Positions 1 to 64,000 of a stretch of DNA of 64,000 nucleotides are shown one piece after another (positions within the stretch are counted from its first letter, which is position 1; each line of letters opens with the position of its first letter). The translations under genes were made by a program, and so were the position numbers. Location of the stretch: assembly GCF_001693435.1 (NCBI RefSeq), contig NZ_CM004509.1, forward strand, positions 2,418,001 to 2,482,000, in the 5' to 3' direction. The notes below the pieces were generated by a model that did no database searches, had not been told where the DNA came from, and worked only from the letters and a program-made list of their open reading frames with translations. The stretch comes from Gilliamella sp. wkB7 (GTDB lineage Bacteria; Pseudomonadota; Gammaproteobacteria; Enterobacterales; Orbaceae).

Positions 1-7
1 TAAATAG

Positions 8-676
8 ATGGAAACATTCATCACTCTTTATCATGCTTTTATTAACATGGATATTGCAACACTATCAAATCCGAATGTGCTTTGGACGCTTTATGGTATG
101 TTATTTGTCGTCATTCTATTAGAAAATGGCGTATTGCCAGCAGCATTTTTACCTGGTGATAGTTTATTATTCTTAACTGGTGTTTTGATTAGTCTTGATG
201 TTTTTCATTTTGGTTTAATAAATGTTATTTTAATTGCTGGGGCAGCTTTAGGTACTTGGTTGGGTTATGCACAAGGTCTTTGGTTGGGTAACACTAAGCT
301 AGTAAGGGGGTGGATGGAACATGTGCCTGAAAAATATCATAAAAAATCAGAGGTATTATTCCATAAATATGGATTACAAGCTCTATTTATTGGACGATTT
401 ATTGCTTTTGTACGAACGTTATTACCGATGATGGCGGGATTATCAGGCTTGCATAGTCGAAAATTTCATATTTATAACTGGATCAGTGCGACATTATGGA
501 TTTTCTTAATTGTGACATTAGGTTATTTATTTGGTTTATCACCAGTTTTTAATAAATATGAAAAACAAATTATGTCTCTTCTTATGTTGATTCCTGTTTT
601 TTTATTAGTACTAGGATTAATTTTCTCACTATGGCTTGCATTTAAACGTTGGTTAGCAAAGAAGAAGCAATCTTAA
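8..676 (+). CDS. yqjA: DedA-family inner-membrane protein, YqjA/YghB type
   Basis: 222 residues, close in length and sequence to E. coli YqjA (220) and YghB (219), polytopic DedA proteins needed for proton-motive-force homeostasis and cell division and linked to lipid transport. The polar residues known to be essential in YqjA are in register: Glu39, Asp51 (FLPGDSLL), Arg130 and Arg136 (GRFIAFVRTLLP). Several hydrophobic segments and a basic C-terminal tail fit the fold. Only 7 bases precede the ATG, so its promoter is outside the window. YqjA and YghB are too alike to separate by eye; the family call is firm, the exact symbol less so. Confidence 0.85.
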   Translation: METFITLYHAFINMDIATLSNPNVLWTLYGMLFVVILLENGVLPAAFLPGDSLLFLTGVLISLDVFHFGLINVILIAGAALGTWLGYAQGLWLGNTKLVRGWMEHVPEKYHKKSEVLFHKYGLQALFIGRFIAFVRTLLPMMAGLSGLHSRKFHIYNWISATLWIFLIVTLGYLFGLSPVFNKYEKQIMSLLMLIPVFLLVLGLIFSLWLAFKRWLAKKKQS

Positions 677-710
677 AATTTAATATTGAAGATAAATTTA
701 TAGAGAAGAG

Positions 711-1100
711 GGTGAAATTAACCGATAAGCCGGGTTCTGTCGTGGACAATCATTCCTCTAGGCTAATACTCACGTATTAGCTCAAGCAGTCTACCCGGAT
801 TCAACGCGGGCCGCGCCAATGAATCCCTATTTGACCTTGCTCCGAGTGGAGTTTACCGTGCCACAACTGTTACCAGTTGCGCGGTGCGCTCTTACCACAC
901 CCTTTCACCCTTACCTGTACTTATAAATAAGCCATCGGCGGTATACTTTCTGTTGCACTAGTCGTGAATGTATGCTCACGCCAACATTCCCCAGGCGTTA
1001 CCTGGCACTCTGCCCTATGGAGCCCGGACTTTCCTCCCCTCTGTTTGTCTCCTTTTTACAAAGGACTACAACAAAGCAGCGATTGTCTGGTTAATTTCGC
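711..1100 (-). ncRNA. rnpB: RNase P RNA (class A)
   Basis: Catalytic RNA of RNase P, which matures tRNA 5' ends. On the minus strand the sequence matches E. coli M1 RNA throughout: the conserved GAGGAAAGTCCGGGC block near the 5' end, the ACAGAA and AAGCCGG region near the 3' end, and the GGTAAGGGTGAAAGGGTG core. The ends were set from the terminal P1 helix: GAAATTAACC near 1098-1089 pairs with GGTTAATTTC near 722-713. The exact 5' and 3' nucleotides may be off by a few bases. Confidence 0.97.
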
Positions 1101-1105
1101 CAATG

Positions 1106-1133
1106 AGTATATCTTAATGTATGATTTTGTCCA
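1106..1133 (-). promoter_or_regulatory. Sigma-70 promoter of rnpB
   Basis: Minus strand: TGGACA (1133-1128), 16-base spacer, TATACT (1111-1106), ending about 5 bases upstream of the mature RNA 5' end. Five of six matches at each hexamer fit a strong constitutive promoter for a stable RNA. Confidence 0.75.
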
Positions 1134-1250
1134 GTAATGTCTGTTTTTAAATAGGCAGGTGGGTAAAGTATATACTTTTTTAAACTGATATTGCCAGAAA
1201 AGATAGGATCATATTAAGTGAAGCCTTAATCATTAAACTTGCTTACTCTA

Positions 1251-1275
1251 ATAGCACATTATAACAATGTGCTAT
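1251..1275. terminator. Inverted repeat, possible terminator of the lipoprotein gene
   Basis: ATAGCACATT (1251-1260) and AATGTGCTAT (1266-1275) form a perfect 10-bp stem with a 5-base loop. Outer arms AAACTTGCTTACT and AGTAAGTTT can extend it. It lies just past the minus-strand lipoprotein stop. No clear T-tract follows on either strand, so intrinsic termination is uncertain. Confidence 0.4.
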
Positions 1276-1299
1276 CGTTATTAAATAAAGTAAGTTTAA

Positions 1300-1662
1300 C
1301 TACCACCTTTTTTGTTCATGATTTTCATCATAATTATACCAAGTTACAACACCTTTCGAAATGATAACTTCCAGTGTACCACTGATAGTATTAGATTGGG
1401 TCTCACCAATAATTAAATGGCTGGTTGAACTCTTTCTAATATATTTGTATGTCCATTGTACTTCATCAGAATTAATCACTTTCTTACTTACTGGCTCACC
1501 AAATAATGATATTATTTGTGATTCAGTTGTTGAACCTTCAACTATACTACTAACTTTGTCTTTACTTAGTGGTGTACCTTGTTCAATAAAATTATTTTGT
1601 GAACAACTCGATAATATTATTATTGAGAATAAAGCGATAAAGAACTTATTAACATTTTTCAT
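1300..1662 (-). CDS. Small SmpA/BamE-like (OmlA) lipoprotein
   Basis: 120 residues. The N-terminus is a lipoprotein signal with lipobox LSSC (Cys20), so the mature protein should be lipid-anchored. The rest has the SmpA/OmlA pattern: a segment VEGSTTESQIISLFGEP (helix, then the G-x-P turn), followed by a strand-rich half with VQWTYKY. This fold occurs in BamE and in many stand-alone lipoproteins. It is not convincingly BamE itself: the flanking genes differ and the lineage should have a bamE elsewhere. Monocistronic. Confidence 0.6.
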   Translation of the reverse strand: MKNVNKFFIALFSIIILSSCSQNNFIEQGTPLSKDKVSSIVEGSTTESQIISLFGEPVSKKVINSDEVQWTYKYIRKSSTSHLIIGETQSNTISGTLEVIISKGVVTWYNYDENHEQKRW

Positions 1663-1802
1663 TATATTGTAGCCTGATAATTAATATTATTTCTCCATGA
1701 ATATGAATGATAGCATATGTTTAGTAACGTTCAAGATCAACTAAAATTTAATCTATAATGAATATAGAAAATATTTTATTTCTATATGTTTCTATAGTTT
1801 CA

Positions 1803-2123
1803 TCATTCTTTATTAATTTTTTTTCGTTTACTTGTTGATTTTCGCTTTTTCTTCTTCTTTGTGGTGGATGTAAGTCGTAATACGCGTTTTATCGGTTCGT
1901 TGGTGATTGAATCAATATAACGGCTTGGCCAAATTTCATAAGGCTCCACATCTAGTGCTTGGGCAATAATAAACTCTCCTTTCGTCCAAGGTCGAGCTAA
2001 AGCATTACTAAGCGTTGATGAACTTAGACCTGATTGTCGAGATAGATTTGCAAGAGTTGTACCCTTCTTTTTTAGTGCGGCAATAATGTCTGCAGGATGC
2101 CAATCACTAGAATTTATTTTCAT
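1803..2123 (-). CDS. sfsB: Ner/Nlp-type winged-helix DNA-binding protein (SfsB-like)
   Basis: 106 residues. The first ~85 align closely with E. coli SfsB/Nlp and the Ner repressors of Mu-like phages: SDWHPADIIAALKKKGTT, a helix-turn-helix with SGLSSSTLSNAL, and RPWTKGE...WPSRY. Ner shuts down early transcription in Mu; Nlp was found as a regulator of maltose genes. The C-terminus is an unusual Lys/Arg/Ser-rich tail of about 20 residues that may bind nucleic acid non-specifically. It is transcribed divergently from another Mu-type protein at 2302. It may be a domesticated prophage regulator. Confidence 0.75.
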   Translation of the reverse strand: MKINSSDWHPADIIAALKKKGTTLANLSRQSGLSSSTLSNALARPWTKGEFIIAQALDVEPYEIWPSRYIDSITNEPIKRVLRLTSTTKKKKKRKSTSKRKKINKE

Positions 2124-2301
2124 TTTTTATTTCCTCTTTGTTTATAACCTTATATATCTATGTTATGCTTTGATGTTACTAAAACAAGTAAGTTTATAAT
2201 CTAACTATAGTTATTTATGATTTCTTGTTTCTTATTTATTGTATCAAAGTTTCTTTAATTTCTGTATTTTTTTCTTATTGTGTTAAAATGGGATAATAAA
2301 A

Positions 2302-2658
2302 ATGAAAGAATGGTTCTCATCAAAAGAGCTATTAAGTATTGCCGGGATGCCATCAACGATACAAGGTGTTAATCGTAAAGCAAGATCTGAAAATTGGACT
2401 GCACGTAAAAGAACGGGTGTTCGAGGAAAGGCTTTAGAATATCATATCAATAGCTTACCTCTTAGTGTCAAAAGAGTATTGTTTCTTGAAGAAGAAAGTG
2501 CTACTTATGTTGTTCCGCCAATTGACCCATTACAAATATGGATGACAGCATTTGAACAGTTATCTGTTGAAGAAAAATCAATTGTTATATCATGGTTGAT
2601 GCGAAATGGTATTAAAGATTTTATAAGTTTTATCAATAAACATAAAAAAGATAGTTAG
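2302..2658 (+). CDS. Mu DNA-binding-domain protein (MuA/c-repressor N-terminal type)
   Basis: 118 residues. WFSSKELLSIAGMPSTIQGVNRKA followed by WTARKRTGVRGKALEYHINSLP is the winged-helix 'Mu DNA-binding' domain found at the N-terminus of Mu transposase and Mu c repressor. The transposase catalytic domain is absent: only a short C-terminal extension (LSVEEKSIVISWLMRNG) follows, so this is a regulator or stand-alone binding domain, not an active transposase. It is divergent from the Ner-like gene (178 bp apart) and ends 69 bp before proQ. Function unknown. Confidence 0.7.
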   Translation: MKEWFSSKELLSIAGMPSTIQGVNRKARSENWTARKRTGVRGKALEYHINSLPLSVKRVLFLEEESATYVVPPIDPLQIWMTAFEQLSVEEKSIVISWLMRNGIKDFISFINKHKKDS

Positions 2659-2727
2659 TGTTATTGCGCAAGCTGCGATATACTTTAACGCTAGTAAAAA
2701 ATCAATTTAGTTGCTATGGAATAAACA

Positions 2728-3276
2728 ATGGAAAGTCAGTTTCAATTAACAAATAGTAAAGATATTATTGCATATTTAGCTCAACAATTTCCAAATTGTT
2801 TTACTCTCGAAGGTGAAGCGAAACCTCTAAAAATTGGAATTTTTCAGGATATCCTTTCACGCTTGGATAGTGAAGCACTAAGCAAAACAAAACTTCGCGT
2901 TGCTTTACGCGGTTATACCATGAGTTGGCGTTATTTATACAGCATTAAAGAAGGAGCTCATCGTATTGATTTAGATGGAAATCCAGATGAGATTATAAGC
3001 AAAGAACAAATGGAATATGCCCAACAACAGCTAAAAGAAAGTAAGCAGAAAGCAAAAGAGCGTTTAAAAGAACGGACACAAAAAGAAAAACGTAAAAATC
3101 CACGCCCGCCTGTGAAAAAAGCTAAGGCTTTAAAAGTGGGTGACTATGTTAAAGTAATATTAGGCAATAAACCGTTAAAAGTACAAATTATTAATATTGA
3201 AAAAGAGCATATCAAAGTAAATGTTGGCTCTGGAATGGAATTAACTGTTAAACCTGAGCATATTATTACTAAATAG
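2728..3276 (+). CDS. proQ: RNA chaperone ProQ
   Basis: Global RNA-binding protein that stabilises sRNAs and mRNA 3' ends. The N-terminal FinO/ProQ domain (about residues 8-115) includes the LRVALRGYTMSWRYLYSIKEGAHRIDLDG block. A basic Lys/Glu linker (about 95-130) and a C-terminal Tudor/SH3-like domain (VGDYVKVILG...MELTVKPEHI) follow. At 182 residues it is shorter than E. coli ProQ (232) because the linker is compressed. It lies 9 bp upstream of prc, the same order as in E. coli, so the two are probably cotranscribed. Confidence 0.93.
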   Translation: MESQFQLTNSKDIIAYLAQQFPNCFTLEGEAKPLKIGIFQDILSRLDSEALSKTKLRVALRGYTMSWRYLYSIKEGAHRIDLDGNPDEIISKEQMEYAQQQLKESKQKAKERLKERTQKEKRKNPRPPVKKAKALKVGDYVKVILGNKPLKVQIINIEKEHIKVNVGSGMELTVKPEHIITK

Positions 3277-3285
3277 AGAATTTGA

Positions 3286-5361
3286 ATGAATAAATTACTC
3301 AAAGGTACCATTAAATTAAGTCTTGCATTATGTATTGTAAGTCTGAGTGTCCAGGCTAAACAATCTGCCACCGAACCATTACCAGTACTTAAACAAGATG
3401 ATGTACATCAAGTTGTTGCTAAGCGAGTAACGAATTTTTTTACTCAAGCGCATTATCGTAACTTTGCACTAGACGGTGTATTTTCAGCTAAAATTTTTGA
3501 TCGCTATTTTAAAATGCTAGATGGTAGTAAAGCGATATTTATTCAAAGTGATGTCGATACTTTCCGCAATCGGCAAGAGTTATTAGGTCAAGAATTATTC
3601 GATGGTAATTTAAAAACTGCTTACGATATCTATAATCTTGCAATGCATAAACGTTATGAGCGTTATAAGTATGCACTTAAAATTTTACAATCCCCAATGG
3701 ATTTTTCTACCGACGATGAAATTGATTTTAATCGTGAAGATATATCTTGGCCAACCACTGAAAAAGAGCTCGACTCTTATTGGGATAAACGCGTTAAATA
3801 TGACGAACTTAGCTTATCTTTATCTGGCAAAGATGAAAATCAAATTCGAGAAACGTTAACTAAACGTTATAATCGAGTTTTAAAAACCATTGAACAATCA
3901 AATAATGAAGATGCTTTTCAAGTATTCATGAATGCATTTGCGCGAGAAATTGATCCCCATACCAGTTATTTAGCACCACGCAAAAAACGTGATTTTGATT
4001 CTGAAATGAGTTTATCTTTTGAAGGTATCGGTGCAACGCTTAGCCAACAAGATGATTATACAGTAATCATGTCTTTTGTTACTGGCGGTCCAGCTGAGAA
4101 GAGTAAATTGATTGCCGTAGGTGATAAAATCATTGGTGTTGGGCAAAGTAATTCTCCAATAGAAGACGTAATTGGTTGGCGTTTAGATGATATCGTTGAC
4201 AAAATTCGTGGTCCTAAAGGAACAGTCGTTAAACTCGAAATATTGCCCGCGGGTAATAACAGCAAACCAAAAGTTATTGAACTTACTCGAGATAAGATTC
4301 ATTTTGAAGATCGTGAAGCAAAATTAAATATTGTAGATAATCAAAGAGGAAAAGTTGGTGTTATTGATATACCAAGTTTTTATATGGGTTTAACCGACAA
4401 AGTTGAATCGCTTTTATTGGAAGCCAATAAAGCTAAGTTACAAGGTTTGGTTATCGATTTACGCAATAATGGTGGAGGTTCTTTAGCTGAAGTTATCTCT
4501 TTGACTGGGCTTTTTATTGATTATGGACCAGTAGTTCAAGTTCGCGATAATCTTCAAAAAGTTATTGTTTATGATGATAAAAATAAAGGCATTGAATATA
4601 CAGGCCCGATTGTTGTAATGGTTAACCGTTATAGTGCTTCTGCTTCTGAGATATTTGCCGCGGCATTACAAGATTATGGCAGAGCTGTAATAGTTGGTGA
4701 AACAACTTATGGTAAAGGGACGGTGCAAACCTCTCGAAATATTGCTTATCAAACTGATGCTAGACTTCATCCTAATTGGCCAGAGCTTGGTGGTGTTCAG
4801 TATACCGTGCAAAAATTTTATCGTATCAATGGCGGTAGTACACAACTTAAAGGTGTCGAGCCTGATATTGAAATGAGTAAAACTAAATATGATGATGAAA
4901 CTGGTGAACGTTTCTTAGATAACGCTATGCCATGGGATAAAATTCCATCATCTGAATATTTAACTCTAACTAATATAAAAACAATATTGCCTTATTTGAA
5001 GTCCGAACATTTAGCACGAATTTCAAATAATCCAGAGTTTATCTATATTGATCAAGATATTAAAGAGCTTAATGATAAAAAAGATCGTCGATATATTGTG
5101 TCTCTCAATAAAAAGAATCGTGAAACAGAACAAAAAAGTTATGAGGATCGCGATTTAAAAAGAATGAATGAACGTTTAGCTCGAGAAGGCAAACCTCCTA
5201 TTACTAAATTAGAAGATTTACCTAAAGATTATAAGCAACCTGATGCTTATCTAAACGAATCAGTTGAAATATTGTTGGATTTGATATCTAAATACCCAAA
5301 TATTGACGATAAAAAATCAACTCAAGAGATTATTTCACTTAGATCACCTATTAAAAACTAG
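3286..5361 (+). CDS. prc: Carboxy-terminal processing (tail-specific) protease Prc
   Basis: Periplasmic S41 serine protease that degrades or trims proteins from their C-termini, including MepS when recruited by NlpI. 691 residues (E. coli 682). A signal peptide ends at about residue 24. A PDZ domain lies around 245-325 and the S41 core around 350-520. The catalytic Ser452 (SASASEIF) and Lys477 (YGKGTV) fall at the same positions as in the E. coli precursor. C-terminal helical domain intact. Its adaptor NlpI is also in this window (13140). Confidence 0.97.
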   Translation: MNKLLKGTIKLSLALCIVSLSVQAKQSATEPLPVLKQDDVHQVVAKRVTNFFTQAHYRNFALDGVFSAKIFDRYFKMLDGSKAIFIQSDVDTFRNRQELLGQELFDGNLKTAYDIYNLAMHKRYERYKYALKILQSPMDFSTDDEIDFNREDISWPTTEKELDSYWDKRVKYDELSLSLSGKDENQIRETLTKRYNRVLKTIEQSNNEDAFQVFMNAFAREIDPHTSYLAPRKKRDFDSEMSLSFEGIGATLSQQDDYTVIMSFVTGGPAEKSKLIAVGDKIIGVGQSNSPIEDVIGWRLDDIVDKIRGPKGTVVKLEILPAGNNSKPKVIELTRDKIHFEDREAKLNIVDNQRGKVGVIDIPSFYMGLTDKVESLLLEANKAKLQGLVIDLRNNGGGSLAEVISLTGLFIDYGPVVQVRDNLQKVIVYDDKNKGIEYTGPIVVMVNRYSASASEIFAAALQDYGRAVIVGETTYGKGTVQTSRNIAYQTDARLHPNWPELGGVQYTVQKFYRINGGSTQLKGVEPDIEMSKTKYDDETGERFLDNAMPWDKIPSSEYLTLTNIKTILPYLKSEHLARISNNPEFIYIDQDIKELNDKKDRRYIVSLNKKNRETEQKSYEDRDLKRMNERLAREGKPPITKLEDLPKDYKQPDAYLNESVEILLDLISKYPNIDDKKSTQEIISLRSPIKN

Positions 5362-5396
5362 GTTAATAAATATTAAAACGATTGGAGATAATAAAC

Positions 5397-5486
5397 ATGT
5401 GTACAGATTTGAAATACGCTTTAATGACGACAACTGCAATTGTATCGGTTTTGATTGTGTTTGGCGCCATTGTTTGCATGAATTAA
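5397..5486 (+). CDS. ynhF: YnhF-family small membrane protein (29 aa)
   Basis: A 29-codon ORF, MCTDLKYALMTTTAIVSVLI followed by VFGAIVCMN. It matches E. coli YnhF in length, in the start M-x-TDLK, and in its single transmembrane segment. A Shine-Dalgarno GGAG lies 11 bases before the ATG (attGGAGataataaac). YnhF is a stress-detected inner-membrane small protein of unknown function. It is placed between prc and tRNA-Ser as a stand-alone gene. Confidence 0.82.
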   Translation: MCTDLKYALMTTTAIVSVLIVFGAIVCMN

Positions 5487-5524
5487 AAAAGCTTGATTAA
5501 TTCGCTTGGGATTATTATAGTATG

Positions 5525-5549
5525 CAACCTGCTCTTCTAAAGCAGGTTG
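5525..5549. terminator. Hairpin between ynhF and tRNA-Ser
   Basis: CAACCTGCT (5525-5533) and AGCAGGTTG (5541-5549) form a perfect 9-bp stem with a 7-base loop. It sits 38 bases after the ynhF stop and 10 bases before the tRNA. There is no T-tract, so it may be a weak terminator or an mRNA-stabilising end for ynhF. Confidence 0.45.
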
Positions 5550-5558
5550 TAAATAGAT

Positions 5559-5646
5559 GGTGAGGTGTCCGAGTGGTTGAAGGAGCACGCCTGGAAAGTG
5601 TGTATACGGCAACGTATCAAGGGTTCGAATCCCTTCCTCACCGCCA
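5559..5646 (+). tRNA. serW: tRNA-Ser(GGA)
   Basis: 88-nt class II tRNA, nearly identical to E. coli tRNA-Ser GGA. Acceptor GGTGAGG pairs with CCTCACC, the anticodon loop is CTGGAAA (anticodon GGA, codons UCC/UCU), there is a long variable arm, the T-loop is GGTTCGAATCC and the CCA end is encoded. Confidence 0.97.
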
Positions 5647-5660
5647 TATTAATTTTTAGT

Positions 5661-5716
5661 TATTGGAAGTGAAAAGCCTTTTGGTTCAATGTGATTGTTA
5701 TTAGTCACTTTCAATA
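5661..5716. repeat. Inverted repeat upstream of prmB
   Basis: TATTGGAAGTGA (5661-5672) pairs with TCACTTTCAATA (5705-5716), a 12-bp stem with one G-U pair, enclosing a 32-base loop. It starts 15 bases past the tRNA-Ser CCA and could end that transcript, but no T-tract follows. Confidence 0.35.
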
Positions 5717-5744
5717 TTAATTTAGTGCATTTCCTCATTATAAT
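5717..5744 (+). promoter_or_regulatory. Putative prmB-aroC-yfcA promoter
   Basis: A perfect -10 hexamer TATAAT (5739-5744), 54 bases before the prmB ATG, preceded at 16 bases by a weak TTAATT. The poor -35 keeps confidence low. Confidence 0.4.
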
Positions 5745-5797
5745 GTGATCGGAAGTGACGAGTAATACCTTCCCTCTCCTTAATCATTGGAGCCATT

Positions 5798-6691
5798 ATG
5801 GAAAATTTACGCACGGTTCAGGATTTTATACGCTGGACATCATCACAACTTAGTCTATCAGATGTTTTCTTAGGTCACGGAACAGATAATCCTATCGATG
5901 AAGCTAAACAACTTATCTTAGCCACTTTGGGTTTATCATTGTTTATTCCTACCGAATTTTATTCTGCAAATCTTACTAATGACGAAAAACAAGAGCTTTA
6001 CGATATTATCCAAAAACGGATTAGTGATCGAGTGCCAACACCATATTTAACTAATCAAGCTTGGTTTTGTGGACACAGTTTTTACATTGATGAACGTGTA
6101 TTGATTCCACGTTCTCCGATTGGTGAATTAATTGATAATCGTTTCCAATCTTTATTAACACACTCACCCAAACAGATTTTAGATCTTTGTACAGGTAGCG
6201 GCTGTATTGGTATTGCTTGTGCTTATGCTTTTCCTGATGCACAAGTTGACATCACTGATATTTCATTAGAAGCGTTGGATGTAGCACAACAAAATATTGA
6301 CTTGCACGAAATGAATTTTCGAGTTACACCAATGCTATCTGATTTATTCAATGATATTCCAGCAAAACAATATGATCTTATTGTTACTAATCCTCCTTAT
6401 GTTGATAATGAAGATATGGACGATTTGCCTGATGAATTTTCCTATGAACCTAAATTAGCACTTGAAGCTGGATTTGATGGTTTAGACATCGTTAAACGAA
6501 TTTTAAGTGATGCAATTAATTATCTATCACCACAAGGAATATTAGTTTGTGAAGTAGGAAATAGCTGGGTTAGCTTACAAGAGCAATATCCCCAAGTTCC
6601 TTTTAATTGGTTGGAGTTTGAACGTGGCGGATTAGGTGTTTTTTCTATCACGCGTGAAGAATTAATTCAATATCATTACTGTTTTAAATAA
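5798..6691 (+). CDS. prmB: Ribosomal protein L3 N5-glutamine methyltransferase PrmB
   Basis: SAM-dependent methyltransferase that methylates a glutamine of ribosomal protein L3. 297 residues (E. coli 310). The HemK/PrmB features are present: an N-terminal helical domain, SAM-binding motif [15 protein letters not shown], and the substrate-glutamine motif NPPY at residues 198-201. PrmB is favoured over PrmC because aroC follows and because of the N-terminal FIRWTSSQ segment. It is 28 bp upstream of aroC, as in enteric genomes. Confidence 0.93.
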
Positions 6692-6719
6692 GCTGTTTTT
6701 AATATACGGAAAAATTATT

Positions 6720-7793
6720 ATGGCTGGAAACTCAATTGGAAAATTATTCAAAGTTACAACATTTGGAGAGTCACATGGCATTGCTCTAGGTTGTGTTGTT
6801 GATGGCGTTCCGCCGGGTCTTGCTTTGACTGAATCAGATATGCAATATGATCTTGATCGTCGCCGTCCTGGTTCATCGCGTTATACCACTCAAAGGCGTG
6901 AAGCTGACCAAGTAAAAATCTTATCAGGCGTTTTTGATGGAGTAACAACGGGAACCAGTATCGGCCTATTGATCGAAAATACCGATCAACGTTCACAAGA
7001 CTACAGCCAAATTAAGGATATTTTTAGACCGAGTCATGCTGATTACACTTATCAACATAAATATGGGATTCGTGATTACCGAGGAGGAGGGCGTTCTTCC
7101 GCGCGTGAAACTGCTATGCGAGTTGCGGCAGGTGCAATAGCAAAAAAATATTTGCATGAAAAATTAGGGATTACCATTCGTGGCTATCTAGCTCAAATGG
7201 GTGAGATAAAATGTCAATTGAAAGATTGGCAACAAGTTGAAAAAAATCCATTTTTTTGTGCAGATGAAAGTAAACTTGATGAGTTAGATCAATTATTAAG
7301 ATCATTAAAAAAAGAAGGCGATTCAATCGGTGCTAAAGTTTGTATTGTTGCTGAAAATGTACCAGTTGGTTTAGGTGAGCCTGTTTTTGATAGATTAGAT
7401 GCCGAACTAGCTCATGCACTCATGAGTATTAATGCTGTAAAAGGTGTGGAAATTGGTGATGGTTTTGATGTTATCAATAAACGTGGCAGTGAAAATCGTG
7501 ATGAAATAACACCACAAGGTTTTTTATCTAATCATGCTGGTGGTATTTTGGGTGGAATTAGCTCAGGGCAAACTATTTTAGCCAGTATTGCATTAAAACC
7601 AACGCCGAGTATTGAAATTGCTGGTCAATCAATTAATATTCATGGTGAAAGTGTTGAAGTATCAACACATGGTAGGCATGATCCATGCGTAGGTATAAGA
7701 GCCGTGCCAATTGCTGAAGCAATGGTCGCTATTGTTTTAATGGATCACTATCTTCGCTATCGCGCTCAATGTAATGATGTAAATGAATTATGA
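6720..7793 (+). CDS. aroC: Chorismate synthase
   Basis: Last step of the shikimate pathway: FMN-dependent elimination of phosphate from EPSP to give chorismate. 357 residues, full length. Signatures [23 protein letters not shown] and [15 protein letters not shown], plus the C-terminal [18 protein letters not shown], are intact. The ATG is spaced 28 bp from prmB. The last codon and stop overlap the next start (ATGA at 7790-7793), indicating translational coupling to yfcA. The mepA gene found between aroC and yfcA in E. coli is absent. Confidence 0.97.
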
Positions 7794-8542
7794 GTTATGA
7801 ACTACTTTTATTATTATTTGCTATTGCTGCTTTAGCTGGATTTATCGATTCAATTGCTGGTGGTGGAGGATTATTAACCGTACCGGCATTATTGGCGGTT
7901 GGTTTACCACCAGCAAGTGCATTGGCCACCAACAAATTGCAAAGTTGTGGTGGTTCATTTTCTGCGAGCCTCTATTTTATACGGCAAAGGATGGTTGATT
8001 TAAATCAACAAAAATGGGCAATTGTAGCGGCTTTTGTCGGTTCAGCCATCGGTACAATATCGGTAATGCATATTCAAACCGATTTTTTGAAATTATTGCT
8101 GCCAATATTAACGATTAGTGTAGGGTTATATTTTTTATTATCCCCAACGATTGGTGAAAGTGATCGTAAAAGTCGTTTTTCTGTTCTCCAATTTGCTCTT
8201 ATTCCTGCTTTAGGTATTGGCTTTTATGATGGCTTTTTTGGACCAGGTGCCGGGTCATTTTATGCTTTAGCATATATTACATTGGCAGGATTTAATCTAA
8301 CCAAAGCTACCGCCCACACTAAAGTACTTAACTTTATCTCAAATTTAGCTGGATTACTGTTTTTTATTATGGGCGGGCAAGTGGTATGGTCGATTGGTCT
8401 TGTCATGCTGGTTGGGCAGTTTATTGGCGCAAGGTTAGGCGCTAAAATGGTTATTGCTAAAGGGCGTAAATTAATAAGACCAATGCTTATTACGGTTTCT
8501 ACTATTATGAGCATTAAACTGATTTATGAAAATTTCTTTTAA
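7790..8542 (+). CDS. yfcA: TauE/SafE-family membrane protein YfcA
   Basis: 250-residue polytopic protein with the family N-terminal [20 protein letters not shown] and the mid-protein repeat [15 protein letters not shown]. This internal duplication is typical of TauE/SafE exporters, some of which move sulfur-containing organic anions. The substrate of YfcA itself is not established. It overlaps aroC by 4 bp. The transcript probably ends in the structured region at 8607-8688. Confidence 0.88.
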
Positions 8543-9384
8543 AACATGTCGTTCAATTTGTTGAATCCTGTATAACAGCAAAAAAGAGATATTGCAAAAT
8601 TTATATAAGGTTAGTTTGCGATTTAAGTAGTAACAAACTTACTACAATAATCGCAAAAGCGATTATGTTTTATAAAACCAACCTTTTTAACTTGTTTTAA
8701 TATTGAAATGTCGATTGATTTTAAATAAATTATTAGAACAATAAACTCCACGATAAAATAAAAAATCTAAAATTAACCAATATTATTCTTAAATCCTGTC
8801 TTTTACTCAAATTTCTCAATAATGTTTTTCAAACTTTCCTGCAAATAATAAATGAAATTTACCGAAGTCTATATTACAAGTTGTTATTTAAAACAAATTG
8901 ACGAGTTTCCAGCTTATAAAATAGGAATCGAATACTTAAACAAAACCAAGAGTTTATTCCTATGTGCATAGGGACAGTCCAATTTTAACCTATTGTTTTA
9001 TCTTTAAAATAGAGCATGCAAATTTGCACCAACTTTTTTGTGTTTTTTAAGCGATCTTATAATTTTATAATGTCATCGGAGTTAAATAGGATATAAGCCG
9101 AAAATATTTATTTTTCACAATATATATCTATTTAGAACTATTGTAAAAAAGTTTGAGGTCATGCCTATGTTTCAGTAAAAATTTATTAATAGTATGTTTC
9201 ATACATTCTATCGAATCATCTTTTGATAAAGATTATCTAAAGTTTAAATCCAATGGCATAAAATTCATTGCATACAATTTTTATTATGTAAGTTATGATG
9301 TATAGGATATTTTAGATAAGCAAATAATTATAAAGCTTGTTTAATTTAACCTATTTTACTTTTGACGATAATCTATTTGATGTT
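8543..9384. other. Gene-free interval with inverted repeats
   Basis: About 840 AT-rich bases between yfcA and the LysR gene, with no credible ORF. It holds the structured element at 8607-8688 and a nested inverted repeat at 8921-8972 (ATAGGAAT 8921-8928 with ATTCCTAT 8955-8962; overlapping CCTAT-gtgc-ATAGG 8959-8972). Nothing else is recognisable. Confidence 0.6.
8607..8688 (+). ncRNA. Structured RNA element with mutually exclusive stems (terminator or switch)
   Basis: Outer stem AAGGTTAGTTT (8607-8617) pairs with AAACCAACCTT (8675-8685) with one mismatch and is followed by TTTTT. Inside, TTTGCGATT (8615-8623) can pair perfectly with AATCGCAAA (8649-8657), enclosing a small GTAGT/ACTAC hairpin. 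Alternatively ATAATCGC (8647-8654) pairs perfectly with GCGATTAT (8659-8666) over an AAAA loop. The two inner stems share the same bases, so only one can form. It ends the yfcA transcript at least; it could be an sRNA or a riboregulator. No known class recognised. Confidence 0.45.
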
Positions 9385-10308
9385 ATGAAATTACAACAAT
9401 TACGTTATATTTTAGAAATTGCTCGCTCAGGTTCAATTAATGAAGCGGCTAAAAATTTATATATTACTCAACCGAGTTTATCAACTGCCGTAAAAGAGTT
9501 AGAGGCTGAATTTGGCATTGAGATTTTTGTTCGAACATCAAAAGGGGTCTCACTTTCAACTGATGGTGTAGAGTTTTTAGGGTATGCTAAACAAGTTTTA
9601 GATCAAGCTGAACTATTAGAACAGCACTATGCTAAAAAAGAGCCTTCTAAACAGCTGTGTAGCATTTCAACTCAGCACTATGCTTTTGCGGTAAATGCAT
9701 TTGTTAATTTGATTAAAAAAAATCACACAGATGAATATGAATTTACCTTAAGGGAAACCCGAACTTACGATATTATTACTGATGTGGCTAATTTACGTAG
9801 TGAAGTTGGTATTTTATACATTAACGATTTTAACCAAAAGGTTATCTTGCGTTTATTGAAAGAACATCGGTTAACCTTTAACCCGTTATTTGAAGCAGAT
9901 CCTCACGTATTTATCAGTACCAATCATCCTTTATCTGATATGAAATCGCTAACGTTAAATGATTTAGAAGAGTATCCTTACTTATCGTTTGAACAAGGTG
10001 AGTATAATTCGTTTTATTTTTCGGAAGAGATTTTGAGTACGGAATACCATAAAAAAAGTATCCATGTTAGCGATAGAGCAACTTTATTCAATCTACTACA
10101 TGGCCTGAATGGTTATACTATAAGTACTGGAGTATTAAGCAAGGATTTAAATGGCTCTGATATTTTATCTATACCGCTCAAAGTCAAAGAAAAAATCTTA
10201 GTAGGATGGATCACATCTCAAAAAGTACAATTGAGTATGTCGGCACAAAATTATATTGAAGCACTTAAAAAACTCATTCAAGAAGAATATGGCTTTACTC
10301 TCAAGTAA
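9385..10308 (+). CDS. LysR-family transcriptional regulator
   Basis: 307 residues from the chosen ATG, whose sequence MKLQQLRYILEIARSGSINE is the canonical LysR start: a winged helix-turn-helix at 1-60 (AAKNLYITQPSLSTAVKELE), then the periplasmic-binding-like effector domain. A TTG 48 bases upstream is in frame but gives an atypical extension, and neither start has a strong ribosome site. It resembles CysB/Cbl-like or other single-gene LysR proteins, but no target is evident: the upstream interval is empty and rpsO downstream is a housekeeping gene. Confidence 0.85.
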   Translation: MKLQQLRYILEIARSGSINEAAKNLYITQPSLSTAVKELEAEFGIEIFVRTSKGVSLSTDGVEFLGYAKQVLDQAELLEQHYAKKEPSKQLCSISTQHYAFAVNAFVNLIKKNHTDEYEFTLRETRTYDIITDVANLRSEVGILYINDFNQKVILRLLKEHRLTFNPLFEADPHVFISTNHPLSDMKSLTLNDLEEYPYLSFEQGEYNSFYFSEEILSTEYHKKSIHVSDRATLFNLLHGLNGYTISTGVLSKDLNGSDILSIPLKVKEKILVGWITSQKVQLSMSAQNYIEALKKLIQEEYGFTLK

Positions 10309-10334
10309 TACCAATGCAAAAGGAACAAATCAAA

Positions 10335-10362
10335 TTGCTATTTCAGTAAATTCTAGTATAAT
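10335..10362 (+). promoter_or_regulatory. Promoter of rpsO
   Basis: TTGCTA (10335-10340), 16-base spacer, TATAAT (10357-10362). It starts after the LysR stop and leaves a leader of about 85-90 bases before the rpsO ATG, consistent with the S15 autoregulatory leader known in enteric bacteria. Confidence 0.7.
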
Positions 10363-10457
10363 TGCGCACGATTCATATATCTAATATATGAATATCGAGG
10401 AGTGTCTGAATTAGAGATCGGTCATTCCATATTTTATGTTAATTTAAGAGGTTTATT

Positions 10458-10727
10458 ATGTCTCTAACTGTAGAAGCTAAAGCGAAAATCGTTGCCGACT
10501 TTGGTCGTGGTACTAACGACACTGGTTCAACTGAAGTTCAAGTTGCACTTTTAACTGCACGTATTAATGACTTACAAGGTCATTTTTCTGAACATAAGAA
10601 AGATCACCATAGCCGTCGTGGTTTGTTACGCATGGTATCTAGCCGTCGTAAATTATTAGATTATTTACGTCGTAAAGATTTCGATCGTTATAGCCAATTG
10701 ATTCAAAAATTAGGTTTACGTCGCTAA
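10458..10727 (+). CDS. rpsO: 30S ribosomal protein S15
   Basis: 89 residues, same length as E. coli S15. Binds 16S rRNA at the central-domain three-way junction early in 30S assembly. Conserved [22 protein letters not shown] and [12 protein letters not shown] are present. SD AAGAGG lies 7 bases before the ATG. Followed by a strong terminator and then pnp, the universal enteric order. Confidence 0.98.
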
Positions 10728-10743
10728 TTTATAATCTACTTGG

Positions 10744-10765
10744 AAAGAGGCTTAGGCCTCTTTTT
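10744..10765 (+). terminator. Intrinsic terminator after rpsO
   Basis: AAAGAGGC (10744-10751), loop TTAG, GCCTCTTT (10756-10763), running into TTTTT. It separates rpsO from pnp; some read-through into pnp is usual in this operon. Confidence 0.85.
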
Positions 10766-10767
10766 CG

Positions 10768-10795
10768 TTGTGAAAAATTAGGGCTCTGATATAAT
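10768..10795 (+). promoter_or_regulatory. Promoter of pnp
   Basis: TTGTGA (10768-10773), 16-base spacer, TATAAT (10790-10795). It is located right after the rpsO terminator and upstream of the long leader hairpin, as in E. coli. Confidence 0.65.
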
Positions 10796-10810
10796 GCTGA
10801 GCTCAAAAGT

Positions 10811-10898
10811 AAAAGATTATATCTCATGTTTCGCGCGACTAATGAGAGCTCTATAATTTATAGATTTGTCATTAGTCGTGACAGTGAAATAATCTTTT
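10811..10898 (+). promoter_or_regulatory. pnp leader hairpin (probable RNase III autoregulation site)
   Basis: Long imperfect stem-loop in the pnp 5' leader: AAAAGATTAT (10811-10820) pairs with ATAATCTTTT (10889-10898), and CGACTAATGA (10836-10845) pairs with TCATTAGTCG (10869-10878), with an apical TCTAT/ATAGA hairpin. In E. coli the equivalent hairpin is cut by RNase III and PNPase then represses its own translation. Position and shape are conserved here; rnc is also in this window (48907). Confidence 0.7.
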
Positions 10899-11001
10899 GT
10901 TGATCATCCCCACATTGTTGAAGTCAGTATCATAACTTAAGTTGTGCTGCTTTCTATCAAAATATTAAGCTTCAACAAAATTACTACAAGAGGACATTAT
11001 T

Positions 11002-13116
11002 TTGTTTAATCCGACATATCAAAAATTTCAATATGGTCGTCATACCGTTACTTTAGAAACAGGCATTATGGCTCGTCAAGCAACTGCTGCCGTAATGGTT
11101 AATATGGATGACACGGCTGTATTTGTAACTGTTGTTGCTGATAAAAAAGTTAAAGAAGGTCAAGACTTTTTCCCTTTAACAGTTAACTACCAAGAACGTA
11201 CTTATGCTGCTGGACGTATTCCAGGTGGATTTTTTAAACGTGAAGGTCGCCCAAGTGAAGGTGAAACTTTAATTGCTCGTTTAATCGACCGTCCACTTCG
11301 TCCTTTATTTCCAGAAGGTTTTGTTAATGAGATTCAAATCATTGCAACAGTCGTATCAGTTAACCCAGATGTTAGCCCTGATTTAGTTGCGATGATTGGT
11401 GCATCTGCTGCACTATGCTTATCTGGTGTGCCTTTCCATGGACCAATTGGTGCTGCGCGTGTGGGCTTTATTAATGATGAATTTGTTTTAAATCCATCAG
11501 TAAAAGAGCTAGCAACAAGCCGTTTAGACTTAGTGGTTGCAGGTACTAAAAGTGCGGTATTAATGGTTGAATCTGAAGCTGATTTATTAACTGAAGATCA
11601 AATGTTAGCAGCAGTCGTATTTGGTCATGACCAACAACAAGTTGTCATTGATAATATTAATGAGTTTGTCGCCAAAGCTAATTGCGAAAAATGGGATTGG
11701 GTTGCACCAGTTAAAGATGAAGCGCTTTATAATGCCGTTTCTGAATTAGCAAAAGATCGCTTAGGTGAAGCTTATCGAATTACTGAAAAACAAGCGCGCT
11801 ATGCTCAAATCGATTCAATTAAAGAAGATGTGCTTGCAGCACTTAAAGCACAAAACGAAGAACTTGATGAAAACAAAGTCATCAATATTATTGTTGATTT
11901 AGAAAGTCAAATCGTTCGTCAACGCGTTATTGCTGGTGAACCACGTATCGATGGTCGTGAAAAAGATATGATTCGTGCGCTTGATATTCGTACAAATGTA
12001 TTACCAAGAACTCATGGTAGTGCACTATTTACTCGCGGTGAAACTCAAGCATTAGTAACAGCCACTTTAGGTACTGAACGTGATGCTCAAATTATTGATG
12101 AGTTAACCGGTGAATACACTGAACGCTTCTTATTGCATTATAACTTCCCTCCATATTCAGTTGGTGAAACGGGTATGGTTGGTTCGCCAAAACGTCGTGA
12201 AATTGGTCATGGTCGTTTAGCTAAACGTGGTGTTGCAGCAGTAATGCCAAGCATTGAAGAGTTCCCTTACACTGTTCGTGTCGTTTCTGAAATTACGGAA
12301 TCAAATGGTTCATCTTCAATGGCTTCTGTATGTGGTGCGTCATTAGCTCTTATGGATGCGGGTGTACCAATTAAATCATCTGTAGCTGGAATCGCAATGG
12401 GGCTAGTGAAAGAAGGTGATAAATTTGTCGTTTTATCTGATATTTTAGGTGATGAAGATCATCTTGGTGATATGGACTTTAAAGTAGCAGGTACTCGTGA
12501 AGGTGTGAGTGCATTACAAATGGATATCAAGATTGAAGGTATCACTAAAGAAATTATGCAAATTGCACTTAATCAAGCAAAAGGCGCTCGTTTACACATT
12601 TTAGGCGTGATGGAACAAGCGATTAATAAACCTCGTCAAGAGATTTCAGAATTTGCACCGCGTATTTATACTATGAATGTCAATCCGGATAAAATTCGCG
12701 ATATCATTGGTAAAGGTGGCGCAACCATTAGAGCCTTGACCGAAGAGACCGGAACTACTATTGAAATCGCTGATGATGGTACTGTTAAAATTGCTGCTTC
12801 AGACAGTAATAAAGCGAAAGATGCAATGGAGCGCATTAACAATTTAGTTGCTGAAGTTGAACTTGGCAAAATTTATACAGGTAAAGTAACACGAATTGTT
12901 GATTTTGGTGCTTTCGTTTCAATTATTGGTGGTAAAGAAGGTCTTGTCCATGTGTCACAAATTGCCGACCATCGCGTTGAAAAAGTTTCTGATTATCTAA
13001 AAGTCGGACAAGAAGTGAATGTTAAAGTTTTAGAAATTGATCGACAAGGTCGAATTCGTTTGAGCATGAAAGATGCTGTTGAATCAACGACAGAAACAGC
13101 TCAAACTTCCGAATAA
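11002..13116 (+). CDS. pnp: Polyribonucleotide nucleotidyltransferase (PNPase)
   Basis: Phosphorolytic 3'-5' exoribonuclease of the degradosome. 704 residues (E. coli 711). Two RNase PH domains (about 10-145 and 320-460, including [32 protein letters not shown]), a KH domain (about 555-615, [20 protein letters not shown]) and an S1 domain (about 622-690, [18 protein letters not shown]). The start is TTG, preceded by AGAGG at 10989-10993, the same rare start codon used by E. coli pnp. The first residues [11 protein letters not shown] align with the family. Confidence 0.97.
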
Positions 13117-13139
13117 AAAATTATTCACTAGGAGTTAAG

Positions 13140-14000
13140 ATGAGACAGTTCAACCTGATGAGGATTATAAGCTTTTCATTAGCGATTATTCTTATGACAG
13201 GTTGTTCTAACTCTCAGCCTTTACTTGCTGTTCCTGAGCAAGTTTCATATGATGATGAATTAAAAATTGCACAGATAAGTCAACAGTTATCTCAAAAAGA
13301 CATTGATACAGTAACGCGGATACAGCTTATATTTCAACGTGGCATTGTCTACGATTCACTGGGTTTTAAAGCATTTGCACAAAGTGATTTTAGTTATTTG
13401 ATGGAATTCAATCCTGAAAGTCCAGACATTTATAATTTTATGGGAACTTATGCTTTACGTGAAGGGGATTTTGACAATGCTTTAATGTCCTTTAATACGA
13501 CAATTGAACTTGATCCAACATATGTTTATGCTTATTTAAATCGTGCCATTACTTTATACCGTACTGGCCATTATCAATCAGCAGAACGCGATGCATATCA
13601 ATTCTATCAATTTGATGTGAATGAACCGATCAGAATTTTATGGCTTTATTTGATTGACAGAGAGATAGATAATGAAGCTGCACAAAATAAGCTACAAAAA
13701 CGTTATGATCTAATAAATGATAAAACGATTTATAGTAGCGATATTATTGCATTTTATTTAGGGAAGATTAATGAATCTAAGTTAATGCAAAATCTTCAAC
13801 AAGGCGTTGAAAGTAACCGGCAGTTAGCCGAACGTCTTTGCGAAGCCTACTTTTATTTAGGTAAATATTATCAAAGTAAAGGTAATAACGAGCGTGCTAA
13901 AATGTTATTTAAATATGCTTTAGCTAATAATATTTATAACTTTGTTGAACATCAACAGGCGCTCTATGAAATGAAGTTACTTGAAGAAAATGAAAAGTAA
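13140..14000 (+). CDS. nlpI: Lipoprotein NlpI (TPR adaptor)
   Basis: 286 residues (E. coli 294). Signal peptide with lipobox LMTG-C (Cys22) places it on the periplasmic face of the outer membrane. TPR-like helical repeats occupy about 60-270 (for example YNFMGTYALREGDFDNALMSF, then LDPTYVYAYLNRAITLYRTG). NlpI brings MepS to the Prc protease and scaffolds peptidoglycan hydrolases; prc is present at 3286. It lies 23 bp after pnp with SD AGGAG, so probably cotranscribed. Confidence 0.95.
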   Translation: MRQFNLMRIISFSLAIILMTGCSNSQPLLAVPEQVSYDDELKIAQISQQLSQKDIDTVTRIQLIFQRGIVYDSLGFKAFAQSDFSYLMEFNPESPDIYNFMGTYALREGDFDNALMSFNTTIELDPTYVYAYLNRAITLYRTGHYQSAERDAYQFYQFDVNEPIRILWLYLIDREIDNEAAQNKLQKRYDLINDKTIYSSDIIAFYLGKINESKLMQNLQQGVESNRQLAERLCEAYFYLGKYYQSKGNNERAKMLFKYALANNIYNFVEHQQALYEMKLLEENEK

Positions 14001-14354
14001 CATGGGTCATGCCAGTTTAAAAGTGAAAATATTGTTATAGCGTAGTTCTGATTTGCCAAAAAATATATTCTCAACATTTGATAATACAGTTAGTTTTATC
14101 ATCTTTTAAATAAATATCATTTAACTTTAAATTTATTTATTTTGCATACATTGGATCGTAGTTGAGTCAATATCGGCAGTTAGTTATTGGGGTGAGTTGT
14201 AAATTTTCAATTTAGTGAGCTGGCATAAATTTATATAAACTTTCTTTGTTTGAAACAGTAATAATTTAACAATTACTGTCATTCGTTGATCAAAATGCTT
14301 AATTTGGTTAACCAAAAGTAAGTTTGTATATTCAAAATTTTTAAGCGAGTTTAC
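14001..14354 (+). other. Long leader region of deaD
   Basis: 354 AT-rich bases without a credible gene. It contains a perfect 8-bp hairpin ACAGTAAT (14255-14262) with ATTACTGT (14272-14279). The cold-induced deaD/csdA of E. coli also has an unusually long 5' untranslated leader, so this probably is untranslated deaD leader. No counterpart of the small yrbN ORF could be identified. Confidence 0.45.
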
Positions 14355-16124
14355 ATGACAAAAGAAATTTCTTTTATTGACCTTGGTTTATCTGAGGATA
14401 TCCTTAACGCATTAAATGATCTTGGTTTTAGTAAACCATCACCAATCCAATCTGAATGTATTCCTCTATTATTAGCAGGCAACGATGTATTGGGTATGGC
14501 ACAAACAGGTAGTGGTAAAACCGCTGCATTTTCAATTCCTTTTTTAATGAATATTGATGCAAACCTAAAAGCACCACAACTTTTAGTTTTAGCACCAACG
14601 CGTGAACTTGCGATTCAAGTTGCTGATGCTTGCGCAGAATATTCAAAATATATGAAAGGAATAAAAGTATTAGCATTATATGGTGGTCAACGTTATGACG
14701 TTCAATTGAGAGCATTAAAGCAAGGACCTCAAATTGTGGTCGGTACACCAGGACGTTTACTTGATCATTTAAATCGTAAAACGTTAGATCTTTCTAATCT
14801 TAAAGGATTAGTGCTAGATGAAGCTGATGAAATGCTAAGAATGGGCTTTATTGATGATGTTGAAAGCATCATGGCGACAATTCCTGAAGATCACCAAACA
14901 GCACTATTTTCAGCGACAATGCCTGCGCCAATTCGTCGTATTACTAAAAGATTCATGCATAATCCTAAAGAAGTACAAATCAAAGGCACTAACCAAACTG
15001 CACCAGATATCGAACAGAGCTATTGGCTTGTTCGTGGTATGCGAAAAAATGAAGCGATTGTTCGCTTTTTAGAAGCTGAAGATTTTGATGCGGCAATTAT
15101 TTTTGTTCGTACAAAATCAGCGACTTTAGATGTTGCAGAAGTGCTCGAAAAACATGGTTACAGCTGTGCTGCTTTAAACGGTGATATGACACAACAATTA
15201 CGTGAACAAACATTAGATCGATTACGTAATGGTCGTTTAGATATTTTAATTGCAACCGACGTTGCAGCTCGTGGTTTAGATGTAGAGCGTATCAGCTTAG
15301 TTATCAACTATGATATCACCTTAGATTCAGAATCTTATGTTCACCGTATCGGGCGAACAGGGCGAGCAGGTCGTGCCGGTCGTGCAATTTTATTTGTTGA
15401 CAGCCGCGAACGTCGTTTACTTAAAAATATTGAGCAAACAATTAAGAAAACCATTCCAGAAGTGGGCTTACCGTCAAAAGATCTGCTTGAAGCACGTCGT
15501 TTAGCGAAGTTTACTGAACAAGTTCAAAAACAACTTGAAAGTAGTGATTTATCACAATATCAAACCTTGTTAGCGCAAATACAAGCTGATAGTGGAGCTG
15601 ATCTTGAAACGATTGCTACAGCATTATTAAAATTAGCTCAAGGTGAACGTCCATTAATTTTACCACCAGACCCGGTATTTAAGCCGTCACGTGAAATGCG
15701 TGATCGTGATAATCGTGGAGGTGAGCGCCGTTTACGTGGTGATAATCGTGAAACGCCAAAACGTCGAGAACGTCGTGATGTTGGTGAAATGGATATGTAC
15801 CGTATTGAAGTGGGTAAAGAAAACGGTGTTGAAGTACGTCATATTGTTGGTGCAATTGCAAATGAAGCAGATATCAGTAGTCGCTACATTGGTAATATTA
15901 AACTCTATGAAACTTACTCAACAGTTGAGTTACCAAAAGGTATGCCAAAAGATATCTTAAAACATTTTGAAAAGGTAAGAGTACTTAACCAACCGATGAA
16001 AATGAGCTTAGTTAGTGGTAATACTTCGGAAACTAAGCGTGGTCGTAAAAGTACTAAATCTGATGCAGGTGATAACAAAAGTTCACCTAAAAAACGTGGT
16101 CGTCCAGCAGCGCCTAAGTTTTAA
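14355..16124 (+). CDS. deaD: ATP-dependent DEAD-box RNA helicase DeaD (CsdA)
   Basis: 589 residues. Helicase involved in 50S assembly, mRNA decay and cold adaptation. All motifs are present: Q motif ([13 protein letters not shown]), I (AQTGSGKT), Ia (PTRELAIQ), II (DEAD), III (SAT), V ([12 protein letters not shown]) and VI ([11 protein letters not shown]). A CsdA-specific C-terminal region has an RNA-binding domain ([21 protein letters not shown]) and a basic Arg/Lys/Gly tail, separating it from SrmB and RhlB. The pnp-nlpI-deaD order supports the call. Confidence 0.96.
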
Positions 16125-16163
16125 TACATTTTAGTGTTAATACTTTTTAGTTTTGATTGTTGC

Positions 16164-16195
16164 AAACCTCTATCTTTATGGTAGAGGTTTTTTTT
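16164..16195 (+). terminator. Intrinsic terminator after deaD
   Basis: AAACCTCTA (16164-16172) pairs with TAGAGGTTT (16182-16190), followed by a run of eight T. It also abuts the stop of the convergent MFS gene at 16194. Confidence 0.85.
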
Positions 16196-17588
16196 ATTGT
16201 TTTTCTTTTAGATTGTTGCCTGCATTTTTAGGCAAAGTGATGAAGTCAATCATCGCCAGTAAAGTCATTCCTGCCACCATAAACAGCGCTAATTGAAAGT
16301 CTTCAACCATTAAACCCGTTTGGCTATGCCCATTATAGCTGGAAGCAATAAATAGAAATAACGCACTTAAAACAATACCCAGTACGTTATTTAATTGTTG
16401 AAAAATGGTTGATAAGATGTTGGCGCTTTGTATTTCGTTTTTATCAATTTCTGAAAAACTAAGTGTTGTGATTGTGGTAAATTGGATAGAACGTGCACCA
16501 CCCGAAAAGAATAGAACCAATATAATCCATATGATTGGTGTTTCTGGTGTGAAAAGAGCACATAATACAAAACTAAATGACAGTAACAAACCATTAACAA
16601 TAAGAATTTTACGGAATCCAAACTTGTGTATTAATGGAGTATTAACGGTTTTAAGGATAATATTGCCTGCAAATAGTGAAAGTAGTAACGAACCAGCGGT
16701 TAATGGCGACCATCCAAAGCCGACTTGAAACATAAGAGGTAAGATAAATGGTGCACTGTTTAAACCAATTCGTATTAATGAACCGCCAAAAAAGGTCATT
16801 CTAAATGTGCGTTTTGAAAACGCGTACAGGCTGATTAATGGGCACTGCGTATGCGTAAGATGATAATAGGCAAAGATTAATACTAAACTACCGACAAAAG
16901 AAATGGCAAGACCCAGCCAGAGGCTATGATTTGAATGAGAAACCATTTCTAGCCCATAAACAAACAGTAATAAGCCTAAACCACAAGCGATAAAGCCCAC
17001 ACTATCAAATATACGCTTTTCAGGTTGCTCTTTCGGTAACAGTCGATGAGCGAAAAACAGAGCGATAAAACCTAAGGGAATATTAAGAATAAATATCCAA
17101 TGCCAAGTGAGATATTGAGCAAAGAATCCACCAATAATTGGTCCCATCAATGGCGCAATTAAGCCGGGCCAAACTAGAATCGAAATTGTGCTAACCAGAT
17201 GCTGTTTTTCGGTTCGACTTAATACAACAGTTCTGCCTACTGGTACCATTAAAGATCCACCTAATCCTTGAATTAACCTTGCGATGGTAAACATGGTCAG
17301 ACTGGTCGATAAAGCACACAATATTGACGCTAACATGAATAATATAATCGAAATGGAGAAAGTCCGATACGCTGTAAAACGATTTGCTATCCAGCCACTT
17401 GCAGGTAAACCAATTGTAAGCGCTAACATATAAGCGCTAATACCAATAGATAAATCTTGTGGATTAGTTAAAAATGATTTTGCCATTGCAGGTATTGCAG
17501 TGGTGATTACCGTCGCGTCCAGATTTTCCATGAAGAACGTTGCGGCAACTAAAATCGCCATTTTTCGGACGTGATTATTTTGCTGCAT
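16194..17588 (-). CDS. mdtD: MFS multidrug transporter, DHA2 family (MdtD-like)
   Basis: 464 residues, multi-spanning inner-membrane protein, very like E. coli MdtD (471). N-terminal motif FFMENLDATVITTAIPAMA (motif D1), ASGWIANRF, RLIQGLGGSLMVPVGRTVV (motif C-like) and WHWIFILNIPLGFIALF are characteristic of drug:H+ antiporters. MdtD in E. coli sits in mdtABCD-baeSR; here it is alone, convergent with deaD, so its role and substrate are unproven. Start ATG at 17588 is followed by QQNN and a basic RK before the first membrane segment. Confidence 0.82.
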   Translation of the reverse strand: MQQNNHVRKMAILVAATFFMENLDATVITTAIPAMAKSFLTNPQDLSIGISAYMLALTIGLPASGWIANRFTAYRTFSISIILFMLASILCALSTSLTMFTIARLIQGLGGSLMVPVGRTVVLSRTEKQHLVSTISILVWPGLIAPLMGPIIGGFFAQYLTWHWIFILNIPLGFIALFFAHRLLPKEQPEKRIFDSVGFIACGLGLLLFVYGLEMVSHSNHSLWLGLAISFVGSLVLIFAYYHLTHTQCPLISLYAFSKRTFRMTFFGGSLIRIGLNSAPFILPLMFQVGFGWSPLTAGSLLLSLFAGNIILKTVNTPLIHKFGFRKILIVNGLLLSFSFVLCALFTPETPIIWIILVLFFSGGARSIQFTTITTLSFSEIDKNEIQSANILSTIFQQLNNVLGIVLSALFLFIASSYNGHSQTGLMVEDFQLALFMVAGMTLLAMIDFITLPKNAGNNLKEKQ

Positions 17589-17672
17589 TGTATTATTTAA
17601 TTGATTGAGAAAAATAAAAATAGGGTTCTAATATACCCCAAAAGTTTGAGTTATGATAAAGCTTTTTACATT

Positions 17673-17701
17673 TTGCCCTTAGTTATGATTAAGAGTATAC
17701 T
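17673..17701 (+). promoter_or_regulatory. Promoter of yfcZ-sixA-recB
   Basis: TTGCCC (17673-17678), 17-base spacer, TATACT (17696-17701), about 35 bases before the yfcZ ATG. Confidence 0.55.
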
Positions 17702-17735
17702 ATATGTAAAATTAATCGGTAAATAGAGGTATAGC

Positions 17736-18032
17736 ATGACAGATTCTTTAAACAAATGTAAAGCGAATGAAACCCCAGCGTGTTGTTGTGTAGATGTTGG
17801 TACTATTATTGACAATGAAGATTGCAGCGCTGAGTATGAGCATGTCTTTGCAACAGAATCAGAAGCCCAAGCTAAATTAGCATCATTGACACAAGCTGCC
17901 AAAACTGTTGAAACAGAACCTTGTGAAATTAGCAGTAATATTGAAAAAGTTAATGATGGTTTTAAATTATCTGCAACATTTACTTTTTGCTGTGGTGCAG
18001 AATGCATGATCTTCCAATTAAAATTACGCTAA
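17736..18032 (+). CDS. yfcZ: YfcZ/YiiS-family cysteine-rich protein
   Basis: 98 residues, clear match to E. coli YfcZ (94): N-terminal ADET-like KANETPACCCVDVGTIIDN, central EPCEI, and FTFCCGAECMIFQLKLR at the C-terminus. Cytosolic, function unknown; several conserved cysteines suggest metal or redox chemistry. In E. coli it precedes fadI-fadJ-sixA. Here those fatty-acid genes are missing and sixA follows after 10 bp. Confidence 0.9.
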   Translation: MTDSLNKCKANETPACCCVDVGTIIDNEDCSAEYEHVFATESEAQAKLASLTQAAKTVETEPCEISSNIEKVNDGFKLSATFTFCCGAECMIFQLKLR

Positions 18033-18042
18033 TAAAAGATTG

Positions 18043-18498
18043 ATGAAAGTTTGTATTATGAGACATGGTGAAGCAGGGTTTTCTGCTTCATCCGATGCAA
18101 GTCGAACCTTGACTGATTATGGTATTGAACAAGCAAAACAAGCTGGAATTTGGCTTAAAGAGCAAAATTTCCATTTTGATTTAGGTTTAGTCAGCCCCTA
18201 TTTACGAGCACAACAGACGTTAACAGAATTATCATCACAGGTCAGTGTTGCAAAAGTGACAACCGATAAATTCTTAGTTCCAGGCGGTAGCGCATCTTAT
18301 ATAGCTGATACATTAACGATGCTAGTAACCAATGGTGTTAATAATGTAATCGTTGTCTCACATCTACCATTAGTGGGATATCTTGTTAATGAACTTTGTC
18401 CGCATGTTTCGCCACCTATGTTTCCAACTGCTGCAATTGCTTGTGTGGAGCTATCATTAGATGCTTCTGGAAAGCTTGAATGGTTTCATCAAGCGTAG
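18043..18498 (+). CDS. sixA: Phosphohistidine phosphatase SixA
   Basis: 151 residues (E. coli 161). Histidine-phosphatase superfamily: catalytic His8 in MRHGEAG, second-site LVSPYLRAQQT, and HLPLVGYLVNELCP near the C-terminus. In E. coli SixA dephosphorylates the phospho-carrier NPr and the ArcB HPt domain. The ATG at 18043 was preferred over a TTG one codon earlier because the family begins directly with M-x-V/I-MRHG. Its end overlaps the recB start by 19 bp. Confidence 0.9.
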   Translation: MKVCIMRHGEAGFSASSDASRTLTDYGIEQAKQAGIWLKEQNFHFDLGLVSPYLRAQQTLTELSSQVSVAKVTTDKFLVPGGSASYIADTLTMLVTNGVNNVIVVSHLPLVGYLVNELCPHVSPPMFPTAAIACVELSLDASGKLEWFHQA

Positions 18499-21400
18499 TA
18501 AAAAAACTTAACCTTTTTGATTTACCTTTAACCGGTCGAAGTTTAATTGAAGCATCGGCAGGAACGGGTAAAACTTATTCACTCGCCTTTATCTATTTAA
18601 GGCTGTTACTTGGTATTGGGCAAAATAGTTATCCAAAGCCTCTTGATGTTAGCCAAATTCTTGTTGTAACTTTTACTAAAGCCGCGACGCAAGAATTACG
18701 CTCACGTATTCGTCAAAATATACAAGAATTAAGACTTGGTTTAATCCAAGGGCATCATCAAGATCCTATTTATCAAAAATTAATTGATTTAATTGATGAT
18801 CGCCATTCAGCAGTGCAAAAGCTTACTGATGCCCAACAGGCAATGGATGAAGCGGCGATCTATACTATTCATAGTTTTTGCCAACGAATATTAACCAGCC
18901 ATGCATTTGAATCAGGTGTATTATTCGAACAAAAGTTAGTAGCCGATGAATATCAATTGCAATTACGTGTAGTACAAGACTTTTGGCGTCATTATTTCAC
19001 GCCATTAGATAAATCGCTTGCTTATCTTATTATTGATACTTGGAAAGATCCTACCACATTATTGAGAGATATTAACCCTTATTTGGGATTAGGTGTCGAG
19101 GATGATGATAAATCAAATCCAGATATCAGAGCAACGATTGAAGCTTTTTATGAAAAAAATCATAAAAAAATAGAAGAGATTAAACAAGATTGGTTGATTG
19201 CTGTTGCTGATTTGAGCGAAATTATTACTCAATCTGGTGTGAGTAAACAATCTTATAGTAGCCGAAATTTACCCAATTGGTTAAATAAAGTATCGACATG
19301 GGCAAACAAAGCAACACAAACGTTTGAATTACCTAATGAACTTGAAAAATTTCGTCAATCAGTATTAAACGAAAAAACCAAAGATGGAAAAAGTGCTCCT
19401 TGTCACTCTATTTTCGGAAAAATCGAGTCACTTTATCAACAACCCCTCAATTTACGTAGTCAAATCTTAATGGATATTGTTGGTATCATTCAAAAAGGGA
19501 TCTATAAGGAAAAACTAAAAAATGGTGCTATAAGTTTTGATGATCTTATTTGGCAACTTAATCGAGCTCTGTTTGTAAAAAATGGCAAACGACTGGCGAA
19601 AAGTATTGCGTCACAATATTGTGTTGCCTTAATTGATGAATTCCAAGATACCGATCCATTACAATATCAAATATTTAATCGTATTTATGATAACCAGCAG
19701 TCCGATCGTGGATTGTTATTTATTGGTGATCCAAAGCAAGCTATATATAGTTTTCGTGGTGCTGATATCTTCACTTATTTGGAAGCTAAACGATCGACGG
19801 GTGAAAATCATTATACGATGGATGTAAATCATCGTTCTTCTGCAACAATGGTGAATGCGGTTAATCAGCTATTTGCTAATCATGATAACCCATTTGTGTT
19901 TGATGAGATTCCTTTTTTACCAATGCAGGTGGCAGAAAGAAATCAAAAAAAAGCATTGTTATTAAATAATGAAGAAGTCTCCGCATTAACGGCTTATCTA
20001 TTACCGCAGGAAATTTCAACAAATGCTGATTATCAAGAATATATGGCAAGTTGTTGTGCAAAGCAGATTGTGACTTTATTGTCGAGTTCTTCAATACTAG
20101 TAGATAATCAGGAAAAACAACGTCCCGTAATGACGGCAGATATTGCTGTTTTAGTGCGTACAGGACGTGAAGCTGAAATCATCAGACAAAAATTAGCATC
20201 GTTGGGCGTTAAAAGTGTTTACTTATCAAATCATAGTAGTGTTTTTTCATCAACGGACGCAAAAGATGTACTTAACCTATTGCAAGCAGTGTTAATGCCC
20301 GAAAACGAATCAACACTGCGCTTAGCCTTAATGACATCACTGTTTGGTCAAACAATGACTGAACTTGAGCAAATTACTGATGACCAAGATAAGTGGGAAA
20401 GTTTGGTTGAAGAATTTAAGCAATACCAAGCTATTTGGCTACATTATGGCGTTTTAGTCATGTTACGCCGAATGATGAAACGACGTCATTTAGCTGAAAA
20501 TATCTTAGCACGTCAAGATGGTGAACGAACTTTAACGAATATAATGCATCTAGGAGAATTGCTTCAAGAAGCTGCGGATGAGTTAGACAGTCCTCATGCT
20601 TTAGTTCGTTGGTTGACCAAACAAATAGTCAGTCCAGATCTTAATTTAGAAAATCACGAGCAACGTCTTGAGAGTGATGAAAACTTAGTTAAAATTATTA
20701 CAATCCATAAATCAAAAGGGTTAGAGTTTCCTATTGTTTGGTTGCCTTTTATTTCATTGTATCGATCATCTGACAGTCAATTTTATCATGATAAAGAGAA
20801 TGACTATAAGTTAACTTATGCATGGTTATTGACGGATGAAATTAAGCAACAAATAGAAGATGAACGTCTTGCTGAGGATTTACGTTTATTGTATGTTGCT
20901 ATGACGCGCTCGGTATATCATTGTAGTATCGGTCTTGCTTCTTTGAAAAAAAGTCAGTCAGCTATTAATCATCTTTTGAAAAATGACTTAAGGGCTATTG
21001 GTAATATGGCAAACTTAATTGATGTCGAATTGCCAATTAATGGTGAACACTATGTTCCTCCTATGTTATCGGTTCCAACACTATCTGCTAATGTTTTTAC
21101 ACGTAAGCTCTCAAACTGTTGGCGAGTAACCAGTTATACTGAATTACAGCAACATCAAAATGCCTTATTGAACTATAATCTTGATATCATTAATGATTGG
21201 GATGAGCCACAATTTAAATCCACTAGTGAAGAACTTGTAGAATTGCAATATGACATTCACCATTTCCCTAAAGGGGCATATGTTGGTACTTTAATGCACA
21301 GTATTATGGAACATATTTCATCCGATAACATTGATGAATTATGTACTGAGATGGTGAAAAAACTCAATCTTGATTCTAATTGGAATAGTATTGTTGCCAA

Positions 21401-21941
21401 TTGGATGAGACAAGTATTGGCGACTGAATTGGGTCAGTCAGGATTAATATTATCAAACATATTGATGGGTAAATGTATTAACGAGTTACAATTTTATTTA
21501 CCTATACGTCAATCTGTAACTTGCCAGCAATTAGATTCTCTTTGCAAGAAATATGATGATTTATCTCAATCACGTTCTGAATTATCCTTTGATTCTGTGC
21601 AAGGTATGTTAAAAGGATTTATTGATTTAGTCTTTGAATTTGAAGGTAAATATTATGTGGTCGATTATAAGTCAAATTGGTTAGGTGATAATATTGATCA
21701 TTATGGGCAAAATGCACTGAAAAAAGTGATGATAGAACATCGTTATGATCTACAATATCAACTTTATAGTTTGGCATTACATCGATTTTTGAGAAGCAGG
21801 ATATCCAATTATCGATATCAGACCCATTTTGGTGGGGTATATTATCTCTTTTTACGGGGTATGCCTGATCAGGGGATTTTTTATCATCGACCTCAGCAAG
21901 AATTTATAGAAAAACTCGATCAATTATTTGAAGGCCATTAG
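18480..21941 (+). CDS. recB: RecBCD enzyme subunit RecB (exodeoxyribonuclease V beta)
   Basis: 1153 residues (E. coli 1180). SF1A helicase plus nuclease subunit that unwinds and resects double-strand breaks. Walker A ASAGTGKT near residue 25, motif II LIDEFQDTDPLQYQIF, motif III IGDPKQAIYSFRGADI, motif V TIHKSKGLEFPIVWLP and motif VI RLLYVAMTRS. The C-terminal nuclease has GFIDLVF, then VVDYKSNWLG (catalytic Asp-x-Lys) and HRYDLQYQLY. The start overlaps sixA, suggesting coupling. recC and recD are not adjacent, unlike the usual recC-ptrA-recB-recD cluster. Confidence 0.95.
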   Translation: MVSSSVVKKLNLFDLPLTGRSLIEASAGTGKTYSLAFIYLRLLLGIGQNSYPKPLDVSQILVVTFTKAATQELRSRIRQNIQELRLGLIQGHHQDPIYQKLIDLIDDRHSAVQKLTDAQQAMDEAAIYTIHSFCQRILTSHAFESGVLFEQKLVADEYQLQLRVVQDFWRHYFTPLDKSLAYLIIDTWKDPTTLLRDINPYLGLGVEDDDKSNPDIRATIEAFYEKNHKKIEEIKQDWLIAVADLSEIITQSGVSKQSYSSRNLPNWLNKVSTWANKATQTFELPNELEKFRQSVLNEKTKDGKSAPCHSIFGKIESLYQQPLNLRSQILMDIVGIIQKGIYKEKLKNGAISFDDLIWQLNRALFVKNGKRLAKSIASQYCVALIDEFQDTDPLQYQIFNRIYDNQQSDRGLLFIGDPKQAIYSFRGADIFTYLEAKRSTGENHYTMDVNHRSSATMVNAVNQLFANHDNPFVFDEIPFLPMQVAERNQKKALLLNNEEVSALTAYLLPQEISTNADYQEYMASCCAKQIVTLLSSSSILVDNQEKQRPVMTADIAVLVRTGREAEIIRQKLASLGVKSVYLSNHSSVFSSTDAKDVLNLLQAVLMPENESTLRLALMTSLFGQTMTELEQITDDQDKWESLVEEFKQYQAIWLHYGVLVMLRRMMKRRHLAENILARQDGERTLTNIMHLGELLQEAADELDSPHALVRWLTKQIVSPDLNLENHEQRLESDENLVKIITIHKSKGLEFPIVWLPFISLYRSSDSQFYHDKENDYKLTYAWLLTDEIKQQIEDERLAEDLRLLYVAMTRSVYHCSIGLASLKKSQSAINHLLKNDLRAIGNMANLIDVELPINGEHYVPPMLSVPTLSANVFTRKLSNCWRVTSYTELQQHQNALLNYNLDIINDWDEPQFKSTSEELVELQYDIHHFPKGAYVGTLMHSIMEHISSDNIDELCTEMVKKLNLDSNWNSIVANWMRQVLATELGQSGLILSNILMGKCINELQFYLPIRQSVTCQQLDSLCKKYDDLSQSRSELSFDSVQGMLKGFIDLVFEFEGKYYVVDYKSNWLGDNIDHYGQNALKKVMIEHRYDLQYQLYSLALHRFLRSRISNYRYQTHFGGVYYLFLRGMPDQGIFYHRPQQEFIEKLDQLFEGH

Positions 21942-21969
21942 GCATTAACTCTTTAATTAACTAACATTC

Positions 21970-21996
21970 AGGCACGATTAAATCGTGCCTTATTTT
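21970..21996 (+). terminator. Intrinsic terminator after recB
   Basis: GGCACGAT (21971-21978), 3-base loop, ATCGTGCC (21982-21989), then TTATTTT. It lies between convergent recB and lacZ. Confidence 0.8.
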
Positions 21997-22016
21997 AGTC
22001 AAATAATTTCTGTTTG

Positions 22017-25124
<3,108 letters not shown>

Positions 25125-25219
25125 TCATTATTTATTTGCAATTTCACTTAGTAAGCTGGCTTTTTTTTATTAATTATAAATAGTTTTTATTTTATTTAAG
25201 TGATCCAGTTAACATTTTA

Positions 25220-25233
25220 TGTAATCGGTTACA
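25220..25233 (-). promoter_or_regulatory. GalR/LacI-type operator upstream of lacZ
   Basis: TGTAATCGGTTACA, flanked by A and T, fits the GalR/GalS half-site rule (TGnAAnCGnTTnCA) with a central CG. It lies 117 bases upstream of lacZ. A related site occurs before the alpha-galactosidase gene (30941), and a GalR homologue is encoded at 27374, the likely ligand. Confidence 0.75.
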
Positions 25234-25287
25234 TTTGTATTTTTATATCTTTCAAAAAATAGGATAATTAATAATAATTTCAATATT

Positions 25288-25307
25288 AATGTGACATATG
25301 TCACATT
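25288..25307. promoter_or_regulatory. CRP (cAMP receptor protein) site
   Basis: Perfect palindrome with core TGTGA (25290-25294), CATATG, TCACA (25301-25305). Its centre at 25297.5 would sit near -60 relative to the putative porin start site, a class I position. It can also serve lacZ. Confidence 0.85.
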
Positions 25308-25320
25308 ATGTATATTTATA

Positions 25321-25350
25321 TTGTTAATGATTAATTTTATTAGTTATATT
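25321..25350 (+). promoter_or_regulatory. Putative CRP-dependent promoter of the porin gene
   Basis: TTGTTA (25321-25326), 18-base spacer, TATATT (25345-25350). Initiation near 25357-25359 would place the CRP site at about -61.5 and leave the RAT and terminator in the leader. Confidence 0.5.
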
Positions 25351-25374
25351 AAATAAGCTTATTTATTAAGCATT

Positions 25375-25405
25375 GGATTGCTACCGTAAGATTATGGGCA
25401 AAACC
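25375..25405 (+). promoter_or_regulatory. Ribonucleic antiterminator (RAT), BglG/LicT/SacY type
   Basis: Begins GGATTGCTACCG (25375-25386) and ends GGGCAAAACC (25396-25405), matching the RAT consensus (GGATTGTTACTGC...GGCAAAACC). Upper stem CCGTA/TATGG over an AGAT loop; lower pairs GG/CC and TT/AA. The 3' arm AAAACC is also the first part of the terminator stem, so the two structures exclude each other. In known systems a PTS-controlled antiterminator protein binds and stabilises the RAT, permitting read-through. No such protein is encoded in this window. Confidence 0.88.
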
Positions 25406-25442
25406 TAAAAAATAGTTATCGCTATTTTTTAGGTTTTTTTTT
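25400..25442 (+). terminator. Leader terminator controlled by the RAT
   Basis: A 15-bp perfect stem: AAACCTAAAAAATAG (25401-25415) with CTATTTTTTAGGTTT (25422-25436), then an uninterrupted T-run to 25442. It precedes the porin ATG by 54 bases. A second small hairpin, GTCTCAA/TTGAGAC (25443-25460), follows. Confidence 0.9.
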
Positions 25443-25489
25443 GTCTCAAATTTTTGAGACTTCTTTAATATCTATATAATAATGAGTAG

Positions 25490-27280
<1,791 letters not shown>

Positions 27281-27304
27281 ATAATCTTACCTGAAAAAAT
27301 AACT

Positions 27305-27348
27305 AAATGTCGAAAACACATAATTTTTAGGGTTTTCGACATTTTTTT
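27305..27348 (+). terminator. Intrinsic terminator after the porin gene
   Basis: AAATGTCGAAAAC (27305-27317) pairs perfectly with GTTTTCGACATTT (27332-27344), running into a T-tract ending at 27348. It separates the convergent porin and galR genes. Confidence 0.88.
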
Positions 27349-27373
27349 AATGCAGTTTTTAAACTAATAACAA

Positions 27374-28378
27374 TCATTTAATTTTAGTAACAGAATATCG
27401 CTTAGTTAAAGTTGGAGTAAAAACATTAATTAAATTGGCTGGTAGAACTTCACTTTTTGCTAATCGCAATGCGAGCTCCGCAGCTTGTTCAGCCATAGTT
27501 TGCAATGGGTAGCGAATGGTTGTCAGTTTAGGATGTAAATACCGAGCAAGTAATAAATCATCAAAACCAATGATAGAAATATCTGACGGAATTTTTATAT
27601 CATTATCATATAATACAGAAATAGCACCCGCTGCCATAGAGTCATTGTAGCAAGCAATAGCAGTAATTTGTTGATTGCGCTCTAAAAGAGACATCATAGC
27701 TTGTTCACCACCTGTTTCATTTGGCGAAGAAATAGCAATCAAATTATCGTTTATATCAATATTATGTTCTAATAGTGCATCTTTATAGCCTTGTAAGCGG
27801 TCGGTTGAATCTGATATATCATGGTTTGAACACAAATAACCAATGTTGGTATGACCATGTTGAATTAAATGTTTAACAGCTAAGTAAGAACCATAACGGT
27901 CATCAAGTGCAATGCAGCGTTTTTCAAAACCTTTGATTATACGATTAATTAATACCATCCCTGGAACTTGCTCCATCAATCTTATTAAAGTACTGTCGGA
28001 AAGCATTTTTGCATGGACTACCAACGAAGAGCAACGATGTTCAATTAGTTGGGTTATAGCATTATATTCTTTATTTTCATTGTGATAACCATTGCCGATC
28101 AATAAAAAGTGTCCGGTTCGGTAAGCTACTTTTTCAACTGCACTGACCATTGCACCAAAAAAAGGATCTGAAACGTCTGCGACAACAATACCAATGGTTT
28201 TTGAATTTTGCTGAGATAACGCACGAGCGTTTGCATCTGGATAATAGTTTAATTTTTCCATAGCAGTTTTTACAATCTCACGCTTATTATTACTAACATT
28301 GTTTGCATTATTGATAACACGAGATACTGTTGCAACTGAAACATTGGCTAATTGTGCAACATCTTTTATTGTCGCCAT
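27374..28378 (-). CDS. galR: LacI-family repressor, GalR/GalS type
   Basis: 334 residues, strongly similar to E. coli GalR/GalS throughout. The N-terminal helix-turn-helix MATIKDVAQLANVSVATVSRV and hinge NANARALSQQ are nearly those of GalR. The ligand domain has VVADVSDPFFGAMVSAVE, NGYHNE, RCIALDDRYGS and GGEQAMMSLLER. GalR binds galactose. Because it lies between galactoside genes and matching operators occur upstream of lacZ and the alpha-galactosidase, it is probably the local repressor. GalR and GalS cannot be told apart here. Confidence 0.9.
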   Translation of the reverse strand: MATIKDVAQLANVSVATVSRVINNANNVSNNKREIVKTAMEKLNYYPDANARALSQQNSKTIGIVVADVSDPFFGAMVSAVEKVAYRTGHFLLIGNGYHNENKEYNAITQLIEHRCSSLVVHAKMLSDSTLIRLMEQVPGMVLINRIIKGFEKRCIALDDRYGSYLAVKHLIQHGHTNIGYLCSNHDISDSTDRLQGYKDALLEHNIDINDNLIAISSPNETGGEQAMMSLLERNQQITAIACYNDSMAAGAISVLYDNDIKIPSDISIIGFDDLLLARYLHPKLTTIRYPLQTMAEQAAELALRLAKSEVLPANLINVFTPTLTKRYSVTKIK

Positions 28379-28720
28379 AAAACTCCTTTTTAATTTGATA
28401 TTATTACTAACAATTTATATCCATATTACTTAAAGTTTATCCATTTAAAATATTGTAGTTTACCAACGATTAAAGCAAAAATGGTTCGCAAAGAGGGAAG
28501 GTAACCTATACTTGAAATATTTTGTTTATATCTTTTAGCTAATTCAGTCGGTTGAACCCTGAATATATGAGATAAAACCTTATAATAATGGAAAAATTTT
28601 TATTTGCCAATCATTGTATTATTGGCTGAATCGTTTCAAATTCAATATGTTATAAAGGAGAATGAATACTTTCATTCCCCTTATTATTCAATAATTTGAT
28701 ATTTTTTGTATTTTTTTGAT
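28379..28720. other. Intergenic region upstream of galR
   Basis: 342 bases, no ORF. A hairpin near the alpha-galactosidase end (AAGGAGAATGAA about 28655-28666 with TTCATTCCCCTT 28671-28682) may terminate that minus-strand gene, but T-residues are sparse. A LacI-like core GAATCGTTTC lies near 28628-28637 and could be a weak autoregulatory site. Otherwise nothing clear. Confidence 0.35.
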
Positions 28721-30838
28721 TTATTTGGATGTGATCCTGATAAGCATAGCAGTTGCAGGATCAAGCACAGGTAATGGTAATCCTATATTCATTAACCAAT
28801 CGCCTGAAAGAGTTGTTTGAGTTTTCATCCATACTGGTAATATTTTCATCGCATGACCACTGATTTTAGGATCAATATTGTCTGGCATATCAAGAATTTC
28901 TATTTGATATTGCTTATCTGTTAACAATCCTGTCAAACGTAAATTACCACTCAATGCATAAGTTGGTAATGCTAATTGGGCGATAATAAACGCTGCTTCT
29001 TTTTGATCTTTGCTAACAACCCCATAACTTTGCATCGCGCGAGGATCATCGACGTCCAAGCGTACACTATTACCACTATGTAATAATGGACGCAATTGTT
29101 TGTGTAAATTAATATAATGAGCAAACGCTTTTTGTTCTTTTTCAGATTCTTTAACAGGATCAAGTTCAACACCCATATGACCAAACAGTGCAGTCAAACC
29201 ACGTAAATTCATATGTAATTCGCGGAATGTAGTATGACATAAGGCACCACCAATGTGAGCCCCCATGACCTCAGGAGGGAAGAAGTAACTCATACCACGC
29301 TGAATGATCTGTCGATCTAATGCATCGTTAGAGTCTGACGTCCAGAAACGTTGAGTACGTTTTAATATTTCATAATCAATACGTCCTCCACCAGAAGAGC
29401 AAGATTCAATTTCAACATGAGGGAATTTTTCTTGTAAAATATCAATTAAACGATATAACGCTTCAGTTTGTCCAACAATGGCTGGATTACCATTGTGGCC
29501 TGCTTGCACAATTTCACGATTCATATCCCATTTGATATAGTCAATGTCATAGCTTCCAAGCAACCATGTTAATCTTTCAAGCAAATACTCAAAAACCGCT
29601 GGATTTTGCAAATCGAGTAAATATTGATGACGACCTTCAGGTTGATTATAACCATGCAGTTCTAGTAACCAATCAGGGTGAGCGCGATAAAGATCGGAGT
29701 TTTTATTAATCATCTCTGGCTCGACCCAAATACCAAATTCCATGCCCAAATCTTTAATATGTTTAATCACAGGTTCTAAGCCGTTTGGATATTTTCGTTT
29801 ATCCAAATACCAATCTCCCAACCCTTGATAATCATCGTCACGTTTACCAAACCAACCATCATCAATAATAAATCGTTCAACCCCCATATGTGCAGCCTTA
29901 GTTGCCATTTGTATAATATAGTCCGGATTATGATCAAAAAAGATACCTTCCCAAGTATTAAGATGGACTGGGCGCGGTTTATTTTGGTTAAATTTGATAA
30001 TGTTGCCACGCAAAAAATCATGGAAGTGCTGACTCATCTCATTCAAGCCTTGATCACTATAAGTTGCATACAACCAAGGAGTTGAAATTGACTCGTCTTT
30101 ACTTAATGTAATTTCTCCTGCCATATATAAGGCTTCGGCCTGAATAAAACGTTTACCATTACTTTTTACTGCTACCTGAATTCGATGATTTCCACTCCAA
30201 CCTAAATGAACACCCCATACTTCACCGGATTGTTCTTTAAAGCTATCGGTACCAACTATCATACCCGGAAAATACTCATGTGAAGTACGTCCACGACGGT
30301 TTTCTTGCAAATAACCACAATGTTCGATTTTAGTACGATGCGGAAAGAACTCCTTAATCCAACGTCCACTAAAGGCCATTAATTCTTGTGCTCTTTCTGG
30401 AATAGGAAGAGTGATTGATAAGCGATTGACCTGATAAGGTTCATTGCCTAGATTAATTAAACTATTTTGGCATTGTAATACACCGCTGTTATCTAAAATA
30501 AAATGGCTGGTGAAACGTAGGTTAGCAATATTATCTTCACTAATAATAGTGATTTCATTTTCTGTTTGAATAACTTCCTTGGTGATAAAAACAGGAGACC
30601 AATCTTTACCATTGCGATGACCTTCAAGTCCTGGTGTACTAAAATTACCTAAACCTTCTTCAGGGCATAAAGTAAACGGTACGTCAACATCAATACGCGC
30701 GTTAGGAACAGCTGGGGTTAACATTTCCAGTTTTTCGAGTTGAATGTTTTGTAAGCGTTTACCAAAATAGCTAAGTTCAGCATAAGGTGTTGTACGTAAT
30801 AGGACATCTACATTGTTATTATTAAGACGATAGTTCAT
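28721..30838 (-). CDS. Alpha-galactosidase (GH36)
   Basis: 705 residues, the length of RafA/AgaN-type GH36 enzymes, which release alpha-1,6-galactose from melibiose, raffinose and stachyose. N-terminal beta-sandwich, then a TIM barrel: IDDGWFGKRDDDYQGLGDW, nucleophile Asp438 in YIKWDMNRE, ESCSSGGGRIDYEIL and acid/base Asp502 in FWTSDSNDALDRQ. No signal peptide, so cytoplasmic. Preceded by a CRP-like site and a GalR-type operator, and probably coregulated with lacZ. SD GGAG is 6-9 bases before the ATG (minus strand). Confidence 0.93.
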   Translation of the reverse strand: MNYRLNNNNVDVLLRTTPYAELSYFGKRLQNIQLEKLEMLTPAVPNARIDVDVPFTLCPEEGLGNFSTPGLEGHRNGKDWSPVFITKEVIQTENEITIISEDNIANLRFTSHFILDNSGVLQCQNSLINLGNEPYQVNRLSITLPIPERAQELMAFSGRWIKEFFPHRTKIEHCGYLQENRRGRTSHEYFPGMIVGTDSFKEQSGEVWGVHLGWSGNHRIQVAVKSNGKRFIQAEALYMAGEITLSKDESISTPWLYATYSDQGLNEMSQHFHDFLRGNIIKFNQNKPRPVHLNTWEGIFFDHNPDYIIQMATKAAHMGVERFIIDDGWFGKRDDDYQGLGDWYLDKRKYPNGLEPVIKHIKDLGMEFGIWVEPEMINKNSDLYRAHPDWLLELHGYNQPEGRHQYLLDLQNPAVFEYLLERLTWLLGSYDIDYIKWDMNREIVQAGHNGNPAIVGQTEALYRLIDILQEKFPHVEIESCSSGGGRIDYEILKRTQRFWTSDSNDALDRQIIQRGMSYFFPPEVMGAHIGGALCHTTFRELHMNLRGLTALFGHMGVELDPVKESEKEQKAFAHYINLHKQLRPLLHSGNSVRLDVDDPRAMQSYGVVSKDQKEAAFIIAQLALPTYALSGNLRLTGLLTDKQYQIEILDMPDNIDPKISGHAMKILPVWMKTQTTLSGDWLMNIGLPLPVLDPATAMLIRITSK

Positions 30839-30917
30839 AATGACTCCAAGATTGTGGTTCTTTATCTATGTAAAATAATTACATTTCTATAAAAATAAAA
30901 TGATTAATTTTTTAATT

Positions 30918-30933
30918 TGTGATTAAGATCTCA
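30918..30933. promoter_or_regulatory. CRP-like site upstream of the alpha-galactosidase gene
   Basis: TGTGA-TTAAGA-TCTCA, one mismatch from the TGTGA-N6-TCACA consensus. Almost the same sequence (TGTGA-TGAAGA-TCTCA) occurs in the ara control region at 56309. Located about 80-95 bases before the alpha-galactosidase start. Confidence 0.6.
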
Positions 30934-30940
30934 CAAAAAA

Positions 30941-30954
30941 TGTAATCGATTTCA
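30941..30954 (-). promoter_or_regulatory. GalR/LacI-type operator upstream of the alpha-galactosidase gene
   Basis: TGTAATCGATTTCA, flanked by A and T, differs in two positions from the lacZ operator at 25220 and keeps the AANCGNTT core. Confidence 0.65.
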
Positions 30955-31063
30955 TTTTTTTGTGTTGCTAGTTATTTTGTAGAGACATATATTGTGAAAT
31001 GAATGTGCGAAAAGTTATTTTTTTATGTTATTATGGTTAAAAAATGGATGGATTGAGTTAAAT

Positions 31064-31675
31064 ATGATGAAAAAACATAATATTATTATAATTTCTTTTC
31101 TTGGTTTTGTGTTTAATGCTAATGCTGCAGATAAATATGTGACAGATGATATAGATATCTACTTACGTCGTGGTCCTAGTACTAATTATGGTTTCTCTGG
31201 CGCGGTTAAAACTGGTCAAAAAGTGACTTCTCTTGAAAAAAGTGACGATGGTAAATACACAAGAATCCAAATTAGTAATGGTAAGATAGGGTGGATTGAG
31301 ACCAATAAACTTAATGATGAGCCAAGTTATCGAGAACGCCTTCCCGAGTTAGAAGCAAAATTAGCCGAATATCAAGATAAAGTGAATAATGTTGATGAAC
31401 ATCAACGAAAAATCGTAAATGAATATGAGCAAAAATTGCAATCTGCGGAAGAATTAATTGAAACTCTTCAAAATAAAAATGCCGATCTTGATAAACAAGT
31501 CAAACAGCAGAGAACTCAAATAGATTCGATGTTAAATCAAGTTGATGATAAACGACTCGATCTTATTCTTACATGGTTTACTTATGGCGGTCTTGTTGCT
31601 GGTGGAGGTCTAGTATTAGGTCTAATTTTACCAATGATAATGCCTCGTCGTAAAAAAGATCGTTGGATGCGTTAA
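31064..31675 (+). CDS. ygiM: SH3-domain membrane protein, YgiM family
   Basis: 203 residues (E. coli YgiM 206). Signal peptide (ending near ANA), a bacterial SH3 domain (DKYVTDDIDIYLRRGPSTNYG...IGWIETNKL), a coiled coil (about 90-160) and a C-terminal transmembrane segment followed by a basic tail (MPRRKKDRWMR). The ATG at 31064 gives the family-typical signal; an in-frame upstream start at 31025 adds an atypical 13 residues. Function unknown. Its stop overlaps the cca start (TAATG), the same neighbour as in E. coli. Confidence 0.85.
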   Translation: MMKKHNIIIISFLGFVFNANAADKYVTDDIDIYLRRGPSTNYGFSGAVKTGQKVTSLEKSDDGKYTRIQISNGKIGWIETNKLNDEPSYRERLPELEAKLAEYQDKVNNVDEHQRKIVNEYEQKLQSAEELIETLQNKNADLDKQVKQQRTQIDSMLNQVDDKRLDLILTWFTYGGLVAGGGLVLGLILPMIMPRRKKDRWMR

Positions 31676-32772
31676 TGTCTCAAATCTATCTAGTTGGAGG
31701 GTGTGTTCGGGATAGATTGTTAGGATTACTGAGCGCGGACCGTGATTGGGTTGTTGTTGGAGCAACGCCTGAGGAATTATTATCTTTAGGCTATCAACAG
31801 GTCGGTAAAGATTTCCCTGTATTTTTACATCCAGTTACAAAAGAAGAATATGCATTAGCGAGGACAGAACGCAAAGCAGGTAATGGCTATACTGGATTTA
31901 TTTGTGATTTCAGTAAAGACATTACTTTAGAACAAGATCTTATCCGACGAGATCTTACCATCAATGCTATTGCTATGGATGAAGAAAATAATATTATTGA
32001 TCCTTACTATGGCGTTGAAGATATCAAACGTAAGCTGTTACGTCATATCTCGCCTGCTTTCCGTGAAGATCCTTTGCGAGTTTTGCGAGTCGCGCGTTTT
32101 GCGGCACGTTATCATCAATTAGGTTTTGTTGTTGCAACAGAAACAATGAATCTTATGAAAGATATGGTTTTAGCCGGAGAAATTAGTTATCTAACCCCAG
32201 AGCGTGTCTGGAAAGAGACTGAAAAAGCCTTATCTACTTTAGATCCTCAAATCTATTTTCAAGTTTTGGAACAATGTGGAGCACTTGCTATATTGTTTCC
32301 ATCATTAGTCTTATCCGATACGGTTATTGATGCTTTAAAACACTCTGTTTCATTAACTAACGATTTAACCATCCGTTTTAGTGTTCTTTGTTCGCAATTA
32401 TCAACTAGGCATGCAGTTGAAGATTTATGTAGTAAAGTCAAATCACCCAATAATTATACTAAGCTTGCCATAATGGTTAAGCAATACTATAAAGATGTCC
32501 AGTCTGTGCAAACACTCACAGCTGAACAAATTATCTGTTTACTAAATAGAATTGATGTATGGCGTAATCCACAACATCTTTCTCAATTGATTATGGCAAG
32601 CGAGGCTTTAGCTAAAACTGCATCCTTTCCACAAGCACAATATTTAGAAAATGCTTATAAACTAGCTAATAGTGTTAATGTGCAAAAAATTATTTCCGAT
32701 GGGTTTACTGGAAAAGAAATTCAAATTGAACTACAAAAAAGGCGAATTGAATTGTTATTAAACCGGATTTGA
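31675..32772 (+). CDS. cca: CCA-adding tRNA nucleotidyltransferase with degenerate HD region
   Basis: Adds or repairs the 3' CCA of tRNAs. 365 residues (E. coli 412). The nucleotidyltransferase core is intact: YLVGGCVRDRLLGL, DRDWVVVGATPEE, RDLTINAIAMD, EDPLRVLRVARFAARY and LTPERVWKE. The HD phosphohydrolase domain is shortened and its metal ligands are lost: the E. coli CHDLGKG (His255-Asp256) is replaced by CSQLSTR (Ser240-Gln241), and the HHGHG stretch is missing. The 2',3'-cyclic phosphodiesterase/phosphatase activities should be absent. The start overlaps the ygiM stop. Confidence 0.93.
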   Translation: MSQIYLVGGCVRDRLLGLLSADRDWVVVGATPEELLSLGYQQVGKDFPVFLHPVTKEEYALARTERKAGNGYTGFICDFSKDITLEQDLIRRDLTINAIAMDEENNIIDPYYGVEDIKRKLLRHISPAFREDPLRVLRVARFAARYHQLGFVVATETMNLMKDMVLAGEISYLTPERVWKETEKALSTLDPQIYFQVLEQCGALAILFPSLVLSDTVIDALKHSVSLTNDLTIRFSVLCSQLSTRHAVEDLCSKVKSPNNYTKLAIMVKQYYKDVQSVQTLTAEQIICLLNRIDVWRNPQHLSQLIMASEALAKTASFPQAQYLENAYKLANSVNVQKIISDGFTGKEIQIELQKRRIELLLNRI

Positions 32773-32822
32773 TTGCATCTTAATCGATCGTAACTTTTTT
32801 TCAAAATATCTAAAAAAAAGTG

Positions 32823-32851
32823 TTGACGATTTGCCGGAACTTAAGCATAAT
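32823..32851 (+). promoter_or_regulatory. Promoter of the tRNA operon with GC-rich discriminator
   Basis: TTGACG (32823-32828), 17-base spacer, CATAAT (32846-32851), followed by the GC-rich discriminator GCGCCTCGC. That combination is typical of stable-RNA promoters under stringent (ppGpp/DksA) control. Confidence 0.85.
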
Positions 32852-32889
32852 GCGCCTCGCAGTGTTGGTTATGACGTTGCGAATGAGAT

Positions 32890-32966
32890 GGCTACGTAGC
32901 TCAGCTGGTTAGAGCACATCACTCATAATGATGGGGTCACAGGTTCGAATCCCGTCGTAGCCACCA
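32890..32966 (+). tRNA. metT: tRNA-Met(CAT), elongator
   Basis: 77 nt. Acceptor GGCTACG/CGTAGCC, anticodon loop CTCATAA (CAT), encoded CCA. Nearly identical to E. coli metT. First of seven tRNAs. Confidence 0.97.
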
Positions 32967-33003
32967 TTAAGATTAGGTAGTACTTTTACCGGAAGTATTC
33001 AGT

Positions 33004-33088
33004 GCGGGTGTGGCGAAATTGGTAGACGCACCAGATTTAGGTTCTGGCGCCGCAAGGTGTGTGAGTTCAAGTCTCTCCACCCGCACCA
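33004..33088 (+). tRNA. leuW: tRNA-Leu(TAG)
   Basis: 85 nt class II tRNA. Acceptor GCGGGTG/CACCCGC, anticodon stem CCAGA/TCTGG around TTTAGGT (TAG), variable arm present, CCA encoded. Closely matches E. coli leuW. Confidence 0.97.
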
Positions 33089-33113
33089 TTTAATCTTAAT
33101 ATTAATCCTTTAT

Positions 33114-33188
33114 TGGGGTATAGCCAAGCGGTAAGGCAGCGGGTTTTGATCCCGCCATGCCCAGGTTCGAATCCTGGTACCCCAGCCA
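33114..33188 (+). tRNA. glnU: tRNA-Gln(TTG), copy 1
   Basis: 75 nt. Acceptor TGGGGTA/TACCCCA, anticodon loop TTTTGAT (TTG), CCA encoded. Identical to the copy at 33374. Confidence 0.97.
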
Positions 33189-33265
33189 TTCCATTCTGCG
33201 TAATTTTTTAAGATGCTTTAGTCCGTTTAATTTTTTAGGTTTATACCTCTTTATTGATTATTTAT

Positions 33266-33348
33266 ACGGGTGTGGCGAAATTGGTAGATGCCCAGATTTA
33301 AGTTCTGGCGCCGCAAGGTTGTGAGTTCAAGTCTCTTCATCCGTACCA
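33266..33348 (+). tRNA. tRNA-Leu(TAA), diverged copy of the leuW type
   Basis: 83 nt. Nearly the same sequence as the tRNA-Leu(TAG) at 33004, but the anticodon loop reads TTTAAGT (TAA), one base is deleted before the anticodon stem (position 26 region) and one in the variable arm. The acceptor is ACGGGTG/CATCCGT with a G-T pair, and the D-stem also has a G-T pair. It still folds as a cloverleaf and has CCA. It may be a functional UUA/UUG reader created by duplication and anticodon change, or a decaying copy. Confidence 0.8.
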
Positions 33349-33373
33349 TTTAATCTTAATAATTATCTTTTAT

Positions 33374-33448
33374 TGGGGTATAGCCAAGCGGTAAGGCAGC
33401 GGGTTTTGATCCCGCCATGCCCAGGTTCGAATCCTGGTACCCCAGCCA
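33374..33448 (+). tRNA. tRNA-Gln(TTG), copy 2
   Basis: 75 nt, identical to the tRNA-Gln at 33114; anticodon TTG. Part of the second Leu-Gln unit. Confidence 0.97.
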
Positions 33449-33513
33449 TTTTATCCTGTATAATATATTAAAATTTTTAAATCTGATATATACTATTTTA
33501 TCAATAGTTCAAT

Positions 33514-33598
33514 ACGGGTATGGCGGAATTGGTAGACGCGCTAGATTCAGATTCTAGTTCCGAAAGGTGTGCGAGTTCAAATCTCACTACCCGTACCA
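33514..33598 (+). tRNA. tRNA-Leu(CAG)
   Basis: 85 nt. Acceptor ACGGGTA/TACCCGT, anticodon stem CTAGA/TCTAG around TTCAGAT (CAG), variable arm and CCA present. Reads CUG. Confidence 0.96.
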
Positions 33599-33613
33599 TA
33601 TATTTTTTTATAA

Positions 33614-33688
33614 TGGGGTATAGCCAAGCGGTAAGGCAGCGGATTCTGATTCCGCCATTCCAAGGTTCGAATCCTTGTACCCCAGCCA
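33614..33688 (+). tRNA. glnV: tRNA-Gln(CTG)
   Basis: 75 nt. Same scaffold as the two TTG copies, with anticodon loop TTCTGAT (CTG) and compensating anticodon-stem and T-stem changes. Reads CAG. Last of the cluster. Confidence 0.96.
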
Positions 33689-34611
33689 TAAATGTGCATT
33701 CCTTTCTTATATTTGGTCAACTCTTTCACAATATTATTTGAGTCCATAAATAGCATTAATTCATACTTTTTTTACAACTATTTAGTTGCTCTAACAGATA
33801 CATTAATTTGATATTGATTATCGTTGTTCTTCTCCTTTTAAATGCAATTTATATTTATGAACTTTATTACTAATGTATGGTTAATAATATAAATTATGAT
33901 TACCTAATTCCATTTAGTCAAAAAGCTTGTATTAACTTAATCGTTACACTGTTGGGTTAAGATAACTAAACTAAAAATAGTTGTATAAAGTCTATGTTTA
34001 TCTACTTTCAAATTAAAAACACCTTGAACATTGTTAGTTTAATTCCACTAGTCGGTAAAACATAATTTTTTTGATAATGTCGAATTTTTTAACCATAAAC
34101 TAATGCCTTTCATTTATGGTGAAATAAAATATCAATAGGCTGTAGAGACTCATCAGATACTTGATAATGAAAAAATTAAAGATCGAAAAATGGTAATCTC
34201 AAAATAAATTTAGGTTCAATTAGTGTAAAATCTAAGCGTTAGAAAAGAATAATTAAAAGTCTTTGTTCCGACACAAGTAAAAAATTAGCTCAAATTCCTA
34301 TAGAATTTATGATTGATTAGATAAAATCTATTTGTTGTTATTATAGAACTTTTATATAGCAATTTTTCTATAATTATTTAACAGAAGTACTATATTAATT
34401 ATCAAGTCAGAATAAATTAGTAACCTAGTGGAAAAATGTTAGAAGCGTATAAAACCAAAATATAGTATAAGTAATCAAATAATATGACACAAATCGAATA
34501 TAGATAAGTATTAAGTAATCAGCATTATTTTCATATTGATTTATGTGTTTCTAATAAGTAATTTATATGTAGATAGTATATAAATTGCCGGCAAAACAGG
34601 GATTTTTAAAA
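33689..34611. other. Gene-free AT-rich interval
   Basis: About 920 bases between the tRNA operon and the coiled-coil operon. I see no ORF with coding character, no RNA gene and no clear terminator for the tRNA transcript. Confidence 0.55.
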
Positions 34612-34644
34612 TTAATCATTATCCACGATAGAACGTGAATAATG
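34612..34644 (-). terminator. Probable terminator of the coiled-coil operon
   Basis: CATTATCCACG (34617-34627) pairs with CGTGAATAATG (34634-34644), 11 bp with one mismatch. On the minus strand it is followed by ATTAATTTT. It lies 31 bases beyond the last stop codon. Confidence 0.5.
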
Positions 34645-34674
34645 AATATATTATAAAAAAGCCTATACCTAGAT

Positions 34675-36081
34675 TTAAAAACTGTCTGTCGTTTTATATC
34701 CTCCACCACCTGACGATGAACTTGATGAGTAACTACCGCGACTTGATGATGAACTACTACTGGATGAAGAACTACTACGGTATGAAGACCCCCAAGAAGA
34801 TGATTTTGATGAATAGCTCAATAATGATCCGATACTGCTTTGATGTACCGAAGTTCTTCTTTCGATTTTTATTCGTACTCTATAGCTAAGTAGTGTCTCA
34901 ACAATGGTAATTGGAAAAACATCATTGTTTAATAATTTATTTAATAGTTCATTCAGATTATACGAAGATATCCTATATTCATATAAAAAACTGGAAATAT
35001 TGTATTCCTTAAAAAGATGAAGTGTTTCATTAAAACGCTCATAGGTTTTCATTAAATCTGAAGTTGTATTACGAAGATGAACAATATGATTCTCAGATTG
35101 CTTTATCTGTTTCTCTATTTCATAGAGCTTTTTAAGTAATATATCATCTCCTTTAGTTTTTGTTTGTAAGGTTAGCTGCTGAAGTCTATCAAAAGACTTA
35201 TGTTTTAAAAACTCAGCAAGTTGCAAAGAGAGTCTTTTAAACTCGAGGCTTTTTCCTGTTTGTGTTTCATTTAAAACATTATAATTTTCTTGCTTTTCTC
35301 GCTCTAGATTCGCTAAATCCTGCTCAATTTCTGCTAATTCAACTCTTATCGCTGGTATTTTCAAAACAGTTTCAACACTATGTTCTTTCTGTTCTTTTTG
35401 TTTTAATGCTAATTCATAAGATCTTGTTTGATTTTCGTAACGTGATTTTGATTCATTTAGTAATGAATTGATTAATTTGTAATTTTTGTAATTTTGAGAA
35501 AAATTAACAAATCTTGCTAACCATGCATCTAGGTTTTTTAAGATCCAAAAAGCTTTGTAATTATTTTCACCATAGTTTCGCTTAATTAAATAATTAAAAT
35601 ACCTATTTTCGTTATATTGAACAAGTTTTTCTGAAAACTCGCTTTGAGAAGCTTCAAAGTTTTCAGTTTCTTTATCAAAGCGTTCTTTTTCGATAGTAAA
35701 GCGATCAAATAGCGATAGATAATCGGGATCTTTCTCAAGTTGTAGCGTTTTTTCGGTTGTAAGTTCATCTAATCTTATCAAAATTTCTGTTAATTTTATC
35801 TGCTGCTTATCAATTTTTTTGTCTAAACTGTAAGATTTGCTTTTTAATTGCTTTAAAACATTTTGTAACTGGTCAATAATTTTTTGTATTTTAATATCGT
35901 TATTTTCAGGTGATTCTAATAAATAGATAGTCGCAATTTTATTATAAATATTTGCTTGTTGAGTCTTTAAATCAAGTAATTTTTCATGTGTATCATGTAA
36001 TTCTTGATTGGCTGAGTCCAAAGAAGCCTTAGTTGTACGAGCTTTTTGATTAATGGTGCTTTCAATTGTTCTTGTCTGCAT
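34675..36081 (-). CDS. Coiled-coil protein with poly-Ser/Gly C-terminal tail
   Basis: 468 residues, unrecognised. Almost entirely helical with heptad-like patterns (about residues 15-330; for example ELAEIEQDLANLEREKQENYNV). There is no signal peptide and no clear membrane segment. The last ~60 residues are low complexity: repeated Ser runs (YRSSSSSSSS...), then SSSSSGGGGYKTTDSF. Serine codons are mixed, so this is not a simple nucleotide repeat. Third gene of an operon, starting 3 bp after the preceding stop, so translation is probably coupled. Likely structural or scaffolding; function not assignable. Confidence 0.75.
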   Translation of the reverse strand: MQTRTIESTINQKARTTKASLDSANQELHDTHEKLLDLKTQQANIYNKIATIYLLESPENNDIKIQKIIDQLQNVLKQLKSKSYSLDKKIDKQQIKLTEILIRLDELTTEKTLQLEKDPDYLSLFDRFTIEKERFDKETENFEASQSEFSEKLVQYNENRYFNYLIKRNYGENNYKAFWILKNLDAWLARFVNFSQNYKNYKLINSLLNESKSRYENQTRSYELALKQKEQKEHSVETVLKIPAIRVELAEIEQDLANLEREKQENYNVLNETQTGKSLEFKRLSLQLAEFLKHKSFDRLQQLTLQTKTKGDDILLKKLYEIEKQIKQSENHIVHLRNTTSDLMKTYERFNETLHLFKEYNISSFLYEYRISSYNLNELLNKLLNNDVFPITIVETLLSYRVRIKIERRTSVHQSSIGSLLSYSSKSSSWGSSYRSSSSSSSSSSSSRGSYSSSSSSGGGGYKTTDSF

Positions 36082-36084
36082 GGT

Positions 36085-37455
36085 TTACCACTCTAAAATC
36101 CTGCCTGATTTAACTGAATTTGGACAGTTAAACGTTAAACGTCCTTTTGGTTTAGCACAAAGTTTATTATTATCAATATGCCCATCATTTATTTTATCCT
36201 CTTTAACGGCATTAAATGATTTTAAGGTAACTTGTTGACCAAACATCTCCACTAATTTGGTTTCACCGGTTTCGATGCTTTTTACCCATATTGATGTTGG
36301 CTTACCGGTTGATGTTAATGCTTGGACAATTAAATACCAAGATTTACCATTAGTATTCTCATGTGTGCGTTCAACCCCAGATTTATGATCTGGATGGTCA
36401 ACGATGGTCAACGTTAAATTAGTTTGTGCTAGTTTAATGTAGTAAGCCATCATTGTTTGATAATTTTCAACATTTTCAAAATTTAAATCTTTTAAATCAG
36501 CAAGTAATGAAGTTTGAAGCGCAATAATAGGATCCATATCTGATTTAGGTACGTTTAATTCTAGTAACTGTTTCGTATCAGACTCAATTTTCTTTTCAAG
36601 AAATTCTGCACGTTCAATTGAAGAATAAAGTGTTTCAATCCGATTAGTATCGATATTTGTTTGACCTTGATTAAGGCTATCAATAATAGAATCGACAATA
36701 TTTTGTAAAATAGGGTATTTTTTACTAGCATCAGTAAATTCTTGATTTTGGATTAGTTTAGTTAATTTCTTGTCCGTTTCAATTAATTCTTGCAATTGTG
36801 TTATTTGCGAAGTGACTTCGGATAATTTAGTTTTGATTGAGTAGTCAGTTTCTTTTAAATATTTAAGTATATCTTTATCTTTTTGCGCTATTGAAGATAG
36901 ATCTGCCCCAGGTTTTACTATAGAAGAAATATTATCTTGGTTAAGCAGATCAATAATTGAGTTTTTTAATTTTTTTATTGGGACTTGGGCAAAATTGACA
37001 GAATGCTTATCAATTTCAAGAAATTTTCTATTTAAATCATTTAAACTACTTTTTGCGGATAAGATATGGTTATAAGTACTATCAATATTACTTTTTATTT
37101 TTTTTGTAATCGTTACTTCTGCAAAGTTAATTAACGTTAAAACGAATAAAATAATATATATAATAGTAAATAAAATGTTTCTTTTAATATAACATAAAGC
37201 AAGAAAATGCATAAACCAATTACGTTTAGGTACATTAAACCGCAAACGCTTATCAAACCAAAGATTAATTCCTTTTTCTATAAGACTATCATCAATAAAT
37301 TGTCCTTTGGTTTGATAGTAATTTTTTATGTTTTCTTTCAATTTATCCCGCAAAACATTGCGATCAAGGTGCTCAAGTAATAATTGCTGTTTTTGATAAA
37401 GCTCATCAATTATTGCCATCGCTCCTAATTGTTCACTAAGCTTAATTTCCGACAT
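36085..37455 (-). CDS. Membrane-anchored coiled-coil protein (DUF6384-like C-terminus)
   Basis: 456 residues. An N-terminal cytosolic helical part (1-90) is followed by one transmembrane segment (about 93-114, NILFTIIYIILFVLTLINF), a long coiled-coil region (about 118-330) and a C-terminal strand-rich domain (SWYLIVQALTSTGKPTSIWVKSIETGE...VTLKSF). The layout recalls proteins annotated DUF6384; that link is from memory and tentative. The start overlaps the previous stop (TAATG at 37455). Probably the membrane anchor of a complex with its two operon partners. Confidence 0.72.
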   Translation of the reverse strand: MSEIKLSEQLGAMAIIDELYQKQQLLLEHLDRNVLRDKLKENIKNYYQTKGQFIDDSLIEKGINLWFDKRLRFNVPKRNWFMHFLALCYIKRNILFTIIYIILFVLTLINFAEVTITKKIKSNIDSTYNHILSAKSSLNDLNRKFLEIDKHSVNFAQVPIKKLKNSIIDLLNQDNISSIVKPGADLSSIAQKDKDILKYLKETDYSIKTKLSEVTSQITQLQELIETDKKLTKLIQNQEFTDASKKYPILQNIVDSIIDSLNQGQTNIDTNRIETLYSSIERAEFLEKKIESDTKQLLELNVPKSDMDPIIALQTSLLADLKDLNFENVENYQTMMAYYIKLAQTNLTLTIVDHPDHKSGVERTHENTNGKSWYLIVQALTSTGKPTSIWVKSIETGETKLVEMFGQQVTLKSFNAVKEDKINDGHIDNNKLCAKPKGRLTFNCPNSVKSGRILEW

Positions 37456-38606
37456 TAACTATTAACCTTTAGAATAATATTGTTAAAGCGTTGTTTTCCA
37501 TCTTCGACAATACGATCTATTTCTTTTGCATTTTCAATTGATTCATTTCGTAATTCGCTAATTAGCTGTTGGCTTGATTCTTGATAATTAACGATCGCTT
37601 CAACTAAAGAACGTAACGAATCGGCTTTAATAGTAGAACCATATCCAGCTCGTAAAGCTTCATCTAATTGTTTATTACCAACAGATGCTATACTTTCTAT
37701 GCCTTTATTCATACCATCTTTCAAGGCTTCTAAGGTTTTAGTACTTTCACTTAAACCAGTTAAAGAAGTTATTGAAGCACTTAAAGCAGTAAACACAATT
37801 TCATTCGTTGAAAAAAAGTTAACACTTTGTTGATATACTCGTTCTTTCACAGAAGTTGTTTGTTGTAAACGTGCAAATACTGCTTCGGCTGAATTATAAG
37901 ATACGGTTAAATTATTCGCTAAATCCAAAATAATTTGATAACGGCTATCTTCTTGTTGAACATTACGTAATGCTTCATCTCTAATTAGTTCTAAACGTGC
38001 TCGAGCTACATGATCATCAGAATTGAAATTATCTACATCGGCAATAGCTAGTGATAATTTATTTTTACAATCTTCGAGTCGGGCTGTAGCCATATTGACT
38101 AATTCTTCGGCGGTAATTTGTGCTTGTTTTAATCCAAATCTAAAATCCTGATAAGCATTTAAAATAATACGTTCACGTTCGACCTGATTACCTGTTTCTT
38201 TTGATACTTCTAAGTAAGTAGATTTGATAAGATTGAAACGATCTGGAATTGATCCGCGTTTAAGTTTCATCCAACCAATTTTGACTCTTTCCAAAAAGTC
38301 TAATCGACCATCATCAAGCCAACCTATCATTTTTTCCATATCAGTACGAATACTATCAAAATGATTAACTATTTTGGTATAGCGCTGTGATACTTCAACA
38401 CCATCAATTTGATCTCGGACTACTTCATTAAATGCGCCTTGTTGTTGCAAAGTGCGTGCTATCGACATAACTCGGTTTTTATCAATCTCGGTAACATTAT
38501 CCAGTAATTTTAAAATTGGGGCATCGGTTTGAGGTTTAAGTATAATGCCGATTTTATTTAATACTTGTACTGCTCTATCGACATAAGGAACAACTTGACT
38601 AGACAT
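37455..38606 (-). CDS. TelA-like helical protein, first gene of coiled-coil operon
   Basis: 383 residues, helical, no signal peptide or membrane segment. The middle (ARARLELIRDEALRNVQQ... to FTALSASITSLTGLSE) and C-terminal helices (KTLEALKDGMNKGIESI) recall the architecture of TelA/'toxic anion resistance' proteins, but similarity by eye is weak, so the assignment is tentative. SD AAGGA lies 8 bases before the ATG on the minus strand; a good promoter (38657-38685) precedes it. It is coupled to the next gene by a one-base overlap. Confidence 0.7.
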   Translation of the reverse strand: MSSQVVPYVDRAVQVLNKIGIILKPQTDAPILKLLDNVTEIDKNRVMSIARTLQQQGAFNEVVRDQIDGVEVSQRYTKIVNHFDSIRTDMEKMIGWLDDGRLDFLERVKIGWMKLKRGSIPDRFNLIKSTYLEVSKETGNQVERERIILNAYQDFRFGLKQAQITAEELVNMATARLEDCKNKLSLAIADVDNFNSDDHVARARLELIRDEALRNVQQEDSRYQIILDLANNLTVSYNSAEAVFARLQQTTSVKERVYQQSVNFFSTNEIVFTALSASITSLTGLSESTKTLEALKDGMNKGIESIASVGNKQLDEALRAGYGSTIKADSLRSLVEAIVNYQESSQQLISELRNESIENAKEIDRIVEDGKQRFNNIILKVNS

Positions 38607-38656
38607 TTTTTAATCCTTTAAAATATTTGTAATAAATTTATTAGTTAACGCAAAAA

Positions 38657-38685
38657 ATTATATATCATTAACTTAATATTAACAA
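38657..38685 (-). promoter_or_regulatory. Promoter of the coiled-coil operon
   Basis: Minus strand: TTGTTA (38685-38680), 17-base spacer, TATAAT (38662-38657), about 50 bases before the ATG. This makes the three genes a self-contained transcription unit. Confidence 0.65.
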
Positions 38686-39205
38686 TTTATCATTGATTTA
38701 AAATAGAAATTCATAAAGACGCTTTTTAATATAAACATAAAATATAACTGTTAAAGTTTAATTAGACATATTCAAATAGCGATTTATTCATTTTAATATT
38801 TCATCTTTTGTTGAATAACTTTATGTATAAACTTAATGGTATGGAAAACTAGTTAATGACCCTCCACATGGTATAATTATTGATTACCCCAAATCAGATA
38901 GCCACTCATTCAAATAACTTTACTGAGTCATTAAACTTTACATATCAAGCAGAAGTTTTGAATTGTATATAGTTAATATTTTGAGATAGGTTAAATGAAA
39001 AGAAAAGATGTATGAGATAGAAATTTTTAGCATCTAAAATGCACATGATAAATAAAATAGTATGTAACCAATCGACTATAAAATATCTAGCAAAAGATAT
39101 AAATTTTAATTCTATTGATATACTTTTAATGAGGAGTGAATAATATAACTTTCCACGTGGTTAAACGGATATTTCACGTAGAAAGTTATATAAAAAATTA
39201 ACTTA
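38686..39205. repeat. Gene-free interval containing a 17-bp inverted repeat
   Basis: About 520 bases with no ORF. Arms at 39143-39159 (ATATAACTTTCCACGTG) and 39175-39191 (CACGTAGAAAGTTATAT) pair over 17 bp with one mismatch around a 15-base loop. It lies just past the stop of the minus-strand DUF1471 gene but has no T-tract on that strand, so it may be an mRNA-end hairpin rather than a simple terminator. Confidence 0.6.
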
Positions 39206-40006
39206 TTATCTATATAAATTTACATAAACGGTTTGTGTTGTACTGGCTGGATTTGTTGTTATTTCTTTCACATAATAAAAGTGTGCATCATTAGCAATTG
39301 CATATTTTTGAGCCTCAGCACTGATTTCGGCTGTATTGTTGAATGAACCATGAAAACTAATCGTTTCATAAGGTGTCATTGTTTTAAACGCATCACTCGT
39401 GATTTCGTAAGCATCCTCACCTTCTATTGCTTTAGAAACAATGAAATCTCTTACTACTGCATCTTTTTTATATAATGCAACATCGACTTCTTGTGCCTGA
39501 TTTTTGATATCAGAAGGAGCAATAGAGAAAACATAAAAAGCATATGCATTCTTTTCTGCGGCTAATTTACTCGCATCATTCGTTATTTCGGCAGTATTAT
39601 TGTAATTACCTTTAAATTTGATAACTTCAAATGGAAGATAATAAAGCGCTTTAGCTCGTGGATAAAGAACAACACCATTTTGTGTCACTTCTTTTTTTTC
39701 CACTGCGACAGGTTGGTTAGATTGATAAATATCGGCGTAAACAACAGCGCTATCGGCTGAATTATTAGTCATTGCATTCTCAATTGCTTTGATATGATAA
39801 TACTTAGCACCAGCTTCATCAGCTGCTCGAGAAATATCATCTGCTGCATTTTCAGCTTGTAAATATCTACCCGTTACAGAAATTTCTTTAAGTGGGATTA
39901 AGTTTTTTGCTTCTTGAGAGGTTAAAGCATCTGCTGCATAAACACTAGCAACAGGTAATGATAATAAAAGAGCAAGAGTAATAGATAATTTGTTTAAACG
40001 TTTCAT
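39206..40006 (-). CDS. ydgH: Periplasmic triple-DUF1471 (YdgH/BhsA/McbA-like) protein
   Basis: 266 residues from the chosen start. Signal peptide (ALLLSLPVASVYA-A), then three DUF1471 repeats: ISVTGRYLQAENAADDISRA..., IKFKGNYNNTAEITNDASKL... and ISFHGSFNNTAEISAEAQKY..., each ending in a YY/FY-V-x-I strand. E. coli YdgH likewise has three such domains; single-domain relatives (BhsA, McbA) are envelope stress and biofilm proteins. The ATG at 40006 has AAGGA 7 bases upstream and a basic MKRLNKL signal start; an in-frame ATG at 40021 is less likely. Confidence 0.85.
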   Translation of the reverse strand: MKRLNKLSITLALLLSLPVASVYAADALTSQEAKNLIPLKEISVTGRYLQAENAADDISRAADEAGAKYYHIKAIENAMTNNSADSAVVYADIYQSNQPVAVEKKEVTQNGVVLYPRAKALYYLPFEVIKFKGNYNNTAEITNDASKLAAEKNAYAFYVFSIAPSDIKNQAQEVDVALYKKDAVVRDFIVSKAIEGEDAYEITSDAFKTMTPYETISFHGSFNNTAEISAEAQKYAIANDAHFYYVKEITTNPASTTQTVYVNLYR

Positions 40007-40356
40007 GATCATTTCCTTCATTTTTAAATTATTAAAACTAAAGTTAATTTTTAAAGCTTTTTTTTATTTGCAAATATAAAACATAATTTACAGATATTTA
40101 TACACCACCAAATTTAAGATTTTTATGTCTATATCTACCTATTATTAATTACGTTTGGCCATAAATTTTTATCTAAGAAATAAAAGAACTGTTTGTTTTA
40201 AACTATTTGGATTTAATGATATTCATTAAAGAAATATATAGTAATAAATGAAACTTATAGAAACATTGCGTTAAAAATAAACGCTTACTGAAGAACGTTG
40301 ATTTAAGTAAAAATACTTTTTAAATTAGTTAGCTAATTTTTTAATATTATATTACT
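40007..40356. other. Intergenic region upstream of the DUF1471 gene
   Basis: 350 AT-rich bases between the nudL stop and the DUF1471 start, both on the minus strand. A small hairpin GCGTT/AACGC (40268-40284) is the only structure noted. The DUF1471 promoter must lie here, but no hexamer pair stands out. Confidence 0.4.
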
Positions 40357-40965
40357 TTATTGAATAATATTAATAAATTGTTTTATTATTTGAGCGGTTA
40401 GACCCCAGATAATATAATTATTATATTGATAAAAGTAAACTAAATGTTCAGATCTTTTTTGCCAATCTTTTGAACGATTGGGTAATAAGTTATAAGGAAA
40501 ATCATTATCTGGTTTATGCCCAACTTGCATTGTAGCATGTACAGGCTGATTGTTTTTAAACCATTCAAGCGGAACAGTAAAAATACTTTCAACTTCGTCA
40601 AAGTTTAGCTTTAAATCATCGATAGAATCAATTTTACCTACAAATGGATAAATTATCATCCCTAATGTGGCAATAAATTTTGGTAACTGACCTAAAATAG
40701 TAATTTCATTAATTGAAAGTCCTAGTTCTTCACATGTTTCTCTTTTCGCGGTTTGTTCTGGATTTATATCTTCAATTTCAACTTTACCACCAGGAAAACA
40801 GATATCACCAGGTTGCCATTTGAGTTTATGGGATCTAATTTGGAATAACAAGTGTAATTGATTATCTACTTTTACAATTGGAATTAACACTGCGGCTTTA
40901 TTATTGATTTGTTTTGGATGTTTAGTTGTTTTCAAAATATCCGTTATTTTTTCTAATGTAATCAT
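40357..40965 (-). CDS. nudL: Nudix hydrolase, CoA pyrophosphatase type (NudL)
   Basis: 202 residues (E. coli NudL 192). Nudix box FPGGKVE-IEDINPEQTA-KRETCEELGL fits GX5EX7REUXEEXGU, and the preceding LLFQIRSHKLKWQPGDICFPGG matches the CoA-pyrophosphatase subgroup motif (LLTxRSxxxRxHxGxxxFPGG) apart from substituted Arg/His positions. It is expected to split CoA or related dinucleotides. Divergent from cyaA. Confidence 0.75.
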   Translation of the reverse strand: MITLEKITDILKTTKHPKQINNKAAVLIPIVKVDNQLHLLFQIRSHKLKWQPGDICFPGGKVEIEDINPEQTAKRETCEELGLSINEITILGQLPKFIATLGMIIYPFVGKIDSIDDLKLNFDEVESIFTVPLEWFKNNQPVHATMQVGHKPDNDFPYNLLPNRSKDWQKRSEHLVYFYQYNNYIIWGLTAQIIKQFINIIQ

Positions 40966-41070
40966 AATATTTATTTTGTTTTTAATTTAACGTTCTATTT
41001 ACGTTATAATAAGAAAATGTTAGATTGAAATTGTTTGTTAGTAGTACACGTGTTTTACTTGAATAATGCC

Positions 41071-43542
41071 ATGCAATATTATATTAACAACATAAAAAAA
41101 CAACTTAAAGATCTTGCTTTATTGAAACATGAACGTGCTCTGAATGCTATGTCAGAAGAATTTCAACGTGTTTTTTCGTTTCTGCCGGCTCTTTTTCACT
41201 TTCATGATCCTAAACTTCCAGGCTATCTAAATGAAGATATGCCTACGGGTATTGCTTGTTATGAAATTTCTGAAACCGTTTCTACTCAATTACAAAATGA
41301 TTTTAATTTCATTGCTCCATTAACAACTGTCAAATCTGACATTTCCGCCCTGTATTCAATGGGAAGTACATGCTCAATTGGACAATCAGTTGCATCAGAT
41401 TTGGATATTTGGATTTGTATTGAAAATAATTTATCAGCAGATCGAAAGTCATCTTTACAAAAAAAATGTCGTTTAATTGAGCAATGGGCAAAAGAATTAG
41501 GGATTAAATTAACCTTATTTGTTGTAGATGTAGATCGCTTTATCAATAAACATCATGAATGTTTAATCGGTGAAAATTGTGGTTCGGCACAACATATATT
41601 ATTGTTAGAAGAGTTTTATCGTTCGGCTAACTTATTAGCAGGTAAATTATTATTGTGGTTTGCAGTGCCTAGCGATTTAACTATCAATAACACCAAATAT
41701 CCGACTTATGAAAAGTGTGTTCAAGCATTAATCGAACAAAATATTATCATACGTGATGAATGGATTGATTTTGGTTCATTAACTGGATTATCTGCAGAAG
41801 AATACTTTGGTGCTAGCTTATGGCAACTTTATAAAAGTATTGATTCGCCATTTAAAGCCGTATTGAAAACGTTATTACTCGAAGCTTATTCATGGATTTA
41901 CCCTGAAAATAAACCAATCGCTTATGAGATGCGAAGTTATATTCAAAAGGCAGAAATTTATCAAGGTTGCTATTTAGATTCGTACTATATGCTTTTGCAA
42001 AGGTTAACTCATTACTTAGTTGAAATTGAAGATTTTGCACGATTAGAACTGATTAGAACGTGTTTTTATCTAAAAGTTAATGAACAATTATCTGTTTCCA
42101 CTAGTTTGCCATCGTGGCGTCGAAAAGTTCTAGATGATTTAGTGAAACAATGGGGATGGAGTAAAGAGTTCATTGCTAAATTAGATGCCAGTAATACTTG
42201 GAAGATAGAACAAGTTCGTGAAATACACGAAATATTATTACAGACTATGATGACAGGTTATCGCAATTTACTGAATTTTGGTCGTCGTAATAATTTAGAT
42301 TCACTAATTAGTCCACAAGACTTAGCGATATTAACACGTAAACTTTATGCTTCTTTTGAAGTATTGCCTGGTAAAATTACCACATTAAAACTCAATATTT
42401 CTAATAATTTACAAGAAGATACACTTACTTTTATTTATGTTAAAGAAGATAGAATAAATCGCTCCGGTTGGTATGTGTATAAACAAAAACCAGTTTTAAA
42501 TGACATTATTGGTCACCAATATATAGAATATAGTAAATATTTGGTTAAATTAGTTAGTTGGTGTTATTTTAATAATATGATTTATGACTCAACAGAGTTT
42601 TATTATCATAATGGTGAAGATCGGGATAAGACTAAAATAACCAAATTTATTAAAGATCTAAAAGCATATTTTCCTATTAATGTTCCAACAGCAACGGAAG
42701 AACAACTTTATGGACCCTGTGAGATACGTCACTTAGCCATCATTTTAAATCTCGAAAACGATCCTACATCTAATTTAAACTTAGAAGATGAATTTAATTC
42801 GAATGTATTAAATTATGGTGAAAATGAATTAAGCTTAGTTGGATCGATAGACTTACTATACCGTAATTCTTGGAATGAAATTCGTGTTTTACATTTTAAT
42901 GGTAAATTATGTGTTCTAGAAGCTATTAAAGCGTTACTTAACCGAATGCATAAAGATGCCGATTTACCAAATTCAATGGAAATATTTTGTTACAGTCAAT
43001 GTTTAAATAGCCAAATTAAACAACAAATAAAAAAGTTGATGGATGATTGCATAGAACTGCGATTAAGTTCTACGATAAATAATTTAACGCAAGTTAAACC
43101 TTTAAGAATTGATGGCGCATCTTGGTATCTATTTTTTGAACGACTTGGTGTCTCACTTCATCAATTTGAAAATACCATTGATTTTTACGGTGCAGTATCT
43201 AATAATAAGGCTCAAGGAAGACCATTAAATATATTAGATGAAACAAATGAACTGCCTAAAGAAATAGACAGTGTAGCCTACCAAGGCGTAATTCAGTTCT
43301 TTTTCGAAGATACTGACATTGGGTTTGATCTCTATATTTTAAATGAACATAATCAAATAGAAATATATCGAAATTGTAACGGCAATAGAGAAAATATGGT
43401 CAAAGCCATTAATGATTTTTATGTTTTATCTGATGATAGATTTACTTTTACTACGAGTAGTTCTGTCAATTTCAATCTACCGCAATTTTATCAAATAACT
43501 TATAATAATGCTGGTGAACGAGAGATCTATTTATTGAATTAA
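41071..43542 (+). CDS. cyaA: Class I adenylate cyclase
   Basis: 823 residues (E. coli 848). Makes cAMP for CRP. The catalytic half is conserved, with GSTCSIGQSVASDLDIWI near residue 105 and AEEYFGASLWQLYKSIDSP; the regulatory half (SPCEIRHLAIILNLE-like, LVGSIDLLYRNSWNE, FCYSQCLNSQ) is also clear, but the C-terminal tail is shorter. The ATG at 41071 (MQYYINNIKKQLKDL) matches the family start; the earlier in-frame start adds 12 atypical residues. No good SD is visible, reminiscent of the poorly translated TTG start of E. coli cyaA. CRP-like sites occur at the sugar loci in this window. Confidence 0.95.
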   Translation: MQYYINNIKKQLKDLALLKHERALNAMSEEFQRVFSFLPALFHFHDPKLPGYLNEDMPTGIACYEISETVSTQLQNDFNFIAPLTTVKSDISALYSMGSTCSIGQSVASDLDIWICIENNLSADRKSSLQKKCRLIEQWAKELGIKLTLFVVDVDRFINKHHECLIGENCGSAQHILLLEEFYRSANLLAGKLLLWFAVPSDLTINNTKYPTYEKCVQALIEQNIIIRDEWIDFGSLTGLSAEEYFGASLWQLYKSIDSPFKAVLKTLLLEAYSWIYPENKPIAYEMRSYIQKAEIYQGCYLDSYYMLLQRLTHYLVEIEDFARLELIRTCFYLKVNEQLSVSTSLPSWRRKVLDDLVKQWGWSKEFIAKLDASNTWKIEQVREIHEILLQTMMTGYRNLLNFGRRNNLDSLISPQDLAILTRKLYASFEVLPGKITTLKLNISNNLQEDTLTFIYVKEDRINRSGWYVYKQKPVLNDIIGHQYIEYSKYLVKLVSWCYFNNMIYDSTEFYYHNGEDRDKTKITKFIKDLKAYFPINVPTATEEQLYGPCEIRHLAIILNLENDPTSNLNLEDEFNSNVLNYGENELSLVGSIDLLYRNSWNEIRVLHFNGKLCVLEAIKALLNRMHKDADLPNSMEIFCYSQCLNSQIKQQIKKLMDDCIELRLSSTINNLTQVKPLRIDGASWYLFFERLGVSLHQFENTIDFYGAVSNNKAQGRPLNILDETNELPKEIDSVAYQGVIQFFFEDTDIGFDLYILNEHNQIEIYRNCNGNRENMVKAINDFYVLSDDRFTFTTSSSVNFNLPQFYQITYNNAGEREIYLLN

Positions 43543-43663
43543 AACTGATCTGTAAAGTTAAGTTATTTTATAAAAAGCTCAATAAATCAATATTATTTGT
43601 TGTAAAAAATGTTTTAAAGGTATTTTGATATGAAAAAAACTTATATTTCTATTAAAATAAATG

Positions 43664-43691
43664 GGAACTTTTTACGAATTTAACAATCTAA
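43664..43691 (+). promoter_or_regulatory. Sigma-E dependent promoter of rpoE
   Basis: GGAACTT (43664-43670), 16 bases, TCTAA (43687-43691) fits the sigma-E consensus (GGAACTT-N15/16-TCTGA or TCAAA). It lies about 60 bases before rpoE, consistent with autoregulation. Confidence 0.8.
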
Positions 43692-43753
43692 CTGTTAGTA
43701 AGCACATTTTTTGGGCCACAAGCAGTTATTAACATAGTGAGGGTTGGCCTTTA

Positions 43754-44329
43754 ATGGGGGAGCAAATAACAGACCAAGTATTAGTTGATCGCATATTAAA
43801 TGGGGATAAAAATGCGTTCAATTTGCTTGTTGTTCGTTATCAAAATAAACTCGCTCATTTGGTTTCTCGCTACGTTTCAGCTTCTGAAGTTCCAGATGTT
43901 GTGCAAGAGACTTTTATTAAGGCTTATCGATCTTTAAGCCTATTTAAAGGTGAAAGTATATTTTATACATGGTTGTACAGAATCGCTGTTAATACAGCAA
44001 AAAATTATCTAATTTCTCAGGGACGTCGGCCTCCCTCATCAGACATTGATGCAAGTGAAGCCGAAAGTTATGACAGTGCAGAATCTTTAAGAGATATTGA
44101 TAATCCAGAGAGTTTAGCGCTTTCAAAAGAAGTTGGAAAAGTGGTATTTGAAGCAATTGAAGCATTACCCGATGATTTAAAAACTGCCATTACATTGCGC
44201 GAAATTGATGGTTTAAGTTATGAAGAAATTGCCGAAATTATGAGTACACCTGTTGGTACAGTAAGATCACGTATTTTTAGAGCTCGTGATATTATTGATG
44301 AAAAGATTAAACCATTAATAACTGATTAA
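43754..44329 (+). CDS. rpoE: Envelope-stress sigma factor RpoE (sigma-E)
   Basis: 191 residues, the same length as E. coli RpoE. Region 2 (VVRYQNKLAHLVSRYV...DVVQETFIKAYRSL...FYTWLYRIAVNTAKNYL) and region 4 (LPDDLKTAITLREIDGLSYEEIAEIMSTPVGTVRSRIFRAR) are highly conserved. Directs transcription of outer-membrane assembly and protease genes. Operon with rseA and rseB; autoregulated by the promoter at 43664. Confidence 0.97.
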   Translation: MGEQITDQVLVDRILNGDKNAFNLLVVRYQNKLAHLVSRYVSASEVPDVVQETFIKAYRSLSLFKGESIFYTWLYRIAVNTAKNYLISQGRRPPSSDIDASEAESYDSAESLRDIDNPESLALSKEVGKVVFEAIEALPDDLKTAITLREIDGLSYEEIAEIMSTPVGTVRSRIFRARDIIDEKIKPLITD

Positions 44330-44370
44330 ATCATTTAATTTAAAGTAGCTATAAAATTAAGGTATCTACT

Positions 44371-44931
44371 ATGCAAACAGAACAGAAACAGCAACTTTCA
44401 TCCCTTATGGATGGTGAGCTTAAAGATGATTATTTCATTGATGCTGTATCAAAAGATGAAGATTTACAGTCATGTTGGCATCGCTACCATGTTGTAAGAT
44501 CCGCTATGCGTGGTGAGCTGCACAGTAGTACGTTAACTTTAGATATTTCAAATCAAGTTGCTCAGGCTATTGCTGATGAAAACTTATATTTTGAAATGGC
44601 AGATCAGCCAATCCCACATGAAGTCACTATACCAAAAGCTGAAAATCTATTTTGGGATCGTGTAAAAGATGCAGTGGCAAAAGTCAGTCAAGTTGGATTG
44701 GCGGCTTGTGTTACGTTAGCAATTATTGCTGGTGTTCAATATCAGCAAGGACAATCAAATAATATAAATGGCGCTCCAACATTGAATACTTTACCGGTTG
44801 GAGTCAATGTTGCGCCTGTTGGTGGTATCCAACAACATAACGACCAACAATTACTCGAAAAAAGACAATATGATAAAATTAGATTGCTTGTACAGGATTA
44901 TGAGTTACAAAAAAGACTAAATGCTCATTAA
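44371..44931 (+). CDS. rseA: Anti-sigma-E factor RseA
   Basis: 186 residues (E. coli 216). The N-terminal sigma-binding domain (QQLSSLMDGELKDD...CWHRYHVVRSAMRGE) is followed by a single membrane segment (about 106-125, VGLAACVTLAIIAGVQY) and a short periplasmic part ending in YDKIRLLVQDYELQKRLN. Holds RpoE at the membrane until cleaved by DegS and RseP. 41 bp after rpoE. Confidence 0.93.
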   Translation: MQTEQKQQLSSLMDGELKDDYFIDAVSKDEDLQSCWHRYHVVRSAMRGELHSSTLTLDISNQVAQAIADENLYFEMADQPIPHEVTIPKAENLFWDRVKDAVAKVSQVGLAACVTLAIIAGVQYQQGQSNNINGAPTLNTLPVGVNVAPVGGIQQHNDQQLLEKRQYDKIRLLVQDYELQKRLNAH

Positions 44932-44937
44932 TTTTTT

Positions 44938-45921
44938 ATGAATTGTTTATTTTATTTAAATACATCTAAACTCAAACAGAGTATAAAATTTATCGTTACT
45001 CTGTTCTTGATGCTATTTACTTTATCTGCCTATTCGGAAAACAACGATAAAGCTTTACTATTGATGAATAGTATGCACAAAGCTGTTAAAACGAGTACTT
45101 ACCAAATTCATTTGCTTTCTCAAGATAAAGATCAATACGTTACCACTTATGAATATTCTCATTTAGGATCAGAAAAGCAAAATGATATCAAAGCTCAATT
45201 GCTTTATCTTGAAGGTCCTGCGAAAGAAATTATTTTGAATAATGGTGTAACGAGTTATTTTCAACCAGATAGTGCCTCTTTTTCTATTACCAGTCCACGT
45301 ATTACTGAAGCTTTTCCCGATGTGATTTATAATGATTTCAACCAATTGGTTGATGTTTATGATTTTATTTTATTAGGTAAAACCAGAACAGCTAATCGTA
45401 GTGCTCAATTAGTAAAAATGATTGCTAAAGACAAAGATCGTTATAGTTATATTATTTGGATTGATGATGAAAATTTTTTGCCTCTTCGAATTGACTTGCT
45501 TGATCAAAATGGTGAAATCATAAGTCAACAAAAAGTGGTTAATTTAGACGAAAAATTCGATCCAAAAGAGATTAAAGAATATATAGACAGTCGCAATTAT
45601 CCTATCTTATTATCAATTGAAAAACAAAATGACATATTAGAAGTTTGGCGCTTAGCATGGTTACCTAGAGGATTTAAAGAAATTGCGGCCTATAATGTTA
45701 ATTTTTATAATTCTGATATTGCCACTAAATTGTTTTCTGATGGTGTTTTTTCATTTACCGTTAATGTATCTTCGGAACAATCAAGCCAGCTAAATCAGCT
45801 TATTACGCAAGGTGATCGGACTATTTTTTCGACAAACATTAATAATAAAAATATTATTATTATTGGTAATCTACCTAAAGTTACTATTGAGCGTATTGCC
45901 CAAAATATTGTTGAGAAATAA
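44938..45921 (+). CDS. rseB: Sigma-E regulator RseB (periplasmic)
   Basis: 327 residues (E. coli 318). Signal peptide (FIVTLFLMLFTLSAYS), then the LolA-like lipid-binding domain (LLLMNSMHKAVKTSTYQIHLL...EYSHLG...RNGV-type segments) and a C-terminal domain (WLPRGFKEIAAYNV...DGVFSFTVNV). Binds RseA and LPS intermediates to tune cleavage. It lies 6 bp after rseA. The following gap (45922-46074) has no rseC. Confidence 0.92.
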   Translation: MNCLFYLNTSKLKQSIKFIVTLFLMLFTLSAYSENNDKALLLMNSMHKAVKTSTYQIHLLSQDKDQYVTTYEYSHLGSEKQNDIKAQLLYLEGPAKEIILNNGVTSYFQPDSASFSITSPRITEAFPDVIYNDFNQLVDVYDFILLGKTRTANRSAQLVKMIAKDKDRYSYIIWIDDENFLPLRIDLLDQNGEIISQQKVVNLDEKFDPKEIKEYIDSRNYPILLSIEKQNDILEVWRLAWLPRGFKEIAAYNVNFYNSDIATKLFSDGVFSFTVNVSSEQSSQLNQLITQGDRTIFSTNINNKNIIIIGNLPKVTIERIAQNIVEK

Positions 45922-46074
45922 TCGCAAAACTTTCGATAACACTATGCTTCGCAGTTATTAATGTGTAAAATGTGCCTTTTCTATTTTTCGTGATTATCTA
46001 ACCTGTTATTTTTGGTAATAACATTCTGGGTAATTAACAGTATATAACTAAAACATAAAATATAATTTATTGAT

Positions 46075-47871
46075 ATGAATAAAAATATCCGCAATTTTTC
46101 AATTATTGCTCATATTGACCATGGTAAATCAACGCTTTCAGATCGTATTATCCAAATTTGTGGAGGACTTTCTGATCGTGAAATGGAAGCGCAAGTTCTT
46201 GATTCAATGGATCTTGAACGTGAACGTGGTATTACAATTAAAGCGCAAAGTGTTACGTTAGATTACCATGCAAATGATGGTCAAACATATCAGCTTAATT
46301 TTATCGATACCCCTGGACATGTAGACTTTTCTTATGAAGTTTCTCGCTCACTTGCAGCATGTGAAGGCGCACTATTAGTTGTTGATGCAGGACAAGGTGT
46401 TGAAGCTCAAACCCTTGCAAATTGCTATACGGCTTTAGATATGAATTTAGAAGTTGTTCCCGTGCTTAATAAAATTGATTTACCTGCGGCAGAACCTGAG
46501 CGTGTAGCTGAAGAAATTGAAGATATTGTCGGTATTGATGCAAGTAATGCGGTTCGTTGTTCTGCCAAAACAGGGGTAGGCGTGGCGGATGTATTGGAGC
46601 AATTAGTAAAAGATATTCCACCACCAGAGGGGGATTCAAATGCACCACTACAAGCACTTATTATTGACTCATGGTTTGATAACTATTTAGGGGTCGTATC
46701 TTTAATTCGTATCAAAAATGGCGAATTACACAAAGGCGATAAAATTAAAGTTATGAGTACAGGTATGACTTATAATGTTGACCGTCTTGGTATTTTTACG
46801 CCTAAGCAAGTTGATAAAGATACTTTAAATTGTGGTGAAGTTGGCTGGGTAGTTTGTGCCATTAAAGATATTTTAGGAGCACCCGTTGGTGATACTTTAA
46901 CTTTAGCTAAAAGTCCAGCAGATAAACCATTACCTGGTTTTAAAAAGGTTAAACCGCAAGTTTATGCTGGTTTATTTCCAACAAGCTCTGATGATTATGA
47001 AGCTTTCCGTGATGCATTGGGCAAATTAAGTTTGAATGACGCATCACTATTTTATGAACCAGAAAATTCTGGTGCTTTAGGATTTGGTTTTCGTTGTGGT
47101 TTCCTTGGTTTATTACATATGGAGATCATACAAGAGCGTCTGGAGCGCGAATATAATCTTGATCTTATTACCACAGCACCAACAGTAGTTTATGAAGTTT
47201 TAACAACTTCAAATGAAATTATTTACGTTGATAGTCCGTCTAAACTTCCAGCGGTAAATAATATTCAAGAACTACGAGAACCAATCGCCGAATGTAATAT
47301 ATTGGTTCCACAAAACTATTTAGGTAATGTAATCACGTTATGTGTTGAAAAACGTGGTGTGCAAACTAATATGGTTTATCACGGTAATCAAGTTGCATTG
47401 ACTTACGAAATTCCAATGACAGAAGTAGTTTTAGACTTTTTTGATAAATTAAAATCTACTTCTCGCGGTTATGCTTCATTGGATTATAGTTTTAAACGAT
47501 TCCAAATTGCTGATATGGTTCGATTAGATGTATTAATTAATGGTGAACGTGTTGATGCATTAGCCTTAATTACCCACAGAGATAATGCACCTTATCGTGG
47601 ACGAGAATTAGTGGAAAAAATGAAAGATCTCATTCCTCGTCAACAATTTGATATCGCTATTCAAGCCGCTATTGGTAATCATATTATTGCTCGTTCAACG
47701 GTTAAACAATTACGTAAAAACGTATTAGCCAAATGCTATGGCGGTGATGTTAGCCGTAAAAAGAAACTTTTACAGAAGCAAAAAGAAGGTAAAAAACGCA
47801 TGAAACAAGTTGGTAATGTTGAGTTACCACAAGAAGCGTTTTTAGCCATTTTACACGTGGGAAAAGATTAA
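46075..47871 (+). CDS. lepA: Elongation factor 4 (LepA)
   Basis: 598 residues, full length. Translational GTPase that can back-translocate ribosomes and assists 30S biogenesis. G motifs: [23 protein letters not shown] and SAKTG; a LepA-specific C-terminal domain ([29 protein letters not shown]) lies at the end. lepA-lepB order as in enteric bacteria. Confidence 0.98.
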
Positions 47872-47890
47872 TCAGTTAAAGAGGTAAAAA

Positions 47891-48895
47891 ATGGCTGGAA
47901 CATTTGCCATCATATTAACAGTAGCGACATTGATTACTGCAATCTTCTGGTTTTTAGAAAAATTTAGGTGGAAACCTGCAAGACAACGAAAAGTTGAAGA
48001 GATTCGCAAGCAACATAATGGCGAAATTGATGGAAAAATACTTGCAGAAGTAGGTAAACCCAAAGGTTGGGTTGAAAGTATATCATCGTTCTTCCCTGTT
48101 TTATTTGTTGTATTTGTGATTCGTTCATTTTTATTTGAACCGTTTCAAATACCATCAGGTTCTATGATGCAAACTTTACTTATTGGTGACTTTATTGCAG
48201 TTCAAAAGTATTCTTATGGATTAAGAGATCCTATTACTAATACAGTATTAATTTCTACAGGTCACCCTAAACGAGGTGATGTCGCTGTATTTAAACATCC
48301 AAATAATCCTCAAATGGATCTAATTAAACGTGTCGTTGGAATGCCAGGCGATAAAATAGTATATCTTGTTAAAGAGAAGAAAGTACTGATTTATCCTGCT
48401 TGTCAAACTAATGACACAAATTGTGTGGGTGGGCAAAAATCTGAACCATTGGACTTACATTATACGCAACCACAACCAAGCAATTGGAAAGAAGTACATC
48501 AAGAGTTTAAAACAAGTCCGAATTTTTATACATTAGAGCAATGTGCAGATAAAGGTATTGTTAATTCTCAATCTGTTTTCTTACTTAATATGAATATACA
48601 ACAAGAGACGTTAGGCGATAGACCTCATGAAATTTTAACCACTCAAGGTTCACATGAGGATCCTAATTATTTTTATCGCCAAAATGGACAACCAATTGCT
48701 ACATGGATAGTACCTAAAGATCACTATTTTATGATGGGTGATAATCGAGATAATAGTGGTGACAGTCGTTATTTTGGCTTTGTACCTGAACAGAATTTTG
48801 TTGGACGTGCAACAGCAATTTGGATCAGTTTTGAGAAACAACCAGATGAATGGCCAACAGGCATCCGATTTAGCCGTATTGGTGGTATACATTAA
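47891..48895 (+). CDS. lepB: Signal peptidase I
   Basis: 334 residues (E. coli 324). Two N-terminal membrane segments, then the periplasmic catalytic domain. Nucleophile Ser91 ([14 protein letters not shown]) and general base Lys146 ([10 protein letters not shown]) match the E. coli Ser-Lys dyad; box [17 protein letters not shown] is intact. SD AAAGAGG precedes the ATG. 19 bp after lepA. Confidence 0.97.
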
Positions 48896-48906
48896 TTGCA
48901 ATGATA

Positions 48907-49581
48907 ATGAAAAAGTTTAATCAAATACAACAATCAATTGGTTACCAATTTAATAATTTATCTTTATTAGAATTGGCACTTACTCATCGAAGTGCTAACA
49001 AATTGCATAATGAACGTTTAGAGTTTTTAGGTGATTCAATTTTAAGCTTTGTGATTGCTAATGAACTGTATGAACGTTTTGTCAAACAAGATGAGGGTGA
49101 TTTGAGTCAAATGCGTGCAACACTTGTTTGTGGGCAAACACTGGCTGAAATGGGTAAAGAATTTAAATTAGGTGATTATCTTATTCTTGGTCAAGGCGAG
49201 TTAAAAAGTGGCGGGTTTCGTCGTGACTCGATTATTTCTGATGCCGTCGAAGCTATTATTGGTGCTATTTATTTAGATAGCAATATCGAAACGGTACGAC
49301 GTTTAATTTTGACGTGGTATCAAACCAGATTGAATAAAATTCAACCTGGTATTAAACAAAAAGATGCCAAAACACGCTTACAAGAATATCTGCAAGGCAT
49401 TCATTGTGAGCGCCCATGTTATTTAATTCTTGAAGTAACAGGTGATAATCATGAGCAAGAATTCTTAATTCAATGCAAACTTGAGAATGATAGCCGTGAA
49501 TATTTAGGGCGAGGTCTAAGCCGTCGCAAAGCCGAGCAAGCAGCTGCTCAAGAAGCACTTAATCAATTAGGTATAAAATGA
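48907..49581 (+). CDS. rnc: Ribonuclease III
   Basis: 224 residues from the second ATG (an in-frame ATG at 48901 adds two residues; E. coli 226). Double-strand-specific RNase that processes rRNA and the pnp leader. Signature [18 protein letters not shown] holds the catalytic acidic residues, with [13 protein letters not shown] downstream; a C-terminal dsRNA-binding domain ends [14 protein letters not shown]. No strong SD at either ATG. The end overlaps era by 4 bp. Confidence 0.96.
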
Positions 49582-50483
49582 CAAAAACAACACAACATTG
49601 TGGATTTGTCGCCATAGTAGGTCGACCAAATGTAGGTAAATCAACATTATTAAATCAACTACTAGGCCAAAAAGTTTCTATAACATCGCGTAAAGCGCAA
49701 ACAACACGTCACCGTATTGTTGGTATTGATACTCAAGATAATGATCAGGTTATTTATATTGATACTCCGGGCTTACACATCGAAGAAAAAAGAGCGATTA
49801 ATCGTTTAATGAATCGTGCTGCAAGTAGCTCAATTGGTGATGTCGAATTAGTAATCTTTGTCGTTGAAGGTACACATTGGAATGATGACGATGAAATGGT
49901 TGCCAACAAGCTTAAAGATTGCAAATGCCCAGTATTGTTGGTAATTAATAAAATTGACAACGTTATCGACAAAACTCAACTATTACCGCATATTCAAGAA
50001 ATCAGCCAAAAAGTTAATTTTCTTGATGTAGTGCCAATTAGCGCTGAAAAAGGTGATGGCGTTGATATTATAAGGAAAATTGTCAAAAAACATTTGCCAG
50101 AAGGCGAACATCATTTTCCTGAAGATTATATCACCGATCGATCTCAACGATTTATGGCTTCCGAAATTATTCGTGAAAAGTTAATGCGTTTTTTAGGTGA
50201 TGAGTTGCCATACTCAGTCACTGTCGAAATTGAGCAATTCAAAGTTGATGAACGTAATGGAATGTATCGTATCAACGGCTTAATATTAGTTGAAAGAGAT
50301 GGTCAAAAGAAAATGGTCATTGGCAACAAAGGTGAAAAAATCAAAAAAATCGGTATAGAAGCCCGCAAAGATATGCAATCATTTTTTGACAACAAAGTAC
50401 ATTTAGAGCTTTGGGTTAAAGTTAAAGCGGGTTGGGCCGATGATGAGCGCGCGTTGCGTAGCTTAGGTTATAGTGATGATTAA
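49578..50483 (+). CDS. era: GTPase Era
   Basis: 301 residues, same as E. coli. Binds the 16S rRNA 3' end during 30S maturation. G1 [21 protein letters not shown]3 DTPG, G4 NKID, and a C-terminal KH domain ([21 protein letters not shown]). ATGA overlap with rnc. The usual followers recO and pdxJ are absent; a terminator and the ara operon come next. Confidence 0.98.
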
Positions 50484-50500
50484 ACCAAACTTAGTCAAAC

Positions 50501-50533
50501 AAAAATCAGGCATATATTTTGCCTGATTTTTTT
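50501..50533 (+). terminator. Intrinsic terminator after era
   Basis: AAAAATCAGGC (50501-50511), 9-base loop, GCCTGATTTTT (50521-50531), continuing into T residues. Ends the rnc-era transcript. Confidence 0.87.
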
Positions 50534-50696
50534 ATCTATCAAATAGTCTTAGAAGTTGTGTTTTTTTGATTATTAATTCCTTAAAATTTTAATTGCTATA
50601 CTTAATCCTATTATCCGAAAGTTAATCAATCTATATTTATAATATCTTTATTAGTTAAAGAATCGACTACTATTTAAATGATTTTTTATTAAATAT

Positions 50697-51389
50697 TTAA
50701 ACTTGCCCATAATAGGCATTTTTACCATGCTTACGATAATAGTGTTTATCCAATAATTCTTGTTGGATTTTTATACCGACATTCAGATTGCGAGTCGCTA
50801 ATGCCATAGCAGCAATTTCTTCTAAAACAACCGCATTATGTACGGCGTCATCAGCATTTTTTCCCCATCCAAAAGGACCATGCCCAGACACAAGCACACT
50901 AGGTATTGCCATAACATCAATATTGCGTTTATTAAACTCCTCAATTATGACTTTCCCCGTATTGAGTTCATAATTATTAGTTATTTCAGTTGATGTTAAT
51001 AAGCGAGTACAAGGAATATCACCATAAAAATAATCTGCATGAGTAGTTCCTAAAGCAGGAATATCTAAACCAGCTTGTGACCAAATTGTTGCATTTCGGG
51101 AATGAGTGTGAATAACTCCGCCAATTTGTTCAAACGTTTTATAAAGTTCAATATGCGTTTGGGTATCGCTTGAAGGATTCAACTTACCTTCAATTTTCTT
51201 TCCATCAAGATCAATTATGACAATGTCTTGTGTTGTCAGTTTATCATAAGGAACGCCAGATGGCTTAATGGCAATGACACCATTATTTCTATCAATTTCT
51301 GATACATTTCCCCATGTAAACGTTACAAGTTGATAATAAGGCAATAATAAATTTGCGGCTAAAACGCGTTCTTTTAATTGAGTAAACAT
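50697..51389 (-). CDS. araD: L-ribulose-5-phosphate 4-epimerase
   Basis: 230 residues (E. coli 231) from the chosen ATG, MFTQLKERVLAANLLLPYY; AGGA lies 8 bases upstream. A longer in-frame start at 51458 would add a hydrophobic stretch with no family counterpart. Converts L-ribulose-5-P to D-xylulose-5-P. Class II aldolase-like metal site HTHSRNATIW and DKHYYRKHG are present, with TTHADYFYGDIPCTR. Last gene of araB-araA-araE-araD. Confidence 0.95.
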   Translation of the reverse strand: MFTQLKERVLAANLLLPYYQLVTFTWGNVSEIDRNNGVIAIKPSGVPYDKLTTQDIVIIDLDGKKIEGKLNPSSDTQTHIELYKTFEQIGGVIHTHSRNATIWSQAGLDIPALGTTHADYFYGDIPCTRLLTSTEITNNYELNTGKVIIEEFNKRNIDVMAIPSVLVSGHGPFGWGKNADDAVHNAVVLEEIAAMALATRNLNVGIKIQQELLDKHYYRKHGKNAYYGQV

Positions 51390-51481
51390 ACCAAGCATCC
51401 TGTTTAATAATATGAATAGAAAAAACGACTGTTCATATAGGACAATACCAATCAGCATTGTCCTTAATGGATTAATTATTG

Positions 51482-52903
51482 TTAATAATCATCACCGATA
51501 TGGCACAATTTCTTACCTAACATCAGATTTTTTTCGATACGCTCGAGGGAAATATTTTTTGTCTCAGGCACAAAGAAAATAACAATGAAAATGAATAAAA
51601 CATTCATGCCGGTATATAACCAAAATGTTTGTGCAACACCGATATTATTTAATAATGTAAGGAACGTTGCGCCAATAATCATATTTGAGATCCAGTTTGT
51701 AGCTGTAGAACAAGTTACACCAAAATCACGACTTTTAAGGGGTTGTATTTCAGAACACAAAATCCACACAACAGGTGCTGCACTCATTGCATAACCACCA
51801 ATACACATAATCGCCATACCCACTGCAGCATAGGACGTGAGTGATGATGCATTACCATTTTCAATGAGTTGCAAACAAATACCCAATATCAAAGTACCTA
51901 AAGCCATAATACCAAATCCAACTTTTAGAATTGGTTTTCGGCCCAGTTTATCAACCGTAAAAATTGCAATAAATGTTGCTAATACAAAGGTCAACCCGAC
52001 AATTATTGTTGCAATCATTTGTTGTTGTGTACTTTCAAAGCCTGCAAGGCTAAAAATTTTAGGTGCGTAATACATAATGATATTCATTCCGGTAAACTGT
52101 TGCATCGCTTGTAAAGCCATACCAAGATAAACTGTTCGGCGAACATTTTTATTTACCTTAAACAGTGTCCATCCTTCCTGTTTTTCTTTTAAACTGTCTT
52201 TAATATCATTAAATTCTTGCTTAATTTTTTGAGGATCGCTACGGATCGATTTTAAAACCTGCTCAGTTTCATTTAATCGTCCTTTTGATGCCAACCATCT
52301 AGGACTATTAGGCAGAAAAATAACAACAATAAATAAAATAATTGCTGGTACAGAAATAATACCCAGCATCATTCGCCAATTACCGGTGTAACTAAAATAA
52401 GTATCAGATAAAAAAGCTACCAAAATACCAACTGTTACCAGAAGCTGATAAGCGGCAATCATTTTCCCCCGAATATTTTCTGGGGCCATTTCAGAAAGAT
52501 ACAGTGGTGCTGTGTATGATGCGATGCCAACGGCAAAACCTAAAATAACTCGCCAAATCAGCAGTACTTCTACATTTGGTGCTAAAGCAGATCCAAAGCA
52601 ACTTACAATAAAAAACAAGGCTCCCGCTAATAAACTATACTTTCTTCCTAAATAAAAAGATAACCACCCATTAGACAATGCTCCTAAAGCGGCACCCAAC
52701 ATCATAGAACTTACTACCCATTCTTGTAGTTGAGTTGTTAATTCAAATTGAATTGTGATGAATGGTAAAGCTCCTGCAATAACACCAATATCCAAACCAA
52801 ACAATAATCCCGCCATTGCAGCAGAAAAGCCAATTAAGAAAGTCATCTTTTTGGCAGAATCTTTTGCCATTTCACTTGTCGCTTGAAGCGTATTTATACT
52901 CAT
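51482..52903 (-). CDS. araE: Arabinose:H+ symporter AraE (MFS sugar porter)
   Basis: 473 residues (E. coli AraE 472), with 12 membrane segments. Very high similarity to Ara[52 protein letters not shown] and [22 protein letters not shown]. The sugar-porter motifs GRR/K and PETK are present. In E. coli araE is unlinked; here it sits inside the arabinose operon between araA and araD. Confidence 0.95.
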
Positions 52904-52935
52904 CTTTTTTACCCTTTTATTCTGTAATTTTGGAA

Positions 52936-52962
52936 ATAATTGGAAAAAATATTTCCAATTAT
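52936..52962 (-). repeat. Hairpin in the araA-araE intergenic region
   Basis: ATAATTGGAAA (52936-52946) and TTTCCAATTAT (52952-52962) form a perfect 11-bp stem with a 5-base loop, 19 bases past the araA stop. It could partially terminate or protect the araBA portion of the mRNA. Confidence 0.6.
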
Positions 52963-52980
52963 TAAATTAAAATGAAGTTA

Positions 52981-54489
52981 TCAAGCATAGGGATTACAAT
53001 AGGCAATCTCATTCCAACGTAATTCATTTCTAAAATCATTAATTCGCGTGTCACCATCAATAACTAATAATTCAATATTGTGCAGTTGTGCATAAAGTCT
53101 AAAGTAGTCCATTGAAAGTGCTTGGGTATAAACTGAATGATGTGCAGCACCCGCTAAAATCCATGCTTCAGCAGATACATTAAGTGATGGTTTTGGTTTC
53201 CAAACTGCACAAGCTACAGGTAATCTTGGTAGTGTATAAGGCTGTTTGATTGTTTCGATTTCATTTGCGATTAATCTGAAACGATTACCAATATCGATCA
53301 AACTTGCATTTATGGCTAAACCTGGCTTTGATGGAAAAATAAGTCGAGCAGGATCAGATTTATTGCCAATACCTAAATGTTGGATATCTAACAAAGGTTT
53401 TACACCATCATCTATAATTGATGGGCAAACTTCTAACATATGAGAACCGACAACTAATTCATTACCTTTAGTAAAATCATAGGTATAATCTTCCATAAAT
53501 GCAGTACCACCCGTAAGACCTTTTGCCATTAATTTCATAGTGCTAAGTAAGGCTGCGGTTTTCCAATCCCCTTCACCAGCAAAGCCATAACCTTTAGCCA
53601 TTAATCGCTGAACGGCAAGTCCAGGTAATTGCTTCATACCATATAAGTCTTCAAACGTTGTAGTAAATCCAGAATAGTTGCCTTGTTTTAAGAATTGCTC
53701 AATACCTAATTCAATTCTTGCTGCATCAATTAGATTTTGTCTTTTTTCACCATTAATTTGTGCAACCGGAGTGAGTTGATAAAGTGTTTCGTATTCATCA
53801 ATTAATTGATTGATTTGGCTATCATTAATTGAGTTAATGACTGACACTAAATCGCCAACTGCATGGGTATTAACCGAATAACCAAATCTAATTTGTGCAG
53901 AAACTTTATTACCTTCAGTTACTGCAACTTCACGCATATTGTCGCCAAATCTAACAATTTTCATGGTTTTTTCTGCATTAATTGCAACGCAAACTCTCAT
54001 CCATCGTGCAATTTGATCATGCACATCTTTATCTTTCCAATAACCTGTTACCAGAGAATGAGGTTGGCGCATACGAGATCCAATAAAACCAAATTCGCGC
54101 CCACCGTGTGCAGTTTGATTGAGATTCATAAAATCCATATCCATTGAATCCCAAGGAACGACTTCATTAAATTGAGTATGAAGTTGTAAAAGAGGTTTTT
54201 GTAAATGATTTAATCCATTAATCCACATTTTAGCTGGTGAAAACGTATGCAACCACGTTATTAATCCAACACACTTTGAAGAATAGTTTACTTCCTGACA
54301 AAGGTTGTATATATCGTCAGGTTTTGTCGCAAGTGGTTTAAGAATAATCTTTACTGGTAAATTTGCTTCTTTATTAAAATAATCCGTTACCTGTTGGATA
54401 TTCTTTTTTATTTGTTCAAGTGCTTCTGGTCCATAAAGGTGTTGACTACCAGCAACAAACCAAATTTCAGATTCTTCATAAACAAACAT
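52981..54489 (-). CDS. araA: L-arabinose isomerase
   Basis: 502 residues (E. coli 500). Converts L-arabinose to L-ribulose. N-terminal [23 protein letters not shown], and metal-ligand regions [20 protein letters not shown] and HHSVYTQAL are conserved. SD AAAGGAGT precedes the ATG. It is 39 bp after araB. Confidence 0.97.
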
Positions 54490-54528
54490 AATGGACTCCT
54501 TTAGAATTTATTCACATTGTTGGTAAAA

Positions 54529-56190
54529 CTAGGCGTTATAGTTAGGTTCACTCGATGCAGACCAAACTAAATACTTTTCATATAATTCCTGATATTTTTC
54601 TACCCTGTTCTCATTAGGGGTGAATGTGGTTTCGAGCTGACTAGACATCCTATTTTGAGCGCTTGGGATATCTGTATAAACATTGGCTGATACGGCGGCA
54701 AATATTGCAGCTCCTAATGCGCAACATTGTTCTGAACTCACCACAGTTAGTGGTCTATTCATTACATCAGCACAAGTTTGCATAATGATGGGTGACTTTT
54801 TAGCTATTCCACCTAATGCTACAATGTCATTAACTGGCACATGTTGATTAATAAAACATTCCATTATGGCTCTTGCACCGAAAGCAGTTGATAAAATCAA
54901 ACTACCAAATAAGGTGGCGGCATCAGTTGAAATAGTTAAATTGGTAATAACACCTTTAATTCGTTGATTAGCGTAAGGGGTTCTTCGACCATTGAACCAA
55001 TCAAGGGTGATTGGGATAGTATCTAAATTTGGATTTTCGTCCCAAGCTTGTGCAATATCGCTTAAAAAATTATCTTTTAAAGCTTGTACAGTCGATTGCA
55101 ATTCTGGTGAAGTTGAAATTAATTTTTCTAATGGCCAACATAACAATTTTTGAAACCATGCATATATATCACCAAAAGCGGATTGACCAGCTTCAAGACC
55201 AATAAAATTGGGCATTACACTACCATCAACTTGGCCACAAATACCCTTAATTGAACGATTAGCAATAACAGTTTGCTCAGCTAATAAAATATCGCAGGTA
55301 GAAGTACCAATTACTTTTACTAACGTATAAGGTTTTGCACCCGCACCAACGGCACCCATATGACAATCGAATGCACCACCCGCAATAACGACTGTTGGTG
55401 GTAACCCTAATTTTTCAGCCCATTCTTGGGTAATGTTTCCAACTTTATTGTCAGCAGTATAAGTTTTCTCAAATAAAGGATAAGGTAAAGCAGAAACTAA
55501 AAGTGGATCTATTTTTTCAAAAAATTCATAGGGAGGAAGGCCATTCCATTCTTCGCTCCAAAAACACTTATGACCAGCAGCACATCTACCACGCTTTATC
55601 TCATTGGGTGCGGTTGTTCCTGATAATAAAGCAGGTACCCAATCACAAAGTTCAATCCAAGATGCGGAAGCATTTTTTACGCCATTATCTTGACGAAAAA
55701 TATGCAAAATTTTTGCCCAGAACCATTCCGAAGAATATACTCCACCGCAATATTCTAAATATTTTGCATAAAGTTCATTTTTGCAAAGGTTATTAATCTC
55801 TTCCGCTTCATTTACTGAAGTATGATCTTTCCATAAAATAAACATCGCGTTAGGATTATCTATAAACTCTGGTTTTAAAGCTAAAACATCCCCATTTTCA
55901 TCAATTGGGGCAGGCGTAGAGCCAGTTGAATCTACACCAATTGCAACCACATTTTGTGCATCTGATTTAAGTTGTTTTACAACCGATTGTATTGATTGAG
56001 TCATTGACTCAATATAATCAAGAGGATGATGTCTAAATTGATTTTTTTTAGGATCACAAAACTGACCTTTAGCCCAACGTGGGTAATAAACGACTTCTGT
56101 AGCTAATTCTTTTCCATTCTGGCAATCGACAGCTAATGCTCTGACAGAATCGCTACCAAAATCTAATCCAATGGTTATTTTTTTATTCAT
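54529..56190 (-). CDS. araB: L-ribulokinase
   Basis: 553 residues (E. coli 566). FGGY-family kinase phosphorylating L-ribulose. N-terminal phosphate loop [18 protein letters not shown], catalytic-domain [41 protein letters not shown] and C-terminal [20 protein letters not shown]. First gene of the operon, divergent from araC. Its promoter shows AraC I1/I2-like half-sites. Confidence 0.96.
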
Positions 56191-56230
56191 CCGCTAACAC
56201 CTCTTAGAAAAATCAAATGGAGTTTTTAGG

Positions 56231-56260
56231 AGAATAATTAATTTCGGATAGAACAAGTAG
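56231..56260 (-). promoter_or_regulatory. araB promoter
   Basis: Minus strand: -35-like CTACTT (56260-56255), 18-base spacer, -10-like TATTCT (56236-56231). The weak -35 overlaps the end of the proximal AraC half-site, the arrangement of activator-dependent araBAD in E. coli. Confidence 0.6.
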
Positions 56261-56295
56261 GTGTGTTATTGCTATAAATATAGACGATTTTGCAC
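56258..56295 (-). promoter_or_regulatory. AraC I1/I2-like half-sites
   Basis: On the minus strand, two direct-repeat half-sites: distal GTGCAAAATCGTCTATA (56295-56279) and proximal TAGCAATAACACACCTA (56274-56258), offset by exactly 21 bp. E. coli I1 and I2 have the same spacing and orientation, and the TAGC-N-CCT and GC-N-C-ATA features are shared. The proximal site abuts the araB -35. Confidence 0.65.
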
Positions 56296-56308
56296 ACCTA
56301 ATTTGTTT

Positions 56309-56324
56309 TGTGATGAAGATCTCA
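56309..56324. promoter_or_regulatory. CRP-like site in the ara control region
   Basis: TGTGA-TGAAGA-TCTCA, one mismatch from consensus, just beyond the distal AraC half-site, as in E. coli. Near-identical to the site at 30918. Confidence 0.65.
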
Positions 56325-56392
56325 CAATTGTCACTACTCAAAAAAATTTTTTATGTGAAAATAAAAAAATCTCGAAAAGTAGGAGATGACAT

Positions 56393-57295
56393 ATGACAAA
56401 TCAACAACAAAATGACCCTTTATTACCGGGTTATTCATTTAATGTCCATCTGGTTTCTGGACTAACACCGATTGAAAAAGAAGGAAAATTTGATTTCTTT
56501 ATTGACCGCCCAAATGGACTAAATGGCTACATTATTAATCTTACTTATGCAGGGCAAGGAACGATTTATCGTAACGATGAATCATTTAACTGTTATCCAG
56601 GAGATTTTGTACTTTTTCCACCAAAAGAACCTCATTTATATGGGCGAAAAGAAGATGAAAACAATTGGTTTCATTTTTGGATCTATTTCAGACCAAAATC
56701 AACCTGGAAGTTTTTATTAACTTGGGAGAATCGAATAAAAAAGACTGGCTTTTATCGTCCTAATACACAAGTCAAAGATGAGTTCGAAAAATTATTCATT
56801 AAAATCGTCGAGGTAGGGCAATCAAGTACAATTTATTCTGAAAATTTAGCAATGAGCATGTTAGAGCAATTTTTAATACGTCGTGCACAAGAAACATCAA
56901 GCACTAACCATCCTAAAATTGATATACGAGTACTACAAGTTTGCAACTATTTAATTGATACACTGGATGAAAACAACTTTAAGCTTGACATTGTTGCCCA
57001 AAAAGTTTGTTTGTCGACATCTCGAATTGCTCATATTTTTAAAGATCAGATTGGTATGTCGATTGGTGAATGGCGACAAGAGCAACGCGTAAATCGTGCT
57101 AAACTATTATTGCAAACCACTAATCTGAATATTGCCGATATTAGTCGAACAATTGGATTTGATGATCAGCTTTATTTTTCGAGAATTTTCAAAAAAAGAA
57201 TTGGACTAAGCCCTCAAAAATATCGTCATAGTACTCAAGAGCAAAATGAACGAAAAATCCAACGTGTTAATTCGCTTTATCTATATGATAAATAA
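56393..57295 (+). CDS. araC: Arabinose-responsive regulator AraC
   Basis: 300 residues (E. coli 292). N-terminal cupin-type sugar-binding and dimerisation domain (DRPNGLNGYIINLTYAGQGTI...YPGDFVLFPPKEPHLYG...WFHFWIYFRP), then two helix-turn-helices (LDIVAQKVCLSTSRIAHIFK and NIADISRTIGFDDQLYFSRIFKKRIGLSP). The N-terminal arm that controls looping is present. Divergent from araB; SD AGGAG is 6-10 bases before the ATG. Confidence 0.95.
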   Translation: MTNQQQNDPLLPGYSFNVHLVSGLTPIEKEGKFDFFIDRPNGLNGYIINLTYAGQGTIYRNDESFNCYPGDFVLFPPKEPHLYGRKEDENNWFHFWIYFRPKSTWKFLLTWENRIKKTGFYRPNTQVKDEFEKLFIKIVEVGQSSTIYSENLAMSMLEQFLIRRAQETSSTNHPKIDIRVLQVCNYLIDTLDENNFKLDIVAQKVCLSTSRIAHIFKDQIGMSIGEWRQEQRVNRAKLLLQTTNLNIADISRTIGFDDQLYFSRIFKKRIGLSPQKYRHSTQEQNERKIQRVNSLYLYDK

Positions 57296-57838
57296 AATAG
57301 CTGAATTGCTAAAAAGTTTTAGCTTAGTAGCTACATTTCTATAAGACATTGAATTTTAATAAACCAAAAATTATTTATGCGGTAACCAGAGAACGGAACG
57401 TTGTCTTTTTTCGCATTTTATTAAAGTAAATGTTCTTATAGATTTTTTATAAGACTGAATTTAGCTACATAAAAGCAATTAAATTCTAATAGTTATCAAA
57501 ATTACTAAACTTAACTATATCAAGATAATCGAAAGTCACTTTTTTGTAGCTATCAAAATATCAAGGAAGCAGATCAATTTTAGTTGAGTATTCATAAATA
57601 GTGTTTGGATGAAAAAAAAATTGATATCAACCCCCAATAGTTGTAAAAAATCTCAAATCAAGATACCTCTAATTATCAGGAATTAACAAAGGTTGTATAT
57701 TTAATTATTCGCTTTCAAAATAAAATAATTCAAATGTTTTGATTTTTTTTAAGAAGTCAATACTAAACATCGTTCCTCATTTTATATATAATAGCCACTT
57801 ACAGACTTGGATTTAGAATATAAATTTCGGAGTTTTTC
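57296..57838. other. Gene-free interval between araC and purH
   Basis: 543 AT-rich bases, no ORF. A small hairpin GCTAAA/TTTAGC (57308-57323) follows araC but lacks a T-run. The putative purH promoter is at the distal end. Confidence 0.5.
57764..57792 (+). promoter_or_regulatory. Putative purHD promoter
   Basis: TAAACA (57764-57769), 17-base spacer, TATAAT (57787-57792), 46 bases before purH. No convincing PurR box overlaps it. Confidence 0.5.
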
Positions 57839-59431
57839 ATGCAGCAGTTTCGTCCTATTCGTCGTGCTTTACTTAGTGTTTCTGATAAAACGGGAATTAT
57901 TGAATTCGCCAAAGCCTTATCAGAAAGAAATATTGAACTCCTTTCTACTGGTGGTACTGCCAAATTATTAATCGATAATCATATTCCAGTTACTGAAGTG
58001 TCCAATTATACGGGGTTTCCTGAAATGATGGATGGACGAGTCAAAACCTTACATCCTAAAATACACGGTGGTATTTTAGGGCGCCGAGGTATCGATGACG
58101 AAGTCATGCAGCAACATCAGATCGATCCTATAGATATGGTGGTTGTTAATTTATATCCCTTTGCTAAGACGGTTGCTAATGCCAATTGTACTTTAGATGA
58201 TGCGATAGAAAACATTGATATTGGTGGGCCAACCATGGTGCGATCCGCTGCAAAAAATAATAAAGATGTCGCCATCGTAGTTGATTGTCAAGACTATAGC
58301 ACAATCATTGATATGCTAGATAAACAGCAAAATTGCCTTTCTTTCAAATATCGATTTAGCTTAGCTATAAAAGCATTTGAACATACTGCTAAATATGACG
58401 GTATGATTGCTAACTATTTTGGCAAACTTGTTCCACCATATTATGGTGAAACTGAAAAACCAGCAGGAGAGTTCCCGCGAACCTTAAATCTTCAATTCAT
58501 TAAAAAACAAGATATGCGATATGGTGAGAATGCTCATCAACAGGCGGCTTTTTATATTGAAGAAAATCTTGAGCAAGCTTCGATTGCCACCGCTAAACAG
58601 CTACAAGGTAAAGAATTATCCTATAATAATATTGCTGATACAGATGCTGCGCTAGAGTGTGTGAAATCATTTGATGAACCCGCTTGCGTAATAGTTAAAC
58701 ATGCTAACCCATGTGGTGTTGCTGTAAGTGATAATATTTTAAATGCTTATCTTAATGCCTTTAAAACCGATCCTACTTCCGCTTTTGGTGGAATTATTGC
58801 TTTTAACCGGCAGTTAGATGCTAAAACAGCCCAAACAATCATTGATAAACAATTTGTTGAAGTGATTATTGCACCGTCAATTAGTGCTGATGCATTGGCT
58901 ATCACACAAGTTAAAAAGAATGTCCGAGTGCTTGAATGTGGTGAGTGGTCAACGTCATCGCTAGCGAGTTTAGACTTTAAGCGAGTTAATGGCGGTCTAT
59001 TAGTGCAAGAGCGTGATTTGGGTATGATTACACCCGAGCAGTTAACTGTTGTTACCAAGCGCCAACCAACTGAGCAAGAGCTTTCAGATTCTCTATTTTG
59101 TTGGAAAGTGGCTAAATTTGTAAAATCGAACGCGATTGTTTATGCAAAAAATAAAATGACCATCGGTATTGGGGCTGGTCAAATGAGTCGTGTGTACTCA
59201 GCTAAAATTGCTGGTATTAAAGCACAAGACGAAAATCTAGAGGTTGCCGGTTCTGTTGTTGCTTCTGATGCATTTTTCCCATTTCGTGATGGTGTTGATG
59301 CGGCTGCAGCAGCTGGGGTAACTTGTGTAATCCAACCAGGCGGCTCGATCCGTGATGAAGAAGTCATCCAAGCTGCAAATGAGCATAATATTGCGATGAT
59401 TTTTACCAACATGCGCCATTTTAGGCATTAA
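57839..59431 (+). CDS. purH: Bifunctional AICAR formyltransferase/IMP cyclohydrolase
   Basis: 530 residues (E. coli 529). Last two steps of IMP synthesis. N-terminal cyclohydrolase domain ([46 protein letters not shown]) and C-terminal formyltransferase domain ([53 protein letters not shown]). SD GGAG is present. Operon with purD, 80 bp downstream. Confidence 0.98.
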
Positions 59432-59511
59432 TGCGTTTTTCTAGTTTGTTGTATATTTATTAAAATTACCATGGTTATCTTCTTAAGGAAGAAGCATATA
59501 AAGGATCTTTT

Positions 59512-60810
59512 ATGAAAGTATTAGTGATTGGGAATGGTGGACGCGAACATGCGTTAGCTTGGAAAATAGCACAGTCACCATTAGTATCAAAAGTCTTTGT
59601 CGCTCCAGGAAATGCAGGGACTGCACTTGAATCAGGTCTGGAAAATATTAACATTAAAGCTACGGATGTTAGCGGATTATTGAATTTTGCTCAGCAAGAG
59701 CAAATTGATCTTACCATTGTTGGTCCTGAAGCTCCATTAGTCATTGGTGTTGTTGATAGCTTTCAAAAGGCTGGATTAAAAATCTTTGGTCCAACAAAAT
59801 CGGCATCACAACTTGAAGGTTCGAAAGCCTTTACCAAAGATTTTTTAGCGCGGCATAACATCCCAACCGCCGAATATCAGAATTTTACTGAACTTGAGCC
59901 AGCACTAGCCTATATTCGCGAGAAAGGCGCACCAATTGTGATCAAAGCTGATGGTTTAGCTGCGGGTAAAGGTGTTATTGTTGCCATGACACTTGAAGAA
60001 GCCGAAGCTGCTGTAAACGATATATTGGCAGGCAATGCTTTTGGTGATGCTGGACACCGTGTGGTTATTGAAGAGTTTTTAGAGGGTGAAGAAGCCAGCT
60101 TTATTGTTATGGTGGATGGTAAAAATGTTGAACCAATGGCAACCAGTCAAGATCATAAACGCGTTGGCGATGGTGATACTGGTCTTAATACAGGTGGTAT
60201 GGGAGCGTATTCGCCAGCACCAGTTGTGACCGATGAAGTTTTTGCTAAAATCATGGATCAAGTGATCTACCCAACTGTCAATGGGATGGCGCAAGAGGGC
60301 AATGTATATGTTGGCTTTTTATATGCAGGTTTAATGATTGATAAAGAGGGTAATCCCAAAGTTATTGAATTTAACTGTCGCTTTGGTGATCCCGAAACAC
60401 AACCGATCATGATGCGTTTACAGTCAGATTTAGTCAAATTATGTTTAGCGGCAGTCGATGGTAACTTAGATACCGTAAAATCAAAATGGGATCCTAGACC
60501 AGCATTAGGTGTTGTGATGGCTGCAGGAGGTTATCCTGGCGACTATAATACGCAAGATGAAATCATTGGATTACCAACCGAATCATCTTCAGATTGCAAA
60601 GTATTTCATGCAGGTACCAGCTTTGAAAAAGGGCAAGTGTTTACCAAAGGTGGGCGCGTTCTTTGTGTCACCGCTTTAGGAAACACAGTCCTAGAGGCTC
60701 AACAACGTGCTTATCAGCAAGTTAATAATATTCGTTGGCATGGTTGTTTTTATCGGCATGATATTGGTTATCGAGCCATTGAGCGTGAAAAACATAGTCA
60801 TAAACAGTAA
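59512..60810 (+). CDS. purD: Phosphoribosylamine-glycine ligase
   Basis: 432 residues (E. coli 429). ATP-grasp enzyme for GAR formation. MKVLVIGNGGREHALAWK, VGPEAPLV, IKADGLAAGKGVIVA, KRVGDGDTGLNTGGMGAYSPAP and EFNCRFGDPETQ are conserved. The C-terminus is slightly different from E. coli but full length. Follows purH. Confidence 0.98.
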   Translation: MKVLVIGNGGREHALAWKIAQSPLVSKVFVAPGNAGTALESGLENINIKATDVSGLLNFAQQEQIDLTIVGPEAPLVIGVVDSFQKAGLKIFGPTKSASQLEGSKAFTKDFLARHNIPTAEYQNFTELEPALAYIREKGAPIVIKADGLAAGKGVIVAMTLEEAEAAVNDILAGNAFGDAGHRVVIEEFLEGEEASFIVMVDGKNVEPMATSQDHKRVGDGDTGLNTGGMGAYSPAPVVTDEVFAKIMDQVIYPTVNGMAQEGNVYVGFLYAGLMIDKEGNPKVIEFNCRFGDPETQPIMMRLQSDLVKLCLAAVDGNLDTVKSKWDPRPALGVVMAAGGYPGDYNTQDEIIGLPTESSSDCKVFHAGTSFEKGQVFTKGGRVLCVTALGNTVLEAQQRAYQQVNNIRWHGCFYRHDIGYRAIEREKHSHKQ

Positions 60811-60832
60811 TATTAGCTAAATTTAATAACTC

Positions 60833-60854
60833 AAGGCGTCCTAGGACGCCTTTT
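60833..60854 (+). terminator. Intrinsic terminator after purD
   Basis: AAGGCGTCC (60833-60841) and GGACGCCTT (60844-60852) form a strong stem, followed by TTTT (60851-60854). Confidence 0.85.
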
Positions 60855-60908
60855 CATTAACAAAAACGTTAATCAAAAGTCTAAACTTTTAAAGCAATGG
60901 GAAACTTC

Positions 60909-61280
60909 TCAATGACTAAAAAACACAAAAAAGACTAAGACCGTTCCTATAACAAGGATATTATAAATACCATAGGCTCGAATAAAATAGGCGACGGAAG
61001 GTGAAAAAATAGGTAAATACGACGCTATAATACATACAAAGATAGCGATAAATAAGTATTTTAACCAATTTTCACATTGTTTATCCCAAAAAAATATTAT
61101 AAATACAGTAATAATTGATAACATAAAGGAAGAAGATGCCAATTTTACGTTCTTAGAAGTAAATAATATGCCATGCCAACTTTCTACTGAATAGTCTACA
61201 AGGCCTGCAACGAACAAACCTGGTAATATTATACAAGCCCAAAGAATTTTTTCTAAAATAAAAACAATCGTTTTTTTCAT
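60909..61280 (-). CDS. Small multi-spanning membrane protein, unknown
   Basis: 123 residues from the internal ATG MKKTIVFILEKILWACIILP, which gives a basic start before the first hydrophobic segment; the longest reading starts at 61388 with a polar extension of doubtful status. Four hydrophobic stretches (about 4-26, 47-64, 72-90 and 100-121) suggest an inner-membrane protein. SD-like AAGGA is somewhat far (13 bases). No family recognised. Flanked by the purD terminator and a gene-poor region. Confidence 0.55.
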   Translation of the reverse strand: MKKTIVFILEKILWACIILPGLFVAGLVDYSVESWHGILFTSKNVKLASSSFMLSIITVFIIFFWDKQCENWLKYLFIAIFVCIIASYLPIFSPSVAYFIRAYGIYNILVIGTVLVFFVFFSH

Positions 61281-62033
61281 GTTTTTCAGTATTTCCTTAT
61301 TTTCGAAATTATTATCTAAGTTATAACTAAATTTTATATCAATATTATATTGATGCATAGCATGTTGTAAATCAATAAGATAACACAATAATACAGATGA
61401 AAATTGAATATAAAAAATTGTTTAATTAATATAACTGTATGTGTTGGAAAGGTTAAAAAAAACAAAAACTATTTCGTTAATAAATTTTTTAAATTCAGAA
61501 ATTAATGTAATTCAAATTCTAAAAGAAAACATATCAATTAATTGGGTATTAATTGTATGCAATAAAATAAAGAGTAAGCAAATAGGTAATAATGATTTTA
61601 TAAGAGTTAATAGAGTTATCACTAGACTGAAATAGCTTATATTATTTTAGTAAATAAAATGACTATTTATATATAATATGTGGATCGTTATTATTACAGC
61701 TAACATAAAAATAGCTTAGTGAAAATAACATTTAATTGAAACTAACTAATGTATTATTTTATGAAGATACATTCGATAATTTTTTAACCCAATCATTTTT
61801 ACCGTCTAATTTTTTATGATCTAAATTATCGTCTGAATAGTAAATTGCTGTTGATGTATAATTTAATAAAGCTTGATATCTGTCTTTTGTGTTTATCAAT
61901 ATTAATAATTTATTAATAAAAATTAAAAATGAATTAAGAATCCTCTGATTGTTCTTGATAAATTGAATGTTCATTTTAAGTTATATCACTCTGTGTTATG
62001 CTAGCATTAATATTAGATCACAGGATGTTACTT
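61281..62033. other. Gene-poor interval upstream of rnr
   Basis: About 750 very AT-rich bases. Two short readings (61441-61635 plus strand from GTG; 61759-61974 minus strand) lack recognisable domains or ribosome sites, and I do not call them genes. The rnr promoter probably lies near 61985-62020 (a TATGCT hexamer at about 61997). Confidence 0.4.
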
Positions 62034-64000
62034 ATGATAAAAGATCCTTTCTTTGATAGAGAATCAGAAAAGTATGATTCCCCAATTGCCAGTCGTGAAC
62101 TTATTTTAGATTACCTTAAAAAAGAAGCAAAACCAGCCAATTTAGAGAAAATTGCCCAAGCTGTTGCGATTAAAAATGAAGAGCAAAAAGTAGCTTTGCA
62201 TCGTCGTTTGCGTGCGATGGAACGTGATGGACAAGTCGTGTTTACCCGCCGCAAATGTTATGCCTTACCTGAAAAATTTGATATGGTTAAAGGAAGTGTA
62301 ATTGCACACCGTGATGGCTTTGGTTTTTTGCGAGTAGAAGGTAATCCAGAGGATTATTTTTTATCACCTGAACAAATGAAAAAAGTGTTACAAGGCGATG
62401 TGATTTTAGCTCAACCATTGGGAACCCAATATCGTGGTAAAGTCGAAGCACGGGTCGTGCGAATTTTAGAGCCTCGTAGTAATTTTATTGTCGGACGATA
62501 TTTTATCGAACAAGGTGTTGGCTTTGTAGTGCCAGATGACAGTCGTTTAAATTTTGATATTTTGATTGTGGGCAAACCTGATCGTACGGTACGTATGGGC
62601 TCTGTTGTGGTAGTTGAATTACAGCAACGACCAGAGCGTCGTCAAAAAGCGGTAGGGATAATTAAAGAAGTGCTTGGCGAAATTATGGGAACTAATCTGG
62701 CCATTGATATTGCGCTTCGTAATCACGAGATCCCTTATGAATTACCGAAAGCGGTTATAAAAGAGACCAGCAAATTTACCGAACAAGTTCCAGAAAATGC
62801 CAAAAAAGGACGCAAGGATTTGCGTGAATTACCTTTGGTTACAATTGATGGCGAAGATGCTCGTGATTTTGATGATGCTGTCTATTGCCAAAAAAATCGT
62901 GGAGGAGGTTATCGCTTATGGGTCGCAATTGCAGATGTAAGTTATTACGTCCGTCCAGGTAAAGCATTAGATAAAGAAGCTTGCTTACGCGGTACATCAG
63001 TCTATTTCCCATCTCGCGTGATCCCTATGTTACCAGAAGTGTTATCTAACGGGCTTTGTTCGTTAAACCCGCAAGTTGATCGCTTATGTTTAGTGTGTGA
63101 AATGACTGTATCAAATAAAGGTCGTCTAACAGGTTATGAATTCTACGAAGCCGTGATGAATTCCCATGCAAGATTGACTTATACCAAAGTTGCTAAGATT
63201 TTAGATGGTGATAAAGAATTGCGTGAGCATTATCGTGATTTAATCCCACATCTTGAAAACTTGCAAGGTCTTTATAATGTACTTGATAAAGCTCGTATTG
63301 CGCGTGGTGCGATAGGTTTTGAGTCCGAAGAACCAAAATTTATTTTTAATGCCGATAAACGTATTGAAAGTATCGAATTGACTCAGCGTAATGTTGCTCA
63401 TAAAATCATTGAAGAATGTATGATCTTAGCGAATGTAGCTGCTGCAAAATTCGTGATTAAAGCTGATGTACCATCTTTATTCCGTGTACATGATAAACCT
63501 GATGAAGAGCGTATGAATAATCTGCGCAGTATCTTAAGTGAACTTGGGTTATCTCTTGGAGGTGGTTCGAATCCTAAACCAAAAGATATTGCTGAGTTAA
63601 TGGTTGCGGTTGAAGAGCGACCAGATCATGATATGCTACAAACTGTTATTTTACGGTCAATGAAACAAGCCATTTATGATCCAGAAAATCGTGGACATTT
63701 TGGCTTAGCACTTGAAGAGTACGCACACTTTACTTCGCCTATTCGTCGTTATCCAGATTTACTCTTACATCGAGCCATTAAATGGATTTTAGCTGACCAA
63801 AATCACAAAACAAGCAAAACGGGTGGTTATCGTTATAGTACCAGTGAAATGCTTTACTTTGGTGAACACTGCTCAATGACAGAACGTCGAGCTGATGAAG
63901 CTGTTCGCGATGTTGTGGATTGGCTTAAATGTGATTACATGCAAGATCATGTTGGTGAAGTCTTTAATGGAACTATTTCAAGTGTCGTTAATTTTGGATT
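62034..64000 (+). CDS. rnr: Ribonuclease R (5' part; runs off the window)
   Basis: About 655 codons visible, open to the window edge (E. coli RNase R is 813). 3'-5' hydrolytic exoribonuclease that degrades structured RNA. Starts [20 protein letters not shown], aligning with E. coli; AGGA lies 8-11 bases upstream. An N-terminal helix-turn-helix region, two cold-shock domains and the RNB core with [16 protein letters not shown] (Mg-binding Asp residues), SYYVRPG and [12 protein letters not shown] are seen. The S1 domain begins at the edge. It does not appear as a closed ORF because the stop is outside. Confidence 0.96.

Follow-up and report, generated by a model that had tools for sequence, protein, structure and literature searches.

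Between a divergent lacZ gene and the galR/GH36 genes of Gilliamella sp. wkB7 lies a gene for a BglH-like porin, preceded by a leader in which a ribonucleic antiterminator (RAT) runs into an intrinsic terminator (Table 1). All positions are those of the window, the whole stretch of 64,000 nucleotides that was analysed. A first, sequence-only reading of this DNA had proposed here a BglG/LicT-type RAT overlapping a terminator before the porin gene, with a CRP site upstream. We confirmed both: six bases are shared by the RAT and the terminator, and the CRP site is a perfect palindrome. The stem, previously taken as 15 bp, counts 17 pairs.

Table 1. Elements of the porin leader and the porin gene (positions in the window)
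Element	Position	Strand	Basis and remarks
GalR/LacI-type operator TGTAATCGGTTACA	25220..25233	.	Pattern match; lacZ side of the divergent intergenic region
CRP palindrome TGTGACATATGTCACA	25290..25305	.	Perfect; about 60 bp upstream of the predicted porin start site
Putative -10 element TATATT	25345..25350	+	Part of TTGTTA-18-TATATT; predicted start site near 25357
Small stem-loop GCTTA-TTTAT-TAAGC	25357..25371	+	By sequence; at the predicted 5' end of the transcript
RAT, 31 nt, GGATTGCTACCGTAAGATTATGGGCAAAACC	25375..25405	+	Pattern, model R1
Intrinsic terminator	25400..25442	+	17-pair stem 25400-25437, then T-run to 25442
Second short hairpin GTCTCAAATTTTTGAGAC	25443..25460	+	Directly after the T-run; terminator-like scan
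Weak, putative Shine-Dalgarno-like GAGTAG	25484..25489	+	From the sequence
LamB-family porin gene, BglH-like, N-terminal extension, 594 aa	25496..27280	+	PF02264 and homology to an annotated bglH

The distance of about 60 bp between the centre of the CRP palindrome and the predicted start is one at which CRP commonly activates. In most Gilliamella porin leaders, a TATATT or TATAGT ends about 23-24 nt before the RAT. The GalR/LacI-type operator of Table 1 probably serves lacZ and not the porin. Another GalR-type operator, near-complete, is found at 30750-30762, 88 bases inside the GH36 coding region; at least 10 of the 20 relatives' loci have it at the equivalent position, which may be coding conservation only. 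The small stem-loop drifts in sequence among relatives; by eye, its complementarity seems kept in many of them, not in L014 and L015, and the second short hairpin shows apparently compensated changes in L014. Further along, at 32890-33685, seven consecutive tRNA genes mostly alternate between two sizes (Rfam matches of about 72 and 80-82 nt).

The RAT and the terminator exclude each other

A RAT is a hairpin of about 29-31 nt built of a lower GG/CC stem, an internal loop, a UUG/CAA stem, a second internal loop and an upper stem. The porin RAT has this architecture, with 31 nt against the usual 29, and its upper stem is often only partly paired in relatives. We searched the 2.90-Mb genome for the two RAT halves at a spacing of 10 nt with up to three mismatches; they occur at a single place, and the reversed control pattern gave 0 matches. 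With our model R1, whose training set includes this very sequence, the porin RAT scores 40.2 bits. Rfam at gathering thresholds gave no match at the porin leader.

In the terminator, positions 25400-25416 pair with 25421-25437, three of the pairs being G-C, and the computed folding energy of this hairpin is -17.7 kcal/mol (z -7.9). A scan of 25104-25500 for terminator-like sites returned three (this stem, the CRP palindrome and the hairpin at 25443-25460); shuffled sequences gave 0.0 on average. The six bases 25400-25405 end the RAT and also begin the terminator arm; the 3' arm of the RAT thus overlaps the terminator, and the two folds are mutually exclusive. The whole terminator is worth -17.1 kcal/mol, and -7.6 kcal/mol without these six bases. 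When the RAT is forced, the leader folds at -12.3 kcal/mol, compared with -22.4 for the free fold. Since the RAT fold costs about 10 kcal/mol, the terminator is expected to be the default and the RAT would need a protein to form.

LicT1 is the probable cognate antiterminator

As had been claimed from the sequence, no bglG or PTS gene lies in the window: tblastn of the window (E 1e-3) with the genome's LicT1, LicT2, BglF1, BglF2 and two GH1 proteins as queries gave no match, and the porin does not form one unit with bglG, bglF and bglB as in a classical bglGFBH operon. The homologue search that the first reading had suggested as a check found two BglG/LicT proteins in the genome (PF03123), both encoded outside the window, so that a BglG-family protein is not lacking. 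LicT1 and LicT2 both have histidines at all four PRD positions of LicT (H100, H159, H207 and H269 in LicT1). With a CAT RNA-binding domain, two PRDs and these four histidines, LicT1 belongs to the BglG/SacY/LicT family; it reaches 385 bits on the NCBIfam LicT model (cut-off 300).

The licT1 gene is located about 216 kb from the porin RAT, in an operon of the order licT1, bglF1 (EIIBCA), a GH1 6-phospho-beta-glucosidase gene, a histidine-phosphatase-family gene, an OprD-type porin gene and a second histidine-phosphatase gene. At licT2 the order is bglF2, a GH1 gene, then licT2. We found a RAT with terminator before bglF1 (GGATTG...GCAAAACC, with an 11-pair upper stem) and before bglF2 (GGCATGTGA...GCAGGACC, beginning GGCATG), and saw none before licT1 itself. 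Because the porin RAT has the same recognition half as the bglF1 RAT and differs in this from the bglF2 RAT, LicT1 is the probable cognate antiterminator of the porin RAT. In the licT1 operon of this genome a worn RAT stands before the OprD-type porin gene (L004, minus strand, about 4380-4350). Some Gilliamella have a further LicT paralogue with its own bglF, GH1 gene and RAT (L160:4190-4220 and 7616-8455; read in G005).

Conservation in the Orbaceae

The search set comprised 60 relatives, including 35 Gilliamella genomes with the present one counted; the relatives named here belong to the bee-gut Orbaceae Gilliamella, Frischella and Schmidhempelia and to the more distant Cedecea and Pectobacterium. 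The porin is encoded in 25 of the 35 Gilliamella genomes. RAT and terminator precede it in all 25 orthologues, and also in Frischella (L050) and Schmidhempelia (L053). This presence in every orthologue found in the genus, together with the PRD histidines of the two BglG-family proteins, supports the earlier proposal that a PTS-regulated antiterminator controls the porin in trans. Each of the 25 Gilliamella leaders has a perfect TGTGAN6TCACA starting 84-90 nt upstream of the RAT; the palindrome is partial in Frischella, and its pattern was not found in the Schmidhempelia porin leader. In distant LamB homologues (L031-L035, 27-29% identity) there was no RAT pattern.

Among 23 distinct terminators from 27 leaders, 98.0% of the cells pair, compared with a maximum of 92.1% in 500 shuffles, and compensated changes are seen. 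For the RAT of the porin leader (21 distinct sequences) the value of 91.4% is barely above the shuffle maximum of 91.0%, because the lower half of the RAT never varies; pairs 13 and 14 of the upper stem are often mismatched in relatives. We also analysed 22 RATs of several kinds, chosen by hand for diversity. There, 96.7% of the cells pair (shuffle mean 88.3%) and 23 cells are changed on both sides (8.2 in shuffles), values reached by none of 500 shuffles; pairs changed on both sides (4 versus 3.4) and further pair types (8) were reached by 242 and 490 of 500 shuffles, respectively.

Of the 25 Gilliamella genomes with the porin, 23 have licT1; the other two genomes are 67% and 59% complete. 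When only the 30 genomes with at least 90% completeness are counted, licT1 is present in 21/21 porin-bearing genomes versus 4/9 others (Fisher p 0.0009, kinship ignored). Over all 35 genomes the p value of this co-occurrence, which is confounded by shared ancestry, is 0.012, with kinship again ignored. LicT relatives in Frischella and Schmidhempelia have 73% and 49% identity to LicT1.

The porin

The protein contains a complete LamB barrel domain (PF02264, positions 1-378 of 378, over residues 177-594; E 1.1e-74), which places it in the LamB/BglH porin family. It shares 46.5% identity over 78% of its length with an annotated bglH product (hit H12) among plasmid-borne relatives. On the NCBIfam maltoporin model LamB PRK09360 it scores 186.8 bits, below the cut-off of 394; it is a member of the LamB family and not a maltoporin proper. 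From regulon membership, homology and context, we infer that its substrate is a PTS beta-glucoside.

Other probable members of the regulon

By applying model R1 to the 60 relatives, by pattern search and by reading the regions, we obtained three recurrent RAT targets: bglF1, the porin and a GH3 glycosidase. A RAT with T-run is found behind licT1 and directly before bglF in all 28 Gilliamella licT1 loci; the CRP palindrome there is perfect in 25, near-perfect in one and absent in two. The GH3 glycosidase gene (PF00933) is present in 15 of the 35 genomes, and the start of its product resembles a signal peptide by eye, so that the enzyme is probably periplasmic. RAT and T-run precede the gene in 14 of the 15 Gilliamella genomes that have it, the 14 leaders having been fetched through R1 matches and the denominator coming from a separate search for the GH3 gene. 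The leader of G000 (C1:860349-860389, minus strand; L142, L103) has RAT, terminator and CRP site; that of G006 has a worn RAT, with a terminator-like repeat and the CRP site kept. Of the 14 leaders, 11 have a perfect CRP palindrome and three a partial one. All 15 genomes with the GH3 gene have licT1; at 90% completeness or more, this is 12/12 versus 13/18, a weak difference (p 0.066, kinship ignored). In some species (L099, L104), a RAT also precedes the OprD-type porin gene of the licT1 operon.

The RATs fall into three classes at the base of the upper stem: ACCG/CGGG (porin), AUUG/CAAG (bglF) and ACUG/CAGG (GH3 and OprD). Exceptions are the bglF leaders L068, L080 and L081, the Schmidhempelia porin and some GH3 leaders, and we therefore take drift as the null explanation. 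As a speculative and rather doubtful idea, one sensor may govern a chromosome-wide Orbaceae regulon spanning three compartments, whose RAT classes are kept by selection for different affinities; gate, periplasmic enzyme and permease would then come on in a set sequence with increasing amounts of active LicT1. If this were true, the classes would amount to a graded single-input programme written in RNA instead of promoter operators.

Weak R1 matches at G000:2154988, G018:C27, G034:C42 and G006:1674668 (E 0.0008-0.012) contained no RAT pattern with T-run on reading, and were treated as chance. Further weak matches were obtained in G012, G020, G037, G038, G047, G051 and G052. The LicT2 RAT, which was found in L005, escaped the genome-wide search with R1, and the list of regulon members may thus be incomplete.

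Alternative explanations

The switch could be real and yet answer to LicT2, or both proteins could share the site. LicT2 is indeed present with its PRD histidines kept, and its 299 bits on the NCBIfam LicT model fall just below the cut-off of 300. However, the RAT of LicT2 has different bases at the recognition positions, and full-length LicT paralogues (35-38% identity to LicT1) occur in only 6 of the 25 porin-bearing Gilliamella genomes (G000, G004, G005, G011, G018 and G032) versus 23 of 25 for licT1, which makes a cognate other than LicT1 alone unlikely. A promoter downstream of the terminator and ahead of the start codon (25454-25483), which would make the porin constitutive and bypass the switch, is in our opinion highly improbable. 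A TTGAGA-18-AATAAT in this interval scores 10 of 12, and an alternative with 15-nt spacing 11 of 12, but the four promoter-like matches of the region equal what shuffling predicts (4.1). Moreover, the best score between terminator and ATG ranges from 7 to 11 of 12 over 25 of 26 leaders (L030 unscored) and is not kept across orthologues, and a transcript starting there would begin a few bases from the ATG, with hardly any leader.

The neighbourhood suggests another possibility, that the porin belongs to the galactoside cluster and is expressed with lacZ/GH36 under GalR and CRP, the RAT and terminator being a relic or a minor attenuator. It sits between divergent lacZ and galR/GH36 beside the GalR-type operator at 25220-25233. 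Of 20 Orbaceae loci (L036-L055), 12 have matches to all three of lacZ, GalR and GH36 near the porin, a count that includes L044, with a lacZ remnant only, and L049, whose lacZ is cut by the contig end. In addition, LamB-type porins can pass several sugars. Against this, the RAT is intact in 25/25 orthologues, and it is kept in four loci where the surrounding 13.7 kb has no match to lacZ, GalR or GH36 (L043 and L052 of Gilliamella, L050 of Frischella, L053 of Schmidhempelia). Only 4 of the 20 loci have a perfect operator between porin and lacZ. As the RAT outlives these neighbours, membership of the galactoside cluster is weakened and we hold it to be quite unlikely; the persistence of the RAT in 4 of 20 loci without them favours the separation of the porin from the GalR-regulated galactosidases that had been proposed from the sequence.

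Discussion

The sequence comparisons point with high probability to an attenuation switch in the porin leader that LicT1 would run in trans, the porin being one limb of a dispersed LicT1 regulon with the GH3 enzyme, the PTS permease and the phospho-beta-glucosidase. To the first, sequence-only reading this adds the GH3 limb, a likely regulator and the existence of comparable RAT-led porins in other bacteria. In this model, cAMP-CRP would drive transcription from a start near 25357 and, when no beta-glucoside is present, RNA polymerase would halt at the 17-pair terminator, giving a leader RNA of about 85 nt. When a beta-glucoside passes through the BglF1 permease, LicT1 would, by homology with the systems below, be dephosphorylated at PRD1, dimerise and hold the RAT; the AAAACC arm would be removed from the terminator and the porin gene transcribed. 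LicT1 would also act in trans on the RAT of the GH3 gene and on that of the adjoining bglF1 operon. Outer-membrane entry, periplasmic cleavage and PTS uptake would in this way be switched together, with CRP as a second condition. This arrangement agrees with the attenuation systems of E. coli, B. subtilis and C. acetobutylicum. There, when substrate is absent, PRD1 of the antiterminator is phosphorylated by the permease; HPr acts at PRD2, and it is the antiterminator dimer that stabilises the RAT (available text of PMC7430163 and PMC12628678).

Of eight Gilliamella strains tested in rich medium, only one degraded the plant glucoside amygdalin (PMC9897726). Strain wkB308, which is not an amygdalin degrader in the same paper, carries a RAT-led porin (L055), and this counts against the model. 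If the model is right, it predicts which Gilliamella lineages can induce the uptake of plant beta-glucosides; it also names the likely regulator and offers three natural RAT classes for testing specificity.

The E. coli bglGFBH and Pectobacterium bgl/arb systems resemble that of Gilliamella in RAT type, terminator overlap, antiterminator family, kind of permease and glycosidase, and BglH-type porin. The BglH-type porin of the bgl operon is for aryl-beta-glucosides (available text of PMC2646131), and CRP activates bgl (available text of PMC9499468). In E. coli and Pectobacterium bgl, however, the porin gene is distal and the RATs flank a linked bglG (L176, L177; for E. coli, available text of PMC2646131), whereas in Gilliamella the porin gene comes with a predicted promoter, a CRP site and a RAT of its own, far from the antiterminator gene.

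Among 295 genomes sampled from the order, 20 matched the porin with an E value of 1e-80 or lower; they comprise 13 Gilliamella, one other member of the family and six outside it. Of these six, only G061 has the direct RAT-porin layout; a second RAT, divergent from the first, leads its deaminase-bglF-GH1-GH1 operon. In G061, no LicT/BglG-like coding sequence was found in 13.5 kb around its porin, and two antiterminators are encoded on other contigs. In G271 and G192, the porin gene is inside a RAT-led bglF operon with licT elsewhere; G158 and G225 have the classical operon, and the 13.5 kb read around the porin of G280 showed no RAT. On Klebsiella plasmids, one cluster (L164) opens with a BglH-type porin gene that immediately follows two tandem RAT/terminators (L164:5676-5798), and its 13.6 kb contain no LicT/BglG-like coding sequence; another (L162) has the order porin-bglF-GH1 with a linked PRD antiterminator, its RAT matches before porin and bglF being weaker (17.7 and 23.5 bits). 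In Klebsiella, bglH-yieL-yieK are reported to be separate from bglGFB (available text of PMC2646131). The plasmid porin loci L163, L165, L166, L167 and L168 had no R1 match at E 0.05. On a Pantoea plasmid, a GH3 gene directly precedes the porin gene, an adjacency that fits a joint role, and no RAT was found at this locus. A Cedecea contig has a weak RAT match of 21.1 bits downstream of its porin gene (L056:2750-2778).

The Gilliamella system is also similar to dispersed Gram-positive regulons, in which one PTS-controlled antiterminator also serves RATs that lie in a different transcription unit, as does LicT on bglS in B. subtilis. Gram-positive bacteria have no outer membrane, hence these regulons have no porin limb, and they are not known to have a CRP layer. 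Trans antitermination is further described for SacY on sacB in B. subtilis and for NagY on hylA and others in E. faecalis (available text of PMC12502629), and additional targets of E. coli BglG are reported by papers cited there. The literature searches, with most subscription papers outside their scope, gave no work on antitermination in Gilliamella; among the papers listed, titles and the beginnings of abstracts showed no RAT-controlled porin. Antiterminators acting on unlinked RATs are already known in Gram-positives, and RAT-led porins occur in some other Enterobacterales as well; what differs in Gilliamella is a probable dispersed Gram-negative regulon in which the porin is a direct target with its own RAT, and which would take BglG/LicT control beyond the self-contained operon, to scattered genes of Gram-negative symbionts.
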